Below, one piece after another: positions 1-64,000 of a stretch of 64,000 nt of DNA. The notes under the pieces were generated by a model. It was not told where the DNA came from. It ran no database searches and saw only the letters and a program-made list of their open reading frames with translations. Origin of the DNA: Caballeronia sp. NK8 (GTDB taxonomy: Bacteria > Pseudomonadota > Gammaproteobacteria > Burkholderiales > Burkholderiaceae); the NCBI RefSeq assembly GCF_018408855.1, contig NZ_AP024324.1:744001-808000 (forward strand). Direction: 5' to 3'. The translations under genes and the position numbers were made by a program. Every line of letters begins with the position of its first letter. The first letter of the stretch is position 1.

Positions 1-1
1 C

Positions 2-88
2 GTGATCCATCTGACACGCGACGAAGGCGCGCAGCTCGATCTTGATCAGTCGAAGTGGCGTTACGGACAGCCCGGACTCTCTGAATGA
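2..88 (+). CDS. Phenol hydroxylase P0 (DmpK-like), 3' end only
   Basis: An open frame enters from the left edge and stops with TGA at 86-88, giving 28 residues that end in KWRYGQPGLSE. The window cuts off the start. In phenol hydroxylase operons the P0 (DmpK) subunit, an assembly or activation factor for the diiron oxygenase, lies directly upstream of P1. Position, strand and the 23-bp gap to the P1 start all fit. The call rests mainly on gene order because the visible residues are too few for a firm family match. Confidence 0.6.
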   Translation: MIHLTRDEGAQLDLDQSKWRYGQPGLSE

Positions 89-111
89 TTTCCGAACCGA
101 AGGAGTGACGA

Positions 112-1119
112 ATGCAGATCGACATCAAGACTTCAGCAGTCGAGCAGGTGCGGCAGACCTTCTCGCATGTCGCGCGCCGGCTCGGCGCGGACAAGCCCGC
201 GTCGCGTTATCAGGAAGCGACATTCGACCTTCAGCCCGAGGTCAATTTTCATTATCGCCCGCTGTGGCAGCCGGAGTTCGAGCTGTACGACAAAGGCCGC
301 ACGGCAATCGTGATGAACGACTGGTATGCGTTCAAGGACCCGCGCCAGTACTACTACGGCGCGTACACGACCACGCGTGCGAAGCAGCAGGAGACGATGG
401 AGAAGAACCTCGAGTTCGTCGCGAAGCGCCGTCTGCTCACCGATCTCTCCGACGAAGCAAAGGCGCATATCGCCACGCTCATGGTGCCGCTGCGTCACGT
501 CGAATGGGCGGCGAACACCAACAACTGCTTCGTGACCGCTTACGGCTGGGGCACGGCCATCACGCAGGCGACGATGTTCCATTGCATGGACCGGCTCGGC
601 ATCGCGCAGTATCTGTCGCGCATCGGGCTTGCGCTCGACGGCAATCAGGGCACGTCGCTCGTGGAAGGCAAGCAACGCTGGCTCGACGATCCGATGTGGC
701 AGGGACTGCGCCGCGTCGTCGAAGACACGATGGTCGTGAAGGACTGGTTCGAAACCTTCGTCGCGCAGAACGTCGTGCTCGATGGCCTGCTCTATCCGCT
801 CGTGTACCGGCACATCGATGAGCGCATCGCGCGTCTGCACGGTCCCGGACTCGGCATGCTCAACGAGTTCGCGAGCGCATGGTTCGACGAGACGAGCCGC
901 TGGGTCGACGCGACCATCAAGACCGCCGCCGCGCAATCGCCGGCCAACGCTGCCTTGCTCGCGCAATGGACCACGAAGTGGCGCGGCGCGGTGCTCGACG
1001 CGTTGAAGCCGCTCGCCATCGTTGGTCTCGATGACGACGCGCATCACGCGCTCGAAGCGATCGCGCAGGCGTTCGACGCGCGCATGGCGAAACAGGGCGT
1101 GGAGGTGAGCCATGGCTGA
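112..1119 (+). CDS. dmpL: Phenol hydroxylase P1, oxygenase beta subunit
   Basis: 335 residues, the usual size of the P1/DmpL subunit. In this family P1 is the structural beta subunit of the (alpha beta gamma)2 bacterial diiron monooxygenase; it packs against P3 and carries no metal site. N-terminal residues such as FDLQPEVNFHYRPLWQPEFELYD are typical of toluene/phenol/methane monooxygenase beta chains. The ATG is preceded by AAGGAG at about 99-104. The 3' end overlaps the P2 start by 8 bp, implying translational coupling. It sits in the order P0-P1-P2-P3-P4-P5, so the assignment is firm. Confidence 0.93.
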   Translation: MQIDIKTSAVEQVRQTFSHVARRLGADKPASRYQEATFDLQPEVNFHYRPLWQPEFELYDKGRTAIVMNDWYAFKDPRQYYYGAYTTTRAKQQETMEKNLEFVAKRRLLTDLSDEAKAHIATLMVPLRHVEWAANTNNCFVTAYGWGTAITQATMFHCMDRLGIAQYLSRIGLALDGNQGTSLVEGKQRWLDDPMWQGLRRVVEDTMVVKDWFETFVAQNVVLDGLLYPLVYRHIDERIARLHGPGLGMLNEFASAWFDETSRWVDATIKTAAAQSPANAALLAQWTTKWRGAVLDALKPLAIVGLDDDAHHALEAIAQAFDARMAKQGVEVSHG

Positions 1120-1384
1120 TTCCGTATTCATCGCGTTGCAGGCCAACGACGATTCGCGGCCGATCATCGAAGCGATCGAAGCGGACAACCCGCACGCTGT
1201 CGTCAGTCATTTTCCGGCGATGGTCAAGATCGACGCGGTCGGCAGGCTCGTGATCAGGCGCGAGTCGATCGAAGCGATCGTCGGCCGCGACTTCGACCTG
1301 CGCGAACTGCAACTGAATCTGATCTCGCTCGGCGGCAACATCGACGAAACCGACGACGAATTCATCCTCGAATGGACAGCCTGA
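1112..1384 (+). CDS. dmpM: Phenol hydroxylase P2, effector/regulatory protein
   Basis: 90 residues, matching the cofactor-free MmoB/DmpM effector family. The protein docks on the hydroxylase and tunes oxygen activation and substrate access at the diiron centre. The N-terminus MADSVFIALQANDDSRPIIEAI is typical of these effectors. It overlaps the 3' end of the P1 gene by 8 bp and is followed 32 bp later by the P3 start, so all are cotranscribed. No odd residues were noticed. Confidence 0.92.
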   Translation: MADSVFIALQANDDSRPIIEAIEADNPHAVVSHFPAMVKIDAVGRLVIRRESIEAIVGRDFDLRELQLNLISLGGNIDETDDEFILEWTA

Positions 1385-1416
1385 GCGGCGACTTAAGGAC
1401 TAAAGGAGACAGGCAA

Positions 1417-3006
1417 ATGAGCACACAACCGAACACGCCGAAGAAGCTGAGCATCAAGGAAAACTACGCGATGCTCACGCGCGGCCTCGGCTGGGACACC
1501 ACCTATCAGCCGATGGACGAAGTTTTCCCCTACGACCGCTTCGAAGGCATCAAGGTGCACGACTGGGACAAGTGGGAAGACCCGTTCCGTCTCACGATGG
1601 ACGCGTACTGGAAGTATCAGGGCGAAAAGGAGCGCAAGCTCTACGCGATCATCGACGCGTTCCAGCAGAACAACGGCCAGTTCAACGTCACCGATCCGCG
1701 CTATATCAACGCGCTCAAGCTCTTTCTGACCGGCGTGAGCCCGCTCGAATATGCGGCGCATCGCGGTTTCGCGCTCGCGGGCCGCAACTTTCGCGGCGCG
1801 GGCGCGCGCATCGCGTGCCAGATGCAGGCGATCGATGAACTGCGTCATGCGCAGACGCAGGTGCATACGATCAGCCACTACAACAAGTACTTCAACGGCT
1901 TTCACGACTTCAGGCACATGCACGACCGCGTGTGGTACCTCTCCGTGCCGAAGTCGTACTTCGAGGACGCGATGAGCGCCGGCCCGTTCGAGTTCGTGAC
2001 GGCCATCTCGTTCTCGTTCGAATACGTGCTGACCAATCTGCTGTTCATGCCGTTCATGTCGGGCGCGGCGTTCAACGGCGACATGGCGACGGTCACGTTC
2101 GGTTTCTCCGCGCAGTCCGACGAATCGCGCCACATGACGCTCGGTCTCGAAGTCGTGAAGTTCCTGCTGGAGCAGGACCCAGGCAACGTGCCGATCATCC
2201 AGAAGTGGATCGACAAGTGGTTCTGGCGCGGCTATCGGCTGCTCACGCTCGTCGCGATGATGATGGACTACATGCTGCCCAAGCGGATCATGTCGTGGCA
2301 GGAAGCGTGGGAAACCTACTTCGAGAAGAATGGCGGCGCGCTCTTTCACGACCTCGAACGCTATGGCATTCGCATGCCGAAATATCACGACGTCGCGATG
2401 AAGGAGAAAGACCGCCTCTCGCACGAAGCGTGGGGCATCTTCTACAACTACACGCACGCGGCGGCGCTGCACACGTGGATTCCTTCCGACGATGAAATGC
2501 AGTGGCTCGCGCAAAAGTATCCGGCCACGTTCGACAAGCTGTATCGCCCGCGCCTCGAATACTGGCGCGATGAGCAGAAGGCCGGCCGCCGCTTCTACAA
2601 CGACACGCTGCCGATGCTGTGTCAGACCTGCCAGATACCGATGGCCTTCACCGAGCCCGACGACCCGACCAAGATCTGTTATCGCGAGAGCGATTACCTC
2701 GGCAACAAGTTCCATTTCTGTTCCGACGGCTGCAAGGACATTTTCGACAACGAGCCCGAGAAATACGTGCAGGCCTGGATGCCCGTGCAGCAGATCTATC
2801 AGGGCAACTGCTTCCCCGAAGATGCCGATCCGGCCGCGCCGGACTTCGATCCGATGCGTGAAGTGCTGCGCTATTACCACATTCACGCAGGCGAAGATGG
2901 CCACGAGTTCGAGGACTCGCCCGATCGCGCGAACTGGCTGCGCTGGACCGGCAAGCCGAGCCACGGCGGCGAGGAAGCACCCGAAGCGAATCAGCAGGCC
3001 GCGTAA
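1417..3006 (+). CDS. dmpN: Phenol hydroxylase P3, diiron oxygenase alpha subunit
   Basis: 529 residues from the ATG at 1417. I prefer this start to an upstream one at 1372 because AAAGGAG lies at 1402-1408 and the upstream choice would overlap P2. This is the catalytic subunit that hydroxylates phenol to catechol. Two carboxylate-bridged diiron motifs are visible, IDELRHAQTQ in the first half and SDESRHMTLG in the middle, each giving an ExxH pair. A cysteine-rich C-terminal segment (LCQTCQIP... CSDGC) matches the YHS-like tail of phenol hydroxylase alpha chains. Length agrees with DmpN/PhhN (about 517 residues). P4 follows 22 bp downstream. Confidence 0.96.
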   Translation: MSTQPNTPKKLSIKENYAMLTRGLGWDTTYQPMDEVFPYDRFEGIKVHDWDKWEDPFRLTMDAYWKYQGEKERKLYAIIDAFQQNNGQFNVTDPRYINALKLFLTGVSPLEYAAHRGFALAGRNFRGAGARIACQMQAIDELRHAQTQVHTISHYNKYFNGFHDFRHMHDRVWYLSVPKSYFEDAMSAGPFEFVTAISFSFEYVLTNLLFMPFMSGAAFNGDMATVTFGFSAQSDESRHMTLGLEVVKFLLEQDPGNVPIIQKWIDKWFWRGYRLLTLVAMMMDYMLPKRIMSWQEAWETYFEKNGGALFHDLERYGIRMPKYHDVAMKEKDRLSHEAWGIFYNYTHAAALHTWIPSDDEMQWLAQKYPATFDKLYRPRLEYWRDEQKAGRRFYNDTLPMLCQTCQIPMAFTEPDDPTKICYRESDYLGNKFHFCSDGCKDIFDNEPEKYVQAWMPVQQIYQGNCFPEDADPAAPDFDPMREVLRYYHIHAGEDGHEFEDSPDRANWLRWTGKPSHGGEEAPEANQQAA

Positions 3007-3028
3007 CGCACAACACAGGAGACGAATC

Positions 3029-3391
3029 ATGTCAGTCATCGCGCTGAAGAAAGGCTATAGAGGCGAGATCAGGGATCGCGTCGAGAACTATCGCGGCAAG
3101 CAGTTGCTCTTCGTCGGCTGGGAGGATCATCTGATGTTCTGCGCGCCGCATTGCATTCCAGTCGAAGCGGCCACGCCGTTCCGGGCACTCGTCGACGAGA
3201 TGCTGCCGGCGATGTATGCCTCGCATCCGGACTGGTGCAAGGCCGATTTGCGCGCCGCCGAATGGTTCAGGTCGGGCCAGCCGTTCACGCCCGATTTCGA
3301 TGCGACCATCGGCGAGAACGGTCTCGGCCACAAGGCGGTCATTCGTTTCCGCACGCCGGGATTGAACGGCATCGGCGGATCGTGCAGCTAG
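3029..3391 (+). CDS. dmpO: Phenol hydroxylase P4, oxygenase gamma subunit
   Basis: 120 residues, the expected size for the P4/DmpO gamma subunit. The sequence (VENYRGKQLLFVGWEDHLMFCAPHCIPV near the N-terminus, DFDATIGENGLGHKAVIRFRTPGLNG at the end) is typical of the family. Gamma subunits are small structural partners of the hydroxylase and bind no iron. ACAGGAGACGAATC precedes the ATG. The gene lies between P3 and the reductase P5, with a 14-bp gap to P5. Confidence 0.92.
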   Translation: MSVIALKKGYRGEIRDRVENYRGKQLLFVGWEDHLMFCAPHCIPVEAATPFRALVDEMLPAMYASHPDWCKADLRAAEWFRSGQPFTPDFDATIGENGLGHKAVIRFRTPGLNGIGGSCS

Positions 3392-3405
3392 CAGGAGATG
3401 ATGCG

Positions 3406-4470
3406 ATGAGCTATCAACTGACCATCGAGCCGATCGGGCAGACCATCGAGATCGAGGACGAGCAGACCATACTCGACGCCTGCATGCGCGCGGGCGTATG
3501 GCTGCCGCATGCGTGCTGCCACGGCCTGTGCGCCACCTGCAAGGTGCAGGTGCTGGACGGCGAGATCGAGCACGGGCAGGCTTCGCCGTTCGCGCTGATG
3601 GACTTCGAGCGCGACGAGCGCAAGTGCCTCGCCTGCTGTGCGACCGCGCAATCGGATCTGACGATCGAAGCCGATATCGACGAAGACGAGGACGCTCAGC
3701 ACTTTCCCGTGCGCGACTACACCGGCCGCGTGAAGGAGATGATCGATCTCACGCCGACGATCAAAGGCATCTTCGTCGAACTGGACGGCGACGGCATCGA
3801 GTTTCAGGCTGGGCAGTACGTGAACGTGCACATACCGGGCGAGGACATGCCGCGCGCGTTTTCTCTGGCTGACAAGCCCGCGTCGCGCACGGTCATCGAG
3901 CTGAACGTGCGGCGGGTGCCCGGCGGCAAGGGCACGGGCTATCTGCACGAACGGATCGGCGCCGGCGACGAGATCCGCTTCAGCGGTCCGTATGGGCGCT
4001 TCTTCGTGCGCAAGTCGGACGCGCAGCCGGTGATCCTGATCGCGGGCGGCTCGGGCCTGTCGAGTCCGAAATCGATGCTGATCGACATGCTCGAAGAGAA
4101 CGACGCGCGCAAGATCACGCTCGTCTATGGCGCGCGCAATCGCGCGGAGCTCTACTACCACGAGCTGTTTCTGCAACTCGAACGCGAGCACGCGAATTTC
4201 ACCTACGTGCCGGCATTGTCCGATGAAGCGGCGGATTCGCCATGGCAAGGTTTTCGCGGCTATGTGCACGACGCGGCGAAGGCGCATTTCGACAACGTCT
4301 TTCGCGGACACAAGGCGTATCTGTGCGGGCCGCCCGTGATGATCGAAGCGGCGATCCGCACGCTGATGCAGGGTCAGCTATTCGAGCGCGATATCTATAC
4401 GGAGAAGTTTCTCACCAGCGCGGACGGCGCCGAGGCGCTCGCGAAAAGTCCGCTGTTCAAATCGATCTGA
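3406..4470 (+). CDS. dmpP: Phenol hydroxylase P5, FAD/[2Fe-2S] NADH reductase
   Basis: 354 residues from ATG 3406, with AGGAG at 3393-3397; DmpP is 353. The N-terminal plant-type ferredoxin domain has a CCHGLCATC cluster and a later CLACC cysteine pair. Next come an FAD-binding barrel (RAFSLADKP) and a nucleotide-binding fold (GGSGLSSPKSM; LCGPPVMIEAA). It passes electrons from NADH through FAD and the 2Fe-2S centre to the P3 diiron site. It is the last hydroxylase gene, and the catechol dioxygenase starts 19 bp further on. Confidence 0.95.
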   Translation: MSYQLTIEPIGQTIEIEDEQTILDACMRAGVWLPHACCHGLCATCKVQVLDGEIEHGQASPFALMDFERDERKCLACCATAQSDLTIEADIDEDEDAQHFPVRDYTGRVKEMIDLTPTIKGIFVELDGDGIEFQAGQYVNVHIPGEDMPRAFSLADKPASRTVIELNVRRVPGGKGTGYLHERIGAGDEIRFSGPYGRFFVRKSDAQPVILIAGGSGLSSPKSMLIDMLEENDARKITLVYGARNRAELYYHELFLQLEREHANFTYVPALSDEAADSPWQGFRGYVHDAAKAHFDNVFRGHKAYLCGPPVMIEAAIRTLMQGQLFERDIYTEKFLTSADGAEALAKSPLFKSI

Positions 4471-4489
4471 ATACATACGGAGACAAGCC

Positions 4490-5398
4490 ATGAACCACGA
4501 TACGATCGACGCCCTCTTGCAAACGATCAACGACAGCGCGACGAGCGAAGGCAATCCGCGCACGAAGGCCATCGTCAACCGCGTCGTGCGGGATCTGTTT
4601 CATACGATCGAGGACCTCGATGTTACGCCGGACGAATTCTGGACCGCGCTCAATTTCCTGACCGAGACGGGCAAGCGCGGGGAATTCGGCCTGATCGCGG
4701 CGGGACTCGGCTTCGAACATTTTCTCGACCTGCGGCTCGACGATGCGGAGCAGAAGGCGGGCATGGAAGGCGGCACGCCGCGCACGATCGAAGGGCCGCT
4801 GTATGTCGCGGGCGCGCCCGAGTCGAATGGCCATGCGCGCATCGACGACGGCACGGATCCCGGCCAGACCCTCGTGATGCGCGGCCGCGTGCTGGGCGAT
4901 GACGGCAAGCCGCTCGCGCACGCGCTGGTCGAGGTATGGCACGCGAATCATCTGGGCAACTACTCGTACTTCGACGCGTCGCAGCCCGCGTTTAATCTGC
5001 GCGGCTCGATCCGCGCCGATGCGCAAGGCCGCTACAGCTTCCGCAGCGTCGTGCCGGTGGGATACAGCGTGCCGCCGGGCGGCAAGACCGAGCAGTTGCT
5101 CGATCAACTCGGGCGGCATGGACACCGGCCCGCGCATATCCACTTCTTCGTGTCGTCGCCGGGTTATCGCAAGCTGACGACGCAGATCAATATCGAAGAC
5201 GATCCGTATCTGTGGGACGACTTCGCGTTCGCCACGCGCGACGGTCTCGTGCCCGAGCTCAAGAAGGCCGAGGGCGCGCAGGGCGAGCCTTACGGCGTGA
5301 CAGGCAATTTCGCGCTGATCGACTTCGATTTCACGCTGTCGCGCGAACGCGGCGACGTGCCGACGACGCAAGTGCAGCGCGCACGCGCCGCGGCCTGA
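4490..5398 (+). CDS. catA: Catechol 1,2-dioxygenase (intradiol, Fe(III))
   Basis: 302 residues. The N-terminal helical linker of catechol dioxygenases (residues about 1-95) precedes the intradiol catalytic fold. Likely Fe(III) ligands are visible: Tyr in LGNYSYFD, Tyr in PVGYSVPPGG and the two His of GRHGHRPAHIHFF. The enzyme converts catechol to cis,cis-muconate. The gene lies 19 bp after the phenol hydroxylase reductase on the same strand, so the operon makes catechol and opens it by ortho cleavage. The usual dmpQ-dmpB meta-cleavage genes are absent at this point. CatB and CatC are not in the window. Confidence 0.95.
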   Translation: MNHDTIDALLQTINDSATSEGNPRTKAIVNRVVRDLFHTIEDLDVTPDEFWTALNFLTETGKRGEFGLIAAGLGFEHFLDLRLDDAEQKAGMEGGTPRTIEGPLYVAGAPESNGHARIDDGTDPGQTLVMRGRVLGDDGKPLAHALVEVWHANHLGNYSYFDASQPAFNLRGSIRADAQGRYSFRSVVPVGYSVPPGGKTEQLLDQLGRHGHRPAHIHFFVSSPGYRKLTTQINIEDDPYLWDDFAFATRDGLVPELKKAEGAQGEPYGVTGNFALIDFDFTLSRERGDVPTTQVQRARAAA

Positions 5399-5413
5399 AG
5401 GGCGACGGCGTAT

Positions 5414-5755
5414 TCATCGAGGCCGACGCAGAACCTGACCAAGATCGCCGAGAAAGCGTTCGATCGAGGCGTCATCCAGTTTGTAGTAGACCCAGTTCTT
5501 GATCTTCTTGGAGGTGACCAGCCCTGCGTTTGCAAGAGCCTGCATATGCGTGGTCACCGTCGGCTGGCTCAGACCGATCTTCTCCGTGATGACCCCGACG
5601 CAGACGCCGTCCTCGACGAGGTCGCCGTCCTGCTGCGGAGGGAAATGCTTCTGCGGATCGGTCAGCCAGATCAGAATCGTGAATCGGCGGCGGTTCGAAA
5701 GCGCGTTCAGGGCCTCATGCAGCCGCTTCTCATCCGCAGTGGTCGTTCTCTGCAT
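5414..5755 (-). CDS. ArsR-family transcriptional regulator
   Basis: 113 residues when started at the ATG at 5755, preceded by AAGGAG; a longer start at 5788 is possible. A winged helix-turn-helix is seen at about residues 45-95 (VITEKIGLSQPTVTTHMQALANAGLV, then KKIKNWVYYKLDD, the wing). No CxC metal-binding motif is seen in the recognition helix, so it probably senses an organic signal rather than arsenite. It is divergent from an MFS gene, with inverted repeats in the shared promoter, and its stop lies 15 bp from the end of catA in convergent orientation. Confidence 0.88.
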   Translation of the reverse strand: MQRTTTADEKRLHEALNALSNRRRFTILIWLTDPQKHFPPQQDGDLVEDGVCVGVITEKIGLSQPTVTTHMQALANAGLVTSKKIKNWVYYKLDDASIERFLGDLGQVLRRPR

Positions 5756-5790
5756 AGGTCGGCGTTTCTCCTTGACACGTTGACGCATCG

Positions 5791-5830
5791 AATATAGAAA
5801 TAGACCTATATTGATTTCAATCGATATAGG
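5791..5830. promoter_or_regulatory. Probable ArsR operator in the divergent ArsR/MFS promoter
   Basis: AATATAG at 5791-5797 and CTATATT at 5806-5812 form an inverted repeat. CCTATAT at 5805-5811 also pairs with ATATAGG at 5824-5830. The three half-sites fill the gap between the ArsR start and the MFS ATG at 5841. ArsR proteins usually bind AT-rich dyads over their own promoter, so autorepression and control of the MFS gene are inferred. Confidence 0.6.
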
Positions 5831-5840
5831 ATAACCGGCC

Positions 5841-7079
5841 ATGGAGACGGATGCAATCGCTTGCTCCGAAGCGGGTAGCGCCACGCGTGCAATCGGTATT
5901 GCTGTCGTTTTCACGCTCTACACGGCGGTCGCGTTCGGCTTCGGTATCTATCTCTTCGGTTTGATCGTCACCGCGATGCGGGAGAGCATCGCATTCGATT
6001 ACGCCGCGATGGGTATTGCAACCGGGGGAGCACAGATTGCGTATCTCGTCGCGGCCCTGCTCTGTCCGCTTCTGACGAGGCGGTTTGGCGCGGGCTGGGT
6101 CATCGTGAGCGCTGTCGCTGCGTCGGGCCTGTTGCTGCTGGTCTTCGCGGGGATTCAGAACGTTCTGCAGGGCGCGGTCGTTATGGCCGGTCTCGGCGCG
6201 ACAGCGGCCTGCATGATCGTTCCGACCGTCGGCGCGATTTCGACATCCGTCCCGTTTGCTTACCGGTCTCGCGTCAACGGGCTGGTATCGAGTGGCACGG
6301 CCTACGGCCAACTGGCCAACGCCATGCTCGTGCCGTGGCTTCTGACAGGCCACGGCTGGCGATCGGTATGGCTCGTGACGGGCGCGGTGTCGCTCACGGT
6401 CATGCTGCTCGGATTCGTGACGCTCCGATTGCTCGCCTCTCACGTATTCGTCCGTGACGTGTCGCCGGGTTCGATCGATGATCGCGGACCCAGCGAGTCA
6501 GGCCGAATCGTCACGGCGCGCAATCTGACCGTCTGGATACTGCTGGCGCTTGGTGGAGTGGTCTGCGGGCCGTGGCAAAACTATCTGTCGAGCTTTCTGA
6601 CCGAAGAGCGTGGACGTTCACTGGAGACGATCGGACAGCTCTGGTCGATCATCGGCGTGACCGGGCTTTTCAGTGGATTTCTGGCTGGCGTGCTCGCGGA
6701 CAAGGTCGGCGTGCGGATCGCGCTCATCGTCTCTTATGCCACGCTCGCCTTTTCAGCCATCCTGATCGCTTTTCAGACAGAACTCTGGCAGTTGCGCGCG
6801 GCTGCCGTTTGTTTCGGATGGTCGTTCTATGCCATCTACGGCCTTATTCCCGCTTATATCAGCAAGACCATCGAGCCTCAGTCGGCGACCAGGGTTTTCG
6901 CCGTCGCCAATGTTTTCCTCGGTTTGGGCACGACGTTGGGCAATGCCATCGGGGGACGTATTCCGGGTTGGTATGGATCGCTGCAGGGCGTGTTTATCGT
7001 CGCGTCGGTGCTCGCGTGCGTGGGTGGGGTCGTTACGTTGGTTCTGCAGGATGAACGGCGGCTGGGTTCTGGCTTGTGA
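5841..7079 (+). CDS. MFS transporter
   Basis: 412 residues with about 12 predicted hydrophobic segments in two halves, the standard major facilitator layout. The first segment is at about residues 18-40 (AIGIAVVFTLYTAVAFGFGIYLFG), and the interdomain loop follows residue 205. A YRSRVNGLVSSGTAYG segment lies near helices 4-5. It is an inner-membrane carrier of unknown substrate. The ATG lies 11 bp after the operator repeats shared with the divergent ArsR gene, so expression is probably derepressed by the ArsR ligand. The substrate is not identifiable from the sequence. Confidence 0.85.
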   Translation: METDAIACSEAGSATRAIGIAVVFTLYTAVAFGFGIYLFGLIVTAMRESIAFDYAAMGIATGGAQIAYLVAALLCPLLTRRFGAGWVIVSAVAASGLLLLVFAGIQNVLQGAVVMAGLGATAACMIVPTVGAISTSVPFAYRSRVNGLVSSGTAYGQLANAMLVPWLLTGHGWRSVWLVTGAVSLTVMLLGFVTLRLLASHVFVRDVSPGSIDDRGPSESGRIVTARNLTVWILLALGGVVCGPWQNYLSSFLTEERGRSLETIGQLWSIIGVTGLFSGFLAGVLADKVGVRIALIVSYATLAFSAILIAFQTELWQLRAAAVCFGWSFYAIYGLIPAYISKTIEPQSATRVFAVANVFLGLGTTLGNAIGGRIPGWYGSLQGVFIVASVLACVGGVVTLVLQDERRLGSGL

Positions 7080-7354
7080 GCATGGTCGGGCGGTGTTTTC
7101 TTTGGTGCTTGTGATCAGGGCCTGTCGTTGCGTTGGTCCGATCTTTGTTGTTGTTGCTATGTGCAGTTGTGGTGACGAAAGATGGCAATCGACCCTCTCC
7201 GGACCTTGAACGCGGCCTCACCTCTACGGCTGCTTCGATGTGTTTAACGGCCATCCACACATCCGAGTCCGCAGGCAATTCGTTGGCGGCTTTGCGCATG
7301 GTACGCTCATCGGGCAACCTGCCACATCGACCGCAACGAACAAAGAGAGGCCTG

Positions 7355-8107
7355 ATGACCCGCGTGTTACTCCCGCTTGATCAACCGGAGGCGTGGCCCG
7401 CTCCACTGGTGTCTCTCCTAGGCGGCCTCCACGAATTGTTTCTTAACTGGCAGATCGCCCCGTGGAAAGTGAGCCCGCAGGACTATGACCGAGCGATCCT
7501 TGCCGTGGGCGATGCGCTCAGGCCGTATTCGATTACCGGCTGGCACTGCACCCGCATCACAGATGCCGAGATCGCGCAGATCGTCCGATCTGGCATGCAG
7601 TTGCCCAACGGTACGACGCTGCGCCGTCGTATCGATGCGCTGGTGGCGTCAGGGCAGTTGCCGAGCGACATTGGTGACCGCCTCGCAGCGGCCAATCAGG
7701 CTGACGAGACCAACCGCGCTGGCCGGCTGTGGTTCTGCTTTTTTCCGCCGCATCGGGCAGGCGAACATGGCATTGGGCGCTTTTTCCGCCACTGGGGCGG
7801 CGAGGCGCTTTATAACTCGCATGAGGGCAACCCGGTGACGTCACCGGTCCTGCGCGCGATCGGGACACCGTGTGTGATCGAAGCCGACGTGCCCGTTGCC
7901 TCACTCGTCCCCGGTGCCGGCCTTGCGATGAAGGCCGTTCGCATCTACCTTATTAGCCGCGGCTACGAGACGGATGAAACGATGGAGTACGAAGACAGAG
8001 GAGTGCAGTCCATAGCGGCGGACTGCGTCAGGCGGGTGAGCCGGTATCCCGAACGCGACTTCATGGAGCTCACCGGATGCGCGACCTGGCGACGTCCGCC
8101 CGTGTGA
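7355..8107 (+). CDS. Protein of unknown function in accessory patch
   Basis: 250 residues from ATG 7355, with GAGAGG at 7345-7350; the frame is open further upstream but that part looks non-coding. No catalytic motif was identified. Notable segments are GWHCTRITDAEIAQIV at about residues 55-70, FCFFPPHRAGEHGIGRFF and HWGGEALYNSHEG in the middle. No signal peptide or membrane segment is seen, so it is probably cytosolic. It converges on the DUF5677-like gene (78-bp gap) and is separated from the MFS gene by 275 bp. The context suggests cargo of a small accessory or defence patch, but the function is unknown. Confidence 0.7.
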   Translation: MTRVLLPLDQPEAWPAPLVSLLGGLHELFLNWQIAPWKVSPQDYDRAILAVGDALRPYSITGWHCTRITDAEIAQIVRSGMQLPNGTTLRRRIDALVASGQLPSDIGDRLAAANQADETNRAGRLWFCFFPPHRAGEHGIGRFFRHWGGEALYNSHEGNPVTSPVLRAIGTPCVIEADVPVASLVPGAGLAMKAVRIYLISRGYETDETMEYEDRGVQSIAADCVRRVSRYPERDFMELTGCATWRRPPV

Positions 8108-8184
8108 CAAGGAGACGCTGTTCCAGAATAGGGTCGGCCTCTGCGAGCGCCGGTAGCGCGGCAAGGGTAAATGATCGCCGGGGT

Positions 8185-9003
8185 TCAGCCCTGCCCTTCC
8201 TCAGCGCTCGCCGCTTCGAGGTCCGGCCTAAGGATGTTCCAGTGCAAAGCGAGATCGAGGCGTTCGGCGTGGAATTCAACCAGCCCCATGTTTTCGACGG
8301 CGAGGATGATCAGGTGGATGGCAGCGGCATTGGCACATAAAAGCGTCGACGCCATGTCGGACGTGTCGGGACCGAAGAAGTAGACGTCCGGCTCACCATC
8401 GATGCCCTCTCTCATGTGGCGGACGAATGCACCCAGCGTCGCGTGTGCTCCGTTCCCGGACGTGAACCTGTACGAAAGTTCGTAGAGCAGCGTCAGATCC
8501 GATGCGTGTGCAAGCGTCGCAAGTTTCAGTGATCGCGGCCGTTCGTACCGCGCTTCGATCTCGGCCTTCCTCCTTCTGAAATCTTCCAGCCGCTCGTCGT
8601 TCGCGTCGTTTCCATTGAGTTCGAGAACCCTGTTACATACGCCGAGATCGTGCGCTGCATCGTCCTCGCGCAGGCGCTCGAGAGTTCCCGCGACCTTCAC
8701 CAACCCGGCCGTGACGATTACAGACTCTGTGCACAGGCGCGCCAACGCGCGCGCTTCTGGTAGCGCTCCGCGCTCGGCCATCAGAATGCACCCCTGGAAA
8801 GCCCCCAACGCCCGCACGAACCCGGCAATGGCCCACTTCGCTTCCTCTGTGAGCCCGTCCAGAGCAAAGGCTTTCCGCATTCGCATTCCCATTTCGTTCG
8901 CGCGTTCTGCGAACTCGAAGGGCCCGGCATACAGTTCACGGGCTGCTGTCTGCCAGCACGTAAGATCGCCGGACAGGAAACCGACTTCATCAAAACTCGC
9001 CAT
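8185..9003 (-). CDS. DUF5677-like protein, partner of the AbiJ-like gene
   Basis: 272 residues, mostly helical. The segment ILMAERGALPEARALARLCTESVIV (about residues 93-117) resembles the ARSLLRTLFE-type helix of DUF5677 proteins, a family of unknown function common in mobile regions. There is no membrane segment or signal peptide. It starts 12 bp after the stop of the AbiJ-NTD3/nuclease-like gene on the same strand, so the two probably form an operon. No enzymatic motif was recognised. The family name is from memory of the motif and is moderate in certainty. Confidence 0.6.
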   Translation of the reverse strand: MASFDEVGFLSGDLTCWQTAARELYAGPFEFAERANEMGMRMRKAFALDGLTEEAKWAIAGFVRALGAFQGCILMAERGALPEARALARLCTESVIVTAGLVKVAGTLERLREDDAAHDLGVCNRVLELNGNDANDERLEDFRRRKAEIEARYERPRSLKLATLAHASDLTLLYELSYRFTSGNGAHATLGAFVRHMREGIDGEPDVYFFGPDTSDMASTLLCANAAAIHLIILAVENMGLVEFHAERLDLALHWNILRPDLEAASAEEGQG

Positions 9004-9015
9004 AGCTTTCTCCGG

Positions 9016-10461
9016 TCATCGCACACAATGTCGCGCCAGCAGCCGGTCGAAGAACTCAGCAACGCATTGTTGAGCGTGTGTGCCGACCTTGCGCTGTTCC
9101 AGATCGACATCCAAGAATTCGTGCCCGCCGAAGCGGTAAACCTCGTACCCCATCAGCCGCAGCCGTCGGTCCTCCGCTACCATCTCGGCGTAGCGCTGTG
9201 CGTTCGCGATGAACCGATCCGGCGCGAGGGGATCCGGTACTGCGTAGTGGTGGCGGCCATCGACCTCGATCACAATGCGCACACCCTGCCCCAGCATCAG
9301 CAGAAAATCCATGCGCTGGCGCGCCAAGAACTGCTCGTCGCCGCGCTGGCGCCTAGTGTAGGGGTCGTAATGCAGATAGACCTGAGGAATCAGCGCCGGC
9401 AACCGGTCGCCAAGCGAGCCACCGAAGCGCTCGTAGTAACCGTGGAAAACGGCAAACTCACCCGCCGAGCGAGCACCGAGCACTGTCTGGCGCAGCCGTC
9501 GGAACAACTGCTCCTTCGCGATTGCCGGGTCGCTGATACCTTGAAGTTCGGCATACCAGTCCCGCAGGTCCTTCCAGAGCAGCAGTCCTGAACTGGGTAA
9601 GGGACGGTCGAAGACCAGCACCTTGTCGGCATGCTTGACGATCTCGACGTCGTTGTTCACAGCATCGCGAAAGACCAGTTCCGGCTTCTCGCCGATCGAG
9701 GCGAAGATTAGGTTCTTCATTGCTCCGGCGACGCCGGCCTGAGCCCGGACCACCCCGTAGATGGCGTACCCGGACTCAACGCTGGTTTGCCGAACCGTAA
9801 AGCCATCCCGCCTCAGTATCGCGCCAATCGCAGTGGCCAGCTCCGCCTGCTCTGCATCGCGGCGTGTCATGGGGTGCAGAAGCTTGGTCAGCAACGCAAA
9901 GAACCGCGTCTGGCTGCACGTCAGCGCGCCGCATTGCGTCAGCAACTCTTCGTGCGACCAGTCGTCGTTGCGCAAACAGTGCTGGACTATCTGCCCGTGC
10001 AGACTGGTGCGGCCGAGCACCCCTGTCGCATCGTCTTGGATGACCGAGACACCGAACACCTCTCTGAGGCCGTCAATCAGCGACAGTTCGCCGAACAGGG
10101 ATGCCAAAGGATTGAGGGCCTTGAGTATGTCACGCCGGACCAAAGCACTCACTCGATGCTCGGCGTGGACTGTCATCTCGCTCACGGTGTCTGCGAGATC
10201 CTCCGATGGGTACTCGCGCAGCACCCGCGTTGACAAGCCGAGAAGGTCCGCCTCACTCCACGAGAGGATGCGTCGCCGGACGTACAGCCGCTTGCTGCTG
10301 AAAGCCTCCTGCGCATCGCCTTCCTCGACGGCCTTCTGAATTCCCATGCGGACACAGGCGTCCGGAACTTCATAGGCCTTGGCTGCGGCGACGGCCTGTG
10401 CGATCTGCTCCCTGAGCGTGTCGAGAGGAATGACCGCCTGCTTGACTAGTGACCCCTGCAT
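9016..10461 (-). CDS. AbiJ-NTD3-like protein with C-terminal DUF559/PD-(D/E)xK-like nuclease domain
   Basis: 481 residues. The N-terminal part (about 15-140; VRMGIQKAVEEGDAQEAFSSKRLYVRRRI then SEADLLGLSTRVLREY) resembles the AbiJ N-terminal domain type 3 found in abortive-infection proteins. The C-terminal part (about 380-450) has RMDFLLMLGQGVRIVIEVDG, HHY and a late YEVYRFGGHEF, the pattern of Vsr/DUF559-type PD-(D/E)xK nucleases (D, then ExD). The middle has no recognised domain. The architecture suggests a phage-defence effector that cuts nucleic acid when triggered. This is inferred from domain similarity only. It leads a two-gene operon with the DUF5677-like gene. Confidence 0.65.
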   Translation of the reverse strand: MQGSLVKQAVIPLDTLREQIAQAVAAAKAYEVPDACVRMGIQKAVEEGDAQEAFSSKRLYVRRRILSWSEADLLGLSTRVLREYPSEDLADTVSEMTVHAEHRVSALVRRDILKALNPLASLFGELSLIDGLREVFGVSVIQDDATGVLGRTSLHGQIVQHCLRNDDWSHEELLTQCGALTCSQTRFFALLTKLLHPMTRRDAEQAELATAIGAILRRDGFTVRQTSVESGYAIYGVVRAQAGVAGAMKNLIFASIGEKPELVFRDAVNNDVEIVKHADKVLVFDRPLPSSGLLLWKDLRDWYAELQGISDPAIAKEQLFRRLRQTVLGARSAGEFAVFHGYYERFGGSLGDRLPALIPQVYLHYDPYTRRQRGDEQFLARQRMDFLLMLGQGVRIVIEVDGRHHYAVPDPLAPDRFIANAQRYAEMVAEDRRLRLMGYEVYRFGGHEFLDVDLEQRKVGTHAQQCVAEFFDRLLARHCVR

Positions 10462-10878
10462 TGCTTTTCCACGGCGTTACATGAGTTAACATTTTGACAG
10501 CTTTCGGAACGAAGCAGCTGCTCCACTGTCAGCTGTGCGGGTTGATCACTGACGGCTTCTGGCCAGATCCTGCCCGAAGCCGCACGCACTCAAACCATCG
10601 CCGACAGCCGCATTCGCGGAAAGCGAAACGTTCACAGCCCGGAGTCGGCAGCTATCACAGCGCGCTGGAGTGTGAGTCGTGGAGCGTTGAATAGTAAGTT
10701 GATACAACTCCGTCATCCATTGGTGACGCTCTAAAAGTCGGCATCGAATTGATGGAGCCCATACGCATTGCATTGCCTTCCGTCATCCGTTGAATAGTAT
10801 GCATGCGCGTGCAAGTCACGACAGATCATCATCGTCGACTTTGAAAGCACACGAAAAGCCAAAGCCCCCCATTAATAT
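10462..10878. other. Non-coding spacer with short direct repeats
   Basis: No convincing gene in these 417 bp. Two short sequences occur twice: CCGTCATCC(A/G)TTG at 10709-10721 and 10779-10791, and CGTTGAATAGTA at 10684-10695 and 10787-10798. The second copies overlap one another. The stretch joins the AbiJ-like gene to the truncated transporter. It may hold the AbiJ-like promoter and the edge of an acquired segment, but no integrase or att site can be shown. Confidence 0.4.
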
Positions 10879-11088
10879 GTGGCGCCGTTCATGCTGATGA
10901 TGGCGGCCGGCTCGGCGATCATGATGACGCTGACCCACTATGCGACGGGCACCTCGCCGATCATCTTCGGTAGCGGCTACGTCACGATGGGAACCTGGTG
11001 GCGCGTCGGTTTTGTGATGTGTTTGATGGAGCTGCTGATCTTCGCGGTGGTCGGCAGCCTCTGGTGGAAGATGCTTGGCTTCTGGTGA
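10879..11088 (+). pseudogene. C-terminal stub of a DASS-family anion:Na+ symporter
   Basis: About 69 codons remain, reading MLMMAAGSAIMMTLTHYATG, TSPIIFGSGYVTMGTWW and a hydrophobic last helix ending WWKMLGFW. This closely resembles the C-terminal end of divalent anion:sodium symporters (CitT/SdcS type, normally 450-490 residues). An in-frame TAA sits just before the first preserved codons, and the upstream DNA does not encode the missing part. It is therefore a relic, probably cut when the accessory genes to its left arrived. Confidence 0.75.
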
Positions 11089-11157
11089 ACTTGATGGCCT
11101 GCTCGGCATCGCGTTTCGATACTATGGGTTTTATGAATTCCACAACGGAGAACAACG

Positions 11158-11748
11158 ATGCATAGACGAAACTTCATGGTCAGGTCGACCGCGCTTCTCG
11201 CGCTTGGAGGGCTCGCGCTTTCTGGTTGCACCGCCAATCGAAACGCCGGAGCCGAACAGGCTGCGGGCGCGGCCGATCTACGGCGCTCCATCGACGCCGA
11301 CGTCGATGGCACCCTTCAGCGCCTCTACGCCACCGTAGGCGGCTCACGCGAACTGGTGGCGAAAGCGAGCGGCGTGCTCGTGTTTCCTTCGGTGCTCCAG
11401 GCGGGCTTCGTCGTCGGCGCACAGTACGGAAAGGGATCGCTTCGTGTGGGTGGGCACACGGTCGGCTATTACAGCACGACTTCGGGCTCGCTCGGTCTGC
11501 AAGCGGGCGCGCAATCGAAGGCGCTGATCTTTCTGTTCATGACGCAGGACGCGCTCAACAAATTCCGCAATTCCGACGGCTGGTCGGCGGGGGCAGACGC
11601 TTCCGTGGCGCTGGTCAGGATGGGCGCAAACGGCCTGATCGACACGACCACCGCGACAAAACCGGTCGAGGCGTTTGTACGGACCAACGCAGGTTTGATG
11701 GCCGACGCCTCACTTCAGGGAACCAAGGTGTCTCGCCTGAGCGAGTGA
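11158..11748 (+). CDS. SYLF-domain (Ysc84/DUF500) lipoprotein
   Basis: 196 residues. A lipoprotein signal peptide ends in the lipobox LSGC near residue 23. The mature part carries a SYLF/Ysc84 domain: VLVFPSVLQAGFVVGAQYGKGSL, then YYSTTSGSLGLQAGAQSKALIFLFMT and ALNKFRNSDGW. SYLF domains bind lipids; bacterial members are exported lipoproteins of unclear role, common in Burkholderia. AACGGAGAACAACG precedes the ATG. It appears to be monocistronic and converges on the amidase gene. Confidence 0.88.
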   Translation: MHRRNFMVRSTALLALGGLALSGCTANRNAGAEQAAGAADLRRSIDADVDGTLQRLYATVGGSRELVAKASGVLVFPSVLQAGFVVGAQYGKGSLRVGGHTVGYYSTTSGSLGLQAGAQSKALIFLFMTQDALNKFRNSDGWSAGADASVALVRMGANGLIDTTTATKPVEAFVRTNAGLMADASLQGTKVSRLSE

Positions 11749-11855
11749 CCCCTTTCAGGGCGCCGTCGTGGCGGGGGACATACAGCCGGTCCCCTCGACG
11801 CCGCGCGCCCGGATGAGGCTACCGCTGTCTGAGGTGTATTGAAGCCGACCACCCT

Positions 11856-13376
11856 TCAATCCCCGCGCCCCTGCTCATACGCATAGGCATACCCAAGCAA
11901 CGCCGCCTCATCCCACAAGCGGCCAACGAAGATCAACCCGAACGGCGAACCCGACGCGTAATACCCCGCCGGCACCGCAATCCCCGGCAGTCCCGCGATA
12001 TTGATCTCGCCCACCGTCGTTTCCTGAATGGTCTCTTTTCCATGAAGCGCGGGCAGCTCGCAGCGCATCTGCGGAAAGACGAGCGCATCGAGCCGATGCC
12101 CATTCATGACGCTCTCGAAGATGCGCAGATAGCGCGCCTTCAGTTCGACGAATTCGGGCAAGTCGGGCGGCATCGACGGATCGGCCAGCGCTACCCTGAA
12201 GTCCGCGAGACTGTGCAGATAGTGCAGCACGCCGTCCGGTCCGAAAGGGTCGTCGTCCCTGGTCGCGTCGGCGAACGCCGCGAAGGTTTTCAGCGGCGCA
12301 TGCTTGCCCAGGCGCGCCAGATACTTCTCGAGATCGTGCGGAATCGATTCGAGACCGCGCGCATCGAAGTTGTGAAGTGGATGGGTCGGCTTGCGCAATC
12401 CGGCGAATCCGGAGCCCTCGAACGGATCGTCGATCAGGGTTGCGCCGAGCGCGCGAAGTTCGCCCTTCACGCGCTCGTACAGCGTCGCGGCTTCATCGGA
12501 AAGCGGCTGGGCGCGCCATCCCGGGCCGTACAGGCCGATCCGCTTGCCGGCGAGCGCGTTCCGGTCCAGCCCCGCCGCATAGCCGCCTTCCGGCTGCCGG
12601 CCGACGCTCGCGAGCGTCTTCGGGTCCTCGCCCGAATATCCCGCGAGGATGTCGAGACACAGCGCAGCATCCCTGACATTCCGGGCGATCGGCCCGACCA
12701 CATCGCGATTGCCCGACAGCGGCACAACACCGGCGTTCGGCACCAGCCCGATGGTCGGCTTGATGCCGACGAGGTCCTGCGCCGACGCCGGATTCTGGAT
12801 CGATCCGCCGGTTTCTTCGGCGAGCCCGAGCACCGCCATGCCCGACGCCACCGCCGACGCCGTCCCCGCGCTGCTGCCGCCCGGTACGCGGTCCGGCATC
12901 ACGACGTTGAACGTCGGTCCCGCCCAGCTATCGTTCGCATGCGTGCCGGTATGGCTCAACACCGGCACGTTCGTCTTGCCGAGCATGATCGCGCCCGCGC
13001 GCCGCATGCGCGCGACGACCGGTGCATCGCGTTCGGGCATCAGATCGATGCCGCCGGTCTTGCTGTACAGCTTCGCCCATCCCGCCGTGGTCGGAAAGCC
13101 GACCATGTCCATCGGATCCTTGATGACGACCGGCACGCCCGCGAGCGGCCCCAGCCGTTCGCCGGCAGCGCGTCGTGCGTCGATCGCGCGTGCATCGTCG
13201 ATGGCCGCCGGGTTCAGGAAGATCAGCGCGTTGACCTTCGCGTTGTGGCGCGCGATCCGCTCGAAAGAGGCGCGCGCCAGTTGCTCGGCCGTGAACCTGC
13301 CGGTCCGAAAGCCCTCTTGCACGGTTTCGACGGTGAGCCCGTCCAGATCGATGTCCATCGCACTGCCTGTCGCCAT
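11856..13376 (-). CDS. Amidase signature-family hydrolase
   Basis: 506 residues from the ATG at 13376, with AGGAG just upstream; in-frame sequence further up belongs to the neighbouring SDR region. The amidase-signature triad is visible: Lys in VVIKDPMDMVG, the cis-Ser in EETGGSIQNPAS and the nucleophilic Ser in PGGSSAGTASA. The family hydrolyses carboxamides to acid and ammonia. It is the last gene of the amide operon, 29 bp after the SDR gene, so a substrate entering by the upstream ABC importer is plausible. The exact amide is unknown. Confidence 0.9.
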   Translation of the reverse strand: MATGSAMDIDLDGLTVETVQEGFRTGRFTAEQLARASFERIARHNAKVNALIFLNPAAIDDARAIDARRAAGERLGPLAGVPVVIKDPMDMVGFPTTAGWAKLYSKTGGIDLMPERDAPVVARMRRAGAIMLGKTNVPVLSHTGTHANDSWAGPTFNVVMPDRVPGGSSAGTASAVASGMAVLGLAEETGGSIQNPASAQDLVGIKPTIGLVPNAGVVPLSGNRDVVGPIARNVRDAALCLDILAGYSGEDPKTLASVGRQPEGGYAAGLDRNALAGKRIGLYGPGWRAQPLSDEAATLYERVKGELRALGATLIDDPFEGSGFAGLRKPTHPLHNFDARGLESIPHDLEKYLARLGKHAPLKTFAAFADATRDDDPFGPDGVLHYLHSLADFRVALADPSMPPDLPEFVELKARYLRIFESVMNGHRLDALVFPQMRCELPALHGKETIQETTVGEINIAGLPGIAVPAGYYASGSPFGLIFVGRLWDEAALLGYAYAYEQGRGD

Positions 13377-13405
13377 TCGATGCTCCTGTGAAGTTGACCC
13401 GCGCC

Positions 13406-14170
13406 TCAGAGCTGCACGCCGCGCGTGAGCGCACCGTCGACCACGAAGTTCGCCCCGCTCACGAAACTCGCCGCCGGACTCGCGATGAACGCCACCGCGT
13501 TGGCGATTTCCTGCGGCCGGGCCATGCGTCCGGTCGGATTCAGCGCGAGCGCGCGCTCGAACAGCGCCGCATCGTTGTGCTCGATCCAGTCCCACACGCC
13601 GCCTTCGAAGTACACATTGCCGGGCGAGACCGTATTCGCGCGAATGCCCTTTGACGCCAACTGATTCGCGAGCCCCTGCATGTAATGCACGAGCGCGGCC
13701 TTGAACACGCCATACGGGCCCGCGGCGAAGTCGATCTCGCGTCCCGAAACGCTCGATATCGCGACGATCGACGCGGCCTTGCTCGCGGTGAGAAACGGCA
13801 TGGCGGCATCGACGAGATTGACGGTGCCGAGCAGATCCGTCTCGAACTCCTTGCGCCACGATTCGATGTCGTTGCCGATGGCCAGCGCGCTCACATTGGC
13901 CACGACGATATCGAGCCCGCCCCAGTCCGCGCCGACGCGCCCGACCCACGCCTTCAGCGCGGCGCCATTCGACACGTCGACGGCCTCGCCCGATGCGCGC
14001 GCGCCGCCCAGTTCCGCCAGCGCGTTCGCGGTCGACTGCACGCTCGCCGCGTCGCGCGCGCAAATGGCGACATCCGCGCCTTCGGCGGCCAGCGTTCGCG
14101 CGATCGCGAGACCGATGCCCTTGGTGCCGCCGGTCACGATCGCCTTCAAGCCCTTCAAATGCAGGTCCAT
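13406..14170 (-). CDS. SDR-family oxidoreductase in amide operon
   Basis: 254 residues with a classical short-chain dehydrogenase pattern. The NAD(P)-binding TGGTKGIG lies at about residues 13-20. ANVSA stands where the NNAG element is usual. The catalytic pair is in YGVFK with an upstream ISSVSG, and an INTVSP-like ANTVSPG follows. The ANVSA variant is common in some SDRs. It lies between amiR and the amidase on the same strand and may process an alcohol or aldehyde formed in amide degradation. Substrate unknown. Confidence 0.85.
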   Translation of the reverse strand: MDLHLKGLKAIVTGGTKGIGLAIARTLAAEGADVAICARDAASVQSTANALAELGGARASGEAVDVSNGAALKAWVGRVGADWGGLDIVVANVSALAIGNDIESWRKEFETDLLGTVNLVDAAMPFLTASKAASIVAISSVSGREIDFAAGPYGVFKAALVHYMQGLANQLASKGIRANTVSPGNVYFEGGVWDWIEHNDAALFERALALNPTGRMARPQEIANAVAFIASPAASFVSGANFVVDGALTRGVQL

Positions 14171-14212
14171 GTTCGTCGCTCCTGTGTCGATGGGATAACG
14201 CTGTGACGGCGC

Positions 14213-14863
14213 TCACTGCGGCTCGCGCCCGTCCTCCGGTGCCATGCCGCGGGCGATCTGCAGCACTTCGCCCGCCTGAATGACGGAGTGACAGATATCG
14301 TCGATGGTCACGCGCTTTTCCATTGCCTGCGCGCGCAGCATGTCGTACGCCTCGCGTTCGCTCACGCGATGCATGGTCATCAGAATGTTTTTGGCTTCCT
14401 GCAGATGCCGGCTGTCGAGCAGCTTCTGTTCGAGCTTGGCGATGCGCTGCGTATGCTGACGCAACCGCTTCGCGTGATACAGCGCCATTACCACGGTCGA
14501 CAGCAGCCCCGACGCACGGATCGGCGTCGTGACGATGCCGTCCGCGCCCAGTTTGATGGCCTGATCGATGAAGGTCGGATTCTCATACGCCACCACGCAG
14601 ATGACGGGCGGCGCATCCGGCCCGGACCACTCGCCCGCCGGCGCGCGTTCCTCCGGCAGCAGCGCGCGAAACACCAGATCGGTCCGGTCGGGCAGCGTGT
14701 CCTGCGGCGGCCAGCATCGCTCGACCTGAAAACCCATGCGCCGCAGATGATTCGTGAGCGTCAGGCCGTCGTCGTCGTCCGGATGGAAGACGACGACGCG
14801 CGCATTGCGCTCGAGGATGGAGCTCGTGAGACTACGCTGGCCTCTGTCCGCGCGCGCGCTCAC
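14213..14863 (-). CDS. amiR: ANTAR-domain antiterminator (AmiR-like)
   Basis: 216 residues from a GTG start at 14863, with a 1-bp gap to the amiC stop. The N-terminal half is a degenerate receiver domain (VVVFHPDDDDGLTLTNHLRRMGF; VICVVAYENPTFIDQAIKLGADGIVTTPI) without a clear phosphoacceptor, as in Pseudomonas AmiR. A coiled-coil linker follows (about 130-155), then the C-terminal ANTAR domain (EAKNILMTMHRVSEREAYDMLRAQAMEKRVTIDD). AmiR binds nascent leader RNA and prevents termination. AmiC holds it inactive until an amide binds. A matching leader lies upstream of this operon at 21811-21877. Confidence 0.92.
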   Translation of the reverse strand: MSARADRGQRSLTSSILERNARVVVFHPDDDDGLTLTNHLRRMGFQVERCWPPQDTLPDRTDLVFRALLPEERAPAGEWSGPDAPPVICVVAYENPTFIDQAIKLGADGIVTTPIRASGLLSTVVMALYHAKRLRQHTQRIAKLEQKLLDSRHLQEAKNILMTMHRVSEREAYDMLRAQAMEKRVTIDDICHSVIQAGEVLQIARGMAPEDGREPQ

Positions 14864-14864
14864 G

Positions 14865-16019
14865 TCAGTAGTCCCGCGTGCTCAACTTCGTGACCCAGTC
14901 GCCGAGCGTCTGGCGCGTCATGTACGGATCGGGCCCGACGGCGAACTTAGATTCGCGCAGAATGGTGAACTGGCCATCCGCACTGGCGCGGCCAATGCGC
15001 GGATAGAGCGCCATGTGATGATTGACGGGATCGATTCGCACGCGGCCCTGCGGCGCCGCGAACTCCGAACCGAGCAGATGCGGCATGATGGTCCCGATTT
15101 CGTCCGAGCCCGCGCGCGCATACGCTTGCGCGAACATGTGCATCTGATAGTACGCGGCCTCCCAGTTCATGTCGGTGGGCGTATCCGCGCCGAAGCGCGC
15201 CTGATGATGCCGCACCGCGTGATGATTCTCCGGCGTATCGATGCTCTGGAAATACGGCGCGGCAGTGTAGTGCCCAGCCGCGATGCCGCGCTCCATCGCA
15301 TGAATCTCGGTCTCGGAGGTATTCAGACTGCCGATCGGCATGCTGGCCGGATCGAAGTCCGCGTGTGCATAGGCATCGTAGAGATAAGGCACGGTCGCAC
15401 CGATGACCGTGCTGAAGATCCAGTCCGGCGACTTGCGCCTGATGTCGGTGACGACCTGCGCGAACTGCTCGCGCGTGGCGTCGAGCGGCAGATAACGCTC
15501 GCCGAGAATCGCGCCTTCGGGATGTTGCAGCAGCAACTCCTGCATCGTTCGATTGCATTCGTACGGATAGACGTAGCGCGAACCGACGAAATAGACGCGC
15601 GCGCCGAACGTCTCCGTCATGAAGTCCGCGAGCTGCACGCCGTTCTGATTCGGCGACGCTCCGCTATAGATGATGTTGTCCGAATACTCGAAACCTTCGT
15701 ACTGCTGGGAATAGATCAGCAGCCGGTTGTGCTTTTCGACGACGGGCAGCATTGCCTTGCGGCTGCTCGACGTATAACCGCCGAAGATGGTGTTGACGCC
15801 ATCCTTCAGGATCAGGCGCTCGGCGAGCTCACGGAACGCGGCCGGGTCGGAGCCGGGGTCCAGATGAAGAGCGACGAGCTCCCGTCCGCCGATGCCGCCG
15901 CGCGCATTGATCTCCTCGATGGCGAGGCTCGCGCCGCGCCATTGAGACTGTTCGAGCAAGGCGGTCGAACCGCTCGTCGAGCAAAGCAGGCCCACTCGGA
16001 TGGGATCGGACAAGGTCAT
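14865..16019 (-). CDS. amiC: AmiC-like amide sensor and negative regulator
   Basis: 384 residues, no signal peptide, with a periplasmic-binding-protein fold typical of AmiC (DPIRVGLLCSTSGSTALLEQ at the start; YSQQYEGFEYSDNIIYSGA; NWEAAYYQMHMFAQA). In Pseudomonas, AmiC is cytosolic, binds acetamide-like ligands and releases AmiR when bound. The lack of an export signal separates it from the exported binding protein encoded at 20521-21756, which is of the same superfamily. It is immediately followed by amiR, the expected order. Confidence 0.92.
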   Translation of the reverse strand: MTLSDPIRVGLLCSTSGSTALLEQSQWRGASLAIEEINARGGIGGRELVALHLDPGSDPAAFRELAERLILKDGVNTIFGGYTSSSRKAMLPVVEKHNRLLIYSQQYEGFEYSDNIIYSGASPNQNGVQLADFMTETFGARVYFVGSRYVYPYECNRTMQELLLQHPEGAILGERYLPLDATREQFAQVVTDIRRKSPDWIFSTVIGATVPYLYDAYAHADFDPASMPIGSLNTSETEIHAMERGIAAGHYTAAPYFQSIDTPENHHAVRHHQARFGADTPTDMNWEAAYYQMHMFAQAYARAGSDEIGTIMPHLLGSEFAAPQGRVRIDPVNHHMALYPRIGRASADGQFTILRESKFAVGPDPYMTRQTLGDWVTKLSTRDY

Positions 16020-16096
16020 TTCGTGACACGCTCTCGAATGCGCGCGGAGCGGCGCCCCGCGCTTTGATTCTTCTGACTGATGTGTACGCCACCGCG

Positions 16097-17083
16097 CTAC
16101 TTGAGATACCGCTTGGCGACCATCGCGCCAACCGTATATTTTGGATCGACAAAATTACCGAGGCGCACACGGCCCACCTGGCTCAGCATCATGTACGCAT
16201 CCCACTTGTCGAAGCCGTATTCCGCAGCCATCCACAGTACCAGTTCGCGATAGGCGATGCGCGTCGCGTCCTCCAGCGGCCGCGCGCTGCCGATGCTCAT
16301 CAGTGCGTCCTCGTTCTCGAGCCGCGGCCAGTCGATCTTCCACTGCTTGATGAGATCGACGCGCACCGTCGTCGTGCTCTGATACTCGACGGCCGTGCCG
16401 CAGACTTCGCCATCGCCCTGACAGGCGTGTGCATCGCCGATGAAAAGCCGTCCGCCCGGCGAGCGCACCGGCAGATACGTGATGCTGCCCGGCCCCATGT
16501 CGGGCACGTCCATGTTGCCGCCGTGATTGTCGGGCGTGAGCGAGTTGATCGAATCGATCTCGGGCGAGAGACTCAACGTGCCGATATGCGGTTTGTAGGG
16601 CAGCGTGTTGCGTTTGCTCCAGTACACGTTCTCTTCGTCGATCCTGATCTTGCGCACCACTTCCGGCAGCGGCTCGTTGAGCAGCGCGGTGTAGTCGGTG
16701 CCGGTCAGCCCGCCGAAGTTCGGGATCATGCAGCAGAAGCCGTGCGGATCGTCGCCGCGCGGCGACATCTTCTCGATGTGCACCGCGATCACGTCGCCCT
16801 TCTCGGCGCCTTCGATCATGATCGGCCCGTTCTGCGGATTGAGGAACGGCACCTGCAGAACTTGCGACGGCTTGTCCGTTTCTTCCCTGATCTTGCCTTC
16901 GAACGCATCGCGCGTTTCGACCACGACGCGATCGCCCGGCTTGACGTGCAGCACGGGCTGCGAGTATGGGCCGATGGTGTAGTGATAAGTCTTCTGCATC
17001 TCCTCGGTGAGATGGTGCTCCACCGGCTCACGACCGGCGCCGACACCGCGCTTCATCATGATCGAATCTTCAAGCCATTTCAT
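16097..17083 (-). CDS. fmdA: Acetamidase/formamidase (FmdA family)
   Basis: 328 residues. Typical FmdA/AmdA features are seen: VKPGDRVVVETRDAFEG, NPQNGPIMIEGAEKGDVIAV, CCMIPNFGGLTG, PVRSPGGRLFIGDAHACQGDGEVCGTA. The family hydrolyses formamide or acetamide to ammonia and the acid with a metal-dependent site. It lies between the ABC transporter ATPase genes and amiC, 13 bp after the stop of the second ATPase gene, so importer, sensor and enzyme share a transcript. It is cytosolic. Confidence 0.92.
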   Translation of the reverse strand: MKWLEDSIMMKRGVGAGREPVEHHLTEEMQKTYHYTIGPYSQPVLHVKPGDRVVVETRDAFEGKIREETDKPSQVLQVPFLNPQNGPIMIEGAEKGDVIAVHIEKMSPRGDDPHGFCCMIPNFGGLTGTDYTALLNEPLPEVVRKIRIDEENVYWSKRNTLPYKPHIGTLSLSPEIDSINSLTPDNHGGNMDVPDMGPGSITYLPVRSPGGRLFIGDAHACQGDGEVCGTAVEYQSTTTVRVDLIKQWKIDWPRLENEDALMSIGSARPLEDATRIAYRELVLWMAAEYGFDKWDAYMMLSQVGRVRLGNFVDPKYTVGAMVAKRYLK

Positions 17084-17096
17084 GTTCCGCTCTCCG

Positions 17097-17804
17097 TCAC
17101 AGTGCCAGATACTGGCGAATCAGTTGTTCGTCCCCGAGTTGCGCGGGGCTCAGTGTCTCGACGATACGGCCCTTGTCCATCACGCAGCAGCGGGTCGCGA
17201 TGCGCTCGACCATGCCGATGTCCTGCTCGACGAGCACCACGCCGATGCCCGTCTCGCGCGCGATCTGCTGCAGCGTCTCGCCGATCAGATCGACGATCGA
17301 GGGCTGAATGCCTTCCGACGGCTCGTCGAGCAGCAGCACCTTCGGCGAGCTGATGAGCGCACGCGCGATCGCCAGCTGCTGCTGTTCGCCGCCGCTCATG
17401 GTCCCGGCTTTCTGCTGGTAGCGCTTCTCAAGAATAGGAAAATAGCCGACGACTTTCTCCTTCATCCGCGCCGCCTGCGCGCGATTCGCCTGCGCGCCGA
17501 CCTGCAGGTTTTCGGCGACCGTCAACGCACCGAAGATCTCGCGGCCCTGCGGCACGTAGCCCATGCCCTTTTGCGCGCGAACGTACGGTTTCTCGTGACC
17601 GATCGCCGTGCCGTCCAGGCCGATCGAACCGGCGTCGAGCCGGATGAGACCGATCAGCGCGCGCATCAGCGTGGTCTTGCCGACGCCGTTGCGCCCGATC
17701 AGCGCGAGCACCTCGCCCGGCCCGACGCCGAACGACACGCCATTGAGCACGCGCCCGCCACCGTAGCCCGCTTCCACACCCGACACTTCGAGCAACGCGC
17801 TCAT
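17097..17804 (-). CDS. ABC transporter ATPase (LivF/UrtE type)
   Basis: 235 residues. Walker A is GRNGVGKTT, the signature is MSGGEQQQLAIARAL, and Walker B is VLLLDEPSEGIQP. The short form ending soon after the H-loop is typical of LivF/UrtE ATPases. Its start overlaps the previous ATPase gene by 4 bp. It pairs with the 17801-18511 ATPase to drive the amide/urea-type importer. Confidence 0.92.
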   Translation of the reverse strand: MSALLEVSGVEAGYGGGRVLNGVSFGVGPGEVLALIGRNGVGKTTLMRALIGLIRLDAGSIGLDGTAIGHEKPYVRAQKGMGYVPQGREIFGALTVAENLQVGAQANRAQAARMKEKVVGYFPILEKRYQQKAGTMSGGEQQQLAIARALISSPKVLLLDEPSEGIQPSIVDLIGETLQQIARETGIGVVLVEQDIGMVERIATRCCVMDKGRIVETLSPAQLGDEQLIRQYLAL

Positions 17805-18511
17805 TTCCGCTTCCCCAGATAGACTTCCGCGACATCGTCGCGTGCGAGGATCTCGTCGAGCGGGCCGTCGGCGAGCAGACGCCCGCCATGCAGCACCGTG
17901 ACGCGCGAGGCGATCTGCCTGACGAAGGTCATGTCGTGCTCGACCACCATCATCGTGAGACCGGCTGCCGACAGACGCTTGATGAGTTCGCCCGTCGCAT
18001 GCGTCTCCTCGACCGACATGCCCGCCACGGGTTCATCGAGAAACAGCAGCTTCGGGCGCAGCGACACGGCCATCGCGATTTCGAGCCACTGCTTCTTGCC
18101 GTGCGACAGATTGCGCGCCAGCACGTGCTCCTCGTGCTCCAGCATGAAGCGCCGCAGGAGTTCGTCGAGGCTTTCGGCGCGGTCGTCCTTCGCGCGATGC
18201 AGCGACAGTTGCAGGTGCTGACGCACGCTCAGGTCCGGGAACACGCCGGGAATCTGAAACTTGATGCTCATGCCCATGCGGATGCGTTCGTGCGGCAGCA
18301 CATGACTCATGTCCTGGCCGAGGAACATCACGCTGCCTTCCGACGGCCGATGCTCACCCGTGATGAGCTTGAAGAACGTGCTCTTGCCCGCGCCGTTCGG
18401 TCCGATCACGCAGCGAATCTCGCCTGCGTCGATCCTGAAGTCGATCCCGTTGATCACATGCGCGCCGCCGAAATGCTTTTTGAGCCCGCGGGTTTCCAGC
18501 AGCGTGGTCAT
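17801..18511 (-). CDS. ABC transporter ATPase (LivG/UrtD type)
   Basis: 236 residues from the ATG at 18511; a much longer open frame continues upstream but overlaps the permeases and is not real. Walker A is GPNGAGKST and Walker B is LLFLDEPVAGMSVEET. The signature is altered (NLSHGKKQWLEIAM), as is normal in UrtD-like subunits of urea and short-chain amide importers. The start overlaps the LivM-type gene by 4 bp. Confidence 0.92.
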   Translation of the reverse strand: MTTLLETRGLKKHFGGAHVINGIDFRIDAGEIRCVIGPNGAGKSTFFKLITGEHRPSEGSVMFLGQDMSHVLPHERIRMGMSIKFQIPGVFPDLSVRQHLQLSLHRAKDDRAESLDELLRRFMLEHEEHVLARNLSHGKKQWLEIAMAVSLRPKLLFLDEPVAGMSVEETHATGELIKRLSAAGLTMMVVEHDMTFVRQIASRVTVLHGGRLLADGPLDEILARDDVAEVYLGKRK

Positions 18512-19578
18512 GACTTGCCCTCCTCTCGCTTGAGACACGCGCCCGCGTGACGCGCGCCGCCGTTCGCGCGGCCTTTCACGCGGCACGCCACGCGCCGCAG
18601 TTGCCGCGTGACGAACGGCAGCAGGCCTTCGGGCGCGGCCAGCACGACGATCAGCAGAATCGCGCCGAGCAGGATCAATGCATACTGGCTGCCGTACACC
18701 GCCAGATTCTGCGAGAGCCAGACGAGCAGCGCCGTGCCGAGAATGGTCCCGCCGATGCTCTTCCTGCCCGAGGTCGCGACCCAGATGACGGGCATCGCGG
18801 CGGCGGTGAGGCCCATCGTCGATGGCGTGATGTAGGCGCCCCAGATCGTGTACAGCGCGCCCGACAGGCCGCCCAGCGTGCAGCCGAGCACGAACACCAG
18901 CAACTGATGACGGCGGATATCGACGCCCAGCATCTCCGCGCGCTGCGGGTTCTCGCGTATGGCGATGAGCGTGAGCCCGAAGGTGCCGTCGAGCAGCTTG
19001 CGCATCGCGGCATAGACCGCGATCAGCAGCAGCAGCACGAGGTAATAGAAGCTCGCGTTCTCCAGCGTGAGCGGTCCGCCCGGCCAGGGAATCGTGAGTT
19101 GCGGCATGCCGCCCATGCCGTTGTAGCCGTTCAGCCGCGCTTCGCCGATCGCCCATTGCGGCCCGGCCGTCTGCGACATGAAGGTTTCGAGCACGAGCGT
19201 CACCGACAGCGTGACGATGCCGATGAACACGCCCTTGATCCGGCCATAGAAGATCATGTAGCCGATCAGCGCCGCGGCGACGACGCTCACCGCCAGTCCC
19301 GCGCCGAGGCCGAGCCATGACTGGAACCATGTGTCGCCGTAGTTCAGCGTGAAGATGCCGTAGCTGTAGCCCGACAGCCCGAAAAACGCGGTCTGTCCGA
19401 ACGACAGAATGCCGCCGTAGCCCCACATCGCGGCGAGCCCGAGCGCGCTGAACGCCCACAGCAGACAGTAAGCGAGATTGCCGCTGGTATTCGCATCGAC
19501 GACGAGGGGCAGGCACAGCGCCACGAGCCACGGCGCGTAACGCAGCGCGCGCGCCGGAGGTACCTTCGATTGCTTCAC
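18508..19578 (-). CDS. ABC transporter permease (LivM/UrtC type)
   Basis: 356 residues starting at a GTG (19578) with a strong AGGAGG 7 bp upstream. About 9-10 hydrophobic segments are seen, plus the family motif GYGGILSFGQTAFFGLSGYSYG near residue 53. RENPQRAEMLGVDIRRHQLLVFVLG is the conserved ATPase-coupling loop of this class. The C-terminal tail after residue 330 is basic and cytosolic. It is an inner-membrane partner of the LivH-type gene, 9 bp upstream. Confidence 0.92.
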   Translation of the reverse strand: MKQSKVPPARALRYAPWLVALCLPLVVDANTSGNLAYCLLWAFSALGLAAMWGYGGILSFGQTAFFGLSGYSYGIFTLNYGDTWFQSWLGLGAGLAVSVVAAALIGYMIFYGRIKGVFIGIVTLSVTLVLETFMSQTAGPQWAIGEARLNGYNGMGGMPQLTIPWPGGPLTLENASFYYLVLLLLIAVYAAMRKLLDGTFGLTLIAIRENPQRAEMLGVDIRRHQLLVFVLGCTLGGLSGALYTIWGAYITPSTMGLTAAAMPVIWVATSGRKSIGGTILGTALLVWLSQNLAVYGSQYALILLGAILLIVVLAAPEGLLPFVTRQLRRVACRVKGRANGGARHAGACLKREEGKS

Positions 19579-19587
19579 GTCTGCCTC

Positions 19588-20457
19588 CTAGCGCAAGCGG
19601 GTGAAGAGATTGCCGAGGCCCTGCGGCATCAGCCGGATCACGACGATGACCGTGACCAGCAGCCCGATCTGCCCGAACAACTGGCCATACGACGCCGTCA
19701 GCGCGGTCTGGATGATGGCGAGCACGCCGGCGGCCGGCGTTGTACCCGCGATGACGTTCGCGCCGCCGACGACCACCGACACGAACGCCTGCACGATGAA
19801 GTTGCTGCCCATCGTCGGGACCGCGGTCATGGTCGGCGCGTAGAGCGCGCCGGTGAGTCCGGCCAGGCCCGCGCCCAGCGCGAAGGTCAGCGTATAGAGC
19901 CGGTCCGTGCGCAGGCCGAGACATTGCGCGATGCTCGCGTTCTGGATCGTCGCGCGCGCGCAGACGCCGTAGTTCGTCTTGAAGAACAGCAGATAGAGCC
20001 CGAACAGGATCGCCAGCGCGATGACCGGCAGCACGGCGCGATACGTCGAGAACGAGTAGTCGCCGAGCGAGAACGACCCGAACGGCGTGCCGATGCCTTC
20101 GATCGACGGACCGGCCACGAGCAGCATCGTCTGCTGCACGATGAGACTGATCGCCCACGTCGCCACGACGGAATCGAACAGGCGGTCGTACAGGTGACGA
20201 ATGACGAGCCGTTCGATGACCACGCCCGCGAGCGCCGCCGCGAACGCGCCGAGCAGCATCGCAAGCGGCAGCGGCACGCCGCGCTTGGCCGCGATGATCG
20301 TGACGTACGCACCGCACATGATGAACTCGCCATGCGCGAGATTGATGACGCCCATCATGCCGAAGATCACCGCGAGACCCAGCGCCGCGAGCACCAGATA
20401 CGCGAAGTTGTCGCCGAACTGATAGATCAGCGAATAGAGAACCGATAAGGTGGCCAT
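19588..20457 (-). CDS. ABC transporter permease (LivH/UrtB type)
   Basis: 289 residues, all membrane (about 8 segments). LAALGLAVIFGMMGVINLAHGEFIM at about residues 23-47 is the LivH family hallmark, and ATIQNASIAQCLGLRTDRLY is the coupling loop. It forms the translocation path with the LivM-type permease. It lies 63 bp downstream of the binding-protein gene, a usual gap in these operons. Confidence 0.93.
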   Translation of the reverse strand: MATLSVLYSLIYQFGDNFAYLVLAALGLAVIFGMMGVINLAHGEFIMCGAYVTIIAAKRGVPLPLAMLLGAFAAALAGVVIERLVIRHLYDRLFDSVVATWAISLIVQQTMLLVAGPSIEGIGTPFGSFSLGDYSFSTYRAVLPVIALAILFGLYLLFFKTNYGVCARATIQNASIAQCLGLRTDRLYTLTFALGAGLAGLTGALYAPTMTAVPTMGSNFIVQAFVSVVVGGANVIAGTTPAAGVLAIIQTALTASYGQLFGQIGLLVTVIVVIRLMPQGLGNLFTRLR

Positions 20458-20520
20458 GCTTGCCCCACGTTCAGGAGACCGGCGCGCGCACGTGTCCGTT
20501 CGAGCGCGCGCCGGCCCGGA

Positions 20521-21756
20521 TCAGGACTTCTTCGGCAGATTCGACGGCGTGTACTGACGGTGATCCGGCTTGTTCGGCAGATCGCAGCCGACCTTCCCGA
20601 GCCAGTACGGCTGCACGTCGTTCCAGACCTTCGGAATATCGACGGAGTGATCTTCCTTCACGTGCACGAGATAGATGGTGTGACTCGCGTGATGACTCTT
20701 CGGATCGATGCAGACCTTGCCTTGCGCGCCTTCCGTGCAGATGTCGCCGCTCTCGAGGGCCTTGCGCACTGCATCCTGATTCGTCGACTTGGCCTTTTCT
20801 ACGGCGGCCTTGTAGAGATAGATGGCGTCGTAGGCGTTCGCCGCTTCCTGGTTGATATACGGTTCGTTCGGGAACTTCGCGTGGAAGCGCTTCTTGAAGT
20901 CGTTGCTCGCGGGCGAATCGACTTCCTCGACGTAGTTCGCCGTCACGTACATGTCCTTGAGCGCGGGCGGTTTGAAGCGTTTGTGCTCATACGCCTGACC
21001 GACGTTGACCGAACTCGCCATCGGCAGATTCAGATGCGCCGAAGCCTGCTGCTCGTAATACGACGCCTGATTCGCCCCGACCAGCAACGTGACCACGAAG
21101 TCCGGTTTCGCCTTCTGGATGTTCTGGATCGTCTGGCCGAACTGCGATACCGAGAGCGGAATGAATTCCTCGCCGACCATGGTGCCGCCGTTTTCCTTGA
21201 CGATATTGCGCACCCATTCCGCGGAGATCTGCCCGAAGTTGTAGTCGGCGGCGATGGTGTACACCTTCTTGCCGTACTTCTGCATCATCCAGGGAATGAG
21301 CGTCGAGAATTGCTGCTCCGGCACCGCGCCGGTCACGAAGGTGTTCGTGTCACAGACACCGCCTTCGTACTGGTTGTCGTACCAGTAGAGCTGATGCGCG
21401 CGGTCCATGATCGGGCGGATCGCTTCGCGCGACGCGCTGGAGAAAGCGCCGAAGATCACATCCGGCTTGTCCGTCTGGACGAGACGCCGTGCAAGCTCCT
21501 GAAACTTGGTGTTGTCCGATTGCGTGTCGTAGGCGATCAGCGTCACGGGACGTCCGAGGATGCCGCCCTTCGCGTTGATCTCTTCGACCGCGAGCTGCGT
21601 GGCGTGGATCTTCGGTATGGTCGCCAGTGCGAAGTTACCCGAGGCGTCCTCCAGCAGGCCGATCTTCACGGGGTCGGCCGCGCTCGATGCGAGCGACGTC
21701 ATTGCAAGTCCTGCGGTGAGGGCGAGACGCATCCAGCCCGACGGCTTCAGCAACAT
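20521..21756 (-). CDS. Amide/urea-type ABC importer substrate-binding protein
   Basis: 411 residues. A Sec signal peptide (residues 1 to about 27, MLLKPSGWMRLALTAGLAMT then ASSAADP, cleavage after SSA) is followed by a type I periplasmic-binding fold (KIGLLEDASGNFA, GRPVTLIAYDTQSDN, DVIFGAFSSASREAI, YWYDNQYEGGVCDTN). The Tyr-rich YWYDNQYEGG segment resembles the amide pocket of AmiC and UrtA/FmdD proteins. It is the first gene of the amide operon. Its start is 54 bp after a strong intrinsic terminator in the leader, so expression needs antitermination. Confidence 0.9.
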   Translation of the reverse strand: MLLKPSGWMRLALTAGLAMTSLASSAADPVKIGLLEDASGNFALATIPKIHATQLAVEEINAKGGILGRPVTLIAYDTQSDNTKFQELARRLVQTDKPDVIFGAFSSASREAIRPIMDRAHQLYWYDNQYEGGVCDTNTFVTGAVPEQQFSTLIPWMMQKYGKKVYTIAADYNFGQISAEWVRNIVKENGGTMVGEEFIPLSVSQFGQTIQNIQKAKPDFVVTLLVGANQASYYEQQASAHLNLPMASSVNVGQAYEHKRFKPPALKDMYVTANYVEEVDSPASNDFKKRFHAKFPNEPYINQEAANAYDAIYLYKAAVEKAKSTNQDAVRKALESGDICTEGAQGKVCIDPKSHHASHTIYLVHVKEDHSVDIPKVWNDVQPYWLGKVGCDLPNKPDHRQYTPSNLPKKS

Positions 21757-21810
21757 GCGGATTCTCCAGAGAAGTGAACGCTAGAACAGGGAAAATGCGG
21801 ACAAAAAAAA

Positions 21811-21843
21811 GCCCCCTGACGAACCGGTGGTTCGTCAGGGGGC
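21811..21843 (-). terminator. Intrinsic leader terminator of the amide operon
   Basis: On the minus strand a 15-bp perfect stem (GCCCCCTGACGAACC paired with GGTTCGTCAGGGGGC) with a 3-nt loop is followed by eight T residues (21803-21810). It lies between the promoter and the first gene of the operon, so it acts as a conditional attenuator rather than an end-of-operon signal. The 5' foot of the stem (21841-21843) is shared with the second hexaloop hairpin, making the two structures exclusive. Confidence 0.9.
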
Positions 21844-21877
21844 TTCTGTGCCGGATCCTCGGGCGGACGTCTTTGTC
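21841..21877 (-). promoter_or_regulatory. Putative ANTAR/AmiR target: two hexaloop hairpins
   Basis: Read on the minus strand, hairpin P1 is GAC-AAAGAC-GUC (21877-21866) and hairpin P2 is GGC-ACAGAA-GCC (21852-21841). Both loops have six bases with A at position 1 and G at position 4, the rule for ANTAR protein targets. The 3' strand of P2 is also the first part of the terminator stem, so stabilising P2 would block termination. Stems are only 3 bp before a mismatch, which lowers certainty. An AmiR gene lies in the same operon. Confidence 0.65.
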
Positions 21878-21897
21878 AGGCCTCGCGGGATGTGCAG

Positions 21898-21927
21898 AGT
21901 CTAAGGCGCCGTATTTTTATTTGTCAA
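21898..21927 (-). promoter_or_regulatory. Sigma70-like promoter of the amide operon
   Basis: On the minus strand TTGACA (21927-21922) is a perfect -35 box, followed after 18 bp by TAGACT (21903-21898), four of six matches to the -10 consensus. Transcription would start near 21890, giving a leader of about 135 nt that contains both ANTAR-type hairpins and the terminator before the first ATG at 21756. Confidence 0.6.
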
Positions 21928-22094
21928 CGCCGGAAAAAAATCGCCGACGGCTTCTGGATCGTCCATTAGTCACAGGAGAAATTCGTTCGAAGTCCTGTTT
22001 GGGCGGCTCAGCATGCGCTGAAACTAGAACTTTCAACTCGAAAGCTCTATAACTTTAAGCATTGCTCAGCCATGGGTCTGTGACCGGGTGCGAT

Positions 22095-22601
22095 ATGAAA
22101 AGGCTCACGCGTCGTGCGAGCATGCGGATTGTTGCGCTTTCTGCAACCCTGCTGACGAGCACTATCGGATGGTCACAATCGATTCCAAAGCAGGGGCCGA
22201 TAGATGTGACCTTTACGGCATTCTGGCGCGATGTAAAGGAGACGCCGGTCGGAACGGATAACGCCGTCTATCTATCCGAAGCGACCATGGGCTTCGCCGA
22301 GAACAGGAAGACACCGCTGATGCAGAACATCACCGCGCGCTGCGTCGAAGCGGGTTTCAGCGCGGGCGTTGCCAACGGATTCTGCGTCTTCACGGACAAG
22401 GATGGCGATAACTTCGTCGAGACCTTCAGTCACGCGGCGGGCACGCCTGCGGGAAAAGCGGTGCTGGGCTCGGGAACGGGCAAGTACAAGGGCATAAAGG
22501 GCGAACTCGACTGGCAGCAGGTACAGCAGCTTCCCGCCGAGAAGGGCTCGTACAACTTCGTCGGCAAGAAGACGGGCAATTATCGGATAGGCGCGGATTG
22601 A
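22095..22601 (+). CDS. Small exported protein, barrel-like, unknown function
   Basis: 168 residues from ATG 22095. The N-terminus MKRLTRRASMRIVALSATLL with a following WSQS looks like a Sec signal peptide, so the mature protein is periplasmic or secreted. The mature part is rich in beta structure; GSGTGKYKGIKGELDW near the C-terminus resembles the GTGKY-GI-G turn of allene oxide cyclase-like/dirigent-like barrels. No catalytic residues were recognised. It stands alone, divergent from the amide operon and convergent with the hydrolase to its right. Confidence 0.7.
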   Translation: MKRLTRRASMRIVALSATLLTSTIGWSQSIPKQGPIDVTFTAFWRDVKETPVGTDNAVYLSEATMGFAENRKTPLMQNITARCVEAGFSAGVANGFCVFTDKDGDNFVETFSHAAGTPAGKAVLGSGTGKYKGIKGELDWQQVQQLPAEKGSYNFVGKKTGNYRIGAD

Positions 22602-22623
22602 TGCGCGCCTGATCACGAGCGGT

Positions 22624-23370
22624 TCAATTCGAATTCTTGAGTGTCCGGTCGAAGAACCCGATCATCTTCGACCATCCGCGCTCGGCGGCCACCGGATCGT
22701 AGACGGGAAAGTCCGGTTTCATCCAGCCATGCGATGCACCGGCATATGTCTCAGCGCAGTACCGCACGCCGGCCTGATCGAACGCGTTCTCGAGACGCCG
22801 CGCCATGGCTGGCGGATAGGTCTCGTCGCCTTCCGCCGCTGCGATATAGACTTCGGCTTTCAATTGCGGCGCATGGCGATGCGGGCTTCCGGGTGCGTCG
22901 GTCGCGAGGTTTCCGCCGTGAAAGCTGGCCACAGCGGCAAAGCGATCGGGATAGGTGCCCGCGGCGGCGATCGCCATGCCGCCACCCATGCAGAAGCCGA
23001 CTGCACCTATCGGCTTGCGCTCGACATCGATACGCGTGTCGAGATAACCCAGAAGCGCTGCTGTATCCTCCGCCGCCTTTTCGTTGCTCGTGGTCGCCAT
23101 CAATGGGCCGAGGATCGCTCGCACGTCGCCCTTGAACACTTCCACCGGATCAAAAGGACCATAAGCGCCGTACCGATAGAACAAGTCGGGCAGCAGAACG
23201 ACATATCCGGTATCGGCAAGGCGCTGGGCCATGGCGAGTGCGGCAGGCCGGATGCCGCCCGCATCCATATAGAAAATGATGGCGGGCGAAGGTGTTGCCG
23301 CGCCGGACGTGAAAACATACACGGGGCACACGCCATCGCGAGTCGAAATATTCACGTTCTCATGGGTCAT
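22624..23370 (-). CDS. Dienelactone hydrolase-family alpha/beta hydrolase
   Basis: 248 residues from the ATG at 23370; an upstream ATG at 23409 would overlap the neighbouring stop and has no better ribosome site. The nucleophile elbow is GFCMGGG, with Cys in the serine position, as in true dienelactone hydrolases. An acid in AAAEGDETYPP and His in ASHGWM complete the Cys-Asp-His triad. The family cleaves dienelactone or related esters. It could serve aromatic breakdown (chlorocatechol or other lactones), but the neighbours give no support for a substrate. Cytosolic. Confidence 0.88.
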   Translation of the reverse strand: MTHENVNISTRDGVCPVYVFTSGAATPSPAIIFYMDAGGIRPAALAMAQRLADTGYVVLLPDLFYRYGAYGPFDPVEVFKGDVRAILGPLMATTSNEKAAEDTAALLGYLDTRIDVERKPIGAVGFCMGGGMAIAAAGTYPDRFAAVASFHGGNLATDAPGSPHRHAPQLKAEVYIAAAEGDETYPPAMARRLENAFDQAGVRYCAETYAGASHGWMKPDFPVYDPVAAERGWSKMIGFFDRTLKNSN

Positions 23371-23405
23371 GTCTTTGTGCCTCTGGCATGGGGCCGCTTC
23401 ATCGG

Positions 23406-24882
23406 TCACGCAGCATCGCTTGCGGTCAGCTCGCCGAACTGAAGCGCGGCAAGCCGCGCATACAGCGGCGAGCTTCGAAGCAATTCGGCGTGACGGCCTT
23501 GCGCGACGATTCGCCCGTGCTCCATCACGACGATGCGGTCGGCCTGCTGAACAGTGGCGAGCCGATGCGCGATGACCAGGGTCGTGCGATTCTGCGCGGC
23601 ATTGTCCAGCGCAGTTTGCACCAGCCGTTCGCTTGCCGCATCGAGCGCGCTGGTGGCTTCGTCGAGCAGCAGGATGGGCGGATTCCTGAGGATGGCACGT
23701 GCGATCGCGATCCGCTGACGTTGTCCGCCGGACAGCCTCACGCCCCGCTCGCCAAGAAACGTGTCGTAGCCTTGCGGAAGCTCCTCGATGAAATCGGCGG
23801 CGGCGGCCATGTCGGCGGCGTGTCGCGCCTGCGCGAGCGTTGCCTCGGGCATGCCGTAACGAATGTTGTCGAGCACGCTTCCCGAAAAGATCACCGAGTC
23901 CTGCAACACGACACCGATCGCCCGACGCAATGCGTCGAGCGACATGTGCTGCGTCGGGACACCGTTGATCGAAATGCTTCCGGACTGCGGATCGTAAAAC
24001 CGCAGCAGCAACTGGAACAGCGTGGTCTTGCCCGCGCCCGACGGCCCGACGAGCGCGACGTGTTCACCCGGACGCACATCGAACGAGAATGCAGACAACG
24101 CGCTGATGCCGGGACGGGACGGATAGGAGAAGCCGACCTCGTCGAAGCGTATGCCTTCGCCTGCTGGCGGCATCGGCACGGTCGTGCGGGCCTGCGTGAC
24201 GGGCGAGCGCGCCGCCAGCAGATCCATGAGCCGGTCGGTGGCGCCGGCGGCGCGCTGCAGATCGCCCCATACTTCTGCGAGCGTCCCCACGGCGCCCGCC
24301 GTGAACACCGCATACAGGATGAACTGCGACAATTGACCCGCCGTCATGTGTCCGGCCAGGACCGCCTGCGCGCCGAGCCAGAGCACGAACACCATGGCGG
24401 CGAACACGAACACGACCCGTCGCCAGCAGGGCATTGCGCAATCCGAGAGAGAGGCTCGTGCCGACCACAGTCTGGATCAGCGTGGTATCGGTCGTGAGGC
24501 GCGACAGGACTTCTCCGGTTTGCGTGGTCTCGAAGAATTGCGGACTCATGCCCATGATGTGATCGTAGACCGCGCGCCGCAAATCGGCCGTCACCCGTTC
24601 GCCCAGCCACGAGACCCAGTAAAAGCGCAGCGCCGTCGCACCGGCGAGGATGAGCGAGATGACAAAAAGCCCGATGAAATAGCGATCGATATGGGTCCGG
24701 TCGCCGCTTGCGAAGCCGCGGTCGATCAGGTATCTGAACGCCATCGGCAGCGCCAGTGTCGCGCCCGCCGATGTCACGAGAGCCAGGAACGCGAGCGCCC
24801 AGCGCCCGGCGTACGGCCGCAGGAAAGGGACGAGGGCGAACAGAGGGCCAACGCGTGGAGCGGAGGCGGCGGAAGTCGGCAT
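23406..24882 (-). pseudogene. ABC exporter (MsbA-like) with internal deletion and frameshift
   Basis: The first 154 codons (from 24882) encode the start of an ABC exporter membrane domain and stop making sense after GLRNALLA near 24420. The frame shifts at 24418-24434, and the second frame continues from [20 protein letters not shown] to a complete ATPase domain: Walker [10 protein letters not shown], signature [20 protein letters not shown], then the H-loop. Compared with the usual 590-600 residues, about 100 residues covering transmembrane helices 3-5 are missing. The membrane domain cannot fold, so I call a pseudogene; a sequencing error would not remove 300 bp. Confidence 0.85.
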
Positions 24883-24956
24883 GGAATCGCGTGATGGTGG
24901 GGATCGGTCGATAGTACCAATCGCCGAGCGGAACTGCTGCCGGGCTACGCGGCCGG

Positions 24957-25790
24957 TCAGCCGTCCGTGGAAACCGTGACGTCTTCCCAGTCACTGATCT
25001 CGCGCTCCAGTGCCGACAGCTTCTCTCTCACGAGCCGGAGCGCATCGCTACCGAGCAAAAGATGCGCGGGAGGATGGTCCGCGACGATGGCGGCAAGCAT
25101 CGCGCGCGCCGCCTTGCGGGGATCGCCCAGCTGCTTACCGCTTTTTTCCTCGCGCGCCTGGCGGATGGGATCGAAGACGGAATCGTAATCCGCGATCGAC
25201 CGGGGCGTGCGCGTCATCGAGCGGCCCGCCCAGTCGGTGCGAAACGAACCCGGCGCGACGGCTGTCACGGCGATGCCGAACGGCTCGACTTCCTTGCCGA
25301 GCGCTTCGGAGACACCCTCCAGTGCGAACTTGCTTCCGCAATAGTAGGTAATCCCCGGCATGGTGATATGACCGCCCATCGACGTGATGTTCAGGATGCG
25401 GCCTTGTCTGCGCTTGCGCATGAACGGAATCACGGCCTTCATCATGGCGACGGCGCCGAACACGTTCACGTCGAACTGTCTGCGCATCTCGGACAAGGGC
25501 GATTCCTCCATGATGCCCTCGTGCCCGTAGCCGGCATTGTTGACCAGCACGTCGATGGGCCCGACGGACGCCTCGATTTCCGCCACGACGCCATCGATGG
25601 CATCGAAATCGGTCACGTCGAGCACACGCGCGAATGCGGCGTTCGCAGACAGGGACTCGAAGTCACGCTTTGCCTGATCGCTTCTCACGGTGCCGACGAC
25701 CGTGTGCCCGGCTGCCAGCGCCTCTTGTGCGAGCGCACGGCCGAAACCGCTGCTGACGCCGGTAATGAGCAGAATCTTGCTGGATGCCAT
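24957..25790 (-). CDS. SDR-family oxidoreductase, divergent from AraC regulator
   Basis: 277 residues with classical SDR motifs: TGVSSGFG at about residues 9-16, VNNAGYG at about 83-89, ITSMGG and the catalytic YYCGSK. The longer C-terminal part after residue 190 matches the retinol-dehydrogenase-like SDRs common in proteobacteria. The substrate is unknown. It is divergent from an AraC regulator gene across a 97-bp intergenic region, an arrangement in which the AraC protein often controls the dehydrogenase. Confidence 0.9.
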
Positions 25791-25887
25791 GGGAGCTTTT
25801 CCTCTCGAATGTTCACTGGAGAGTGCAGAATAGTATGGCGAAGGACGCTAGCCAAGCCACGATCCGCTAACTTTATTGCCTAAACCT

Positions 25888-26841
25888 ATGAGCATGAAAC
25901 GGGCGCACTCTGCGCCAAGCCGGAACCGCATGATCGCGCTGCTTCGCGCGATGGCGCCCGAGGAAGGCTACAACCTCACGGCGCTGCCGGGCGTTCGCAT
26001 CCTGCGTTCTGACCGGCCGCTGTCGCGCACGCCGGTTCTCTACGATCCCGGCATCGTGATCGTCTGTCAGGGCCGCAAACGTGGTTATTTCGGCGATCAG
26101 ACATATCTATACGACGAGCATCACTATCTCGCCGTGTCGGTGCCCGTTCCGTTCAGCATGGAAACCGACGCTAGCCAGAAGCGTCCGTTGCTCGCGCTTT
26201 ACCTTCACCTGGATTTCACGCTGGCCGCCGAACTGGCGGCGCAGATCGATCGTGAAGGCGTGCCGGATTACGTGCAGGCGCCTCAAAGCATGATGTCGAC
26301 ACCGATGGACGACGCGATGCAGACCTCCGTGTTGCGCTTCCTCGAGGCGATGAGCCGGCCGCTCGAAGCCGCGATTCTCGGCCCGGGTCTGCTGCGCGAA
26401 CTCTACTTTCGCGTTCTGACCGGAGCACAGGGCGGCTCGATGCGCGAAGCCTTGGCGATGCGAGGACAGTTCGGGCGAATCGGCAAATCGCTGCGCCTCA
26501 TTCATGCCGGCTATGGGCAGCCGCTGGACGTGTCACAGTTGGCCGAAGAAGCCGGAATGAGCATCCCGAGCTTCCACAGCCATTTCAAGGCGATCACTCA
26601 GGTTTCGCCGATGCAGTATCTGAAGTCGACGCGCTTGCACCAGGCGCGTCTGTTGATGATCCGCCAGGACCTGACCGCCGAGGCAGCGAGCCTCGCCGTG
26701 GGTTATACGAGCGCATCGCAGTTCAACCGGGAATTCAAGAGGCTTTTTGGCTTGACGCCAGCGGCGGAGACGCGGCGGATGCGCGCAAGCTTCGCTATCC
26801 CTGCTCCGTTTGCTGATTCGGCGTATGTGTCATCTCATTGA
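25888..26841 (+). CDS. AraC-family transcriptional regulator
   Basis: 317 residues from ATG 25888. The N-terminal domain (about 25-200) is of the AraC_N type seen in YqhC-like regulators (LYDPGIVIVCQGRKRGYFGDQTYLYDEHHYL). The C-terminal part has two helix-turn-helix units (DVSQLAEEAGMSIPSFHSHFKAIT; TAEAASLAVGYTSASQFNREFKRLFG). It probably controls the divergent SDR gene in response to an aldehyde or similar signal, as YqhC does. The last 12 bp overlap the 3' end of the convergent HAD gene. Confidence 0.9.
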   Translation: MSMKRAHSAPSRNRMIALLRAMAPEEGYNLTALPGVRILRSDRPLSRTPVLYDPGIVIVCQGRKRGYFGDQTYLYDEHHYLAVSVPVPFSMETDASQKRPLLALYLHLDFTLAAELAAQIDREGVPDYVQAPQSMMSTPMDDAMQTSVLRFLEAMSRPLEAAILGPGLLRELYFRVLTGAQGGSMREALAMRGQFGRIGKSLRLIHAGYGQPLDVSQLAEEAGMSIPSFHSHFKAITQVSPMQYLKSTRLHQARLLMIRQDLTAEAASLAVGYTSASQFNREFKRLFGLTPAAETRRMRASFAIPAPFADSAYVSSH

Positions 26842-27522
26842 CGATACAGCGCGCGCGCAAAGCGAATCCCCATCGAGACCCAACGCCAGCGCCAGTTCGC
26901 GCGGCGAGCGAACGACCTGCGCTTCTGCGGGGAAAAGCGCGGCGCCTTCATCGTCGAACGGCCAGGCGAGCACCCGCATATGCGCGGCGATGGCGGCGCG
27001 CGCGCCCGTCGGGCTGTCTTCCACCGCGATCACTTCCTCGGGCGCGAGACGCAGCAGCCACGCCGCACGCTCGTACGGCTCGGGGCTCGGCTTGCCGTGG
27101 CGCACATCGTTGACGCTGATGGTGACGAGCGACGGCTCCTCGATGCCGAGCGCGCGCAGATTCGCTTCGAGCAGCATGCGCGATGCGTTCGACACGATCG
27201 CCTGCGTGATGCCCGCGGCCTTCGCGGCGCGATAGACCTCGAGCGCGCCGGGGCGCGGCACGAGCGCGGGCGCACCTTCGAGATAGGTCCTCGCGCGAAA
27301 CGCGGACCAGTCGGCGTAATCGACCGACAAGCCGAAGCGCTCGCAACACAGCGCATGCACTTCACGCCCCGTCTTGCCGAAGACGAGCGGATGCATCTCC
27401 TCGCCCGCTTCCACGCCATGACGCGCGAGCGCCGCAATCAGCGTGCGCAAATGCAGCGACTCGCTTTCCGCGAGCGTACCGTCCATATCCCACAAAATGG
27501 CCTTGATCAAAGCTTGATTCAT
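26830..27522 (-). CDS. HAD-superfamily phosphatase (Gph/beta-PGM-like)
   Basis: 230 residues. HAD motif I is WDMDGTLAESE near residue 10, motif II is IVSNAS, the motif III Lys is in HGKPSPEPYERA, and motif IV is VIAVEDSPTGARAA. A helical cap (about 20-85) marks subclass I, as in phosphoglycolate phosphatase and beta-phosphoglucomutase. Substrates cannot be told from sequence. It ends 12 bp inside the AraC gene, convergent. Confidence 0.9.
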   Translation of the reverse strand: MNQALIKAILWDMDGTLAESESLHLRTLIAALARHGVEAGEEMHPLVFGKTGREVHALCCERFGLSVDYADWSAFRARTYLEGAPALVPRPGALEVYRAAKAAGITQAIVSNASRMLLEANLRALGIEEPSLVTISVNDVRHGKPSPEPYERAAWLLRLAPEEVIAVEDSPTGARAAIAAHMRVLAWPFDDEGAALFPAEAQVVRSPRELALALGLDGDSLCARAVSSMR

Positions 27523-27851
27523 CCTTTCCGATTATTGCGTGTCGAGAATGTCCAGATAACTTCATCGACGTGATTATCACCGTACAGCCGTCTTGTCTGA
27601 GACATACCGCGCATATCTTATCGAAAGCAAGCGTCGCGCATTCGCATTCTTATGAAGCAGTAATGCTGCGTAACAAAGCGAGCTTCATACCCTCGATCAA
27701 ACGTCTTGAAGCGCGTGATAGAGTCATCGACGGCTTCTTGCGCGGTTTTATTCCTTCTCGGGCGGCCTGCATTCGTCCGGCCTTACAACGCTCAACTATA
27801 AAGATATCGTCCTGGGTCATTACGCAGGGCGATCGGCTGACTGGAGGTTTA
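27523..27851. other. Divergent intergenic region, no gene seen
   Basis: The 329 bp between the HAD start and the flippase start hold no convincing gene. An open frame joined to the flippase runs through it, but its residues are polar and unlike the family. Both flanking promoters must lie here. Confidence 0.5.
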
Positions 27852-29219
27852 GTGCTTACCGCAGCGGTGGAATCCGTCCGAAGACGCTTGGGCGGCATGC
27901 ATCAGGATCACAAGCGAATCGCGAGAAGCGCGTTCGTTCTCCTGATCTTCGTTCTCGCCGGCAAGTGCATAGGCGCATCGAAGGAAATGGCGATCGCCTA
28001 CCGCTATGGAATCAATGGCACTGTCGATGCCTATCAGCTTGCTCTCACACTCGTCACCTGGCTGCCCACTCTGCTCACCAACGAGCTGAGCGTGCTGCTC
28101 GTGCCGGCCCTCGTCGCGCTTCGCAAGGATAAATCGCAACAGAACGGATTTCTCGGCGAACTCGAAGGCATGGGGTTCGTTATTTCCCTGGCGTTCTGCC
28201 TGCTGCTCTATCTTTCCTGGCCTTACATGGCCGAGCTCGTCGCCACGAGTCTGTCTCCGTCCACACGCGAGAGCGTCCGGCAGATGATCCTCGGCATGAT
28301 TCCGGTCGGCGTGCTGACCTTCACCATCTGCATATCGGCGTCGCGGCTTCAGGCTTCGGGACGGCACATCAATACTCTGCTCGAATGCGTGCCGGCCATC
28401 GGCCTGCTGATTTTTGTGCTCGCCGCGCAAAACAGCGAGTCGATCATGCCGCTCGTGCTGGGCACGTCGATCGGCTTCGTGGTGCAGGCGGTATGGCTCA
28501 GGATATTGGCGCGGCGCGCGGACGGCGCGTCCGACATGCCGCGCGTCTCGATGAACGCGCCCCAGTGGCCGAAGACCATCCGCTCGATGGGCACGCTGAT
28601 GGTCGGATCGGTGGTCGCCGGACTGTGGCTTCCGGTAGACCAGTACTTCATGGCGCAACAAGGCGATGGCGCGATCGCGACGCTCGGCTATGCGAACCGG
28701 CTGCTCTCGCTGCTGCTCAGCATGGGCGCGCTCGCCATCAGCCGCGCCACGCTGCCGATTCTGTCGGAGATCCTTTTTCAGGGCGATCACGTGCGCGCGC
28801 GCAGCACCGCGCTGAAGTGGTCGGGTGTCATGCTGACCGTAGGCTTGCTCGGCGCCTGCCTGGCCTATGTTCTCGCGCCGTACGCGATCAAGCTGCTGTT
28901 TCAGAAAGGCGCGTTCACCGCCGACGACACGCTCGCCGTCACCACCTTGTTCCGCTTCGGTCTGTTGCAGGTGCCGTTCTACTTCGGCATGTGCGTGCTC
29001 GTGCAGTTGTTCGCGAGCGAGATGCGCTATCGCACGATCTCCATCGTTTCGCTGCTGGGGTTCTCGGTCAAGGTGCTCTGCAATGTCCTGCTGGTGCGCC
29101 TGTATGGGGCGCAGGGCGTGCTGCTTGCGACCGGCGTCGGCGCTGCTTGCATACACGCGTGCTATATCTATCTGGCGAGATTTCGGCTTTCGCTTGCGAG
29201 TGGTCGGACAGGGATATAG
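27852..29219 (+). CDS. MurJ/MviN-like lipid-linked oligosaccharide flippase
   Basis: 455 residues from a GTG at 27852 preceded by GGAGG; an ATG at 27897 is an alternative. About 12-14 hydrophobic segments are seen. RSAFVLLIFVLAGKCIGASKEMAIAYRYG at the start and PLVDQYF-type residues in the middle (LWLPVDQYFMAQQGDGAI) match the MOP-exporter MurJ family. Likely role: flipping of a polyprenyl-linked sugar, either lipid II or a surface glycan; an isolated copy among non-core genes favours the latter. It stands alone with no polysaccharide genes adjacent. Confidence 0.82.
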   Translation: MLTAAVESVRRRLGGMHQDHKRIARSAFVLLIFVLAGKCIGASKEMAIAYRYGINGTVDAYQLALTLVTWLPTLLTNELSVLLVPALVALRKDKSQQNGFLGELEGMGFVISLAFCLLLYLSWPYMAELVATSLSPSTRESVRQMILGMIPVGVLTFTICISASRLQASGRHINTLLECVPAIGLLIFVLAAQNSESIMPLVLGTSIGFVVQAVWLRILARRADGASDMPRVSMNAPQWPKTIRSMGTLMVGSVVAGLWLPVDQYFMAQQGDGAIATLGYANRLLSLLLSMGALAISRATLPILSEILFQGDHVRARSTALKWSGVMLTVGLLGACLAYVLAPYAIKLLFQKGAFTADDTLAVTTLFRFGLLQVPFYFGMCVLVQLFASEMRYRTISIVSLLGFSVKVLCNVLLVRLYGAQGVLLATGVGAACIHACYIYLARFRLSLASGRTGI

Positions 29220-29305
29220 GGGAACTCGCCTGCCCGATCGAGATGGGCGCCAAACCGAAAACAGTCTATATTCATCAGTCGATCAGACTATAACGGAGCG
29301 CCCCC

Positions 29306-29527
29306 ATGCCTATCGCCGATCGCGTAAAGCCGCTCATCACGACGCGGAATGGCGAAGCGAAACTTGTCGTTCAGGATGCGCGGACCTGCGAAGCCACGCA
29401 GCAGACAATCGCGCTCCTGAAGATTCTCGAAATCGGCCAGAAGCGGATCGACCGCGGCGAATACGCCGACGGCGACGCATTCTTTGCGGAACTCGACCAC
29501 CTCGACCGCCAGCGGAGACTCGCCTAG
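29306..29527 (+). CDS. Orphan Phd/YefM-type antitoxin, N-terminally short
   Basis: 73 residues. ITTRNGEAKLVVQDARTCEATQQTIALLKILEIG matches the middle and C-terminal part of Phd/YefM antitoxins. The usual N-terminal block of about 20 residues that contributes DNA binding is absent, and an in-frame TAA sits five codons upstream. The C-terminal toxin-binding helix is present. No RelE, ParE or Doc toxin follows; the next gene is on the opposite strand. It may be a remnant or a solitary antidote. Confidence 0.6.
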   Translation: MPIADRVKPLITTRNGEAKLVVQDARTCEATQQTIALLKILEIGQKRIDRGEYADGDAFFAELDHLDRQRRLA

Positions 29528-29561
29528 TGCAAGCCTCGCTGTCGAACCAACGCCCGCCCGC

Positions 29562-30953
29562 TCAAGCCACCTTGATCTTCGACGTCCTCGGAAACGCCGT
29601 CTTGCGCCAGTCTCCCGATTGCGGAATCGGCAGCCCAAGGTTCTCGCGCAGCGTGCCGCCCGTGTAGTCCTTGCGGAACAGCCCGCGCCGCTGCAGTTCT
29701 GGCACCACCATCCGCACGAAGTCCTCGTACGCGCCGGGCACGTGCGTCGGCGCGATCACGAAGCCATCGACGCCGCCCTCGACGAACCATTGCTCCATCT
29801 GATCCGCGACCGTCTTCGGCGTGCCGCAGAACACCGGAAACTCGTCGATGCGCGCGCGCTTGGAGAAGTCCACGAAATCGCGCACCGAAGGATTCTTCTT
29901 GCCCGACAGCGTCACCACGCGATCGCGGAAACCGGTCCAGCCGGAAATCGCGGCCATTTCGGCATCGCTGAACGGATCGTCGTAGCCGCGCTTCGAGAAG
30001 TCCGTGTTGAGCACTTCGCACAGCAGCGCGAGCGAATCGATCGGCTTCGCAAGCGCGTCGATGTACTCGCGCTCCTTCTGCGCGATCTCTTCCGACTCCG
30101 CGACGATCGTGTAGCATGCGGTCGAGATCTTCACCTCATCGGGATTGCGGCCTGCGTCGGCGAGCGCCTGTTTCATCTCCGCGTACTGCTTCTTGCCCAC
30201 CGCGAGATTCGGATAGACGACGAAGATCAGATCCGCCCAGCGCGACGCGAACTGCCGCCCGCGCCCGCTCTGCCCCGCCTGGATCAGCACAGGATGTCCC
30301 TGCTGCGAGCGTGGCACGGTGAACGGACCGCGCGACTTGAAGAAGCGCCCTTCATGATCGAGACGATGCACTTTCGATGCATCCGCGAACCGGCCGCTTT
30401 CCTTGTCGAGAATCAGCGCGCCGTCTTCCCACGTGTCCCAGTGGCCCATCACGGTTTCGACGAACTCGTCGGCGCGGTCGTAACGCAGATCGTGTTCGAG
30501 ATGCGCGCTCTCGCCAAAGTTCGCCGCTTCCGAATCGTTCAGCGACGTCACGACATTCCACGCGGCGCGTCCCTTGGTCATCAGATCGAGTGTGCCGAAC
30601 GTGCGCGCAATATGGAACGGCTCGTAATACGTCGTCGAATACGTCGCGCCGAGGCCGATCTTCGACGTGACCATGCCCATCGCGGTGAGGATCGAGACCA
30701 GGTCCATCTTCACGGCGCGCACGCCGTTCTCGACCGTTTGCGCATGATCGTTGCCATAGATGTCGGGCATCGCGAGGCGGTCGTCGAAGAACGCCAGATG
30801 AAACTTGCCCTCTTCCAGCGTGCGCGCGATGCGCTGGTAATACTCGGGCGTCGTGAAGTCCTGCATCGCCGCGCTGTGCCGCCACGAGCCGGGATAGGTC
30901 GAGCAGTTCTGCGCCTGCAGAAAGCCGATCAGGGTCATTTGCTTTTTGGTCAT
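29562..30953 (-). CDS. NtaA/SnaA/DszA-type FMN-dependent monooxygenase (set 1)
   Basis: 463 residues of the two-component flavin monooxygenase branch of the luciferase-like superfamily, which uses FMNH2 supplied by a separate reductase. Typical segments are SWRHSAAMQDFTTPEYYQRIARTLEEGKFHLAFFDDRL, LGATYSTTYYEPFHIAR, AAWNVVTSLNDSEAANFG and VLIQAGQSGRGRQFA. It is the last gene of a six-gene operon running from AtuA (35681). A flavin reductase gene in the same operon can feed it. It is close to a second copy at 38644-40053. Substrate unknown. Confidence 0.9.
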   Translation of the reverse strand: MTKKQMTLIGFLQAQNCSTYPGSWRHSAAMQDFTTPEYYQRIARTLEEGKFHLAFFDDRLAMPDIYGNDHAQTVENGVRAVKMDLVSILTAMGMVTSKIGLGATYSTTYYEPFHIARTFGTLDLMTKGRAAWNVVTSLNDSEAANFGESAHLEHDLRYDRADEFVETVMGHWDTWEDGALILDKESGRFADASKVHRLDHEGRFFKSRGPFTVPRSQQGHPVLIQAGQSGRGRQFASRWADLIFVVYPNLAVGKKQYAEMKQALADAGRNPDEVKISTACYTIVAESEEIAQKEREYIDALAKPIDSLALLCEVLNTDFSKRGYDDPFSDAEMAAISGWTGFRDRVVTLSGKKNPSVRDFVDFSKRARIDEFPVFCGTPKTVADQMEQWFVEGGVDGFVIAPTHVPGAYEDFVRMVVPELQRRGLFRKDYTGGTLRENLGLPIPQSGDWRKTAFPRTSKIKVA

Positions 30954-30977
30954 TTCGATTTCCTTATGAAATTATTC

Positions 30978-32273
30978 TCAGACGCCGACCGATACTTCGT
31001 TGACGGTCGCGACGCTGTCGGACCTGCGAATCGGTGAGCGAGTCATGAGCAGGCTCACGAGCGCGCCGGCCAGTGCGAGCGCACCCGCGATATAAAACGC
31101 GTTGTTGTAGCTGTGCGTGATGGCGACCACATAGCCGGTGGCGATCGGCGCGATCATCGCGAACGAAGCGCCGCCCGTGATCAGCAGGCCCGTGCCGCGT
31201 CCCACTTCAGCCGACGACGGCAGCAAATCGCCGATCAGCGCGATGTTCATCGCGAGCGCCGCCTGCGCGCCGGTCAGCGACAGCGTGAACACGGCGACCA
31301 TCACCCACATGTCATCGACGAAAGGCGTCGCGAGCACGACCGATGTCAGCAGCATCGACGCCGCCACCATGGTGCGCCGTCCGCCCTTGTTGATCGCTTC
31401 GACCGGCAGCAGACGATCGCTCAGCTTGCCGATCCCGAGCGCGAGAATCACCGAAAGCGCATACGGCAGCGCCGTGAAATAGCCGCTCGTCACGATGTCC
31501 AGATGCCGCTCCGTCTGCAGATAACTCGGCAGCCACGTGAGAAACAGAAACTGTGCGTACGAACCGAAGCCCTGCGTGATGAGCAGACCCCACACGCTCA
31601 CCGATTTCAGCAGGTCGGGAATGGAGAGCGTCGGGCCGCTCGGCGCGTCGGGCATTCCGCCATTGCGCTCGCGCAGGATCAGCGCGCGCTCTTCGTCGTC
31701 GATGAAGCTCGCAAACTCGGGCTTCCTGAACCACTTGAGCCAGCAGACGAGCCAGATCGCGCCCGAGCTGCCGACCAGCACGAAGCCCGTGCGCCAGCCG
31801 AAGAGCTGCACCGCCCACGCGACGACCAGCGCACCGATCGCCGGCCCGGCGTACGAGCCGCTGTTGAGCGTCGCCGCCGCGATGCCGCGTTCGCGCGCCG
31901 GCATCCATTCGCGGATCACCTTGCCGCCCGCCGGATACGACGACGCCTCGCCCGCGCCCATCACGAGACGCGTGACGAGGATCGACGCGTAGCTCCACGC
32001 GAAGCCCGTCGCGACGGTGGCGAGCGAGAAGATCGCCATGCCGATGGCGTTGACGTAGCGCGTGCCCCAGCGGTCGAGCGCGAGACCCCAGATAATCAGG
32101 CTCGCAAAGTACGTCCAGATGAACGACGACAACAGAAAGCCCATCTGGATCGGGCTGATGCCGAACTCGTGCGCGATCGGCTGCGCGGCGACCGACAGCG
32201 CGACGCGGTCGATGTAGTTGATGCTCGTGAGCGAAAACAGAAATATGTAGATGAAGATGCGGCGATTTCTCAT
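30978..32273 (-). CDS. MFS transporter, anion:cation symporter type (set 1)
   Basis: 431 residues with 12 hydrophobic segments. The start RNRRIFIYIFLFSLTSINYIDRVALSVAAQPIAHEFG and GVALDRWGTR-type loop (IWGLALDRWGTRYVN) are typical of the ACS family that imports organic acids such as tartrate or hexuronates. It is 24 bp upstream of the monooxygenase gene and probably brings in the pathway substrate. Inner membrane. Confidence 0.9.
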   Translation of the reverse strand: MRNRRIFIYIFLFSLTSINYIDRVALSVAAQPIAHEFGISPIQMGFLLSSFIWTYFASLIIWGLALDRWGTRYVNAIGMAIFSLATVATGFAWSYASILVTRLVMGAGEASSYPAGGKVIREWMPARERGIAAATLNSGSYAGPAIGALVVAWAVQLFGWRTGFVLVGSSGAIWLVCWLKWFRKPEFASFIDDEERALILRERNGGMPDAPSGPTLSIPDLLKSVSVWGLLITQGFGSYAQFLFLTWLPSYLQTERHLDIVTSGYFTALPYALSVILALGIGKLSDRLLPVEAINKGGRRTMVAASMLLTSVVLATPFVDDMWVMVAVFTLSLTGAQAALAMNIALIGDLLPSSAEVGRGTGLLITGGASFAMIAPIATGYVVAITHSYNNAFYIAGALALAGALVSLLMTRSPIRRSDSVATVNEVSVGV

Positions 32274-32360
32274 GTGTCTCCTCCGAAAATCCGTGCGCGC
32301 GATCTCGCGCGCCGGATGGTCTTTGCCTGTACGGATGTCTGCAACGCTTCAGTCCGCTCG

Positions 32361-33425
32361 TTATGAAATCGCCTCCTCCGTCAACGTCTCGACGCCAAGC
32401 GCGTACACACGATTGGCCGTGCCCGCGAGCAGCGCGCGGCGCGCCGCCGCCGGATGACCGGCGCACATGATCTTGAATGCGTTCCACACCGACACGTAGT
32501 TGCAACTGCCCTTGTCGACGGGAAAATTGCTCTCGAACATGCAGCGTTGCGCGCCGAACAGATCGATGCAGGTACGCACATAAGGCGTCCAGCGCTCGAC
32601 GAGTTCGAGGCAGCTTGCGGGTTTCGCGGCATCGGCGAAGGACAGGCCCGTGCGCGGCATGGCGAGGCCGCCGATCTTCACGATGACGTTCTCGTTCGAC
32701 GCCACGCGCGCGAGCGACGTGCTCCATGCCTCGCGGACCAGCGCGCGCTGGCCCGCATACGGCCCGATGCCGAGCGGCCCGCCGCAGTGGTTCAGCACGA
32801 TCGGCAGACGCGGATGACGGCGTGCGAGCGCGGCGGCCTGATCGAGTTGCGTGTGGTACACCCACAGATCGAGCACGAGGCCCATCTCCGTGAGGATCGC
32901 GCAGTAGCGGTCGAGTTCGGGCGAGCTGATCGTGTGTTCGTCGGGGCCATCGTGGGGCGCGGCGAATGCGGGATCGGCATGCCATGCGGCGCGCACGCGC
33001 ACGCCGCGCATGCGCCCCTGCCCCGCGTCGATGTGCGCTTCGAGCACCGCCTGCGGATTCGCGACGAACGGATCGCCGTACGCGACGATGCCCTTTACGA
33101 GATTCGCATCGCCGTGCGGCAGACGCGCCGCGGCCTGCGCCTGCGCCACGGCGAAGCGCGTCTCGCCGACGGGCGCGAATCCGGCGGGCGCGTCGGCATC
33201 GAAATGCGCCTTGCATTCGACGAACACGCTCGCCAGCACGCGATGCCCCGCGCCCGCATCCGCGACGAACTCGGGCGCGTGATAGAACGCGCTCTCGACA
33301 TCCCACAGATGATGATGCGGATCGATGACCGGCAACTCGGGCTCGACGGCCGGCTCGGCGACCTGCGCGAGCCACTCGGGCCGGATGCGCGGGAAATTGC
33401 TGTGTTCATACTTCGCGTCGAACAT
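32361..33425 (-). CDS. Amidohydrolase-2 family metal hydrolase (set 1)
   Basis: 354 residues. The TIM-barrel amidohydrolase signature is visible: VIDPHHHLWD near residue 35 (metal-binding HxH), a mid-chain LNHCGG with a metal or substrate His, and a late MFESNFPVDK with the Asp expected at the end of strand 8. Relatives include 2-pyrone-4,6-dicarboxylate lactonase and gluconolactonase-like enzymes. It probably hydrolyses a lactone or amide formed in the pathway. It follows the flavin reductase gene by 9 bp. Confidence 0.88.
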   Translation of the reverse strand: MFDAKYEHSNFPRIRPEWLAQVAEPAVEPELPVIDPHHHLWDVESAFYHAPEFVADAGAGHRVLASVFVECKAHFDADAPAGFAPVGETRFAVAQAQAAARLPHGDANLVKGIVAYGDPFVANPQAVLEAHIDAGQGRMRGVRVRAAWHADPAFAAPHDGPDEHTISSPELDRYCAILTEMGLVLDLWVYHTQLDQAAALARRHPRLPIVLNHCGGPLGIGPYAGQRALVREAWSTSLARVASNENVIVKIGGLAMPRTGLSFADAAKPASCLELVERWTPYVRTCIDLFGAQRCMFESNFPVDKGSCNYVSVWNAFKIMCAGHPAAARRALLAGTANRVYALGVETLTEEAIS

Positions 33426-33434
33426 GCGCGCTCC

Positions 33435-33983
33435 CTATGCGGTCAACGGCCAGAAGCCGCCGAACTGCCCGCTCAGATAGATGAGCGGCGCCATCGGTTG
33501 CTGCGGCTCGATCTCGAGATGCTCCACCGCGCCGATCAGGATCGCGTGCGTGCCGTACTCGACCAGATCGTGCACGCGGCACGATATCGACGCGACGCTG
33601 CCATCGAGCGTCGGCATGCCGGCTTCGTTCATGCGCCACGCGCCGTTGGCGAAGCGCGCGTCGCCGTCCGGCTTGCGTGCGAACGCCGCGGCGAGGTCCG
33701 CATGCTGCTGCGTCAGCAGATTCACGCAGAAGCGCCCGCTCAGCACGAGCGCATCGAATGCCGACGCATGCCGGTTCACCGATACGACCAGCGCGGGCGG
33801 GTCCATCGTCAGCGACGTGACGGCCGTGACCGTCATGCCGTGACGCACGCCGTCCTGAACCGTGGAGACCAGCGCGACGCCGCCCGCGAGCCGGCGCATC
33901 GCCTGGCGAAACGAGCTCTGCAAGGTCTGCGCGTCGTCGGCACGCTCGACGCCGGGGCGCACCTGAAGTTCGGCTTCGCTCAT
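33435..33983 (-). CDS. Flavin reductase-domain protein (set 1)
   Basis: 182 residues from the ATG at 33983. It has the flavin reductase-like split barrel (FRQAMRRLAGGVALVSTVQDG, TAVTSLTMDPPALVVSVNRHAS, FCVNLLTQQHADLAAAF). These proteins reduce FMN with NAD(P)H and hand it to a partner monooxygenase, here most likely the 29562-30953 product. The start overlaps the DUF4387 gene by 4 bp. Confidence 0.9.
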   Translation of the reverse strand: MSEAELQVRPGVERADDAQTLQSSFRQAMRRLAGGVALVSTVQDGVRHGMTVTAVTSLTMDPPALVVSVNRHASAFDALVLSGRFCVNLLTQQHADLAAAFARKPDGDARFANGAWRMNEAGMPTLDGSVASISCRVHDLVEYGTHAILIGAVEHLEIEPQQPMAPLIYLSGQFGGFWPLTA

Positions 33984-34309
33984 CGCGTGTTCTCCAGCTT
34001 GATGGGAATCTCGATGTCGAGCATCGGCGCGTGCTGCTGCGAGCCATACACGTCCGTGTCGCCGATATCGCCCGATGAGACGAGGCGCGGCAAGGTCGCC
34101 TTGAACGCGCGCGCGGCGCGATACGGCGTGAACTGGACCTGCTCCGGCGTCACGCCATAGAGCCGCGCGAACAGCTCGGGCTTGAGCACGCCGGTCGCGG
34201 CGACGCGGTCGTAGATCTCGTCGGTTTCGAACACGATGTCGAGCGTGACCATGAACGGCCCCGCGTTCTTGCTGCGGCATACGCTCGCGAAATCCTTAAT
34301 GGCTGGCAT
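33980..34309 (-). CDS. DUF4387 protein (set 1)
   Basis: 109 residues from the ATG at 34309 with GGAG upstream; a TTG at 34321 is less likely. The family is small and uncharacterised, and it usually sits next to AtuA/DUF1446 genes, as here, with a 14-bp overlap. Recognisable residues are SVCRSKNAGPFMVTLDIVFE and SQQHAPMLDIEIP. A paralogue is at 46073-46405, again beside an AtuA gene, so the two proteins probably work as a complex. Confidence 0.88.
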   Translation of the reverse strand: MPAIKDFASVCRSKNAGPFMVTLDIVFETDEIYDRVAATGVLKPELFARLYGVTPEQVQFTPYRAARAFKATLPRLVSSGDIGDTDVYGSQQHAPMLDIEIPIKLENTR

Positions 34310-35681
34310 GACGGTCTCCAATGTCTTCGTAGCGGATCGGGAACAGCGAGAGCGCGTTCTCCGGTTCGAGCAGATGGCACACGGAAAAGCGGTAGACCTG
34401 ACCGAGATCGAGGTCGGACGGCGAGAACGGGATCGCCATATTGCCTTCCTTGCACAGGCGCCCCGGAAACTCCGAGTGCAGGATCGTCGTGCGCGCGATG
34501 GCCAGCACGGCCTTCGCGGTGTCGCGATCCTCCGCGACCACTTCCGCGACGATCGCCGTTTCGTGCGAATGGCGTTCGGCGAGCGGCAAGGGCTCGCGTT
34601 CGCCCATCACGCCGTTCTGGCCGTAGACGCGAAAGTTCAGCGTGTAGGTATCGGATGGCGCACCGAACGCGGTCGCTTTCTCGTCGACGATTTCGCGCGA
34701 GCGCGCGAGGTAGCGGTCCATCTGCGCCTGCAGCACCGGATCGCGCGTCGCGCACAGCGTGATGACGCGATGCCCGCGCGCTTCGACGCCTTCGAGCTTC
34801 ACCGTGTACTTCGCGGGACGCCAGCGCATGCCGGACACGCGCACGGCACGATCCGTCACCGCTTCGAAGGTGCATTCGGAGGTATCGAGCATGCCGCCCG
34901 GCTCGTGATGATGAATCGGGCTGCTGTTCTCGTGCAGCGCGAAGTACGCGACCGAACGCGGCGTGCAGGCCTGTTCGGGATGCATCGGTTCGAGCTCGAC
35001 GTGATCCTCGCGGATCGTCGCGAGCAGACACCCTTCGCGCTTGGGCAAGGCCGGTTCCGCGCCGCATTCGAGCATCTTGCCGGCATACCAGCCGAGCGCG
35101 GGCGAGAAGCCGGCGCGGATCGCCATCGCGGCCCACGGCGCGGGATCGGTGCTGCGGCCCGATAGAATCACTTGCGCGCCCGCATCGAGGGCGGCGATGT
35201 ACGGCTCCGGCCCCATCGCGCCGACCACGCGCACTGCTTGCTCGACGAGTTCGGGCGTCAGTGGCTGCAGACCATAGAGCGGCCGTGTCTTGCCGGCGTT
35301 CACGTGTTCGAGCAACACGTCCTTGGGCAATTCCGAGTTGATAACCGCGAGCTTGAATGACAGACTTTCTTCCTGCGCGATCTCCTTGACGATATCGACC
35401 ATCATCTGCAGATGCGGATCGCCGCCCGCGCCGCCGCACGTGCTGACCACCACGGGAATGCCGAGCGGCACGGCGGCCGCGAGCATCAGGCGCATGTCGC
35501 GCTTGGTGGCCATGCGCGAGGTGAACGATTCGCCCGAGGCGAGATAGTACGGTCCCGGATCGGAACTGCCGCCATCGGCGCCGATGAGATGCGGCTTGCG
35601 CGCGAGACCCGCTTCGAACGCGCTTTGCGCGAAGCCGTAGCCGAGGATCGCTGTGGTGCTGAGCAATCTGAGTTCTTCCAT
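34296..35681 (-). CDS. AtuA-family (DUF1446) protein (set 1)
   Basis: 461 residues of the AtuA family, first noted in acyclic terpene utilisation and of undefined chemistry. Typical segments are ILGYGFAQSAFEAGL, GADGGSSDPGPYYLASG, VSTCGGAGGDPHLQMMVDIV, ILSGRSTDPAPWAAMA and TVKLEGVEARGHRVITL. It is the first gene of the set-1 operon and is divergent from a LysR gene. A 15-bp dyad lies 67 bp upstream of its start. A paralogue is at 46408-47769. Confidence 0.88.
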   Translation of the reverse strand: MEELRLLSTTAILGYGFAQSAFEAGLARKPHLIGADGGSSDPGPYYLASGESFTSRMATKRDMRLMLAAAVPLGIPVVVSTCGGAGGDPHLQMMVDIVKEIAQEESLSFKLAVINSELPKDVLLEHVNAGKTRPLYGLQPLTPELVEQAVRVVGAMGPEPYIAALDAGAQVILSGRSTDPAPWAAMAIRAGFSPALGWYAGKMLECGAEPALPKREGCLLATIREDHVELEPMHPEQACTPRSVAYFALHENSSPIHHHEPGGMLDTSECTFEAVTDRAVRVSGMRWRPAKYTVKLEGVEARGHRVITLCATRDPVLQAQMDRYLARSREIVDEKATAFGAPSDTYTLNFRVYGQNGVMGEREPLPLAERHSHETAIVAEVVAEDRDTAKAVLAIARTTILHSEFPGRLCKEGNMAIPFSPSDLDLGQVYRFSVCHLLEPENALSLFPIRYEDIGDRHASH

Positions 35682-35747
35682 TGCGCTCTTGTCTCCGTTG
35701 TGTTCGTGAATGGAATCAAGCGTAATCAGATGAGCCGCGAACTGCTC

Positions 35748-35762
35748 GCATACCTGTTATGC
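35748..35762. promoter_or_regulatory. 15-bp dyad, putative LysR operator copy 1
   Basis: GCATACCTGTTATGC, with arms GCATA and TATGC and a 5-bp centre, lies between the divergent AtuA and LysR genes. The reverse complement is identical to the site at 55882-55896, and one base differs from the site at 54376-54390. LysR proteins commonly bind such 15-bp dyads between their own gene and the target operon. Confidence 0.6.
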
Positions 35763-35802
35763 ATCGCGGACGAAACCGTCCGACGCCAGAGGAGTCAGGC
35801 AC

Positions 35803-36729
35803 GTGGAGTTGAAGCAGCTCAGGTATTTCATGGTCGTGGCGCGCGAGGGCAGCGTCTCGCGCGCCGCCGCGATCCTCGGCATCAGTCAGTCGATGCTCAC
35901 GCGGCATATCCAGATGCTCGAACAGGAGCTGGGGCCGCCGCTGCTGTATCGGCATGGCCACGGCATGTCGCTCACCGAGGCGGGGCAGAAGTTCCTCGCG
36001 CGCGCGAGCGATATCCTCGAACGCAGCGACGAAGCCGTGAATCACATGCAGGCGATGCGCGCGGTGCCCGGCGGCACCGTGACGATGGGCATACCCCCGA
36101 TGCTCGGCGACTTTCTGGTGGTGCCGCTCGTGCGGCGCTTTCGCGCGGAGTTTCCCGACGTGCGGCTGCGCATGCGCGAAGGTTTGAGCGGCTACATGCT
36201 CGAATGGCTGCTGAGCGGGCAACTGGATATCGGCGTGCTGTACAACATCGGACCGCACAGCACGATCAGCATCGAGCCGCTTTTGTCGGACGATCTGCTG
36301 CTGATCGGCCCGCCCGACGCAAGCGTGCTCGCCCGCGCGATGGAGCCGATCCGTTTCGCCGACGCCGTCGAGCTGCCGTGGATTCTCCCGGCGCGTCCGC
36401 ATGGCATGCGTACGCTCGCCGAAGACGCCGCGACGGCGCGCTCGCTCACGCTCAACATCGCCTTCGAGATCGACGCGATGATGGCGGTCCTCGAACTCGT
36501 CGAAGCGGGTCAGGGCTTCTCGGTCGCGCCGTATGCAGCGGTGCGAAACCGGATCGAGCGGGGCACGCTGAAGGCGCGGCCGATCGTCGAGCCGGCGCTG
36601 CCGGGCGTGCTTTCCATTGCGTTCTCGCCGAAGAAGGAAGCGACGCTTGCGATGAAGGCGCTGTATCGCATCGTGCGGCAGGAGACGGATGCGCTCGTGC
36701 GGGCGGGGGTGTGGCGCTCGATCGTGTGA
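35803..36729 (+). CDS. LysR-family regulator of set 1
   Basis: 308 residues from a GTG at 35803 with GGAG at 35790-35793. The N-terminal winged helix covers residues 1-60 (ELKQLRYFMVVAREGSVSRAAAILGISQSMLTRHIQMLEQELG), followed by a linker helix and a type II periplasmic-binding effector domain. It is divergent from the six-gene AtuA operon. The shared intergenic DNA holds a 15-bp dyad that reappears upstream of the 54492 transporter gene, so it may control both loci. Effector unknown. Confidence 0.92.
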   Translation: MELKQLRYFMVVAREGSVSRAAAILGISQSMLTRHIQMLEQELGPPLLYRHGHGMSLTEAGQKFLARASDILERSDEAVNHMQAMRAVPGGTVTMGIPPMLGDFLVVPLVRRFRAEFPDVRLRMREGLSGYMLEWLLSGQLDIGVLYNIGPHSTISIEPLLSDDLLLIGPPDASVLARAMEPIRFADAVELPWILPARPHGMRTLAEDAATARSLTLNIAFEIDAMMAVLELVEAGQGFSVAPYAAVRNRIERGTLKARPIVEPALPGVLSIAFSPKKEATLAMKALYRIVRQETDALVRAGVWRSIV

Positions 36730-37360
36730 GGCGTATTGGCGACACGCTTTCACGCCGGGGGCGGGCGTCGCCGGATCCCGTGGACGTGTCGGTCTATTGG
36801 CGTTGCCCCAGTGCGGGGCGGCAGTCACTTTCTTTGCTGCTGCAAAGAAAGTGACCAGAGAAACAGCTATCCCCATCCAAAGTACTTCACGCCGGCCGCG
36901 GCACAGGCAATCAGTCTTGGCACAGCAGTAGCGAGTGCCCTCAAAGGCCAGAGCGGGCCTGGACCGCGCACGGTCTGCCGCATCGCGCCACAAAGCAAAC
37001 TGGTTCAGCACGAAATGGCTCCCGCCCGCTTCGCGGCCGATGGGTCAATCGGGTCTGCATGCGCGTCCATATCAAGGTATCCATACCAATGGTTTCCCTT
37101 GCATATCCAACGGCAGCGCGTAGCGCTGTGCCGGAACCCTTTCGTGCTGAACCAGCGCGCTTAAACTACTAGCTTGTCAGACCGTGCGCGGCCCAAGCCC
37201 GATGGGGCCTACGAGGGCACTCGCTACAGAGCCCACGAACGACGAGAAGAACACCCAAATTGCGTATGACCGCGAGCGTCTCGAGCTGCTTTCTTTGGTT
37301 ACTTTCTTTGCAGCAGCAAAGAAAGTGACTGTGTAGTGGTTCAGTATTCTTGGACACCGG

Positions 37361-38209
37361 TTAAGCAGTTTCCACCTTTAATTGCTCGAACTCGGCTGGC
37401 GGCATATGACTGGCAGCCGAGTGCAAGCGGTCCTGGTTGTAATACATCAAGATGTAATCCAGCACATCGGCGTGAGCCTCGGCATGATCACGGTATGCAC
37501 GCTCACCAACGCACTCTCCTTTGAGCGTACAGAAAAAGCGTTCTACGACCGCGTTGTCCCAACAGTTTCCTCTACGGCTCATGCTCTGCACGATCTGGTG
37601 CTCCCTAAGAAACTGCTGGAACGTCAGACTCGCATAATTGCTTCCTTGGTCCGAGTGGAACATCAAGCCCGGTTCGGTACGCCGCGTTTGAAGTGCAACT
37701 TGTAACGCGCGAATCACCAAGAACGTGTCGCAGGAACCCGAGGTCGCCCAGCCAACTACACGTCGGGAATACAGATCGAGCACCACAGCCAGATACATCC
37801 AGCCTTGCTGCGTCCAGATATACGTCACATCGCCCGCCCAGAACCGGTTCGGAACCGTCACGGCGAACGCCCGATCCAGCCTGTTCTCAGCAATTGCCGA
37901 TGTCTGCTCGCGCCGGACATATCGATGCGTGCGACGAACGCGAGCCTGCACACCGCCTTCGCGCATGAGTCGCCGCGCGCACTCGCGCCCCACTACATGA
38001 CCTCGACGGCTCAATTCCTGTGACATGCGACGACTGCCATAGCTTTGCCGCATCTGCGCATGAATCGCCTGAACCTCGCGCACCAACTCCGCACGCGCCG
38101 ATCGGCCCTTGTGCTGTCGCGCCTTCCAAGCGTAATAGCTGCTACGCGCCACGCCGACCACGCGACACACCACGGCTGCCGGATATGCCTTCTCCGCCTC
38201 CTGGATCAC
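37361..38209 (-). CDS. IS3-family transposase OrfB (DDE integrase core)
   Basis: 282 residues from a GTG overlapping the OrfA stop (GTGA). It has an HTH_21 region at about 45-100, then an rve catalytic core. The DDE triad is recognisable: first Asp in AGDVTYIWT, second Asp in FHSDQGSNYAS, Glu in DNAVVERFFCTLKGE. It is probably made mainly as an OrfAB fusion by -1 frameshifting at the A6G run in orfA. The reading frame is intact. Confidence 0.93.
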   Translation of the reverse strand: MIQEAEKAYPAAVVCRVVGVARSSYYAWKARQHKGRSARAELVREVQAIHAQMRQSYGSRRMSQELSRRGHVVGRECARRLMREGGVQARVRRTHRYVRREQTSAIAENRLDRAFAVTVPNRFWAGDVTYIWTQQGWMYLAVVLDLYSRRVVGWATSGSCDTFLVIRALQVALQTRRTEPGLMFHSDQGSNYASLTFQQFLREHQIVQSMSRRGNCWDNAVVERFFCTLKGECVGERAYRDHAEAHADVLDYILMYYNQDRLHSAASHMPPAEFEQLKVETA

Positions 38210-38508
38210 TTTGTATCGCGATCCAGTTCCTTGACAAAGAAGGCCGTGGACTTTTTTAGAATGTCGCGCTCCCGTTCAAGCTCAAGTACCCGCTTCTCCA
38301 ACTCTCGAATCTTGCGCTGTTCGGCACTGCCGTCCTGAAGCCCGACGACCGGCGCACCCGCCACCGGTCGGCGATTGCCCATCCAGCGCCGCAACGCCGA
38401 TTCACCAATGCCCAACGCCTTGGCGGCCTTGGTCACCGTGTAGCCTTGCTCCAGCACGAGCGCCACCGCCTCGCGCTTGAATTCCTCTGAGAACTCTCTT
38501 CTACCCAT
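38206..38508 (-). CDS. IS3-family transposase OrfA
   Basis: 100 residues. A helix-turn-helix near the start (FSEEFKREAVALVLEQGYTVTKAAKALGIGESALRRW) is followed by a leucine-zipper-like coiled coil (RKIRELEKRVLELERERDILKK). An AAAAAAG run on the minus strand at 38257-38251 lies in the DILKKS codons, and the -1 frame from there is open through to OrfB, as expected for programmed frameshifting. Confidence 0.92.
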   Translation of the reverse strand: MGRREFSEEFKREAVALVLEQGYTVTKAAKALGIGESALRRWMGNRRPVAGAPVVGLQDGSAEQRKIRELEKRVLELERERDILKKSTAFFVKELDRDTK

Positions 38509-38643
38509 TTGACACCTCGCTGGTCGATCAAAGTCTACCTTTAGAGATGTCCAAGATTGTTAGACCACTACACTGCCGCCCCGCACAGGGGCAACACCAA
38601 TAGACCGACACGCAAACGGGATCCGGCGAAGACCCGAACAAAC

Positions 38644-40053
38644 CTACCCGGCCTTACGCATCGGCTCCCCATTCACCCCCGCAAACGCCTGCTTGCGCCA
38701 ATCCCCGGCGTCCGGTCTCGCGAGGCCCAAATTCTCCCGCAACGTCGACCCGTCGTAATCCTTGCGAAACACCCCGCGCCGCTGCAACTCCGGCACCACC
38801 TGCCGCACAAAATCCTCATACCCGCCCGGCACATGCGTCGGCGAGATCACAAACCCATCGCAACCGCCTTCGACGAACCATTGCTCCATCTGATCCGCCA
38901 CGGTCTTAGCCGTGCCCGCAAACACCGGAAACTCGTTCAACCGCGCACGATTCGAGAAATCGACAAAATCCCGTACCGACGGATTCTGCTTCCCCGACAA
39001 CATCACCACGCGATCGCGAAAACCCGTCCACCCGGAGATAGCCTTCATCTCCGCGTCAGTGAACGGCGCGTCATAATCGCGCTTCGAGAAATCTGTGTTG
39101 AGCACTTCACACAGCAAGGTAAGCGAGTCGATCGGCTTCGCAAGCGAATCGATATATTCGCGTTGCTGCTGCGCGATTTCATCCGATTCGGCGACGACCG
39201 TATAACACGCAGTCGCGACCTTCACCTTCTCCGGATCGCGCCCCGCATCGAGCACCGATTGCCTGAGCTCCGCGCGCTGCTTCTTGCCCGCTGCAAGATT
39301 CGGATACACCACGAAAATCAACTCGCCCCATCGCGATGCAAACGCGCGGCCACGCCCGCTCTGCCCCGCCTGAATCAGCACCGGATGCCCCTGCTGCGAA
39401 CGCGGCACGGTCAGCGGGCCACGCGAGCTGAAGTACGCGCCCTTGTGATCGAGCCGATGCACCTTGGCCGGATCGGCGAAGCGGCCGCTTTGCTTGTCGA
39501 GGATCAGCGCGTCGTCTTCCCACGAATCCCAGTGACCCATCACCGTTTCGAGGAACTCATCGGCGCGGTCATAACGCAGATCGTGCTCCAGATGCATCTC
39601 GCGGCCGAAGTTCGCGGCCTCCGAATCATTGAGCGACGTCACCACGTTCCACGCGACACGGCCCTTGGTCATCAGATCGAGTGTCGCGAAATGGCGCGCG
39701 ACATGGTACGGCTCGTAGTACGTCGTCGAATAGGTCGCGCCGAGGCCGAGGTGCGTCGTGGCCATCGCCATCGCGGTGAGAATCGGCGACGGGTCCATCT
39801 TCACGGCGCGCACGCCATGCTCGACGGTTTGCGCGTGATCGTCGCCGTAGATATCGGGCATGGCGAGACGGTCGTCGAAGAACGCCAGGTGGAATTTGCC
39901 CTCTTCCAGCGTGCGCGCAATGCGCTGGTAATACTCCGGCGACATGAAGTCCTGCATCGCGCCGCCATGACGCCAGGAACCGGGATACGTCGAGCAGTTC
40001 TGAGCCTGCAAAAAGCCGATCAGCGTCATCTGACGCGAAGTGTCGTGTGCCAT
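38644..40053 (-). CDS. NtaA/SnaA/DszA-type FMN-dependent monooxygenase (set 2)
   Basis: 469 residues when started at the ATG at 40053; the ATG at 40062 sits only one base after GGAGG, which is too close. Very similar over its whole length to the 29562-30953 product (MTLIGFLQAQNCSTYPGSWRH, EEGKFHLAFFDDRLAMPDIYG and SGWTGFRDRV are shared). It needs reduced FMN, probably from the 41283-41792 reductase. It is divergent from a LysR gene, with a T-N11-A dyad between them. Substrate unknown. Confidence 0.9.
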   Translation of the reverse strand: MAHDTSRQMTLIGFLQAQNCSTYPGSWRHGGAMQDFMSPEYYQRIARTLEEGKFHLAFFDDRLAMPDIYGDDHAQTVEHGVRAVKMDPSPILTAMAMATTHLGLGATYSTTYYEPYHVARHFATLDLMTKGRVAWNVVTSLNDSEAANFGREMHLEHDLRYDRADEFLETVMGHWDSWEDDALILDKQSGRFADPAKVHRLDHKGAYFSSRGPLTVPRSQQGHPVLIQAGQSGRGRAFASRWGELIFVVYPNLAAGKKQRAELRQSVLDAGRDPEKVKVATACYTVVAESDEIAQQQREYIDSLAKPIDSLTLLCEVLNTDFSKRDYDAPFTDAEMKAISGWTGFRDRVVMLSGKQNPSVRDFVDFSNRARLNEFPVFAGTAKTVADQMEQWFVEGGCDGFVISPTHVPGGYEDFVRQVVPELQRRGVFRKDYDGSTLRENLGLARPDAGDWRKQAFAGVNGEPMRKAG

Positions 40054-40123
40054 GTCGTCCATGCCTCCAGATGTCGGTATGGAGTCGATTATGTCGACGG
40101 CGCCGCGACGACACTATTTGCTT

Positions 40124-40140
40124 TATGGGATAGACTCATA
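40124..40140. promoter_or_regulatory. T-N11-A dyad, likely LysR operator
   Basis: TATGGGATAGACTCATA holds the arms TATG and CATA, and within them a T-N11-A spacing. It lies in the 122-bp gap between the divergent monooxygenase and LysR genes, where a LysR protein would bind to repress itself and activate the monooxygenase. Confidence 0.5.
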
Positions 40141-40175
40141 GCCGATCCTGATAAAACCAACGGAGACTTCCCGTC

Positions 40176-41144
40176 ATGGCGCCCGACAAGCCGGACGAGG
40201 GCCCGCACTCCGCAGCGCCACCGACGCTGCGCTTCGACCTCGTCGAACTGGAGACCTTTCTCGCCGTGGTCGAACTGGGCAGTTTCAGTTCCGCCGCCAG
40301 ACGCCTGCACATCTCGCAGCCTTCCGTGACGGCCCGCGTGCAGCGCCTCGAATCGACCCTGAAGACGCGCCTGCTCGTGCGAACGACGCGTCACGTGGAG
40401 CCCACGCCCGCCGGCAAGCGTTTGCGCGAGCACGCCGAAATCGCGTTGCGCGAACTGCGCAAGCTGCTGCAGGAATTCCAGGCCGACGCCGAGGCCGCGC
40501 GCCTGCGCGTGGTGGTCGCCGCCACGCCGATGATCTCGGCCGTCATGCTGCCCTCGCTGATCCATTCGTTCTGCCAGCGCTATCCGGACGTGCAGATTCA
40601 ACTGCGCGATCTGCAATACGAGGATGTCGTCGCGAAGATCGAAAGCAACGAGGCCGATCTCGCCGTGGTCGCCTTCGACAACGATTCGAGCAAGCTGAGC
40701 TTCGAAGCGCTGACCGAGGAGGACATGCTGGTCGTGGTGCCGAAGACACATCCGCTTGCGCAAGCCGGCGAGGTCACGCTGGAGCAGCTCGCGCAAATCC
40801 CGCTGATGCTGCTCGACCGCTACTCGATGCTGCGCGACCGGCTCGCCGATGAATTCACGAAGCGCGGCCTCACGCTGCGGCCGATGCATCACGCCGCCAA
40901 TCTGAGCACGCTGCTCGGCATGGTGGACGCGGGGCTCGGCGCGACCTTCCTGCCGCGCTCGATGGCCCAGCGCTACGCGCGCGACACTCGCGCCACGCTG
41001 CGGGTCGCCGATGTGAGCCTGAGCCGCCGCTTCGGCATCCTGCGCGCGCGCGACGCCGACCTGAGCGCGGCCGCCTTGAGCTTCGTGCGGCACTTGCAGG
41101 CCAATTTCGGCGCGACGCTCGCGAGCGATGCGTCGCCGTCCTGA
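40176..41144 (+). CDS. LysR-family regulator of monooxygenase set 2
   Basis: 322 residues. The winged helix (FDLVELETFLAVVELGSFSSAARRLHISQPSVTARVQRLE) is at about residues 17-76, with a standard effector-binding domain after it. It is strikingly similar to the LysR at 47876-48838, including the IQLRDLQYEDVVAKIES segment, so the two are paralogues. It is divergent from the monooxygenase and upstream of the flavin reductase and dehydrogenase genes. Confidence 0.92.
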   Translation: MAPDKPDEGPHSAAPPTLRFDLVELETFLAVVELGSFSSAARRLHISQPSVTARVQRLESTLKTRLLVRTTRHVEPTPAGKRLREHAEIALRELRKLLQEFQADAEAARLRVVVAATPMISAVMLPSLIHSFCQRYPDVQIQLRDLQYEDVVAKIESNEADLAVVAFDNDSSKLSFEALTEEDMLVVVPKTHPLAQAGEVTLEQLAQIPLMLLDRYSMLRDRLADEFTKRGLTLRPMHHAANLSTLLGMVDAGLGATFLPRSMAQRYARDTRATLRVADVSLSRRFGILRARDADLSAAALSFVRHLQANFGATLASDASPS

Positions 41145-41282
41145 TCCCCTATGAATGCGCGCATCTATCCGTTTCGCCGATCAATCGATCGCGACATCGA
41201 AATTGTTCTACGGAGCCCGCGACTCTAAACTCGGGTCATGGAGTGCTGATGCCATGCGCTCATCTCATACCGGAGACCTCTC

Positions 41283-41792
41283 ATGACGCTCGAAAACAAA
41301 CAGACTTTTCGTGACGCGCTTTCGGCTTTCCCGAGCGGCGTTACCATCGTCTCGACCACCGATGAACAAGGCCGTCACTGGGGCTTTACCGCCAGCTCGT
41401 TTTCGTCGGTGTCGATGGACCCGCCGCTCGTGCTCGTGTGCATCGCCAACAAGGCGGATTCGCACGCCGCGTTCGTCAACGCCCAACGCTATGCGATCAA
41501 CATCCTGTCGCAAGAGCAGAAGGACGTCGCGATGCATTTTGCGCGCAAGGGCGTCGACAAGTTCGGCCCGCACGCGTTTCGCTACGGCACCGGCGACGAC
41601 CCGCATCCGCCGATGCTGCCGGGCTCGATGGCCTCGCTCGTGTGCATCGCGCGCGACGTGCACGAAGCAGGCGATCATACTGTGCTGATCGGCGAGATCC
41701 AGGACGTCGAACTCGGCGACGCCACGCCGCTCGTCTACTACAACCGGGGTTTTCGCAACCTCGAACTCGAAACCGCAGATTCACTTATCTGA
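41283..41792 (+). CDS. Flavin reductase-domain protein (set 2)
   Basis: 169 residues. It has the split-barrel flavin reductase domain: FRDALSAFPSGVTIVSTTDEQG, GFTASSFSSVSMDPPLVLVCIAN, AINILSQEQKDVAMHFA. It probably supplies FMNH2 to the set-2 monooxygenase. GGAGAC precedes the ATG, 138 bp after the LysR stop. The iron-dependent dehydrogenase gene follows in 10 bp, so they share a transcript. Confidence 0.9.
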   Translation: MTLENKQTFRDALSAFPSGVTIVSTTDEQGRHWGFTASSFSSVSMDPPLVLVCIANKADSHAAFVNAQRYAINILSQEQKDVAMHFARKGVDKFGPHAFRYGTGDDPHPPMLPGSMASLVCIARDVHEAGDHTVLIGEIQDVELGDATPLVYYNRGFRNLELETADSLI

Positions 41793-41801
41793 GCGCATCG
41801 C

Positions 41802-42962
41802 ATGAACGCTTTCAGCTTCACCACGGTTCCTTCGCTCGTCGTCGATTACGGCGGCGCGCGGCGTCTCGGCGCGCTCTTGCGCGAGCGCTATCGCGACGAA
41901 CGCCGGCTCGTGCTCGTCACCGACCGCTTCCTGAATGAGAGCGGCCTGATCGCGCCGGCGCTCGACAATCTCGCCATGCAAGGCTGGCAAGTCACGGTGA
42001 TCGACGACGTCGTCGCCGATCCGCCCGATCACGTCGTGCTCGACGCCGCCGCGCGCGCGAAGGCGAGCGGCGCCGAAATCGTGCTGGGACTCGGCGGCGG
42101 CTCGTCGATGGACGTCGCCAAGCTGATCGCCGTGCTGTGCGCGTCGGCGCAACCGCTTGAAAAGATGTACGGCGTCGGCAACGTCGAAGGTCCGCGTCTG
42201 CCGCTCGTGCTGATGCCGACCACCGCGGGCACGGGCTCCGAAGTCACGGCCATTTCCATCGTGACGACGGGCGCGACCACGAAAAGCGGCGTCGTTTCGC
42301 CGGTTCTTTATCCCGATCTCGCGCTGCTCGACGCGGAACTCACGCTCGGCCTGCCGCCGCAAGCGACCGCCGCGACCGGCATCGACGCGATGGTGCATGC
42401 GATCGAGGCGTACACGTCGGCGCGTCTGAAGAATCCGCTCTCCGACATGCTCGCGAAGGAAGCGCTGCGTCTGTTGTATGCGAACCTGCTGCCCGCCTGT
42501 CGCGATGGCGGGAATCGCGCCGCGCGCGAAGCGATGCTGCTCGGCGCAACGCTCGCGGGCCAGGCGTTCTCGAATGCGCCGGTCGCCGCGGTGCACGCGC
42601 TCGCGTATCCGCTCGGCGGCCATTTCCATGTGCCGCATGGTCTGTCGAATGCGCTCGTGCTGATGCATGTGCTGCGCTTCAACGCGCCCGCCGCCGCCGC
42701 GCGCTATGCGGAGCTTGCAGATACGCTCGGCTGCGCCGCCGCCGGTGACAGCGCCGAAGCGAAGACCGAAGCCTTCATTCAGGCGATGCAGACGCTCGTG
42801 AACGAGACCGGGATTGCGCGCACGCTGCGCGAGGTGGGCGTGGAGGAATCGCATCTGCCGATGCTCGCCGCCGACGCGATGAAGCAGCAACGTCTGCTCA
42901 TCAACAACCCGCGTGAGATGACCGAAGCGGCTGCGCTCGATATTTACAGGGCCGCGTTATGA
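41802..42962 (+). CDS. Iron-containing alcohol dehydrogenase / maleylacetate reductase-like
   Basis: 386 residues. The GGGSSMDVAK nucleotide-binding motif is at about residue 100, with TTAGTGSEVT following. Metal-ligand residues occur as D in GIDAMVHAIEAY, then HALAYPLGGHFHVPHGLSNA. The fold includes group III alcohol dehydrogenases and maleylacetate reductases; the sequence alone does not decide. It follows the flavin reductase gene by 10 bp, and its stop overlaps (ATGA) the lumazine-synthase-like remnant. Confidence 0.9.
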   Translation: MNAFSFTTVPSLVVDYGGARRLGALLRERYRDERRLVLVTDRFLNESGLIAPALDNLAMQGWQVTVIDDVVADPPDHVVLDAAARAKASGAEIVLGLGGGSSMDVAKLIAVLCASAQPLEKMYGVGNVEGPRLPLVLMPTTAGTGSEVTAISIVTTGATTKSGVVSPVLYPDLALLDAELTLGLPPQATAATGIDAMVHAIEAYTSARLKNPLSDMLAKEALRLLYANLLPACRDGGNRAAREAMLLGATLAGQAFSNAPVAAVHALAYPLGGHFHVPHGLSNALVLMHVLRFNAPAAAARYAELADTLGCAAAGDSAEAKTEAFIQAMQTLVNETGIARTLREVGVEESHLPMLAADAMKQQRLLINNPREMTEAAALDIYRAAL

Positions 42963-43134
42963 ACGGGACCGTGCGCATCGCATTCGTGCAGTCGTGCTGG
43001 CATCGCGAGATCGTGGATCAGTGCCGTCATGCGTTCGAGAACATCTGCGGTTCTTTCACGAGCATATGAGCGTGAAGGGACGGGAAGTGGCGAACGCGTG
43101 TGTCGAGACTCTGCAGGTGGCGATGATTGTTTGA
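42959..43134 (+). pseudogene. Lumazine synthase (RibH2-like) with internal deletion
   Basis: The N-terminal part, MNGTVRIAFVQSCWHREIVDQ, reads in one frame and stops at a TGA after a few residues. The C-terminal part, FFHEHMSVKGREVANACVETL, is in another frame and ends at 43134. These are the two ends of a RibH2-type 6,7-dimethyl-8-ribityllumazine synthase (about 158 residues). About 300 bp of the middle are missing. The start overlaps the dehydrogenase stop (ATGA), so an intact ancestor was in the operon. A flavin-synthesis gene beside flavin-dependent monooxygenases would make sense. Confidence 0.75.
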
Positions 43135-43155
43135 CGGGGGCTGCTCGATGTAAGG

Positions 43156-43187
43156 AAGGCATCCGGCTCCACGCAGGATGCTTTTTT
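43156..43187 (+). terminator. Intrinsic terminator after the set-2 plus-strand operon
   Basis: AAGGCATCC and GGATGCTTT form a stem (one G-U pair) around a loop of about 11 nt, and six T residues follow (43182-43187). It lies 22 bp after the lumazine synthase remnant and just before the convergent nitroreductase gene. Confidence 0.75.
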
Positions 43188-43194
43188 ATCGCCT

Positions 43195-43782
43195 CTATTC
43201 CACCCACCCACCGAACTGCGCAATCCTCTCCAGCGGCAACCGCGCGCGCGGCGCATGCTCGCGCTCCGCAAGCGCGGTCGGCAGCGACTGCGCATCGCCG
43301 TGATGCGCAACCGAAATCATGCTCAGCACCTCATAACGCCCAGGAATCGAAAACGCTTCCCGAAACGCATCCGCATCGAGGCCGCTCATCGAATGCGCTG
43401 CAAGACCCAGCGCATGCGCCTGCAAAAGCAGCGCCATCGCGGCCGCGCCGGCATCGTAGCCTGCGCTCGGATTCTCTGCGCCCTTGGCCGTGAGCGTGTC
43501 CGCGAGCACGGCGATCAGCACTTGTGCGTTCGCATTCCACGATTGATTGAAGGAGATGAGCGTGCCGAACGCACGCCCGAACGCCACGGGATCCGCGGCC
43601 TTCTCGAACACGACGAAGCGCCACGGCTGCGCGTTGAACGCGGATGGCGCCCAACGCGCCGCTTCGAGCATGGCGATCACATGCGCGTGTTCGACGGCAC
43701 GGTCCGCATACGCGCGCGGACTCCAGCGCGCGGCGATCAGTGGATGAATGGCGATATCGGTCGGGGCTGGTCGATGGGTCAT
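43195..43782 (-). CDS. Nitroreductase-family protein
   Basis: 195 residues of the FMN-dependent nitroreductase fold. The N-terminal HPLIAARWSPRAY is the typical FMN-contact SPRxF-like element, and APSAFNAQPWRFVVFE the second flavin site. The C-terminal part holds a GRYEVLSMISVAHHG segment. Members reduce nitro groups, quinones or enones. The start overlaps the metallo-hydrolase gene by 4 bp, making it the last gene of the AtuA operon of set 2. Confidence 0.88.
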   Translation of the reverse strand: MTHRPAPTDIAIHPLIAARWSPRAYADRAVEHAHVIAMLEAARWAPSAFNAQPWRFVVFEKAADPVAFGRAFGTLISFNQSWNANAQVLIAVLADTLTAKGAENPSAGYDAGAAAMALLLQAHALGLAAHSMSGLDADAFREAFSIPGRYEVLSMISVAHHGDAQSLPTALAEREHAPRARLPLERIAQFGGWVE

Positions 43783-44663
43783 GACACGTCCGGATGCCGG
43801 AAATCGAAGCCGCCGGGCGTCTCATCGACATAACCGGCGTGCGGCGCCATGAAATGCCCCGGCAACAGCAGCGCGCGCCGCTCGCAGGTCTGCTCCAGAA
43901 TCCTTCGGCGCGTCTCGGCGGACTGCTTCTGGTCGATGCAGCCGAAGCAGCTCCAGTGCGGATACTTCACCTGAATCGGATGATGCAGGATATCGCCGGT
44001 CATCACGGCGTGCGCGTCGTTCGACTTCAGCCAGATCGCGACATGCCCCGGCGTGTGCCCCGGCGCGGGTTCGAGCGACAGACAGTCCGCGATGTCGGCG
44101 TAGTCATCGACGATCAGCGCCTGCCCGGCCTCGATCACCGGCAACACGCTGTCCTTGTAGCCGAGAATGTGATGCCCCGTGGATTCCTTCGCGTAGCGGG
44201 CCGCCCAGTAGTCGTTCTCGATCTTCGAGAACACGTACTTCGCGTTGGGAAACGTCGGCACCCAGCGATCGCCGATGAGCCGCGTATTCCAGCCGATATG
44301 ATCCGCATGCAGATGCGTGCAAAGCACGTAGTCGATCTGCTCGGGCGTGGCGCCCGCCGTAGCGAGGCGGTCGAGATACGGCGTCTGCAGATTGCACCAG
44401 TCGGGCCGGCCCGGGCGTTCCTTGTCGTTGCCGACGCAGCCATCGATCAGGATCTTGTGACGCCCGGTATCCAGCAGCCACGAGTGCATGCTGAGCAGCA
44501 TGCGGCCCGTCGCGGGATCGTAGTGACCGGGCGCGATCCACGAGAGATTGTCCGCGACGTCTTGCGGCGTCGCCAGCGGAAAGAACTTCAGAAAGTCGAA
44601 GGACGTGTCGACGGTTTCCTGAACCAGCGTCGCCGTTACGTGGCCAATCTGGAATCGAATCAC
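43779..44663 (-). CDS. MBL-fold metallo-hydrolase
   Basis: 294 residues from a GTG at 44663 preceded by GGAG; the frame upstream belongs to the transporter. The metallo-beta-lactamase motif THLHADHIGW is present at about residue 117, with later metal ligands in GHTPGHVAIW (His) and MTGDILHH (Asp). The N-terminal WLLDTG and ILIDGCVGND fit the lactonase/glyoxalase-like branch. It may open a lactone in the pathway. It lies between the MHS transporter and the nitroreductase gene. Confidence 0.88.
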   Translation of the reverse strand: MIRFQIGHVTATLVQETVDTSFDFLKFFPLATPQDVADNLSWIAPGHYDPATGRMLLSMHSWLLDTGRHKILIDGCVGNDKERPGRPDWCNLQTPYLDRLATAGATPEQIDYVLCTHLHADHIGWNTRLIGDRWVPTFPNAKYVFSKIENDYWAARYAKESTGHHILGYKDSVLPVIEAGQALIVDDYADIADCLSLEPAPGHTPGHVAIWLKSNDAHAVMTGDILHHPIQVKYPHWSCFGCIDQKQSAETRRRILEQTCERRALLLPGHFMAPHAGYVDETPGGFDFRHPDVS

Positions 44664-46018
44664 GATGCCTGCTCCCCCGACAATCCTGCTGCGACAGGCT
44701 GACGTTCCATGCGCGGCTCGCGGTTCGCGCCGTCCTCCAGCGCGGCAAGCTCGACGCCCGCCGCTTCGCGCAACGGCATGATGCCGAGCACGGAGATCAC
44801 CGCGGCGAGCACGATATACGCGGCCAGCAACCAGTAACCGCCCGCCCACATCACGAACAGCGCGGCGAGGATCGGCGTCGGGCCGCTCCAGATCACGGTC
44901 GCGAGCTGATACGCCACCGACACGCCGCTATAGCGTATCGCAGCCGGATACTGCTCGCTGATCAGCGCGGGCTGCGCGGACAGCGTGCTGCCCAGACCGA
45001 AGACCATCGCGATCGTGATCGCCGTGACGATCACCGGATAGCTGCCCGTATCGAGCATCCTGAAGAACGGAAAGATGAACGCGCCGAGGAAGATCATGCC
45101 GCCCATGTACACCTTCTTGCGGCCGATGCGATCCGACAGCGCGCCGAAGAACGGCTGCGACAACAGTGTGAAGAACGAGCCGATCATCAGCGCGCGAATC
45201 GCGAGCGGCTTGCCGATATGCAGGTTCTGCGTCAGATAGACGAGCGCATAGACGGAGATCACGAAGAAGCTGGTGTTCTCGGCCGCCTGCGCCGCGACGA
45301 TCTGCAGCGTGCGTTTCTTCTGGGTGGCGAGCACCGTGGCGATCGGCATCTTCTCGGCGGTGTGCGAGCGCTGCAGTTTCTGGAAGCTCGGCGACTCGGA
45401 CACGCGGCGTCGAATGATGAAGCCCACCACGACGAGCAAGCCCGACAGCAGGAACGGCACGCGCCATCCCCAGGCCGCGAACTGCTCGGCGGTCGTGAGC
45501 GCGGTGGTCAGGGCCATCACGCCGGTCGACAGAATCAGCGCGGCGGAGATGCCCATCTGCGGCCACGCGCCGTAGAAGCCGCGTTTTTTCGCGGGCGAAT
45601 GCTCGATCACCATCAGCGTCGCGCCGCCCCACTCGCCGCCTACCGCGAAGCCTTGCAGGAAGCGCAAGGTCGTGAGAAGAATCGGCGCGCCGAGGCCGAT
45701 GCTCTCGTAAGTCGGCAACAGGCCGATCAGGAAGGTCACGCCGCCCATCATCAGCAGGCTCAGCACGAGCATCGCCTTGCGGCCAATGCGGTCGCCGTAA
45801 TGGCCGAACACGATGCCGCCCACCGGGCGCGCGATGAAGCCGATCGCAAAACTCGCCAGCGACGCGATCGTGCCGGCGACGGGATCGAACGCCGGAAAGA
45901 ACAGCTTGTTGAAGATCAGCGCGGCCGCCGATCCGAAGATGAAGAAGTCGTACCACTCGAGCGTCGCGCCAATCGCGCTGGCGAACGACACTCGCCGGAT
46001 ATCCGAATCGTTGACCAT
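44660..46018 (-). CDS. MHS-family MFS symporter (set 2)
   Basis: 452 residues, 12 membrane segments. The start SFASAIGATLEWYDFFIFGSAAALIFNKLFFP and GHYGDRIGRK are hallmarks of the metabolite:H+ symporter family (ShiA, ProP, KgtP). RFLQGFAVGGEWGGATLM is in helix 4. Substrates are typically organic acids, betaines or dicarboxylates. It lies 54 bp after the DUF4387 gene and overlaps the next gene by 4 bp. Confidence 0.92.
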   Translation of the reverse strand: MVNDSDIRRVSFASAIGATLEWYDFFIFGSAAALIFNKLFFPAFDPVAGTIASLASFAIGFIARPVGGIVFGHYGDRIGRKAMLVLSLLMMGGVTFLIGLLPTYESIGLGAPILLTTLRFLQGFAVGGEWGGATLMVIEHSPAKKRGFYGAWPQMGISAALILSTGVMALTTALTTAEQFAAWGWRVPFLLSGLLVVVGFIIRRRVSESPSFQKLQRSHTAEKMPIATVLATQKKRTLQIVAAQAAENTSFFVISVYALVYLTQNLHIGKPLAIRALMIGSFFTLLSQPFFGALSDRIGRKKVYMGGMIFLGAFIFPFFRMLDTGSYPVIVTAITIAMVFGLGSTLSAQPALISEQYPAAIRYSGVSVAYQLATVIWSGPTPILAALFVMWAGGYWLLAAYIVLAAVISVLGIMPLREAAGVELAALEDGANREPRMERQPVAAGLSGEQAS

Positions 46019-46072
46019 GTTGTCTCCTCCACTTGCCTGGGATGGCTGATATGTTTTATTTGACCGGCGCCT

Positions 46073-46405
46073 TCAGACGCCGGGAATCTCGACCGTCAGC
46101 AGCGGCGCATGCTGCTGCGCGCCGAACGTGTCGCGCTCGCCCACGCTGCCCTGCGCCCACGAGCGCTTGAGCGTGAGCTTGAACGCGCGTGCCGGATCGA
46201 AGAACATCAGGGTCACGATGTCGTCCTTCGTCACGTTGTACAGCTTGCAGATCAGCGCTTCGGTCAGCACGCCGCTATGCTTCACGCGTTCATAGAGCGG
46301 CGCGTCGTCGAAGATCACGTCGAAGGTGATCTCGAACGGGCCGGAGTTCTTGCTGCGTACGACTTTCGCCAGATCGCGCAATGTCTTCGTCTGCGTTGCG
46401 TTCAT
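46073..46405 (-). CDS. DUF4387 protein (set 2)
   Basis: 110 residues, paralogous to the 33980-34309 product (LAKVVRSKNSGPFEITFDVIFDD and AQQHAPLLTVEIPG match). Again it lies directly after an AtuA-family gene, here with a 2-bp gap. It is uncharacterised; the strict pairing suggests an obligate partner subunit. Confidence 0.88.
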   Translation of the reverse strand: MNATQTKTLRDLAKVVRSKNSGPFEITFDVIFDDAPLYERVKHSGVLTEALICKLYNVTKDDIVTLMFFDPARAFKLTLKRSWAQGSVGERDTFGAQQHAPLLTVEIPGV

Positions 46406-46407
46406 GT

Positions 46408-47769
46408 TCAGATCTCCACGACTTCAATCGGAAACAGCGACTCGGCCGAGTCGACCTTCATCACGTGATAGACCGTGAACTTGCACACCGGGCCGATCGG
46501 GTTCTCCGGCGGATTGAGCGGGATCGCGAAGTTGCCGGCCGTCGCCACCTGTCCCGGATATGGCGTGTGCAACACATCGATGCGCACGCTGCTGCAAATC
46601 GCATTCGCCAGTTCCTGATTCGCCGCGGTCACCTCGCCGAGCAGACCGATCTCATGCGGCACCGTGTTCGCGAGCGGCTCGAAGCTGCCCATCACGCCGT
46701 TCTTGCCGTACACGTGAAAGTTCAGCGTCGCCTCGCCCGAGCGCAGTTCGGGATACGTCTCGCGTGCTTCGTCCTCGATGCGCTCGAGAAAGTTATCGAT
46801 CTGCCCGATCAGGATCGGATCGCGAATCCCGCCGATGAAAATCGTACGCATACCCACCACGCCCGCGCCTTCGAGTTTCACCGTGTAGTCGTCGGCGGGA
46901 ATGAAGCGGCTGCCGCGCACGCGCACGGCGCGCTCGGTGATCTGTTCGTAGGTCGCCTCGCGCAGATCGAGCACACCGCCGGGTCCGGTCAGAAGATCGG
47001 GCCGGGTCTTTTCGTAGAGCGTGTGCGCGGCCACCGATGCGGGCGTGCAGCGCTCGCGCGGGTTCATCGGTTCGAGGTCGAAGCTGTCGCGGCGGATCGT
47101 GGCGAGAATCACCTTGCCTTTCGGCTCGGCGCAATTCGCGCCGCATTCGACGATCTTGCCCATGTGCCAGTAGATGCCCGGATCGATGCCGTGCAGCATG
47201 CACAGGCCGGCGAACGGCGCCGGGTCATACGCGCGGCCCGCGATGATGATGTCGAGATCCGGATGCTCGCGCAACGCTTTTGCGAACGGCTCCGCGCCCA
47301 TTTGCGCGACGATGTGCGACGAAGCGCCGATGTCCCCCGCCTGCAACTCCGGCGCCGATGCACACGACGTGATGCGGCCTTCGCCCAGCGCATCGCGCAC
47401 GTACGACGGGTCCACGTCCGAATAGATCTTCGCGACCTTGAAGCGATAGCCCTCGCGCTGCGCGATCTCCGCGATCACATCGACCATGAAGTCCACATGC
47501 GCGCGAATGCCCGGGCCGCCTGCCGAGCTGATGTAGATCGGAATCTTGCGCGTGGCGCAGGCTTCGAGCATCAGCGAGAGATCGCGCAGATACGCCTCGC
47601 GCGTCACCAGGGTCTTGGGCAGGCCGAGCAGATAGGGGCCGGGGTCGGTGGAACCGCCGTCGACGATCATCGCGTCGGGCTGCTGTTCGATGCCGCGCCA
47701 GAAGTCGGCGGCCGGGATGCCGTAGCCCAGAATGCCATTGGGCGTCAGGATCTTGATTTCGTCCTTCAT
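46408..47769 (-). CDS. AtuA-family (DUF1446) protein (set 2)
   Basis: 453 residues, a diverged paralogue of the 34296-35681 product: ILGYGIPAADFWRGIEQ, VDGGSTDPGPYLLGL, ISSAGGPGIRAHVDFMVDVI, IIAGRAYDPAPFAG, TVKLEGAGVVGMRTIF. First gene of a five-gene operon (AtuA, DUF4387, MHS carrier, metallo-hydrolase, nitroreductase) divergent from a LysR gene. Biochemical role unknown; cytosolic. Confidence 0.88.
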   Translation of the reverse strand: MKDEIKILTPNGILGYGIPAADFWRGIEQQPDAMIVDGGSTDPGPYLLGLPKTLVTREAYLRDLSLMLEACATRKIPIYISSAGGPGIRAHVDFMVDVIAEIAQREGYRFKVAKIYSDVDPSYVRDALGEGRITSCASAPELQAGDIGASSHIVAQMGAEPFAKALREHPDLDIIIAGRAYDPAPFAGLCMLHGIDPGIYWHMGKIVECGANCAEPKGKVILATIRRDSFDLEPMNPRERCTPASVAAHTLYEKTRPDLLTGPGGVLDLREATYEQITERAVRVRGSRFIPADDYTVKLEGAGVVGMRTIFIGGIRDPILIGQIDNFLERIEDEARETYPELRSGEATLNFHVYGKNGVMGSFEPLANTVPHEIGLLGEVTAANQELANAICSSVRIDVLHTPYPGQVATAGNFAIPLNPPENPIGPVCKFTVYHVMKVDSAESLFPIEVVEI

Positions 47770-47847
47770 GAAGTCTCCGTTCCTTTATCGACTGTTGTCG
47801 AAATTATCGGGAACGGGACCGTGAAACTCTATTCGCTTTAGAATATG

Positions 47848-47872
47848 GATTTATAAGCTGGGGTTATAAATC
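47848..47872. promoter_or_regulatory. Perfect 9-bp-arm inverted repeat before a LysR gene
   Basis: GATTTATAA at 47848-47856 and TTATAAATC at 47864-47872 are exact inverses around a 7-bp spacer. The site ends 3 bp before the LysR ATG, where a ribosome site would normally be, so binding would block the regulator's own expression. It may also serve the divergent AtuA operon. Confidence 0.65.
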
Positions 47873-47875
47873 ACC

Positions 47876-48838
47876 ATGTCGCGTGATGCGCGTTCCGTTA
47901 CCGCAGAAAGCATCGACCCGATCAGCCTGCGCTTCGAACTCGTCGAGCTGGAGACCTTTCTCGCGGTGATCGAACTGGGCAGCTTCAGCGCGGCGGCGAA
48001 GAAAATGCACGTGTCGCAGCCGTCCGTGACGAACCGAGTCCAGCGGCTCGAATCGATGCTGAAGACCAGGCTCGTCGAGCGCACGACGCGGCGCGTGACG
48101 GCCACGCCCGACGGCGAAGAACTCGCGCGCCGCGCGAAACTCGCCCTCGCGGGTTTGCGCGAACTGCTGCTGGACTTCCAGTCGCGGGCAGCGGCGTCGA
48201 AGCTGCGCACGGTGATCGCGACCACGCCGATGCTCGCCGCCGTCGTGCTGCCACAGCTCATCCATTCGTTTCGTCAGGCACATCCGGCGATGCAGATTCA
48301 GGTCAGGGACCTGCAATACGAAGATGTGCTCGCATCGGTCGAATCGGGTCAGGCCGATCTCGCCGTGAGCGCGTTCGAAGACGACTCCAGCACGCTGCGA
48401 TTCGAGCCGCTCGCGCGGGAGCCGATGCTCGTCGTGCTGCCGAGAGCGCATCCGCTCGCGGGCGCGCAGCATATCTCGCTCGAACAGCTCGCCGATTTGC
48501 CGCTCATGCTGCTCGACCGTTATGCGCTTTTGCAGACGCGGCTGTCGGCGGAACTGGCGAAGCGCGGGTTGTCGCTGAGTACGATTCAGCACGCGACCAA
48601 CGTCGGCACGGTGCTCGGGCTCGTCGATGCGGGTCTGGGCGCAACCTTCCTGCCGCGCTACATGGCGCAGCGCTATTCGCTCGAATCGCGCGCGACGCTC
48701 GACGTGCCCGACATCGACCTGTCGCGCAACTTCGGTGTACTGGTGCGCGCGAAAGCGGACCTGAATCTGGCCTCGACGCTGTTTCTCGATCATCTGCGCG
48801 CGCACTTCGCGGCGACGCTGCACGCCGATTCGGGCTGA
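47876..48838 (+). CDS. LysR-family regulator of AtuA set 2
   Basis: 320 residues. The winged helix (FELVELETFLAVIELGSFSAAAKKMHVSQPSVTNRVQRLE) and effector domain are paralogous to the 40176-41144 regulator. It starts 3 bp after a perfect inverted repeat with no clear Shine-Dalgarno, so leaderless or operator-coupled expression is possible. It ends flush with the stop of the convergent GntR gene. Confidence 0.92.
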   Translation: MSRDARSVTAESIDPISLRFELVELETFLAVIELGSFSAAAKKMHVSQPSVTNRVQRLESMLKTRLVERTTRRVTATPDGEELARRAKLALAGLRELLLDFQSRAAASKLRTVIATTPMLAAVVLPQLIHSFRQAHPAMQIQVRDLQYEDVLASVESGQADLAVSAFEDDSSTLRFEPLAREPMLVVLPRAHPLAGAQHISLEQLADLPLMLLDRYALLQTRLSAELAKRGLSLSTIQHATNVGTVLGLVDAGLGATFLPRYMAQRYSLESRATLDVPDIDLSRNFGVLVRAKADLNLASTLFLDHLRAHFAATLHADSG

Positions 48839-49585
48839 CTACTTCGTTGCGCTTTTCGCTTTCTTCGGCGCGCGCGGCGGCACGGTCATCGATGTCATCG
48901 CTTCGGGCACGGTCTGTCCGAGCGAGCGAAAGGTCGTATCGGTGATGATGCTGCGAAAGGTCTGCTCGGCGAAGTCCGGATCGCCCGACTTCAGCGCCTC
49001 GACGAACTCGTGATGATGATGCACGACGCTGCCGCTGCGCACTTCGTAATTCGCGTTGCCCTGCTGATAGAGCCGCACGAGCGAGCTGATGGAATGCCAC
49101 GTGGTATGCAGCAGGTCGTTGTCGGCGAGCGTGCAGACGAGTTCGTGGAATTCCCAGTCGACATCGCGCAGCGCGGCGGCGTCGTGGCTCGCTTCGGCGC
49201 GTTCGAGGTCCGCAAGCGATCGTTCCAGCAGCGCGATCACCTCCGGCTCATGACGGCAACGCGCCGCGACGAGCCGCGCCGCGAACCCTTCGAGCACGGC
49301 GCGGATGCCCGTCATGCGCACGAAGTCGTCCTGCGATACTTCTGCGACGTAGGTGCCCTTGCCGCGAATGGTGAACACCAGCCCGTTCGCTTCGAGCGAC
49401 TTGAGCGCCTCGCGTAGCGGCCCGCGGCTCACGCTGAGCCGCTTGGCCAGTTGCGTTTCGACGATGCGCTCGCCCGCCTTCAGATCGCCCGCGCGGATCG
49501 CGCTGACGATGCGGGCTTCGACGAGTTGCGGCAACGACTGTTGCTGCGGCAGGTCCCATTTCTGATCGTGTGCGCTCATGGACAT
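48839..49585 (-). CDS. GntR-family regulator, FadR/FCD subclass
   Basis: 248 residues. The N-terminal GntR winged helix (VEARIVSAIRAGDLKAGERIVETQLAKRLSVSRGPLREALKSLEANGLV) is at about residues 22-70. An all-helical FCD effector domain follows, with EFHELVC and HHHHEFVEAL containing the acidic and histidine residues that bind metal in this class. It lies 84 bp downstream of the CoA-transferase gene on the same strand and probably controls that operon. A 12-bp palindrome upstream of the operon is a candidate site. Confidence 0.9.
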   Translation of the reverse strand: MSMSAHDQKWDLPQQQSLPQLVEARIVSAIRAGDLKAGERIVETQLAKRLSVSRGPLREALKSLEANGLVFTIRGKGTYVAEVSQDDFVRMTGIRAVLEGFAARLVAARCRHEPEVIALLERSLADLERAEASHDAAALRDVDWEFHELVCTLADNDLLHTTWHSISSLVRLYQQGNANYEVRSGSVVHHHHEFVEALKSGDPDFAEQTFRSIITDTTFRSLGQTVPEAMTSMTVPPRAPKKAKSATK

Positions 49586-49669
49586 GCGCCGTTTTGAGAA
49601 GACCCGGGAAGCGGCGCGCGGTGCGCTGTTCGACGCGCCGGGCCGCTTGAAAAAGGAAGCGGAATCTTA

Positions 49670-50899
49670 TCAGATCGACCCTTCCTCCCTGAGCGTCGCG
49701 AGCTGTTCGGTATCGAGGCCGAGCAAGCCGCGATAGACCTCGTCATTGTGCTCGCCCAGATCCGGCCCGAGCCAGTCGACGCCGCCCGGCGTCGCGGAAA
49801 GACGCGGCACGACGTTCGGTATCGCGAGCTCGCCGATACGCTCGTCCTGCATGTATTTGATGTTCTCGCGCGCCGCGTACTGCGGGTCTTCAAAGATTTC
49901 GTCGACGCCATACACCGGACCGCACGGCACCTGAAACTGCTCGCAGCGCGCGAGCACTTCGTCGCGCGAAAACTGCGCGGTCCATTCGCCCACGGTGCGA
50001 TCCACCTCCGCGCGATCGCGCTCGCGGCCCGAAATATGCCCCCACTTGCCGGCGCCCGCGACTTCGGGCATCTCCATCGCTTCGGCGAGGCGCGCGAAGA
50101 TCTTGTCGCTCGTGCAGGCGATCGCGATCCAGCGGCCGTCTTTGGTCGGATAGTGGCTGTGCGGCACGACGTTCACCGTGCCCGGACCCATGCGCTGACG
50201 CACGAAGCCGTTCTGCTGATACGACGGCGCGAGTTCGTCGAGGATGCGGAAGATCGGCTCGTACAGGCCGATATCGACGAACTGCCCTTCGCCCGTGCGC
50301 TCGCGCGCCTGGATCGCGAGCAGCGCGCCGAGCGCGCCGTAGAGGCCGGCCATGTAGTCGGGAATCGTCGCGGAGCCGGGCGTGACCGGCGGCCGGTCCG
50401 GATAGCCCGCGAGAAACGACAGCCCGCCGAACGCATTGCCGATGCGCCCGAAGCCCGGTCGATCCCGATACGGCCCGGTCTGCCCGAAACCCGAGATGCG
50501 TACCATGATGAGCCGCGGATTCACTTCATGCAGCACGTCCCAGCCGAGGCCCCATTTTTCGAGCGTGCCCGGCTGAAAATTTTCGACGAGGATGTCCGCA
50601 TCGGCGACGAGCTTCTTCAAGAGCGCCGCGCCGCCGGGCTTGCGCAGATCGAGCGTGATCGACTTCTTGTTGCGGCATTCCGAGAGCCACGGCAGCGTGA
50701 CGCCCGCTTTCGTCATCGATCCGAAGCGGCGCAGCGCGTCGCCCACGTCGGGCAGCTCGGCCTTGATGACCTCCGCGCCGAATTCGCCGAGCTGCGTCGA
50801 GCAGAACGGTCCCGCCAGAAAACTCGATACGTCGATCACGCGGATGCCGTCGAGGGGACGAACAGTGCGCGTCGTTGATGCGGACGATGAAGCAGTCAT
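49670..50899 (-). CDS. Type III CoA-transferase (CaiB/BaiF family)
   Basis: 409 residues from the ATG at 50899 with GGAG upstream; the longer open frame is spurious. Family motifs include LDGIRVIDVSSFLAGPFCSTQLGEFGAEVIKAE at the start and VENFQPGTLEKWGL. The Asp in TIPDYMAGLYGAL is probably the catalytic residue that carries the CoA thioester. It activates a carboxylic acid with CoA from a donor such as succinyl-CoA. It lies beside two CitE-like genes, an arrangement known from itaconate/citramalate-type pathways. Confidence 0.9.
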   Translation of the reverse strand: MTASSSASTTRTVRPLDGIRVIDVSSFLAGPFCSTQLGEFGAEVIKAELPDVGDALRRFGSMTKAGVTLPWLSECRNKKSITLDLRKPGGAALLKKLVADADILVENFQPGTLEKWGLGWDVLHEVNPRLIMVRISGFGQTGPYRDRPGFGRIGNAFGGLSFLAGYPDRPPVTPGSATIPDYMAGLYGALGALLAIQARERTGEGQFVDIGLYEPIFRILDELAPSYQQNGFVRQRMGPGTVNVVPHSHYPTKDGRWIAIACTSDKIFARLAEAMEMPEVAGAGKWGHISGRERDRAEVDRTVGEWTAQFSRDEVLARCEQFQVPCGPVYGVDEIFEDPQYAARENIKYMQDERIGELAIPNVVPRLSATPGGVDWLGPDLGEHNDEVYRGLLGLDTEQLATLREEGSI

Positions 50900-50931
50900 G
50901 CCGATTCTCCGATTCAGATGGTCGAACAGAT

Positions 50932-51825
50932 TCAGGCCGCGTTCGCGCGCGCGTCGATCTGCGCGGCGAAGTCGAGCACGCGTTGCGCGCGGTACGCGAC
51001 CGGGTAATCGATGAACGCGCCGTCCAGCCGGATCGACGCGACGCCTTCGGCCTCCGCGCGCCTGAACGCCTCGACGACGGCGCGCGCGTGGCCGATCTCG
51101 GCAGCGGTCGGCGAGAACGCACGGTTGACCGCATCGCACTGCGCCGGATGGATGCACAACTTGCCCTGGAAGCCCATGCCGCGCGCGCGGGCGGCCGAGC
51201 GCGCGAGACCGTCGGCGTCGTCCAGACGCACCCATACGGTGTCGACCGGCGCCTGCAGTCCCGCCGCGCGCGACGCCAGCACGAGCGCGCTGCGGTAGGT
51301 CTGGAGCTCGAACTCGTCGTCGCTCCAGACGAGGTTCATGTCGAGACAGAAGTCGCCCGCGCCGAACGCGAAGCGCCTGAGGCGCTGCACCCGCTGCGCA
51401 GCCGCGTGGCACAGCGCATCGATGACGGCGAAGCCCGCGCCCGTCTCGACGATCGGCATCAGTTCGACCGAGTTCGCGTCGAGGCCACGCTCGCGTTCGA
51501 TCTGCGCGATGAGCCAGTCCGCCGTATGCAGTTGCTCGACCGATTCGAGCTTCGGGAGCACGATGCCGTCCACGCCACGCGCGACGACCGCCTGCAGATC
51601 GCCGAATGCGTACTCGGTGTCGAGCGCGTTGATGCGCACGTAACCGCGCGCCCGATGCGCGCGCTGCAGCGCATCGACGACCTGCGCGCGCGTCGCGACT
51701 TTCTCGCTGGCGGCGACGGCGTCTTCGAGATCGAGGATCGCGGCGTCGACATCGGCGGCGAGCGCTTTCTCGACGCGCCGCGCGTGGTTGCCGGGGACGA
51801 ACAGGAAGGTGCGGGACAGCGCCAT
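50932..51825 (-). CDS. CitE-like HpcH/HpaI aldolase family lyase 1
   Basis: 297 residues from the ATG at 51825 (GGAG upstream). TFLFVPGNHARRVEKAL, AILDLEDAVAASEK and LMPIVETGAGF give the TIM-barrel citrate-lyase beta pattern with the acidic Mg2+ ligands. CitE-like enzymes cleave or form malyl-, citramalyl- or related CoA esters. It lies 32 bp upstream of the CoA-transferase gene and is one of two divergent copies in the operon. Confidence 0.9.
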   Translation of the reverse strand: MALSRTFLFVPGNHARRVEKALAADVDAAILDLEDAVAASEKVATRAQVVDALQRAHRARGYVRINALDTEYAFGDLQAVVARGVDGIVLPKLESVEQLHTADWLIAQIERERGLDANSVELMPIVETGAGFAVIDALCHAAAQRVQRLRRFAFGAGDFCLDMNLVWSDDEFELQTYRSALVLASRAAGLQAPVDTVWVRLDDADGLARSAARARGMGFQGKLCIHPAQCDAVNRAFSPTAAEIGHARAVVEAFRRAEAEGVASIRLDGAFIDYPVAYRAQRVLDFAAQIDARANAA

Positions 51826-51836
51826 CGAATAGCTCC

Positions 51837-53264
51837 TCAAGATTTCTGATTCAATCCGGACTCAAGACTTTCGAGCGACCTGCCGCGCACGTTCGGACCG
51901 AGCGCGGCGAGCAGCACCGCCATCACGACATACGCGATGCCCACCGACGACACGACATAGAACGGGTTCTTCAACGTGAGCAGCGCGGCCGCGACGGCGA
52001 ACGGCGTGACGGCCGATGCGAGGCGTCCGATCAGCGCGGCCGTGCCGAGTCCGCGCAGCCGCACGCCGGTCGGGAGAATTTCGGGGATGTACGTCGCGAA
52101 GCCGACCGACGAGATGAAGAAGATCGCCGTGACGAGGATCAGGCCCGTGATCATCAGGCCGGACGGCGAGGTCTGCTGCGCATAGGCGACGCCGGCTGCG
52201 GCGGCGACCAGCGCGGCGGCGACGAGCGCCCAGCGCCGCTCGATGCGATCCGCGAGCACGATGCCGAGAAGCGGCCCGAGAAAGCCGCCCATGAAACTCA
52301 CCGCGGCGAAGGTGAAGGTGTTGCCGAGCGTGAGGCCGCGCGAGACGAATAGCGTCGGCAGCCAGCTGATCAGCACGAAGAGGCCGGTGAGATGGCAGAC
52401 GTTGAACACGATCGCCAGCGCGAAGCGGCCGCGCACGAGCGGCGAAAACAGTGCGTCCCAGCCGAGATGGCGCGCCGGTTCGCGGCCGGGTTCGGCGTCC
52501 GGCATCGGCTTGCCCTGACGCACGATCGTCGCTTCGATGGCGTCGAGCACGCGCGCGGCTTCCTCGTCGCGCCCGACGGATGCGAGCCAGCGCGGCGATT
52601 CCGGCAACAGCCGCTTGTTGGCGAACACGAGCAGCGCGGGAATCACCGAAAGCAGGAACAGGATGCGCCAGCCCACTTCGACATCCGTGTTCGGCACGAT
52701 GAGCCGGGCCATCAGCGCGCCGAACGGCAGCCCGCCGTTCAGCAGTAGCGCGACCGCCGACTGGAAGCGTCCGCGATAGCGCTTCGGCGTGAACTCGTTG
52801 AGATAGGCGTAACCGGTGACGGTCACGGTGCCGATCGCGAAGAGGTTGATCGTGCGAAACGTGAGCAGCATGCCGTAGCTCGTCGCGAGGCCGCAGCCGA
52901 CGCTCGATAGACTGTACGCAAGCACGGTCGCCTGAAAGAGCCGCCGCCGTCCGATGCGGTCGCCGAGCAGGCCCGCCGCGATCGAGCCGAACGCCGCCGC
53001 GACGAGCGGCACCGAGATGAAGGTCGCCGTGGTCGCCGGCGTGAGCCAGCCGTGCTTGTGCAGCGCCGGAATCACGAAACCGGTCACGGTGAGGTCGTAG
53101 CCGTCGAAGAACATCGCAACGCCCAGGATCGCGAACAGCACCCAGTGAAAGCGCGCGAGCGGCAGCCGTTCCAGCCGTCCCGCGATGTTCAGCGCGGACG
53201 TGGGCGCATCGGCCACGGCGCGCACCTCGGCCTCGTCATACGACGCCAGCGTTGCCTGCTTCAT
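51837..53264 (-). CDS. MFS transporter, AAHS/sugar-porter type
   Basis: 475 residues from the ATG at 53264. It has 12 membrane segments, with FDGYDLTVTGFVIPAL in helix 1, GDRIGRRRLF after helix 2 and LLPESPRWLASVGR at the interdomain loop, as in aromatic acid:H+ symporters. The start overlaps the upstream CitE-like gene by 4 bp. It probably imports the operon's organic-acid substrate. Confidence 0.9.
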   Translation of the reverse strand: MKQATLASYDEAEVRAVADAPTSALNIAGRLERLPLARFHWVLFAILGVAMFFDGYDLTVTGFVIPALHKHGWLTPATTATFISVPLVAAAFGSIAAGLLGDRIGRRRLFQATVLAYSLSSVGCGLATSYGMLLTFRTINLFAIGTVTVTGYAYLNEFTPKRYRGRFQSAVALLLNGGLPFGALMARLIVPNTDVEVGWRILFLLSVIPALLVFANKRLLPESPRWLASVGRDEEAARVLDAIEATIVRQGKPMPDAEPGREPARHLGWDALFSPLVRGRFALAIVFNVCHLTGLFVLISWLPTLFVSRGLTLGNTFTFAAVSFMGGFLGPLLGIVLADRIERRWALVAAALVAAAAGVAYAQQTSPSGLMITGLILVTAIFFISSVGFATYIPEILPTGVRLRGLGTAALIGRLASAVTPFAVAAALLTLKNPFYVVSSVGIAYVVMAVLLAALGPNVRGRSLESLESGLNQKS

Positions 53265-54133
53265 GAGCTTCTCCTTTGTGCGAACGCCGCGACGTCGAGC
53301 ATGCGCTGCATGCGCGGAACGAGATCGATCGCGACGAATTCGCCATCGACGATGGCCGTGCCCTCGCCGCTCGCTTTCACCGCTTCGAATGCATCGACGA
53401 TGCGACGGGCGCGCGCGGTCTCCGCATCGGTAGGCGTGAAGGCGCGGTTGACCGCATCGACCTGCGCGGGATGGAACACGACCTTGCCGCTGAAGCCCAG
53501 TTCCTTCGCGCGCAACGCGTCCTCGTGCGTGCCGTGCGGATCGCGCAGGCCGTGCAGATACGGCGCGTCGATGGCGTCGCAGCCGATCGCGCCCGCCGCC
53601 GCGACGATCGTCGAGCGCGCCCACAGCAACGCGGTCGGCGTGATCGCGGCGCCGGTTTGCATCGTGTAGTCGCCGGAGCCGAAGAAGAACGCGCAGCAAC
53701 GTGCCGACGCATCGCCGATCGCGAGCGCGTTCAGCACGCCGCGCGGCGTTTCCAGCGTGACGATGAGTTGCGGCGAGGCGTCGTGTCGGGCGAGCGCGTC
53801 GTCGAGCCAGCGCAACTGGTCCGGCGCTTCGACCTTCGGCACGAGCAGCGCATCGCAATGCGCGAACGGGATCGCGTCGAGATCGCGCTGACACTCCGCC
53901 GTGCCCACCGCGTTGATACGCACGACGCGTTCGCCTCCGCCAAAATCGAGCGTCGGCATCAGCTTCGCGAGATTCGCGCGCGCTTCGTCGCGGCGCGCAG
54001 GCGGCACGCCGTCTTCGAGATCGAAGACGAACGAATCGACCGCGAGCTTCATCGCGCCCGCCATGCGGTCGGGACGATGCGCGGGCGTGATCAGCATCGA
54101 GCGGCGGATCCGGTGCGAGAGGGCGCGCGTCAT
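53261..54133 (-). CDS. CitE-like HpcH/HpaI aldolase family lyase 2
   Basis: 290 residues. RRSMLITPAHRPDRMAGAM, SFVFDLEDGVPPARRDEAR and IVTLETPRGVLNA match the CitE fold with its Mg2+-binding acids. It is the first gene of the operon 54133-49670. The two CitE-like proteins are clearly different, so they may form a heteromer or act on successive CoA esters. Confidence 0.9.
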   Translation of the reverse strand: MTRALSHRIRRSMLITPAHRPDRMAGAMKLAVDSFVFDLEDGVPPARRDEARANLAKLMPTLDFGGGERVVRINAVGTAECQRDLDAIPFAHCDALLVPKVEAPDQLRWLDDALARHDASPQLIVTLETPRGVLNALAIGDASARCCAFFFGSGDYTMQTGAAITPTALLWARSTIVAAAGAIGCDAIDAPYLHGLRDPHGTHEDALRAKELGFSGKVVFHPAQVDAVNRAFTPTDAETARARRIVDAFEAVKASGEGTAIVDGEFVAIDLVPRMQRMLDVAAFAQRRSS

Positions 54134-54246
54134 CGCGGCCTCCGCTGCGTTCGTGACGGGACTAAGAGCACGCGAAAGAGCATTCGATCGTCTCCTGAAG
54201 AAGCCCGCCGCGACGTTGTCAGCGAGTCTTTAATTCATTCTGTCAA

Positions 54247-54258
54247 ACTGTCGACAGT
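54247..54258. promoter_or_regulatory. 12-bp palindrome ACTGTCGACAGT, candidate GntR operator
   Basis: A perfect 12-bp palindrome in the divergent region between the CitE-like and MFS genes. FadR-subclass GntR regulators often bind short dyads with a GT...AC core, which this has. The FadR-type gene at the far end of the operon is the suggested binder; this is inferred from position. Confidence 0.45.
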
Positions 54259-54375
54259 CGGACGATAGGGGTAAACGCGCCGGAATCCGCTCGCCGCCGA
54301 TGTCGCGCCAATCGCCGCAACGCCCGCCGCGCAAGGCTTTGCCGTTTGCCGCCGTGATCGCGATATGCAGCCGAT

Positions 54376-54390
54376 GCATAACAGGTATTC
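54376..54390. promoter_or_regulatory. 15-bp dyad, putative LysR operator copy 2
   Basis: GCATAACAGGTATTC differs by one base from the dyad at 55882-55896 and from the inverse of that at 35748-35762. It lies 101 bp upstream of the MFS start at 54492, a usual distance for LysR activation. Similarity continues for five bases to the right (AAGCG), also seen in copy 3. Confidence 0.55.
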
Positions 54391-54491
54391 AAGCGTGCGC
54401 GCCGCGCTCTCAATACGCTTCACGAAACATCGACCCGCCGCCCAAGAGCGGGACACCCGTTTCATTCGCCTTGAATCACAGGAGACATTCC

Positions 54492-55886
54492 ATGAGCATC
54501 GATGCAATCGACGGCGCGTCCGCGCGTTCCGTCGACGAAGAAAAGCTGTACAAGAAGCTGCTATGGCGCATCGCGCCGATCCTGTTTCTTTGCCACACGT
54601 TCTCGTTTCTGGATCGCGTCAACATCGGCTTTGCGAAGCTGCAGATGCTCGGCGACCTGAAGATCGACGATTCGGCGTTCGCGCTCGGCGCGAGCATGTT
54701 CTTCATCGGCTATATCGCGCTCGAGATTCCGAGCAACATCGTGCTGCACCGGGTCGGCGCGCGGCGATGGATCGCGCGCATCATGCTGACGTGGGGTCTC
54801 ATCTCGGCGGGCACCATGTTCACCGCCGAACTCGCGCATCTGTTCGGCATCCAGAACGCGACCATGTTCTACATCCTGCGTCTCTTGCTCGGATGTTGCG
54901 AAGCGGGTTTCTATCCCGGCGTGCTGCTCTATATCAACTACTGGTTTCCTTCCGATCGGCAGACGAAGGTGACCTTCGGGCTGCTGCTCGCGCTGCCGAC
55001 CAGTCTCGTGTTCGGCGGTCCGCTTTCGGGCTGGCTGATGCAGCAGTCGCACGGCTGGCTCGGCTACAGCGGCTGGCAATGGATGCTGATGATCGAAGGC
55101 ATTCCGGCGATGGCGCTCGCGTTCCTCGTGTACTTCGGCCTCACCGACAAGATCGGTCAGGCGCGCTGGCTCACCGATGCGCAGAAGCGTCTGCTCGAAA
55201 GGAACGTCGCCACCGAAAGCGCGCACAAGGAGTTTCATTTCGGCGCGGCGCTGCGCGACTATCGCGTGTGGATCTGCGCGGGGATCATCTTCACGTATGC
55301 GACGGGCTGGTACGGTTTGTCGTTCTGGTTGCCCTCGATCGTGCGCGAATCCGGCGTGAAGGACACGTTCCATATCGGCGTGCTCACCGCGATTCCGTTC
55401 GTGTTCGCCGCCGCGACCATGCTCTTCAACGCGTGGCATTCGAGCAAGACCGGCGAGCGCCGCTGGCACGCTGCGATACCCGCGTTCGTCGGCGGCGCGG
55501 GGCTGATCCTGAGCGCGGTCTTCGCCAACAACGTGCCGGTCGCGATCGTCTGTCTGTGCTTCGCGGCATCGGGTGTGCTGGGGTTGACGCCGGTGGTCTG
55601 GACGTATCCGGGCAGCCTGCTTTCCGGCACGGCCGCGGCAGCGGGTTTCGCGATGATCAACTCGTTCGGCAGTCTCTCCGGCATCGCGGGTTCGTGGATC
55701 ACCACCCTGATGAAGCAGATGACCGGCAGCATCAACAACGGCACGTATGCGCTCGGCCTCGTGCTGATGTGCACCGGCGTGCTCGTGCTGTGCTTGCCAG
55801 CGGCCACCTTCGCGCGCGGCAAGCAACCGCAAAAGCCAGCCGACGCGAACATCGCAAGCGAAGCGCTGACCGACTCGCCCGCATAA
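54492..55886 (+). CDS. MFS transporter, ACS-family (set 3)
   Basis: 464 residues from ATG 54492 with GGAGA at 54481-54485; upstream in-frame sequence is discarded. Twelve segments; WRIAPILFLCHTFSFLDRVNIGFAKLQM and LLGCCEAGFYPGVLLYINYWF are hallmarks of tartrate/phthalate-type anion:cation symporters. It heads a plus-strand operon with an SDR and a 3-hydroxyacyl-CoA dehydrogenase-like gene. A 15-bp dyad lies upstream and another covers its stop codon. Confidence 0.9.
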   Translation: MSIDAIDGASARSVDEEKLYKKLLWRIAPILFLCHTFSFLDRVNIGFAKLQMLGDLKIDDSAFALGASMFFIGYIALEIPSNIVLHRVGARRWIARIMLTWGLISAGTMFTAELAHLFGIQNATMFYILRLLLGCCEAGFYPGVLLYINYWFPSDRQTKVTFGLLLALPTSLVFGGPLSGWLMQQSHGWLGYSGWQWMLMIEGIPAMALAFLVYFGLTDKIGQARWLTDAQKRLLERNVATESAHKEFHFGAALRDYRVWICAGIIFTYATGWYGLSFWLPSIVRESGVKDTFHIGVLTAIPFVFAAATMLFNAWHSSKTGERRWHAAIPAFVGGAGLILSAVFANNVPVAIVCLCFAASGVLGLTPVVWTYPGSLLSGTAAAAGFAMINSFGSLSGIAGSWITTLMKQMTGSINNGTYALGLVLMCTGVLVLCLPAATFARGKQPQKPADANIASEALTDSPA

Positions 55887-55896
55887 CAGGTATGCA
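55882..55896. promoter_or_regulatory. 15-bp dyad, putative LysR operator copy 3
   Basis: GCATAACAGGTATGC spans the stop codon of the MFS gene and ends 64 bp before the SDR start. It is identical, in inverse orientation, to the dyad at 35748-35762. The position suits a separate promoter for the SDR and the dehydrogenase gene after it. Confidence 0.55.
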
Positions 55897-55960
55897 AGCG
55901 ATGACGCTCGCGGCTCGCTACGCTTGGCGTCGTTCCAGTCGATCACTAACGGGAGAGTGC

Positions 55961-56722
55961 ATGCTGCCACGGGCGCCGGGGTTTTCCTTGCAGGGCAGAC
56001 GCGCGCTGATCACGGGCGCGGGACGCGGCATCGGTCTCGCGGCAGCCGCCGCGCTCGCACAGGCGGGCGCGAGCGTGACGCTCGCCGCGCGATCGGCGGA
56101 TGAGCTCGAACGCGCCTGCGCGCAGATCGACGCGGAAGGCGGCCAGAGCCGCCACATCGTGCTCGACGTGACCGACTCGCGCGCCGTGAACGCGGCGATC
56201 GACGAAGCCGGGCCTTTCGACATCCTCGTGAACTGCGCGGGAATGAATCGCCCGAAGCCGCTCGTCGATGTGACGGACGAAGACATCGACGCCATTCTCG
56301 ATCTCAACGTGAAAGCCGTCTTTCATGTATCGCGCGCGGTGGCCAAGCGCATGCTGCGCGAAGGTATCGCGGGCTCGATCATCAACGTGTCCTCGCAGAT
56401 GGGACATGTCGGCAGTCCGAAGCGCACGGTGTATTGCGCGTCCAAGCACGCGATCGAAGGCATGACGAAGGCGCTCGCGTGGGAACTCGGGCCGCATGGC
56501 ATTCGCGTGAACACCGTCTGTCCAACCTTCATCGAGACCGCGTTCACGGCGAGCATGTTCGATGCGCCCGGCTTTCGCGAATGGGTCACGGAACGGATCG
56601 CGCTCGGCCGCGTGGGACGCGTCGAGGAAGTCATGGGCGCGATCGTGTTTCTCGCCGGCGACGCATCGACGCTCATGACCGGCAGCGCGCTCATGCTCGA
56701 CGGCGGCTGGACGGCCGCCTGA
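55961..56722 (+). CDS. SDR-family oxidoreductase (set 3)
   Basis: 253 residues from ATG 55961 with GGGAGA just upstream. Classical SDR: TGAGRGIG at about residues 17-24, VNCAGMN in place of NNAG, NVSSQMG and the catalytic YCASK. The C-terminal DGGWTA is typical of enoyl reductase/3-oxoacyl reductase-like SDRs. It may oxidise a hydroxy acid derived from the imported substrate. It is followed 31 bp later by the hydroxyacyl-CoA dehydrogenase gene. Confidence 0.9.
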   Translation: MLPRAPGFSLQGRRALITGAGRGIGLAAAAALAQAGASVTLAARSADELERACAQIDAEGGQSRHIVLDVTDSRAVNAAIDEAGPFDILVNCAGMNRPKPLVDVTDEDIDAILDLNVKAVFHVSRAVAKRMLREGIAGSIINVSSQMGHVGSPKRTVYCASKHAIEGMTKALAWELGPHGIRVNTVCPTFIETAFTASMFDAPGFREWVTERIALGRVGRVEEVMGAIVFLAGDASTLMTGSALMLDGGWTAA

Positions 56723-56753
56723 CACACATCAATCAATAGAAGCAGGAAAGACG

Positions 56754-57716
56754 ATGAACGTATCGCAAGTGAATTCCGGCCAGCCGGTGGCGGTGGTCGG
56801 CGCGGGCCTCGTGGGCGCGGGATGGGCCATCGCATTCGCGCGCGCGGGCCTGAACGTGCGGATCTACGACGCCAATCCGCACACCGCATCGGCGGCGCTG
56901 CCGTGGGCGGCGAACCAGATCGCGGCGCTGCATCGGCATGGACTGATCGATGAAGCGCCCGAAGCCGTCGCCGCGCGGCTCACGCTCGCGGACTCGCTCG
57001 CGCAAGCCATCGACGGCGCGGCCTACGTGCAGGAATCCGTGCTCGAACGCGTCGACGTGAAGCGGCAACTGATGCTCGATCTCGATGAGCTCGCCGACGC
57101 GCATGTCGTCATCGGCAGTTCGAGCTCGGGCATCAAGGCGTCCGACTTCGCCAACGACCTGACGATCTCGCCGCGCGTGCTGATCGCGCATCCGGTCAAT
57201 CCGCCCTATCTCGTGCCGGTGGTGGAACTGGTGCCGTCGACACAGACGTCGCCGGACACGATCGCCTTCACGGAGCGTCTCATGCGCGGTATCGGCCAGA
57301 GCGTCGTGCATGTGCGCAAGGAGATCGAGGGCTTCGTGCTGAACCGCCTGCAGGCGGCGCTGCTGCGTGAAGCGTGGGCGCTTCAGCGCGACGGCATCGC
57401 GAGTTGCGAGGACATCGACAAGACCGTGCGCGACGGGCTCGGCTGGCGCTGGTCCTTCATGGGCCCGTTCGAGACGATCGATCTGAATGCGCCAGGCGGG
57501 GTTGCCGATTATGCGAACCGGCTGGGGCCGCTTTATCACTCCATCGCCCGCTCGCGCACGGAAGACGGTCCGTGGGATGACGCGCTGATCGCGCGCGTCG
57601 AACGCGACCGGCGCGCCCATCTCCCCGCCGATGCACTCGCCGCGCGCCGCGACTGGCGCGACGAACGGCTGATGGCGTTCGCCGCCGTACGCGCGAAAGA
57701 CGCAGACAACCGCTAG
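56754..57716 (+). CDS. 3-hydroxyacyl-CoA dehydrogenase / lambda-crystallin-like
   Basis: 320 residues. The Rossmann motif VVGAGLVGAGWAIAFARAG lies near the start. GSSSSGIKASDFA and the catalytic HPVNPPYLVPVVELVP (His) follow, then the C-terminal domain GFVLNRLQAALLREAW. The single-domain length and the HPVNPP variant fit L-carnitine dehydrogenase/lambda-crystallin-type enzymes, which oxidise a hydroxy acid rather than an acyl-CoA. It is last in the set-3 plus-strand operon. Confidence 0.9.
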   Translation: MNVSQVNSGQPVAVVGAGLVGAGWAIAFARAGLNVRIYDANPHTASAALPWAANQIAALHRHGLIDEAPEAVAARLTLADSLAQAIDGAAYVQESVLERVDVKRQLMLDLDELADAHVVIGSSSSGIKASDFANDLTISPRVLIAHPVNPPYLVPVVELVPSTQTSPDTIAFTERLMRGIGQSVVHVRKEIEGFVLNRLQAALLREAWALQRDGIASCEDIDKTVRDGLGWRWSFMGPFETIDLNAPGGVADYANRLGPLYHSIARSRTEDGPWDDALIARVERDRRAHLPADALAARRDWRDERLMAFAAVRAKDADNR

Positions 57717-57731
57717 CGTCGCGGTCTGACG

Positions 57732-58184
57732 TCAGTCGGGGATTTCCGGCTCGACCAGTCGCGCCAGTTGAACCAGCGACTCCTGCCAGCCGAGATAGCA
57801 CATCTCCACGGGAATGACGTCGGGCACGCCTTCCTGCACGATGTTGAGTTCGGTGCCGCAGGACACCTGCCGCAACGAGACGGTGACGTGCATCTCGCCG
57901 GGCAGGTTCGGATCGTCGAAGCGGTCCGTGTAGCGGATCTTTTCGAACGGCACCAGTTCGAGATACTCACCGCCGAACGAGTGGCTATGGCCGGTGCTGA
58001 AGTTGCGGAAGGACATCTTGTGCGTGCCGCCCGTGCGCGCTTCCATCTGATGGACCTGACAGGTGAACCCGTAGGGCGGAAGCCACTTTGCCATCGCGTC
58101 GGGTTCGAGGAAGGCGCGATAGATGCGCTCGGGCGTCGCGCGCAGCACGCGGTGAAGTCGGACGGTACCGGTGGTCGTAGTCAT
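57732..58184 (-). CDS. AHSA1/SRPBCC-family protein
   Basis: 150 residues with the Bet v1-like START fold: RVLRATPERIYRAFLEPDAMAKWLPP at the N-terminus, SFGGEYLELVPFEKIRYTDRFDD in the middle. The family binds hydrophobic ligands or acts as Hsp90 activator-like domains; the actual role is unknown. It is convergent with the dehydrogenase gene (15-bp gap) and monocistronic. Confidence 0.88.
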   Translation of the reverse strand: MTTTTGTVRLHRVLRATPERIYRAFLEPDAMAKWLPPYGFTCQVHQMEARTGGTHKMSFRNFSTGHSHSFGGEYLELVPFEKIRYTDRFDDPNLPGEMHVTVSLRQVSCGTELNIVQEGVPDVIPVEMCYLGWQESLVQLARLVEPEIPD

Positions 58185-58491
58185 GGTGTGTTCGCCTTTC
58201 GATGGAATGAGTTGGACACACTTCCACGACGATGCGCCGATGCCGGAATCGACATCGGCAGGATCAGGGAAAACGCTAGTCCTTCGGAAGCCCGAAGTGC
58301 GTCATGACGCCGTTCACACCCGACACGTTTTCCGCTGCGACGCGAAGGACGTTGCCTTCTTCCGCGCTGACGGCAAGCACCGCTTCGCTCTTCAAGCGTT
58401 TCGGACTGTCGCCTGATACCGCAGCGCTTCGAGCGTCTTGGCCTCTTCCGCGAGCGCGGTCGCCGGAACCCGATGCACCCCACGAGGTTTC

Positions 58492-58599
58492 GACGTCGGA
58501 AATCGACTGCGTCGACACGTCCAGCGTCGTCGCCACCGCGGCAACGCTCTGGTCGGCCTTTAACAGTCGAACCGCCTCCAGCTTGAACTCATGCCCGTT
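58492..58599 (-). pseudogene. IS3-type OrfA remnant
   Basis: On the minus strand about 36 codons read HEFKLEAVRLLKADQSVAAV, then TTLDVSTQSIS, the helix-turn-helix start of an IS3-type OrfA. No plausible start precedes it, and similarity ends after SISDVE. Downstream frames hold no recognisable transposase. It marks an old insertion at the border of the polysaccharide region. Confidence 0.65.
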
Positions 58600-58600
58600 T

Positions 58601-59285
58601 CCTCTTGCTCGTATTCTTGTTTATCCTCGCGTGAAACTGGACGCTCACCAAGGCCCTCGATTTTCGAGGGCAAAAGCCCTTAGCACACCAACGCGAATCG
58701 GGCTCGCAAAGCCATTGTTGTACCTTCTCGTCGCCCCGTTCTAGTTCGTGCCATCAACACCGATACTACATGCATCAATCAATTTAACTAGTCTTTATCT
58801 GAGATACTAGTATTACTTCGTTTTCCAATAGTCAGCTCCGTTCCCAAAAGGTTTGGAGCAGATGGCGCCGGACGAGATGGTTTCCCAGGGTAGATCAATA
58901 AGCAGCTATGCCGCTATGTCAAAGGTGTTGTTCCTGCCAAATATATCAAAGACGGTTACGATATTCGATAATATCAACCATGTTACTAAGGATTACCAAT
59001 TTATAACAAGCATGCCGAAGTTTCTACATCATCGAGGAATGCTTGCTTGAAGTTTTTCGATGCAAACAAATTTTTAGGAAATCTCCCGTTGCTTTTTACT
59101 TCACGAGATTTTTAACGATGACTCCCCTTTTGAGTCCGGCGTAAAAATAAGCATAACACAAGAACTGTCTGAATAACTCTTAAACCGATCTGACGCGACG
59201 ACGGTGGCCCAATAGGAGAAATCCGGTTGTTGTGACTGTGTTTGAAAAAAAGCAAGACGTAGTTTCACAATGAGGATAATAAGAT
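58601..59285. other. AT-richer spacer, no supported gene
   Basis: The 685 bp before the epimerase gene are clearly richer in A and T than the rest of the window. One open frame (58853-59050, 65 codons) has no family resemblance or ribosome site. An imperfect hairpin AAATCTC...GAGATTT (59079-59111) is present. The promoter of the polysaccharide genes probably lies here. Confidence 0.45.
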
Positions 59286-60509
59286 ATGCTAAAAATAGGA
59301 TATGTCATTGGCACTCGACCCGAGGCAGTCAAATGCGCGCCCCCAATCCTGGCAATGGAAAACGATGCGAGGTTCGAGCCCCTCCTGGTTTCGACCGGCC
59401 AGCACGCGGAAATGCTCTATTCCGCGCTGGACATTTTCGGAATCGTACCTGCCGCCGATCTTAAGGTGATGCGACCGGAACAAACACTTTCTGGAGTTAC
59501 CGAACGCATTCTGCACGGCTTGGCAGAATTGCCGTTAATGTGCGAACTTGACGCGATCATTGTTCATGGTGATACCGCAAGTACCGTCGCCGGGGCAATC
59601 TTCGGCTTTCAAAACAAGATTCCCGTCATTCACCTTGAAGCGGGATTACGTAGCACTCGGCTCGACTCCCCATTTCCCGAAGAGGGTAATCGGCGACTCG
59701 TCACGCAGATCAGTTCGTATCATCTCGCGCCCACTGCTGGAAATTATCTCAATCTGCTTCACGAGGGAATTGCTCCCAATCGCATCGCAATCACGGGAAA
59801 TACCGTTGTCGACGCATTGTTCAGTTGTGTGCCTAAGGCGAGGGGCTATCACGATCCGGTGCTGGACGAAATAGAGAACGATCCGCGCCGCGTCGTATTG
59901 GCCTCGACGCATCGTCGAGAGTCCTGGCCCAAGCTCCATATGCTTGCCGACGCAATGGCAGAAGTCGCGCAGCTGCCAAACGTGCGACTGGTGGTCCCCG
60001 TCCATAAAAATCCGGTCGTACGCAAGGCACTTCGTTCGAGACTCGATGGCCTTCAAAACGTCACATTACTCGAGCCACTACCCTACTTGGGATTTGTGCG
60101 ACTGATGCTGCGTGCTGATCTAATACTTTCGGACAGCAGCGGCGCGGAGGAGGAGGGACCGGCGCTAGGCAAACCGACCTTGGTGCTCCGTGATATCAGC
60201 GAGCGCGGGGAAGCGATCTCTGCCGGGTCGGCCAAGCTCGTCGGACGAAGCAAAGAGGAAATCGTCGAGGAAGTCAGCGCTGTTCTGTTCAATGAAGCAG
60301 TCTACGAGCGATTCGTCTCCGGAGGTTGTCCCTATGGCGATGGAGCCGCCTCCGCTCGGGTGCTCGATGCAATAGCACATTTCTTCGGCAAGGGGTCGGC
60401 TGCCGAAGCCTATACCGGGAGAAGTCCCAGCATTCGCGCAAACTCAGAACGCTTCACTCAGGTAGGCGGTGTCGACACCATCCAGAATTTTGCTGGAGCG
60501 ATTCTTTGA
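59286..60509 (+). CDS. wecB: UDP-N-acetylglucosamine 2-epimerase (non-hydrolysing)
   Basis: 407 residues. Typical WecB/MnaA segments: GTRPEAVKCAPPILAME at the start, HGDTASTVAGAIFGF, HLEAGLRST, PEEGNRRLVTQIS, ITGNTVVDAL, HRRESW, and the GT-B nucleotide site DSSGAEEEGPALGKPTLVLRD. It interconverts UDP-GlcNAc and UDP-ManNAc for surface glycans. The tail after about residue 370 is longer than in the core enzyme. It is the first gene of the polysaccharide locus, and the next gene starts within its stop codon. Confidence 0.92.
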   Translation: MLKIGYVIGTRPEAVKCAPPILAMENDARFEPLLVSTGQHAEMLYSALDIFGIVPAADLKVMRPEQTLSGVTERILHGLAELPLMCELDAIIVHGDTASTVAGAIFGFQNKIPVIHLEAGLRSTRLDSPFPEEGNRRLVTQISSYHLAPTAGNYLNLLHEGIAPNRIAITGNTVVDALFSCVPKARGYHDPVLDEIENDPRRVVLASTHRRESWPKLHMLADAMAEVAQLPNVRLVVPVHKNPVVRKALRSRLDGLQNVTLLEPLPYLGFVRLMLRADLILSDSSGAEEEGPALGKPTLVLRDISERGEAISAGSAKLVGRSKEEIVEEVSAVLFNEAVYERFVSGGCPYGDGAASARVLDAIAHFFGKGSAAEAYTGRSPSIRANSERFTQVGGVDTIQNFAGAIL

Positions 60510-61240
60510 ACATTGACGGCCAATGCGAATGGCGACCGCTTGCATTTTCAAGCGATCGGCTCAGGGCATTTGTGACTTTGGGCAATGGTCCACTTCTTCT
60601 CAAAGGACAAGCTATCGTCGTAAATGCAAACGCAAACGTGATGAATGTAGAGGGATGGAAACGCGAGCCCCTCCCTTCCATGTCCTCCATCCAACTGCAA
60701 GATGTCGTGGTCGATGCCTCGCCGAATCTTCTCTTGCTTTCACCTTCCGCCGACTTGCGGCCCAGGGACATCATAAAAGACCCAAACTGGACGCAGTTCT
60801 GCGGTGGCGACCAGCGGATTAATCTCTGGAGTTCGCCTCGGGATACGATCGGGGAGGTACTGCTCAACACCGCCGCACTAAGCCACGCAGCAGATGAAAA
60901 CCCGAGTTCAACGGCCCATTACGAACGGTTCAGCGTCGTCGCCAATCTCTGGTTCGCTCCAGCGGGAACAGACTGCCTGATTCATCGCGAGCATTCGTTC
61001 ATCGAGATTCATTCGCAAATCGTTGGCGTAGGTCACATGCAGAAGTTCCATTCGCAGAATCACGCGAGTCTGTATGCGGCCGTTGCCCTTGCTCCCGGTG
61101 CAACAACCGAACGTCCGTTTTGCGTCGTAAATAATGAAGGCGCTTTTATTTATCCGTGGCATCAGTACTTCGCAGAGTCAGACTGCATCTGGCTTGCGAT
61201 TGAATATCACCCACTAAAAAATGGCAATGAACATGCGTGA
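60506..61240 (+). CDS. Cupin-like protein, possible AUDH cupin partner
   Basis: 244 residues from a TTG at 60506 overlapping the epimerase stop (TTGA), with GGAG at 60494-60497; longer in-frame sequence lies within the epimerase gene and is rejected. The central FSVVANLWFAPAGTDCLIHREHSFIEIHSQIVGVG and later HQYFAESDCIWLAIEYH look like cupin strands with candidate metal-binding His and Glu. No signal peptide. It overlaps the beta-propeller gene by 20 bp. Fungal aldos-2-ulose dehydratase combines such a propeller with cupin domains in one chain; the pair here may be a split form. Confidence 0.55.
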   Translation: MNIDGQCEWRPLAFSSDRLRAFVTLGNGPLLLKGQAIVVNANANVMNVEGWKREPLPSMSSIQLQDVVVDASPNLLLLSPSADLRPRDIIKDPNWTQFCGGDQRINLWSSPRDTIGEVLLNTAALSHAADENPSSTAHYERFSVVANLWFAPAGTDCLIHREHSFIEIHSQIVGVGHMQKFHSQNHASLYAAVALAPGATTERPFCVVNNEGAFIYPWHQYFAESDCIWLAIEYHPLKNGNEHA

Positions 61241-62504
61241 CGGCCTCCCTACGCTCCCGATTCCAACGTTTGAGAAGATCATCGTTGCAGATCAACTCCG
61301 GGATGGCTATTGGCTTGAAGCACCCGACATCAATCAGGACGGAAAGCCCGATCTGTTCGGCTATGGACTCTCGCTAGGCGAGATCTATTGGTACGAAAAC
61401 GAAAGCTGGAAGCGACATCTTGTTGTCGATGGCATTAATATGCCAGTTGGAGGAGACTACGCTGACGTGACCGGAAATGGTTATCCGGACATCATCGTCT
61501 GTTACGACCTCTATGGAGCCGGCGGCACCCTTTACGACGCCAATCCAACGGGCGGCAAGATAGATTGGATTGAAAACCCCGGCCTGGACTTGGCGGCAGG
61601 CCGTCGTTGGACCCGACATTACGTCGGCCGTACCACGGGCATGCACCGGCTCCGAGCAGGGCATTTCACTCAAGAGAAGCGTCTCGAGATAGCCGGCGTT
61701 CCGATTGTTCCGCACGGAAATATCCATTCGCTCTTGCCGATTGTCCTATTTTCCGAACCCGAGAATGTTTCCTCTGCCTCTGAATGGACGAAATCGACAA
61801 TAGACGACAGTTGCTTTCGTCTTGTACACGGCGCGGAAAAGAAGCGAGGCCTGATCTCAGGCTCAGATCGAGATTCGCTTCTGCTTGCATCTGACGAGGG
61901 CGTGACCTGGCTATATTACGATGCAGAAGCGGAAGGTTGGAAATCGGTTCTGATCGGTGAAGGAGAACGTACTCAGTTTGAAACGACCGGATTCCGCGGC
62001 AGCGGCGATCTCGATGTCGGTCGCATCGGAACGGACCCTTTTGCTTACGTTGCTGCTGTTGAGCCATTTCACGGCAACACGGTAGCAGTCTATGTTAAGG
62101 AGTCCCTTGGGCAGGCGCCCGAGAAGGCCGAATGGAAACGTTTCATCCTTGACGTCTTTGGCGATCCAAATGAAAGTGGAGAAGGCCCAGGTCACCAGAT
62201 CGTATGCGCCGACTTTGACGGTGACGGTGAGGATGAATTTCTCGTGGCGCTTCGAGGACCATGGCCATGGCAAGGCGTTTTTTACTATAAGGCGATTGAC
62301 GTAACCAACGGCATCTTCACCAGATGGCGCGTCTCAGACGAATCAGTAGCTCGAATCGCGGTCGCAGATTTTAATGGCGATGGTCGCCTCGACTTCGCAA
62401 CGATCGCTTATTCCGTTCCAAAATATTTCGTCGCGAAACAGGCCCGGGTTGCAGTACACCTGAACACTTTTTCTTCTACCCAGGACCGAAGGGGCAACAA
62501 ATAA
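61221..62504 (+). CDS. FG-GAP/VCBS-type beta-propeller, AUDH-like
   Basis: 427 residues with repeated Ca2+-loop motifs: DINQDGKPDLFGYG, DVTGNGYPDIIVCYDLYG, DFDGDGEDEFLVALRGP and DFNGDGRLDFATIAY. No export signal is seen, unusual for FG-GAP proteins. The order YWLEAPDI, GEIYWYENE, GGKIDWIENPG, MHRLRAGHFTQ, EPFHGNTVAVY resembles the propeller domain of aldos-2-ulose dehydratase, which dehydrates glucosone or 1,5-anhydrofructose. An ATG at 61233 is an alternative start. Assignment is by resemblance and needs a profile search. Confidence 0.6.
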   Translation: MAMNMRDGLPTLPIPTFEKIIVADQLRDGYWLEAPDINQDGKPDLFGYGLSLGEIYWYENESWKRHLVVDGINMPVGGDYADVTGNGYPDIIVCYDLYGAGGTLYDANPTGGKIDWIENPGLDLAAGRRWTRHYVGRTTGMHRLRAGHFTQEKRLEIAGVPIVPHGNIHSLLPIVLFSEPENVSSASEWTKSTIDDSCFRLVHGAEKKRGLISGSDRDSLLLASDEGVTWLYYDAEAEGWKSVLIGEGERTQFETTGFRGSGDLDVGRIGTDPFAYVAAVEPFHGNTVAVYVKESLGQAPEKAEWKRFILDVFGDPNESGEGPGHQIVCADFDGDGEDEFLVALRGPWPWQGVFYYKAIDVTNGIFTRWRVSDESVARIAVADFNGDGRLDFATIAYSVPKYFVAKQARVAVHLNTFSSTQDRRGNK

Positions 62505-62688
62505 CCAGAAATATCACCCCGTCTAGTGCGTGTGGCGCGCTTTCTTGGGCGGGGTGGAGGCATCGAGGCAAAAATTTGAGCAGTGTAGAGCGCGATTTTG
62601 CTGCCCGACTGACGACGCAAACCAGGAGGTCGACACGCGGCGAGAAAATCATTGCGTCAATTCATAAATCAAAAAAGAGGTAACACGG

Positions 62689-63897
62689 ATGACCACGCTA
62701 CCGAAGGTCTCGGAGCCAAGCGCAAAAATCGGAAGAAGCGGAAGACTGCCGTCTCTGCCCAGTCTGACGGGCATGCGGTTTATCGGCTCTCTCGTGATCT
62801 TTCTCTTTCATGTATCTGTGGTGAATTCACCAATTCCACCAAACCTGACAGTCAATCCATTTAAAGATCAGCAAGCGGCGGATTGGTTTGCCTTCGTCTT
62901 CGCTCAGCTCGGCTACATGGGCGTATCATTTTTCTTCATTCTCACTGGATTCATCATTACCTGGTCGGCATATCCATTTACCGAGTCGAAATGGTTATTC
63001 TGGAAGAGAAGAATTGTAAAAATATACCCCAATCATCTGGTCATCTCACTGCTTGCTTTAGTTCTATTTTCCTGGAACTACACGCCCATATCTACAGCAA
63101 TAAAGAACACCCTACTGATTCACGCGTTCTTTCCGCAATCGAACGTATATGTTAGCGTTAATCCGCCCGCCTGGTCTTTGTGCGTGGACATGCTGTTCTA
63201 TCTAGCATTCCCGTTTTTGATCAGAAGACTTGCGCCTCTTTCTGGAAGAGCCATATGGGCCTGGATCGCGGCAGTGACAGCAGTAATCTTCGCGATCCCG
63301 CTCATCAACGACGCGCTCATTCCCAATTACCCTAAGTCACCTATCACCCCAATATCCGCGGATCAGTTTTGGTTCGGCTATATTTTTCCGGTTACCCGGA
63401 TCTTCGACTTTATATTGGGCGCCCTGCTCGCGAGAATCGTAATGTTAGGGCTCTGGCCCCGGCTCGGGATTCTAGCCTCCTCATGTCTTATCATCGCGAG
63501 CGCCGTCGCCGCCAAATTCGTGCCTTTCATATACGGCTTGAACGCGATCACAATAATCCCAATCGCTGCTCTAATCTGCGCCACAGCGACGGCAGATTTC
63601 AAAGGAAAATATTTATTTCTGCTCAGGCACAAGACGATGCAAAAGCTCGGAGATGTTTCGTTCGGGTTTTATATCTGTCAGGGTATCACCATCTTTTACC
63701 TAAGAACACTGCTCGACGGAACTTACAGCATGTGGGCGTCGGTAGGGCTAATTGCCTGCAGTTTTGTATTAACGCTGTTTGCAGGATGGCTTCTCTATAC
63801 CGCGATCGAAAGGCCTGCCATGCGGCGCTGGGGACGTAGCCGACGCGAAATCAGGCCGGATCTGAAGAAGGAACTGGATCCTCTGAAGCCCGTTTAA
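62689..63897 (+). CDS. Acyltransferase-3 family membrane protein (OafA-like)
   Basis: 402 residues, about 10 membrane segments. LPSLTGMRFIGSLVIFLFHVSV near residue 25 carries the conserved R and H of the family, and GVSFFFILTGFIITWSA the second hallmark. WKRRIVKIYPNHL is the RxxRxxP-type loop. These proteins O-acetylate surface sugars. AAAGAGGT precedes the ATG. It lies 184 bp after the propeller gene and would modify the glycan made in the locus. Confidence 0.9.
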   Translation: MTTLPKVSEPSAKIGRSGRLPSLPSLTGMRFIGSLVIFLFHVSVVNSPIPPNLTVNPFKDQQAADWFAFVFAQLGYMGVSFFFILTGFIITWSAYPFTESKWLFWKRRIVKIYPNHLVISLLALVLFSWNYTPISTAIKNTLLIHAFFPQSNVYVSVNPPAWSLCVDMLFYLAFPFLIRRLAPLSGRAIWAWIAAVTAVIFAIPLINDALIPNYPKSPITPISADQFWFGYIFPVTRIFDFILGALLARIVMLGLWPRLGILASSCLIIASAVAAKFVPFIYGLNAITIIPIAALICATATADFKGKYLFLLRHKTMQKLGDVSFGFYICQGITIFYLRTLLDGTYSMWASVGLIACSFVLTLFAGWLLYTAIERPAMRRWGRSRREIRPDLKKELDPLKPV

Positions 63898-64000
63898 GCG
63901 ACGCAATGAAGTACGCGTATTAGAGAACTTCCAAGCCTCTGAACCGAGGCGCTGCTGGGATTCAAGCAATACCGTGAACGCACCCTCCCCGAGGGCTGAG
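63898..64000. other. Right edge, no gene seen
   Basis: The last 103 bp hold no supported gene. A possible hairpin is not evident. The polysaccharide locus may continue beyond the window. Confidence 0.4.

Follow-up and report, generated by a model that had tools for sequence, protein, structure and literature searches.

A leader RNA on the minus strand (21927-21756) of the 64-kb window, the whole stretch of DNA that was analysed, is in our estimate with a probability of about 0.93 an ANTAR-target antiterminator governed by AmiC and AmiR, which are encoded in the operon that it precedes. This places uptake, breakdown and sensing of small amides under one predicted RNA switch.

The leader and its operon

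The letters of the leader were read directly and contain the following elements:

21898..21927, minus strand: putative sigma-70-type promoter, TTGACA (21927-21922), 18-nt spacer, TAGACT (21903-21898), 10/12 matches
21857..21888, minus strand: hairpin P1, inner stem GAC/GTC with loop AAAGAC at 21874-21869 (inner GAC-AAAGAC-GTC at 21877-21866), lengthened by a predicted outer stem
21841..21852, minus strand: hairpin P2 (antiterminator), GGC-ACAGAA-GCC, loop at 21849-21844, found at the same place in 34/34 orthologous leaders
21803..21843, minus strand: intrinsic terminator, 15-bp stem (21843-21811), loop ACC, U8 (21810-21803)

Both hairpins have stems of at least 3 bp and hexaloops with A1 and G4, as the published rule demands for both loops of an ANTAR target (PMC3369931, PMC8934654). 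The 3' arm of P2 lies within the 5' arm of the terminator, GCC at 21843-21841 being common to P2 and the first three terminator bases. The initial annotation had named this promoter, the two six-base loops with A1-G4 and a strong terminator whose 5' foot is the 3' strand of the second hairpin, and all three were confirmed to the letter. It had also called the hairpin stems short, which holds for P2 with its three pairs and does not hold for P1, which is longer in the predicted fold and covaries in relatives.

By itself, the promoter match is weak evidence: 12 kb contained two promoter-like sites, including this one, and shuffles gave 1.8. TTGACA is invariant in 21 aligned Burkholderiales leaders and is present upstream in 34/34 orthologues. 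The terminator stem has the most pairs among 11 terminator-like sites in 11-23 kb of the window, where shuffles gave 7.0 sites. The fold of the whole leader had a z of -6.5 and none of 200 shuffles was equally stable; this stability is owed mainly to the terminator, and the dual hairpin alone is of ordinary stability (z -0.65 and -1.0). When both strands of the window were scanned for pairs of hairpins that have A1-G4 hexaloops and at least 3 stem pairs each, with the second hairpin at a terminator foot, the leader was the single match on either strand. In 60 dinucleotide shuffles, the mean number of such matches was 0.05 with at least 7 terminator pairs, and 0/60 shuffles had a match with at least 10 pairs. 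On the plus strand, a divergent 179-aa reading frame (22062-22601) shares its upstream region with the leader promoter.

We infer AmiR binding and the inducer according to the following scheme. Without inducer, AmiC would hold AmiR and transcription would end at the terminator. A small amide binding to AmiC would free AmiR, and the ANTAR domains of AmiR would then grip the hexaloops of P1 and P2 on the nascent transcript. With P2 held, the GCC at the terminator foot would be kept, the last G-C pairs beside the U-tract could not form, and the polymerase would proceed to the genes for the importer, the amidase and the regulators. Growing transcripts were folded at equilibrium, with the polymerase footprint left out of account. 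For each of seven 3' ends (21841 to 21815), the probability was 0.99 for P1 and 0.96-0.99 for P2; once the transcript reached 21811, where the terminator GGC ends, the probability of P2 was 0.0 and the full stem formed. Enforcing P2 left an 11-bp hairpin that was set off from the U-tract (-40.7 vs -52.4 kcal/mol, a cost of 11.7 kcal/mol), which suggests that AmiR would need to block the last pairs only and that keeping the final three or four of the 15 terminator pairs from forming would suffice. The folding agrees with the published model, according to which a stabilised P2 shortens the terminator and parts it from the U-tract (PMC3369936). In AmiR, the counterparts of Lys149, Glu160, Tyr164, Arg168, Met172 and Arg175 of EutV are conserved (assuming a numbering offset of 2), while 5 of the 11 RNA-contact residues compared, Arg142, Lys143, Lys147, Asn173 and Arg177, are not kept.

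Behind the leader, the minus strand carries ten colinear genes that lie no more than 77 nt apart, the last gap depending on the chosen amidase start:

20521..21756, minus strand: importer binding protein, UrtA-like (NCBIfam TIGR03669, 595 bits, cut-off 494.8; N-terminal signal-like segment by eye)
19588..20457, minus strand: ABC permease 1, UrtB-like (below NCBIfam cut-off)
18508..19578, minus strand: ABC permease 2, UrtC-like (below NCBIfam cut-off)
17801..18511, minus strand: ABC ATPase 1, UrtD-like (below NCBIfam cut-off, scanned from 18529)
17097..17804, minus strand: ABC ATPase 2, UrtE-like (274.9 bits vs NCBIfam cut-off of 285.8)
16097..17083, minus strand: acetamidase/formamidase family protein (PF03069, 123 bits; NCBIfam FmdA far below cut-off)
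14865..16019, minus strand: AmiC-like sensor (best match P. aeruginosa AmiC, 1qnl, 284 bits; without signal peptide by eye)
14213..14863, minus strand: AmiR (AmiR_N pseudo-receiver 94.7 bits, ANTAR domain 48.1 bits; best match AmiR in 1qo0, the AmiC-AmiR complex)
13406..14170, minus strand: ninth gene, SDR-family oxidoreductase
11856..13376, minus strand: tenth gene, amidase (start uncertain, 13376 or 13358; scanned from 13370, no NCBIfam model reaches its cut-off)

The same gene order, including the amidase as tenth gene, is annotated in Paraburkholderia, and AmiR is 94% identical to that of C. grimmiae, which places the host close to Caballeronia. That the operon encodes both AmiC and AmiR had been stated before and proved correct: the best matches of the two proteins among solved structures are AmiC and AmiR of P. 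aeruginosa, AmiR combines the pseudo-receiver with an ANTAR domain, and AmiC appears cytoplasmic by eye. The initial annotation further had the leader precede the importer binding protein and govern ten genes. Its position and the ten colinear genes are as described; control of all ten would require one transcript across them, which we infer, and internal promoters are possible. A terminator was looked for after the tenth gene and none was found. A long G+C-rich inverted repeat without U-tract was seen by eye between the genes for the binding protein and the first permease (20458-20520, minus strand) and perhaps sets a higher level of the binding protein.

The importer is Urt-like, and an amide cargo is likely, as judged from the operon context. 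It did not qualify as UrtABCDE in NCBIfam, where the binding protein was the only one of the five subunits to pass, by an archaeal-type model. This model is a urea-transporter model and relatives are annotated as urea transporters, which raises the question whether the system operates as outlined with urea or another compound, and not an aliphatic amide, as natural inducer and cargo. We consider this unlikely, but of all alternatives it carries the most weight; the presence of an acetamidase/formamidase-family protein and an amidase in the operon and of a sensor that is closest to AmiC among solved structures argues for small amides, which we prefer as inducers.

Conservation and covariation

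Via AmiR, 37 loci were located in named genomes, and 34 of them were readable (L009, L013 and L025 lacked the first gene or its upstream region). The same RNA leads the importer operon in 34/34 readable orthologues, comprising 20 from Burkholderiales (Caballeronia, Paraburkholderia and relatives) and 14 from Enterobacterales (eight Yersinia, three Brenneria, one Klebsiella, one Prodigiosinella and one MAG). The distance between the P1 and P2 loops is 25 nt in all 34, and the predicted folds draw the P2 3' arm into the terminator, by all three bases in 32/34 leaders and by two of three in L015 and L017. The automatic terminator finder failed on the 14 Enterobacterales leaders and on L013; the 14 were settled by folding. 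Loops, spacing and the overlap of P2 with the terminator are conserved across orthologues, while the flanks vary. Plasmid copies of operon and leader were detected in one Paraburkholderia and one Raoultella (L091 and L092). On the Raoultella plasmid (L092, 1-12360), operon and leader lie between IS3-family transposase genes, followed by a nitrilase-related gene, and AmiR relatives were seen on 24 Klebsiella plasmid records.

A search with an ANTAR covariance model had been proposed as a check on the initial annotation. We performed it with three models that were built in this analysis with the window left out and that differ from the published ANTAR model: R1 from the 14 Enterobacterales leaders (96% mean column identity), R2 from 17 near relatives, and R3 from 11 distant AmiR-linked leaders of other genomes and operon types, taken from the 26 readable ones described below. 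The outcome supported the leader for two of the models. R3 matched it with an E of 4e-5 in the window, and across the 9.2-Mb genome it was the best R3 match, with 30.7 bits and an E of 0.006, ahead of one of 20.9 bits; the other six genome matches of R3 had E values of at least 0.9. R3 also found 18 of the 19 named orthologues tried at 19.7-36.6 bits (E 2e-5 to 0.15), with L031 at 15.2 bits (E 1.5), and had no match in front of other importer-like clusters in L019 and L020. R2 matched the leader with 81 bits and nothing else across the genome. Over 24 sources, R2 matched the window, L091 and L022-L024, plus L072 at chance level (E 9.4), and it did not recover the Enterobacterales or other distant leaders given to it. 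R1 missed the window leader; its 14 sequences are 96% alike and have a different P2 loop. Rfam 15 gave no match at gathering scores, which is no refutation because the presence of an ANTAR family in Rfam 15 is uncertain and such a family may be absent; at E up to 10, there were 12 weak matches, mostly over the terminator and all far below gathering scores.

In the R3 alignment, 86% of the P1 cells are paired, and both partners vary in 7 of the 8 P1 pairs. For the whole structure, which was chosen after the sequences had been seen, 90% of cells are paired in the 11 distant leaders and covariation was 0.575, compared with 0.187 in shuffles (0/500 reached the observed value) and 0.058-0.193 when the structure was slid. 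One of five covariation measures, the number of further pair types, stayed within the shuffles (14 vs 12.1, 93/500). On the alignment, P1 is the longer, covarying hairpin of the predicted structure. P2 covaries slightly (1 of 3 pairs) because its three pairs are near-invariant.

The genome encodes two ANTAR proteins, and the leader might be a target of the other one, or of both. This second protein is NasT-like (L001, G000:C2:514742-517900) and adjoins genes that by eye resemble those for a NasS-type sensor and a SUMT-type methyltransferase, suggesting a nitrate system. We regard its control over the leader as very improbable, as the leader lies within the amiC-amiR operon in 34/34 orthologues from two orders, similar leaders adjoin amiC-amiR in other architectures, and none of the listed covariance-model matches falls at the NasT locus. 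Even less credible is a reading in which the hexaloops are incidental and the terminator merely attenuates in the usual way or ends a transcript from upstream, for which the unremarkable stability of the dual hairpin could be adduced, but which is contradicted by the conserved loops, spacing and overlap amid varying flanks, by the covariation of P1 in distant leaders, and by a promoter just upstream of the leader with the likeliest upstream frame pointing away.

Distant leaders and the loop rule

AmiR_N searches of further genomes led to 42 fetched loci, some of them with weak AmiR_N matches only. A leader was readable in 26, located before an importer binding protein in 17 and before an amidase-like gene in nine; 16 of the 42 loci had no counted leader (11/20, 4/20 and 1/2 per fetched batch). 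Six of the fetched loci (L083-L086, L088, L089) were scanned with the strict A1-G4 scan only. The importer-first leaders comprise 11 of group B, nine of them divergent from amiC-amiR, and six of group C downstream of amiR. In group B, the importer binding protein matched the AmiC query (32-41%) and not the SBP query, and its gene lies directly before the permease genes. Five of the nine amidase-like first genes, those of L074-L077 and L081 in group D, are only distantly like AmiE, at 25-29% to the amiE query. The initial annotation had presented the position before an importer, in place of the amidase found in Pseudomonas, as a special point. With 17 importer-first against nine amidase-like cases among 26 leaders, this placement is common and not unusual for such operons. 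In 2012, Ramesh et al. searched 1902 genomes and described ANTAR RNAs in Burkholderia as well as ahead of urea transporters (PMC3369931). A homology search with AmiE matched 14 of 369 genomes and gained few leaders; 9 of these 14 genomes have importer ATPase genes directly before the amidase within the 4-kb stretch, and a single one, L099, showed amiR. In L073 (2350-2676) and L082 (4300-4640), a hairpin with the loop AGCGCC precedes the importer binding protein; no overlapping intrinsic terminator was seen for it, and it might reflect another type of control.

The loops were compared over 63 loci, which are kin, so that the counts are not independent and come from a biased sample. Group A has 37 rows, namely the window, the 34 orthologues taken by homologous position and the plasmids L091 and L092. 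For the 11 leaders of group B, nine came from a scan or a model; R3 supplied L124, L072 and L131. The scan demanded A1 in P2 and AA plus G/A at position 4 in P1, so that A1 and P1 counts lean accordingly. The six leaders of group C and five of group D were obtained by a scan without loop letters that required a C-G closing pair, with P1 assigned by eye. P1 is doubtful in L074 and L077, and L131 has no separate overlapping terminator. The comparison does not include the weak R3 matches in L071 (18.8 bits) and at a second position of L074 (17.4 bits).

P1 keeps A1-G4 in 58/63 loci (17 of 20 distinct loops), P2 in 30/63 (5 of 18 distinct loops), and position 6 of P2 is A in 62/63 loci. The 14 Enterobacterales orthologues have the P2 loop AATAGA (13) or ATCAGA (1); in the leaders of L026-L039 and L092, where these loops occur, the G stands at position 5, not 4. 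Leaders of group C (L079, L111-L114, L117) have P2 loops that start with U (TATGAA, TACGAA or TAGGAA) and the P1 loop AGGGCT. The EutV complex shows G4 flipped out and stacked on Tyr164, with additional residues holding the G4 of P2 (PMC8934654). We tentatively propose, at somewhat under even odds, that in AmiR-type leaders P1 keeps A1-G4, P2 is marked by A6, begins with A or U and often has A instead of G at position 4, the ANTAR dimer reads unlike loops, and an importer gene, rather than the amidase, is the usual first gene. The wider set of loci hints that AmiR targets may escape loop rules derived from eut, nas and ami leaders, a point of relevance to ANTAR regulon searches.

Relation to known antitermination systems

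A literature search on AmiR, AmiC or ANTAR antitermination in Burkholderia, Paraburkholderia and Caballeronia, with most subscription journals outside its reach, returned no report on this leader by title or abstract start. Among the closest known systems is the acetamidase operon of a Klebsiella plasmid described in 2026, which contains amiC, amiR and an ABC transporter and is of the same kind (PMC13209695). The passages available from that paper name antitermination by AmiR and contain no description of a leader. They list four transporter genes and an amidase called amiE, whereas the Raoultella plasmid L092 has five and an acetamidase/formamidase-family gene; L092 shows the gene order of the window type and a leader, and we think that both plasmids carry the same element family.

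The amiE leader of P. aeruginosa shares with the window leader the dual hairpin with a terminator overlapping P2 and the location of AmiC and AmiR inside the controlled operon (PMC3369931, PMC3369936). The two leaders were compared by description, not by letters, and differ in the first gene, which encodes an amidase in P. aeruginosa and the binding protein of an ABC importer here. The RNAs recognised by EutV (eutP) and NasR (nasF) likewise have two A1-G4 hexaloop hairpins with P2 overlapping an intrinsic terminator (PMC3369931; PMC8934654). Their regulators are governed differently: EutV is phosphorylated and NasR itself binds nitrate, whereas the regulator of the window operon would be held by a binding-protein sensor. 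The leader provides a well-supported comparative case of predicted AmiR antitermination outside Pseudomonas; it adds another case to the known type of ANTAR targets and does not overturn the known mechanism.
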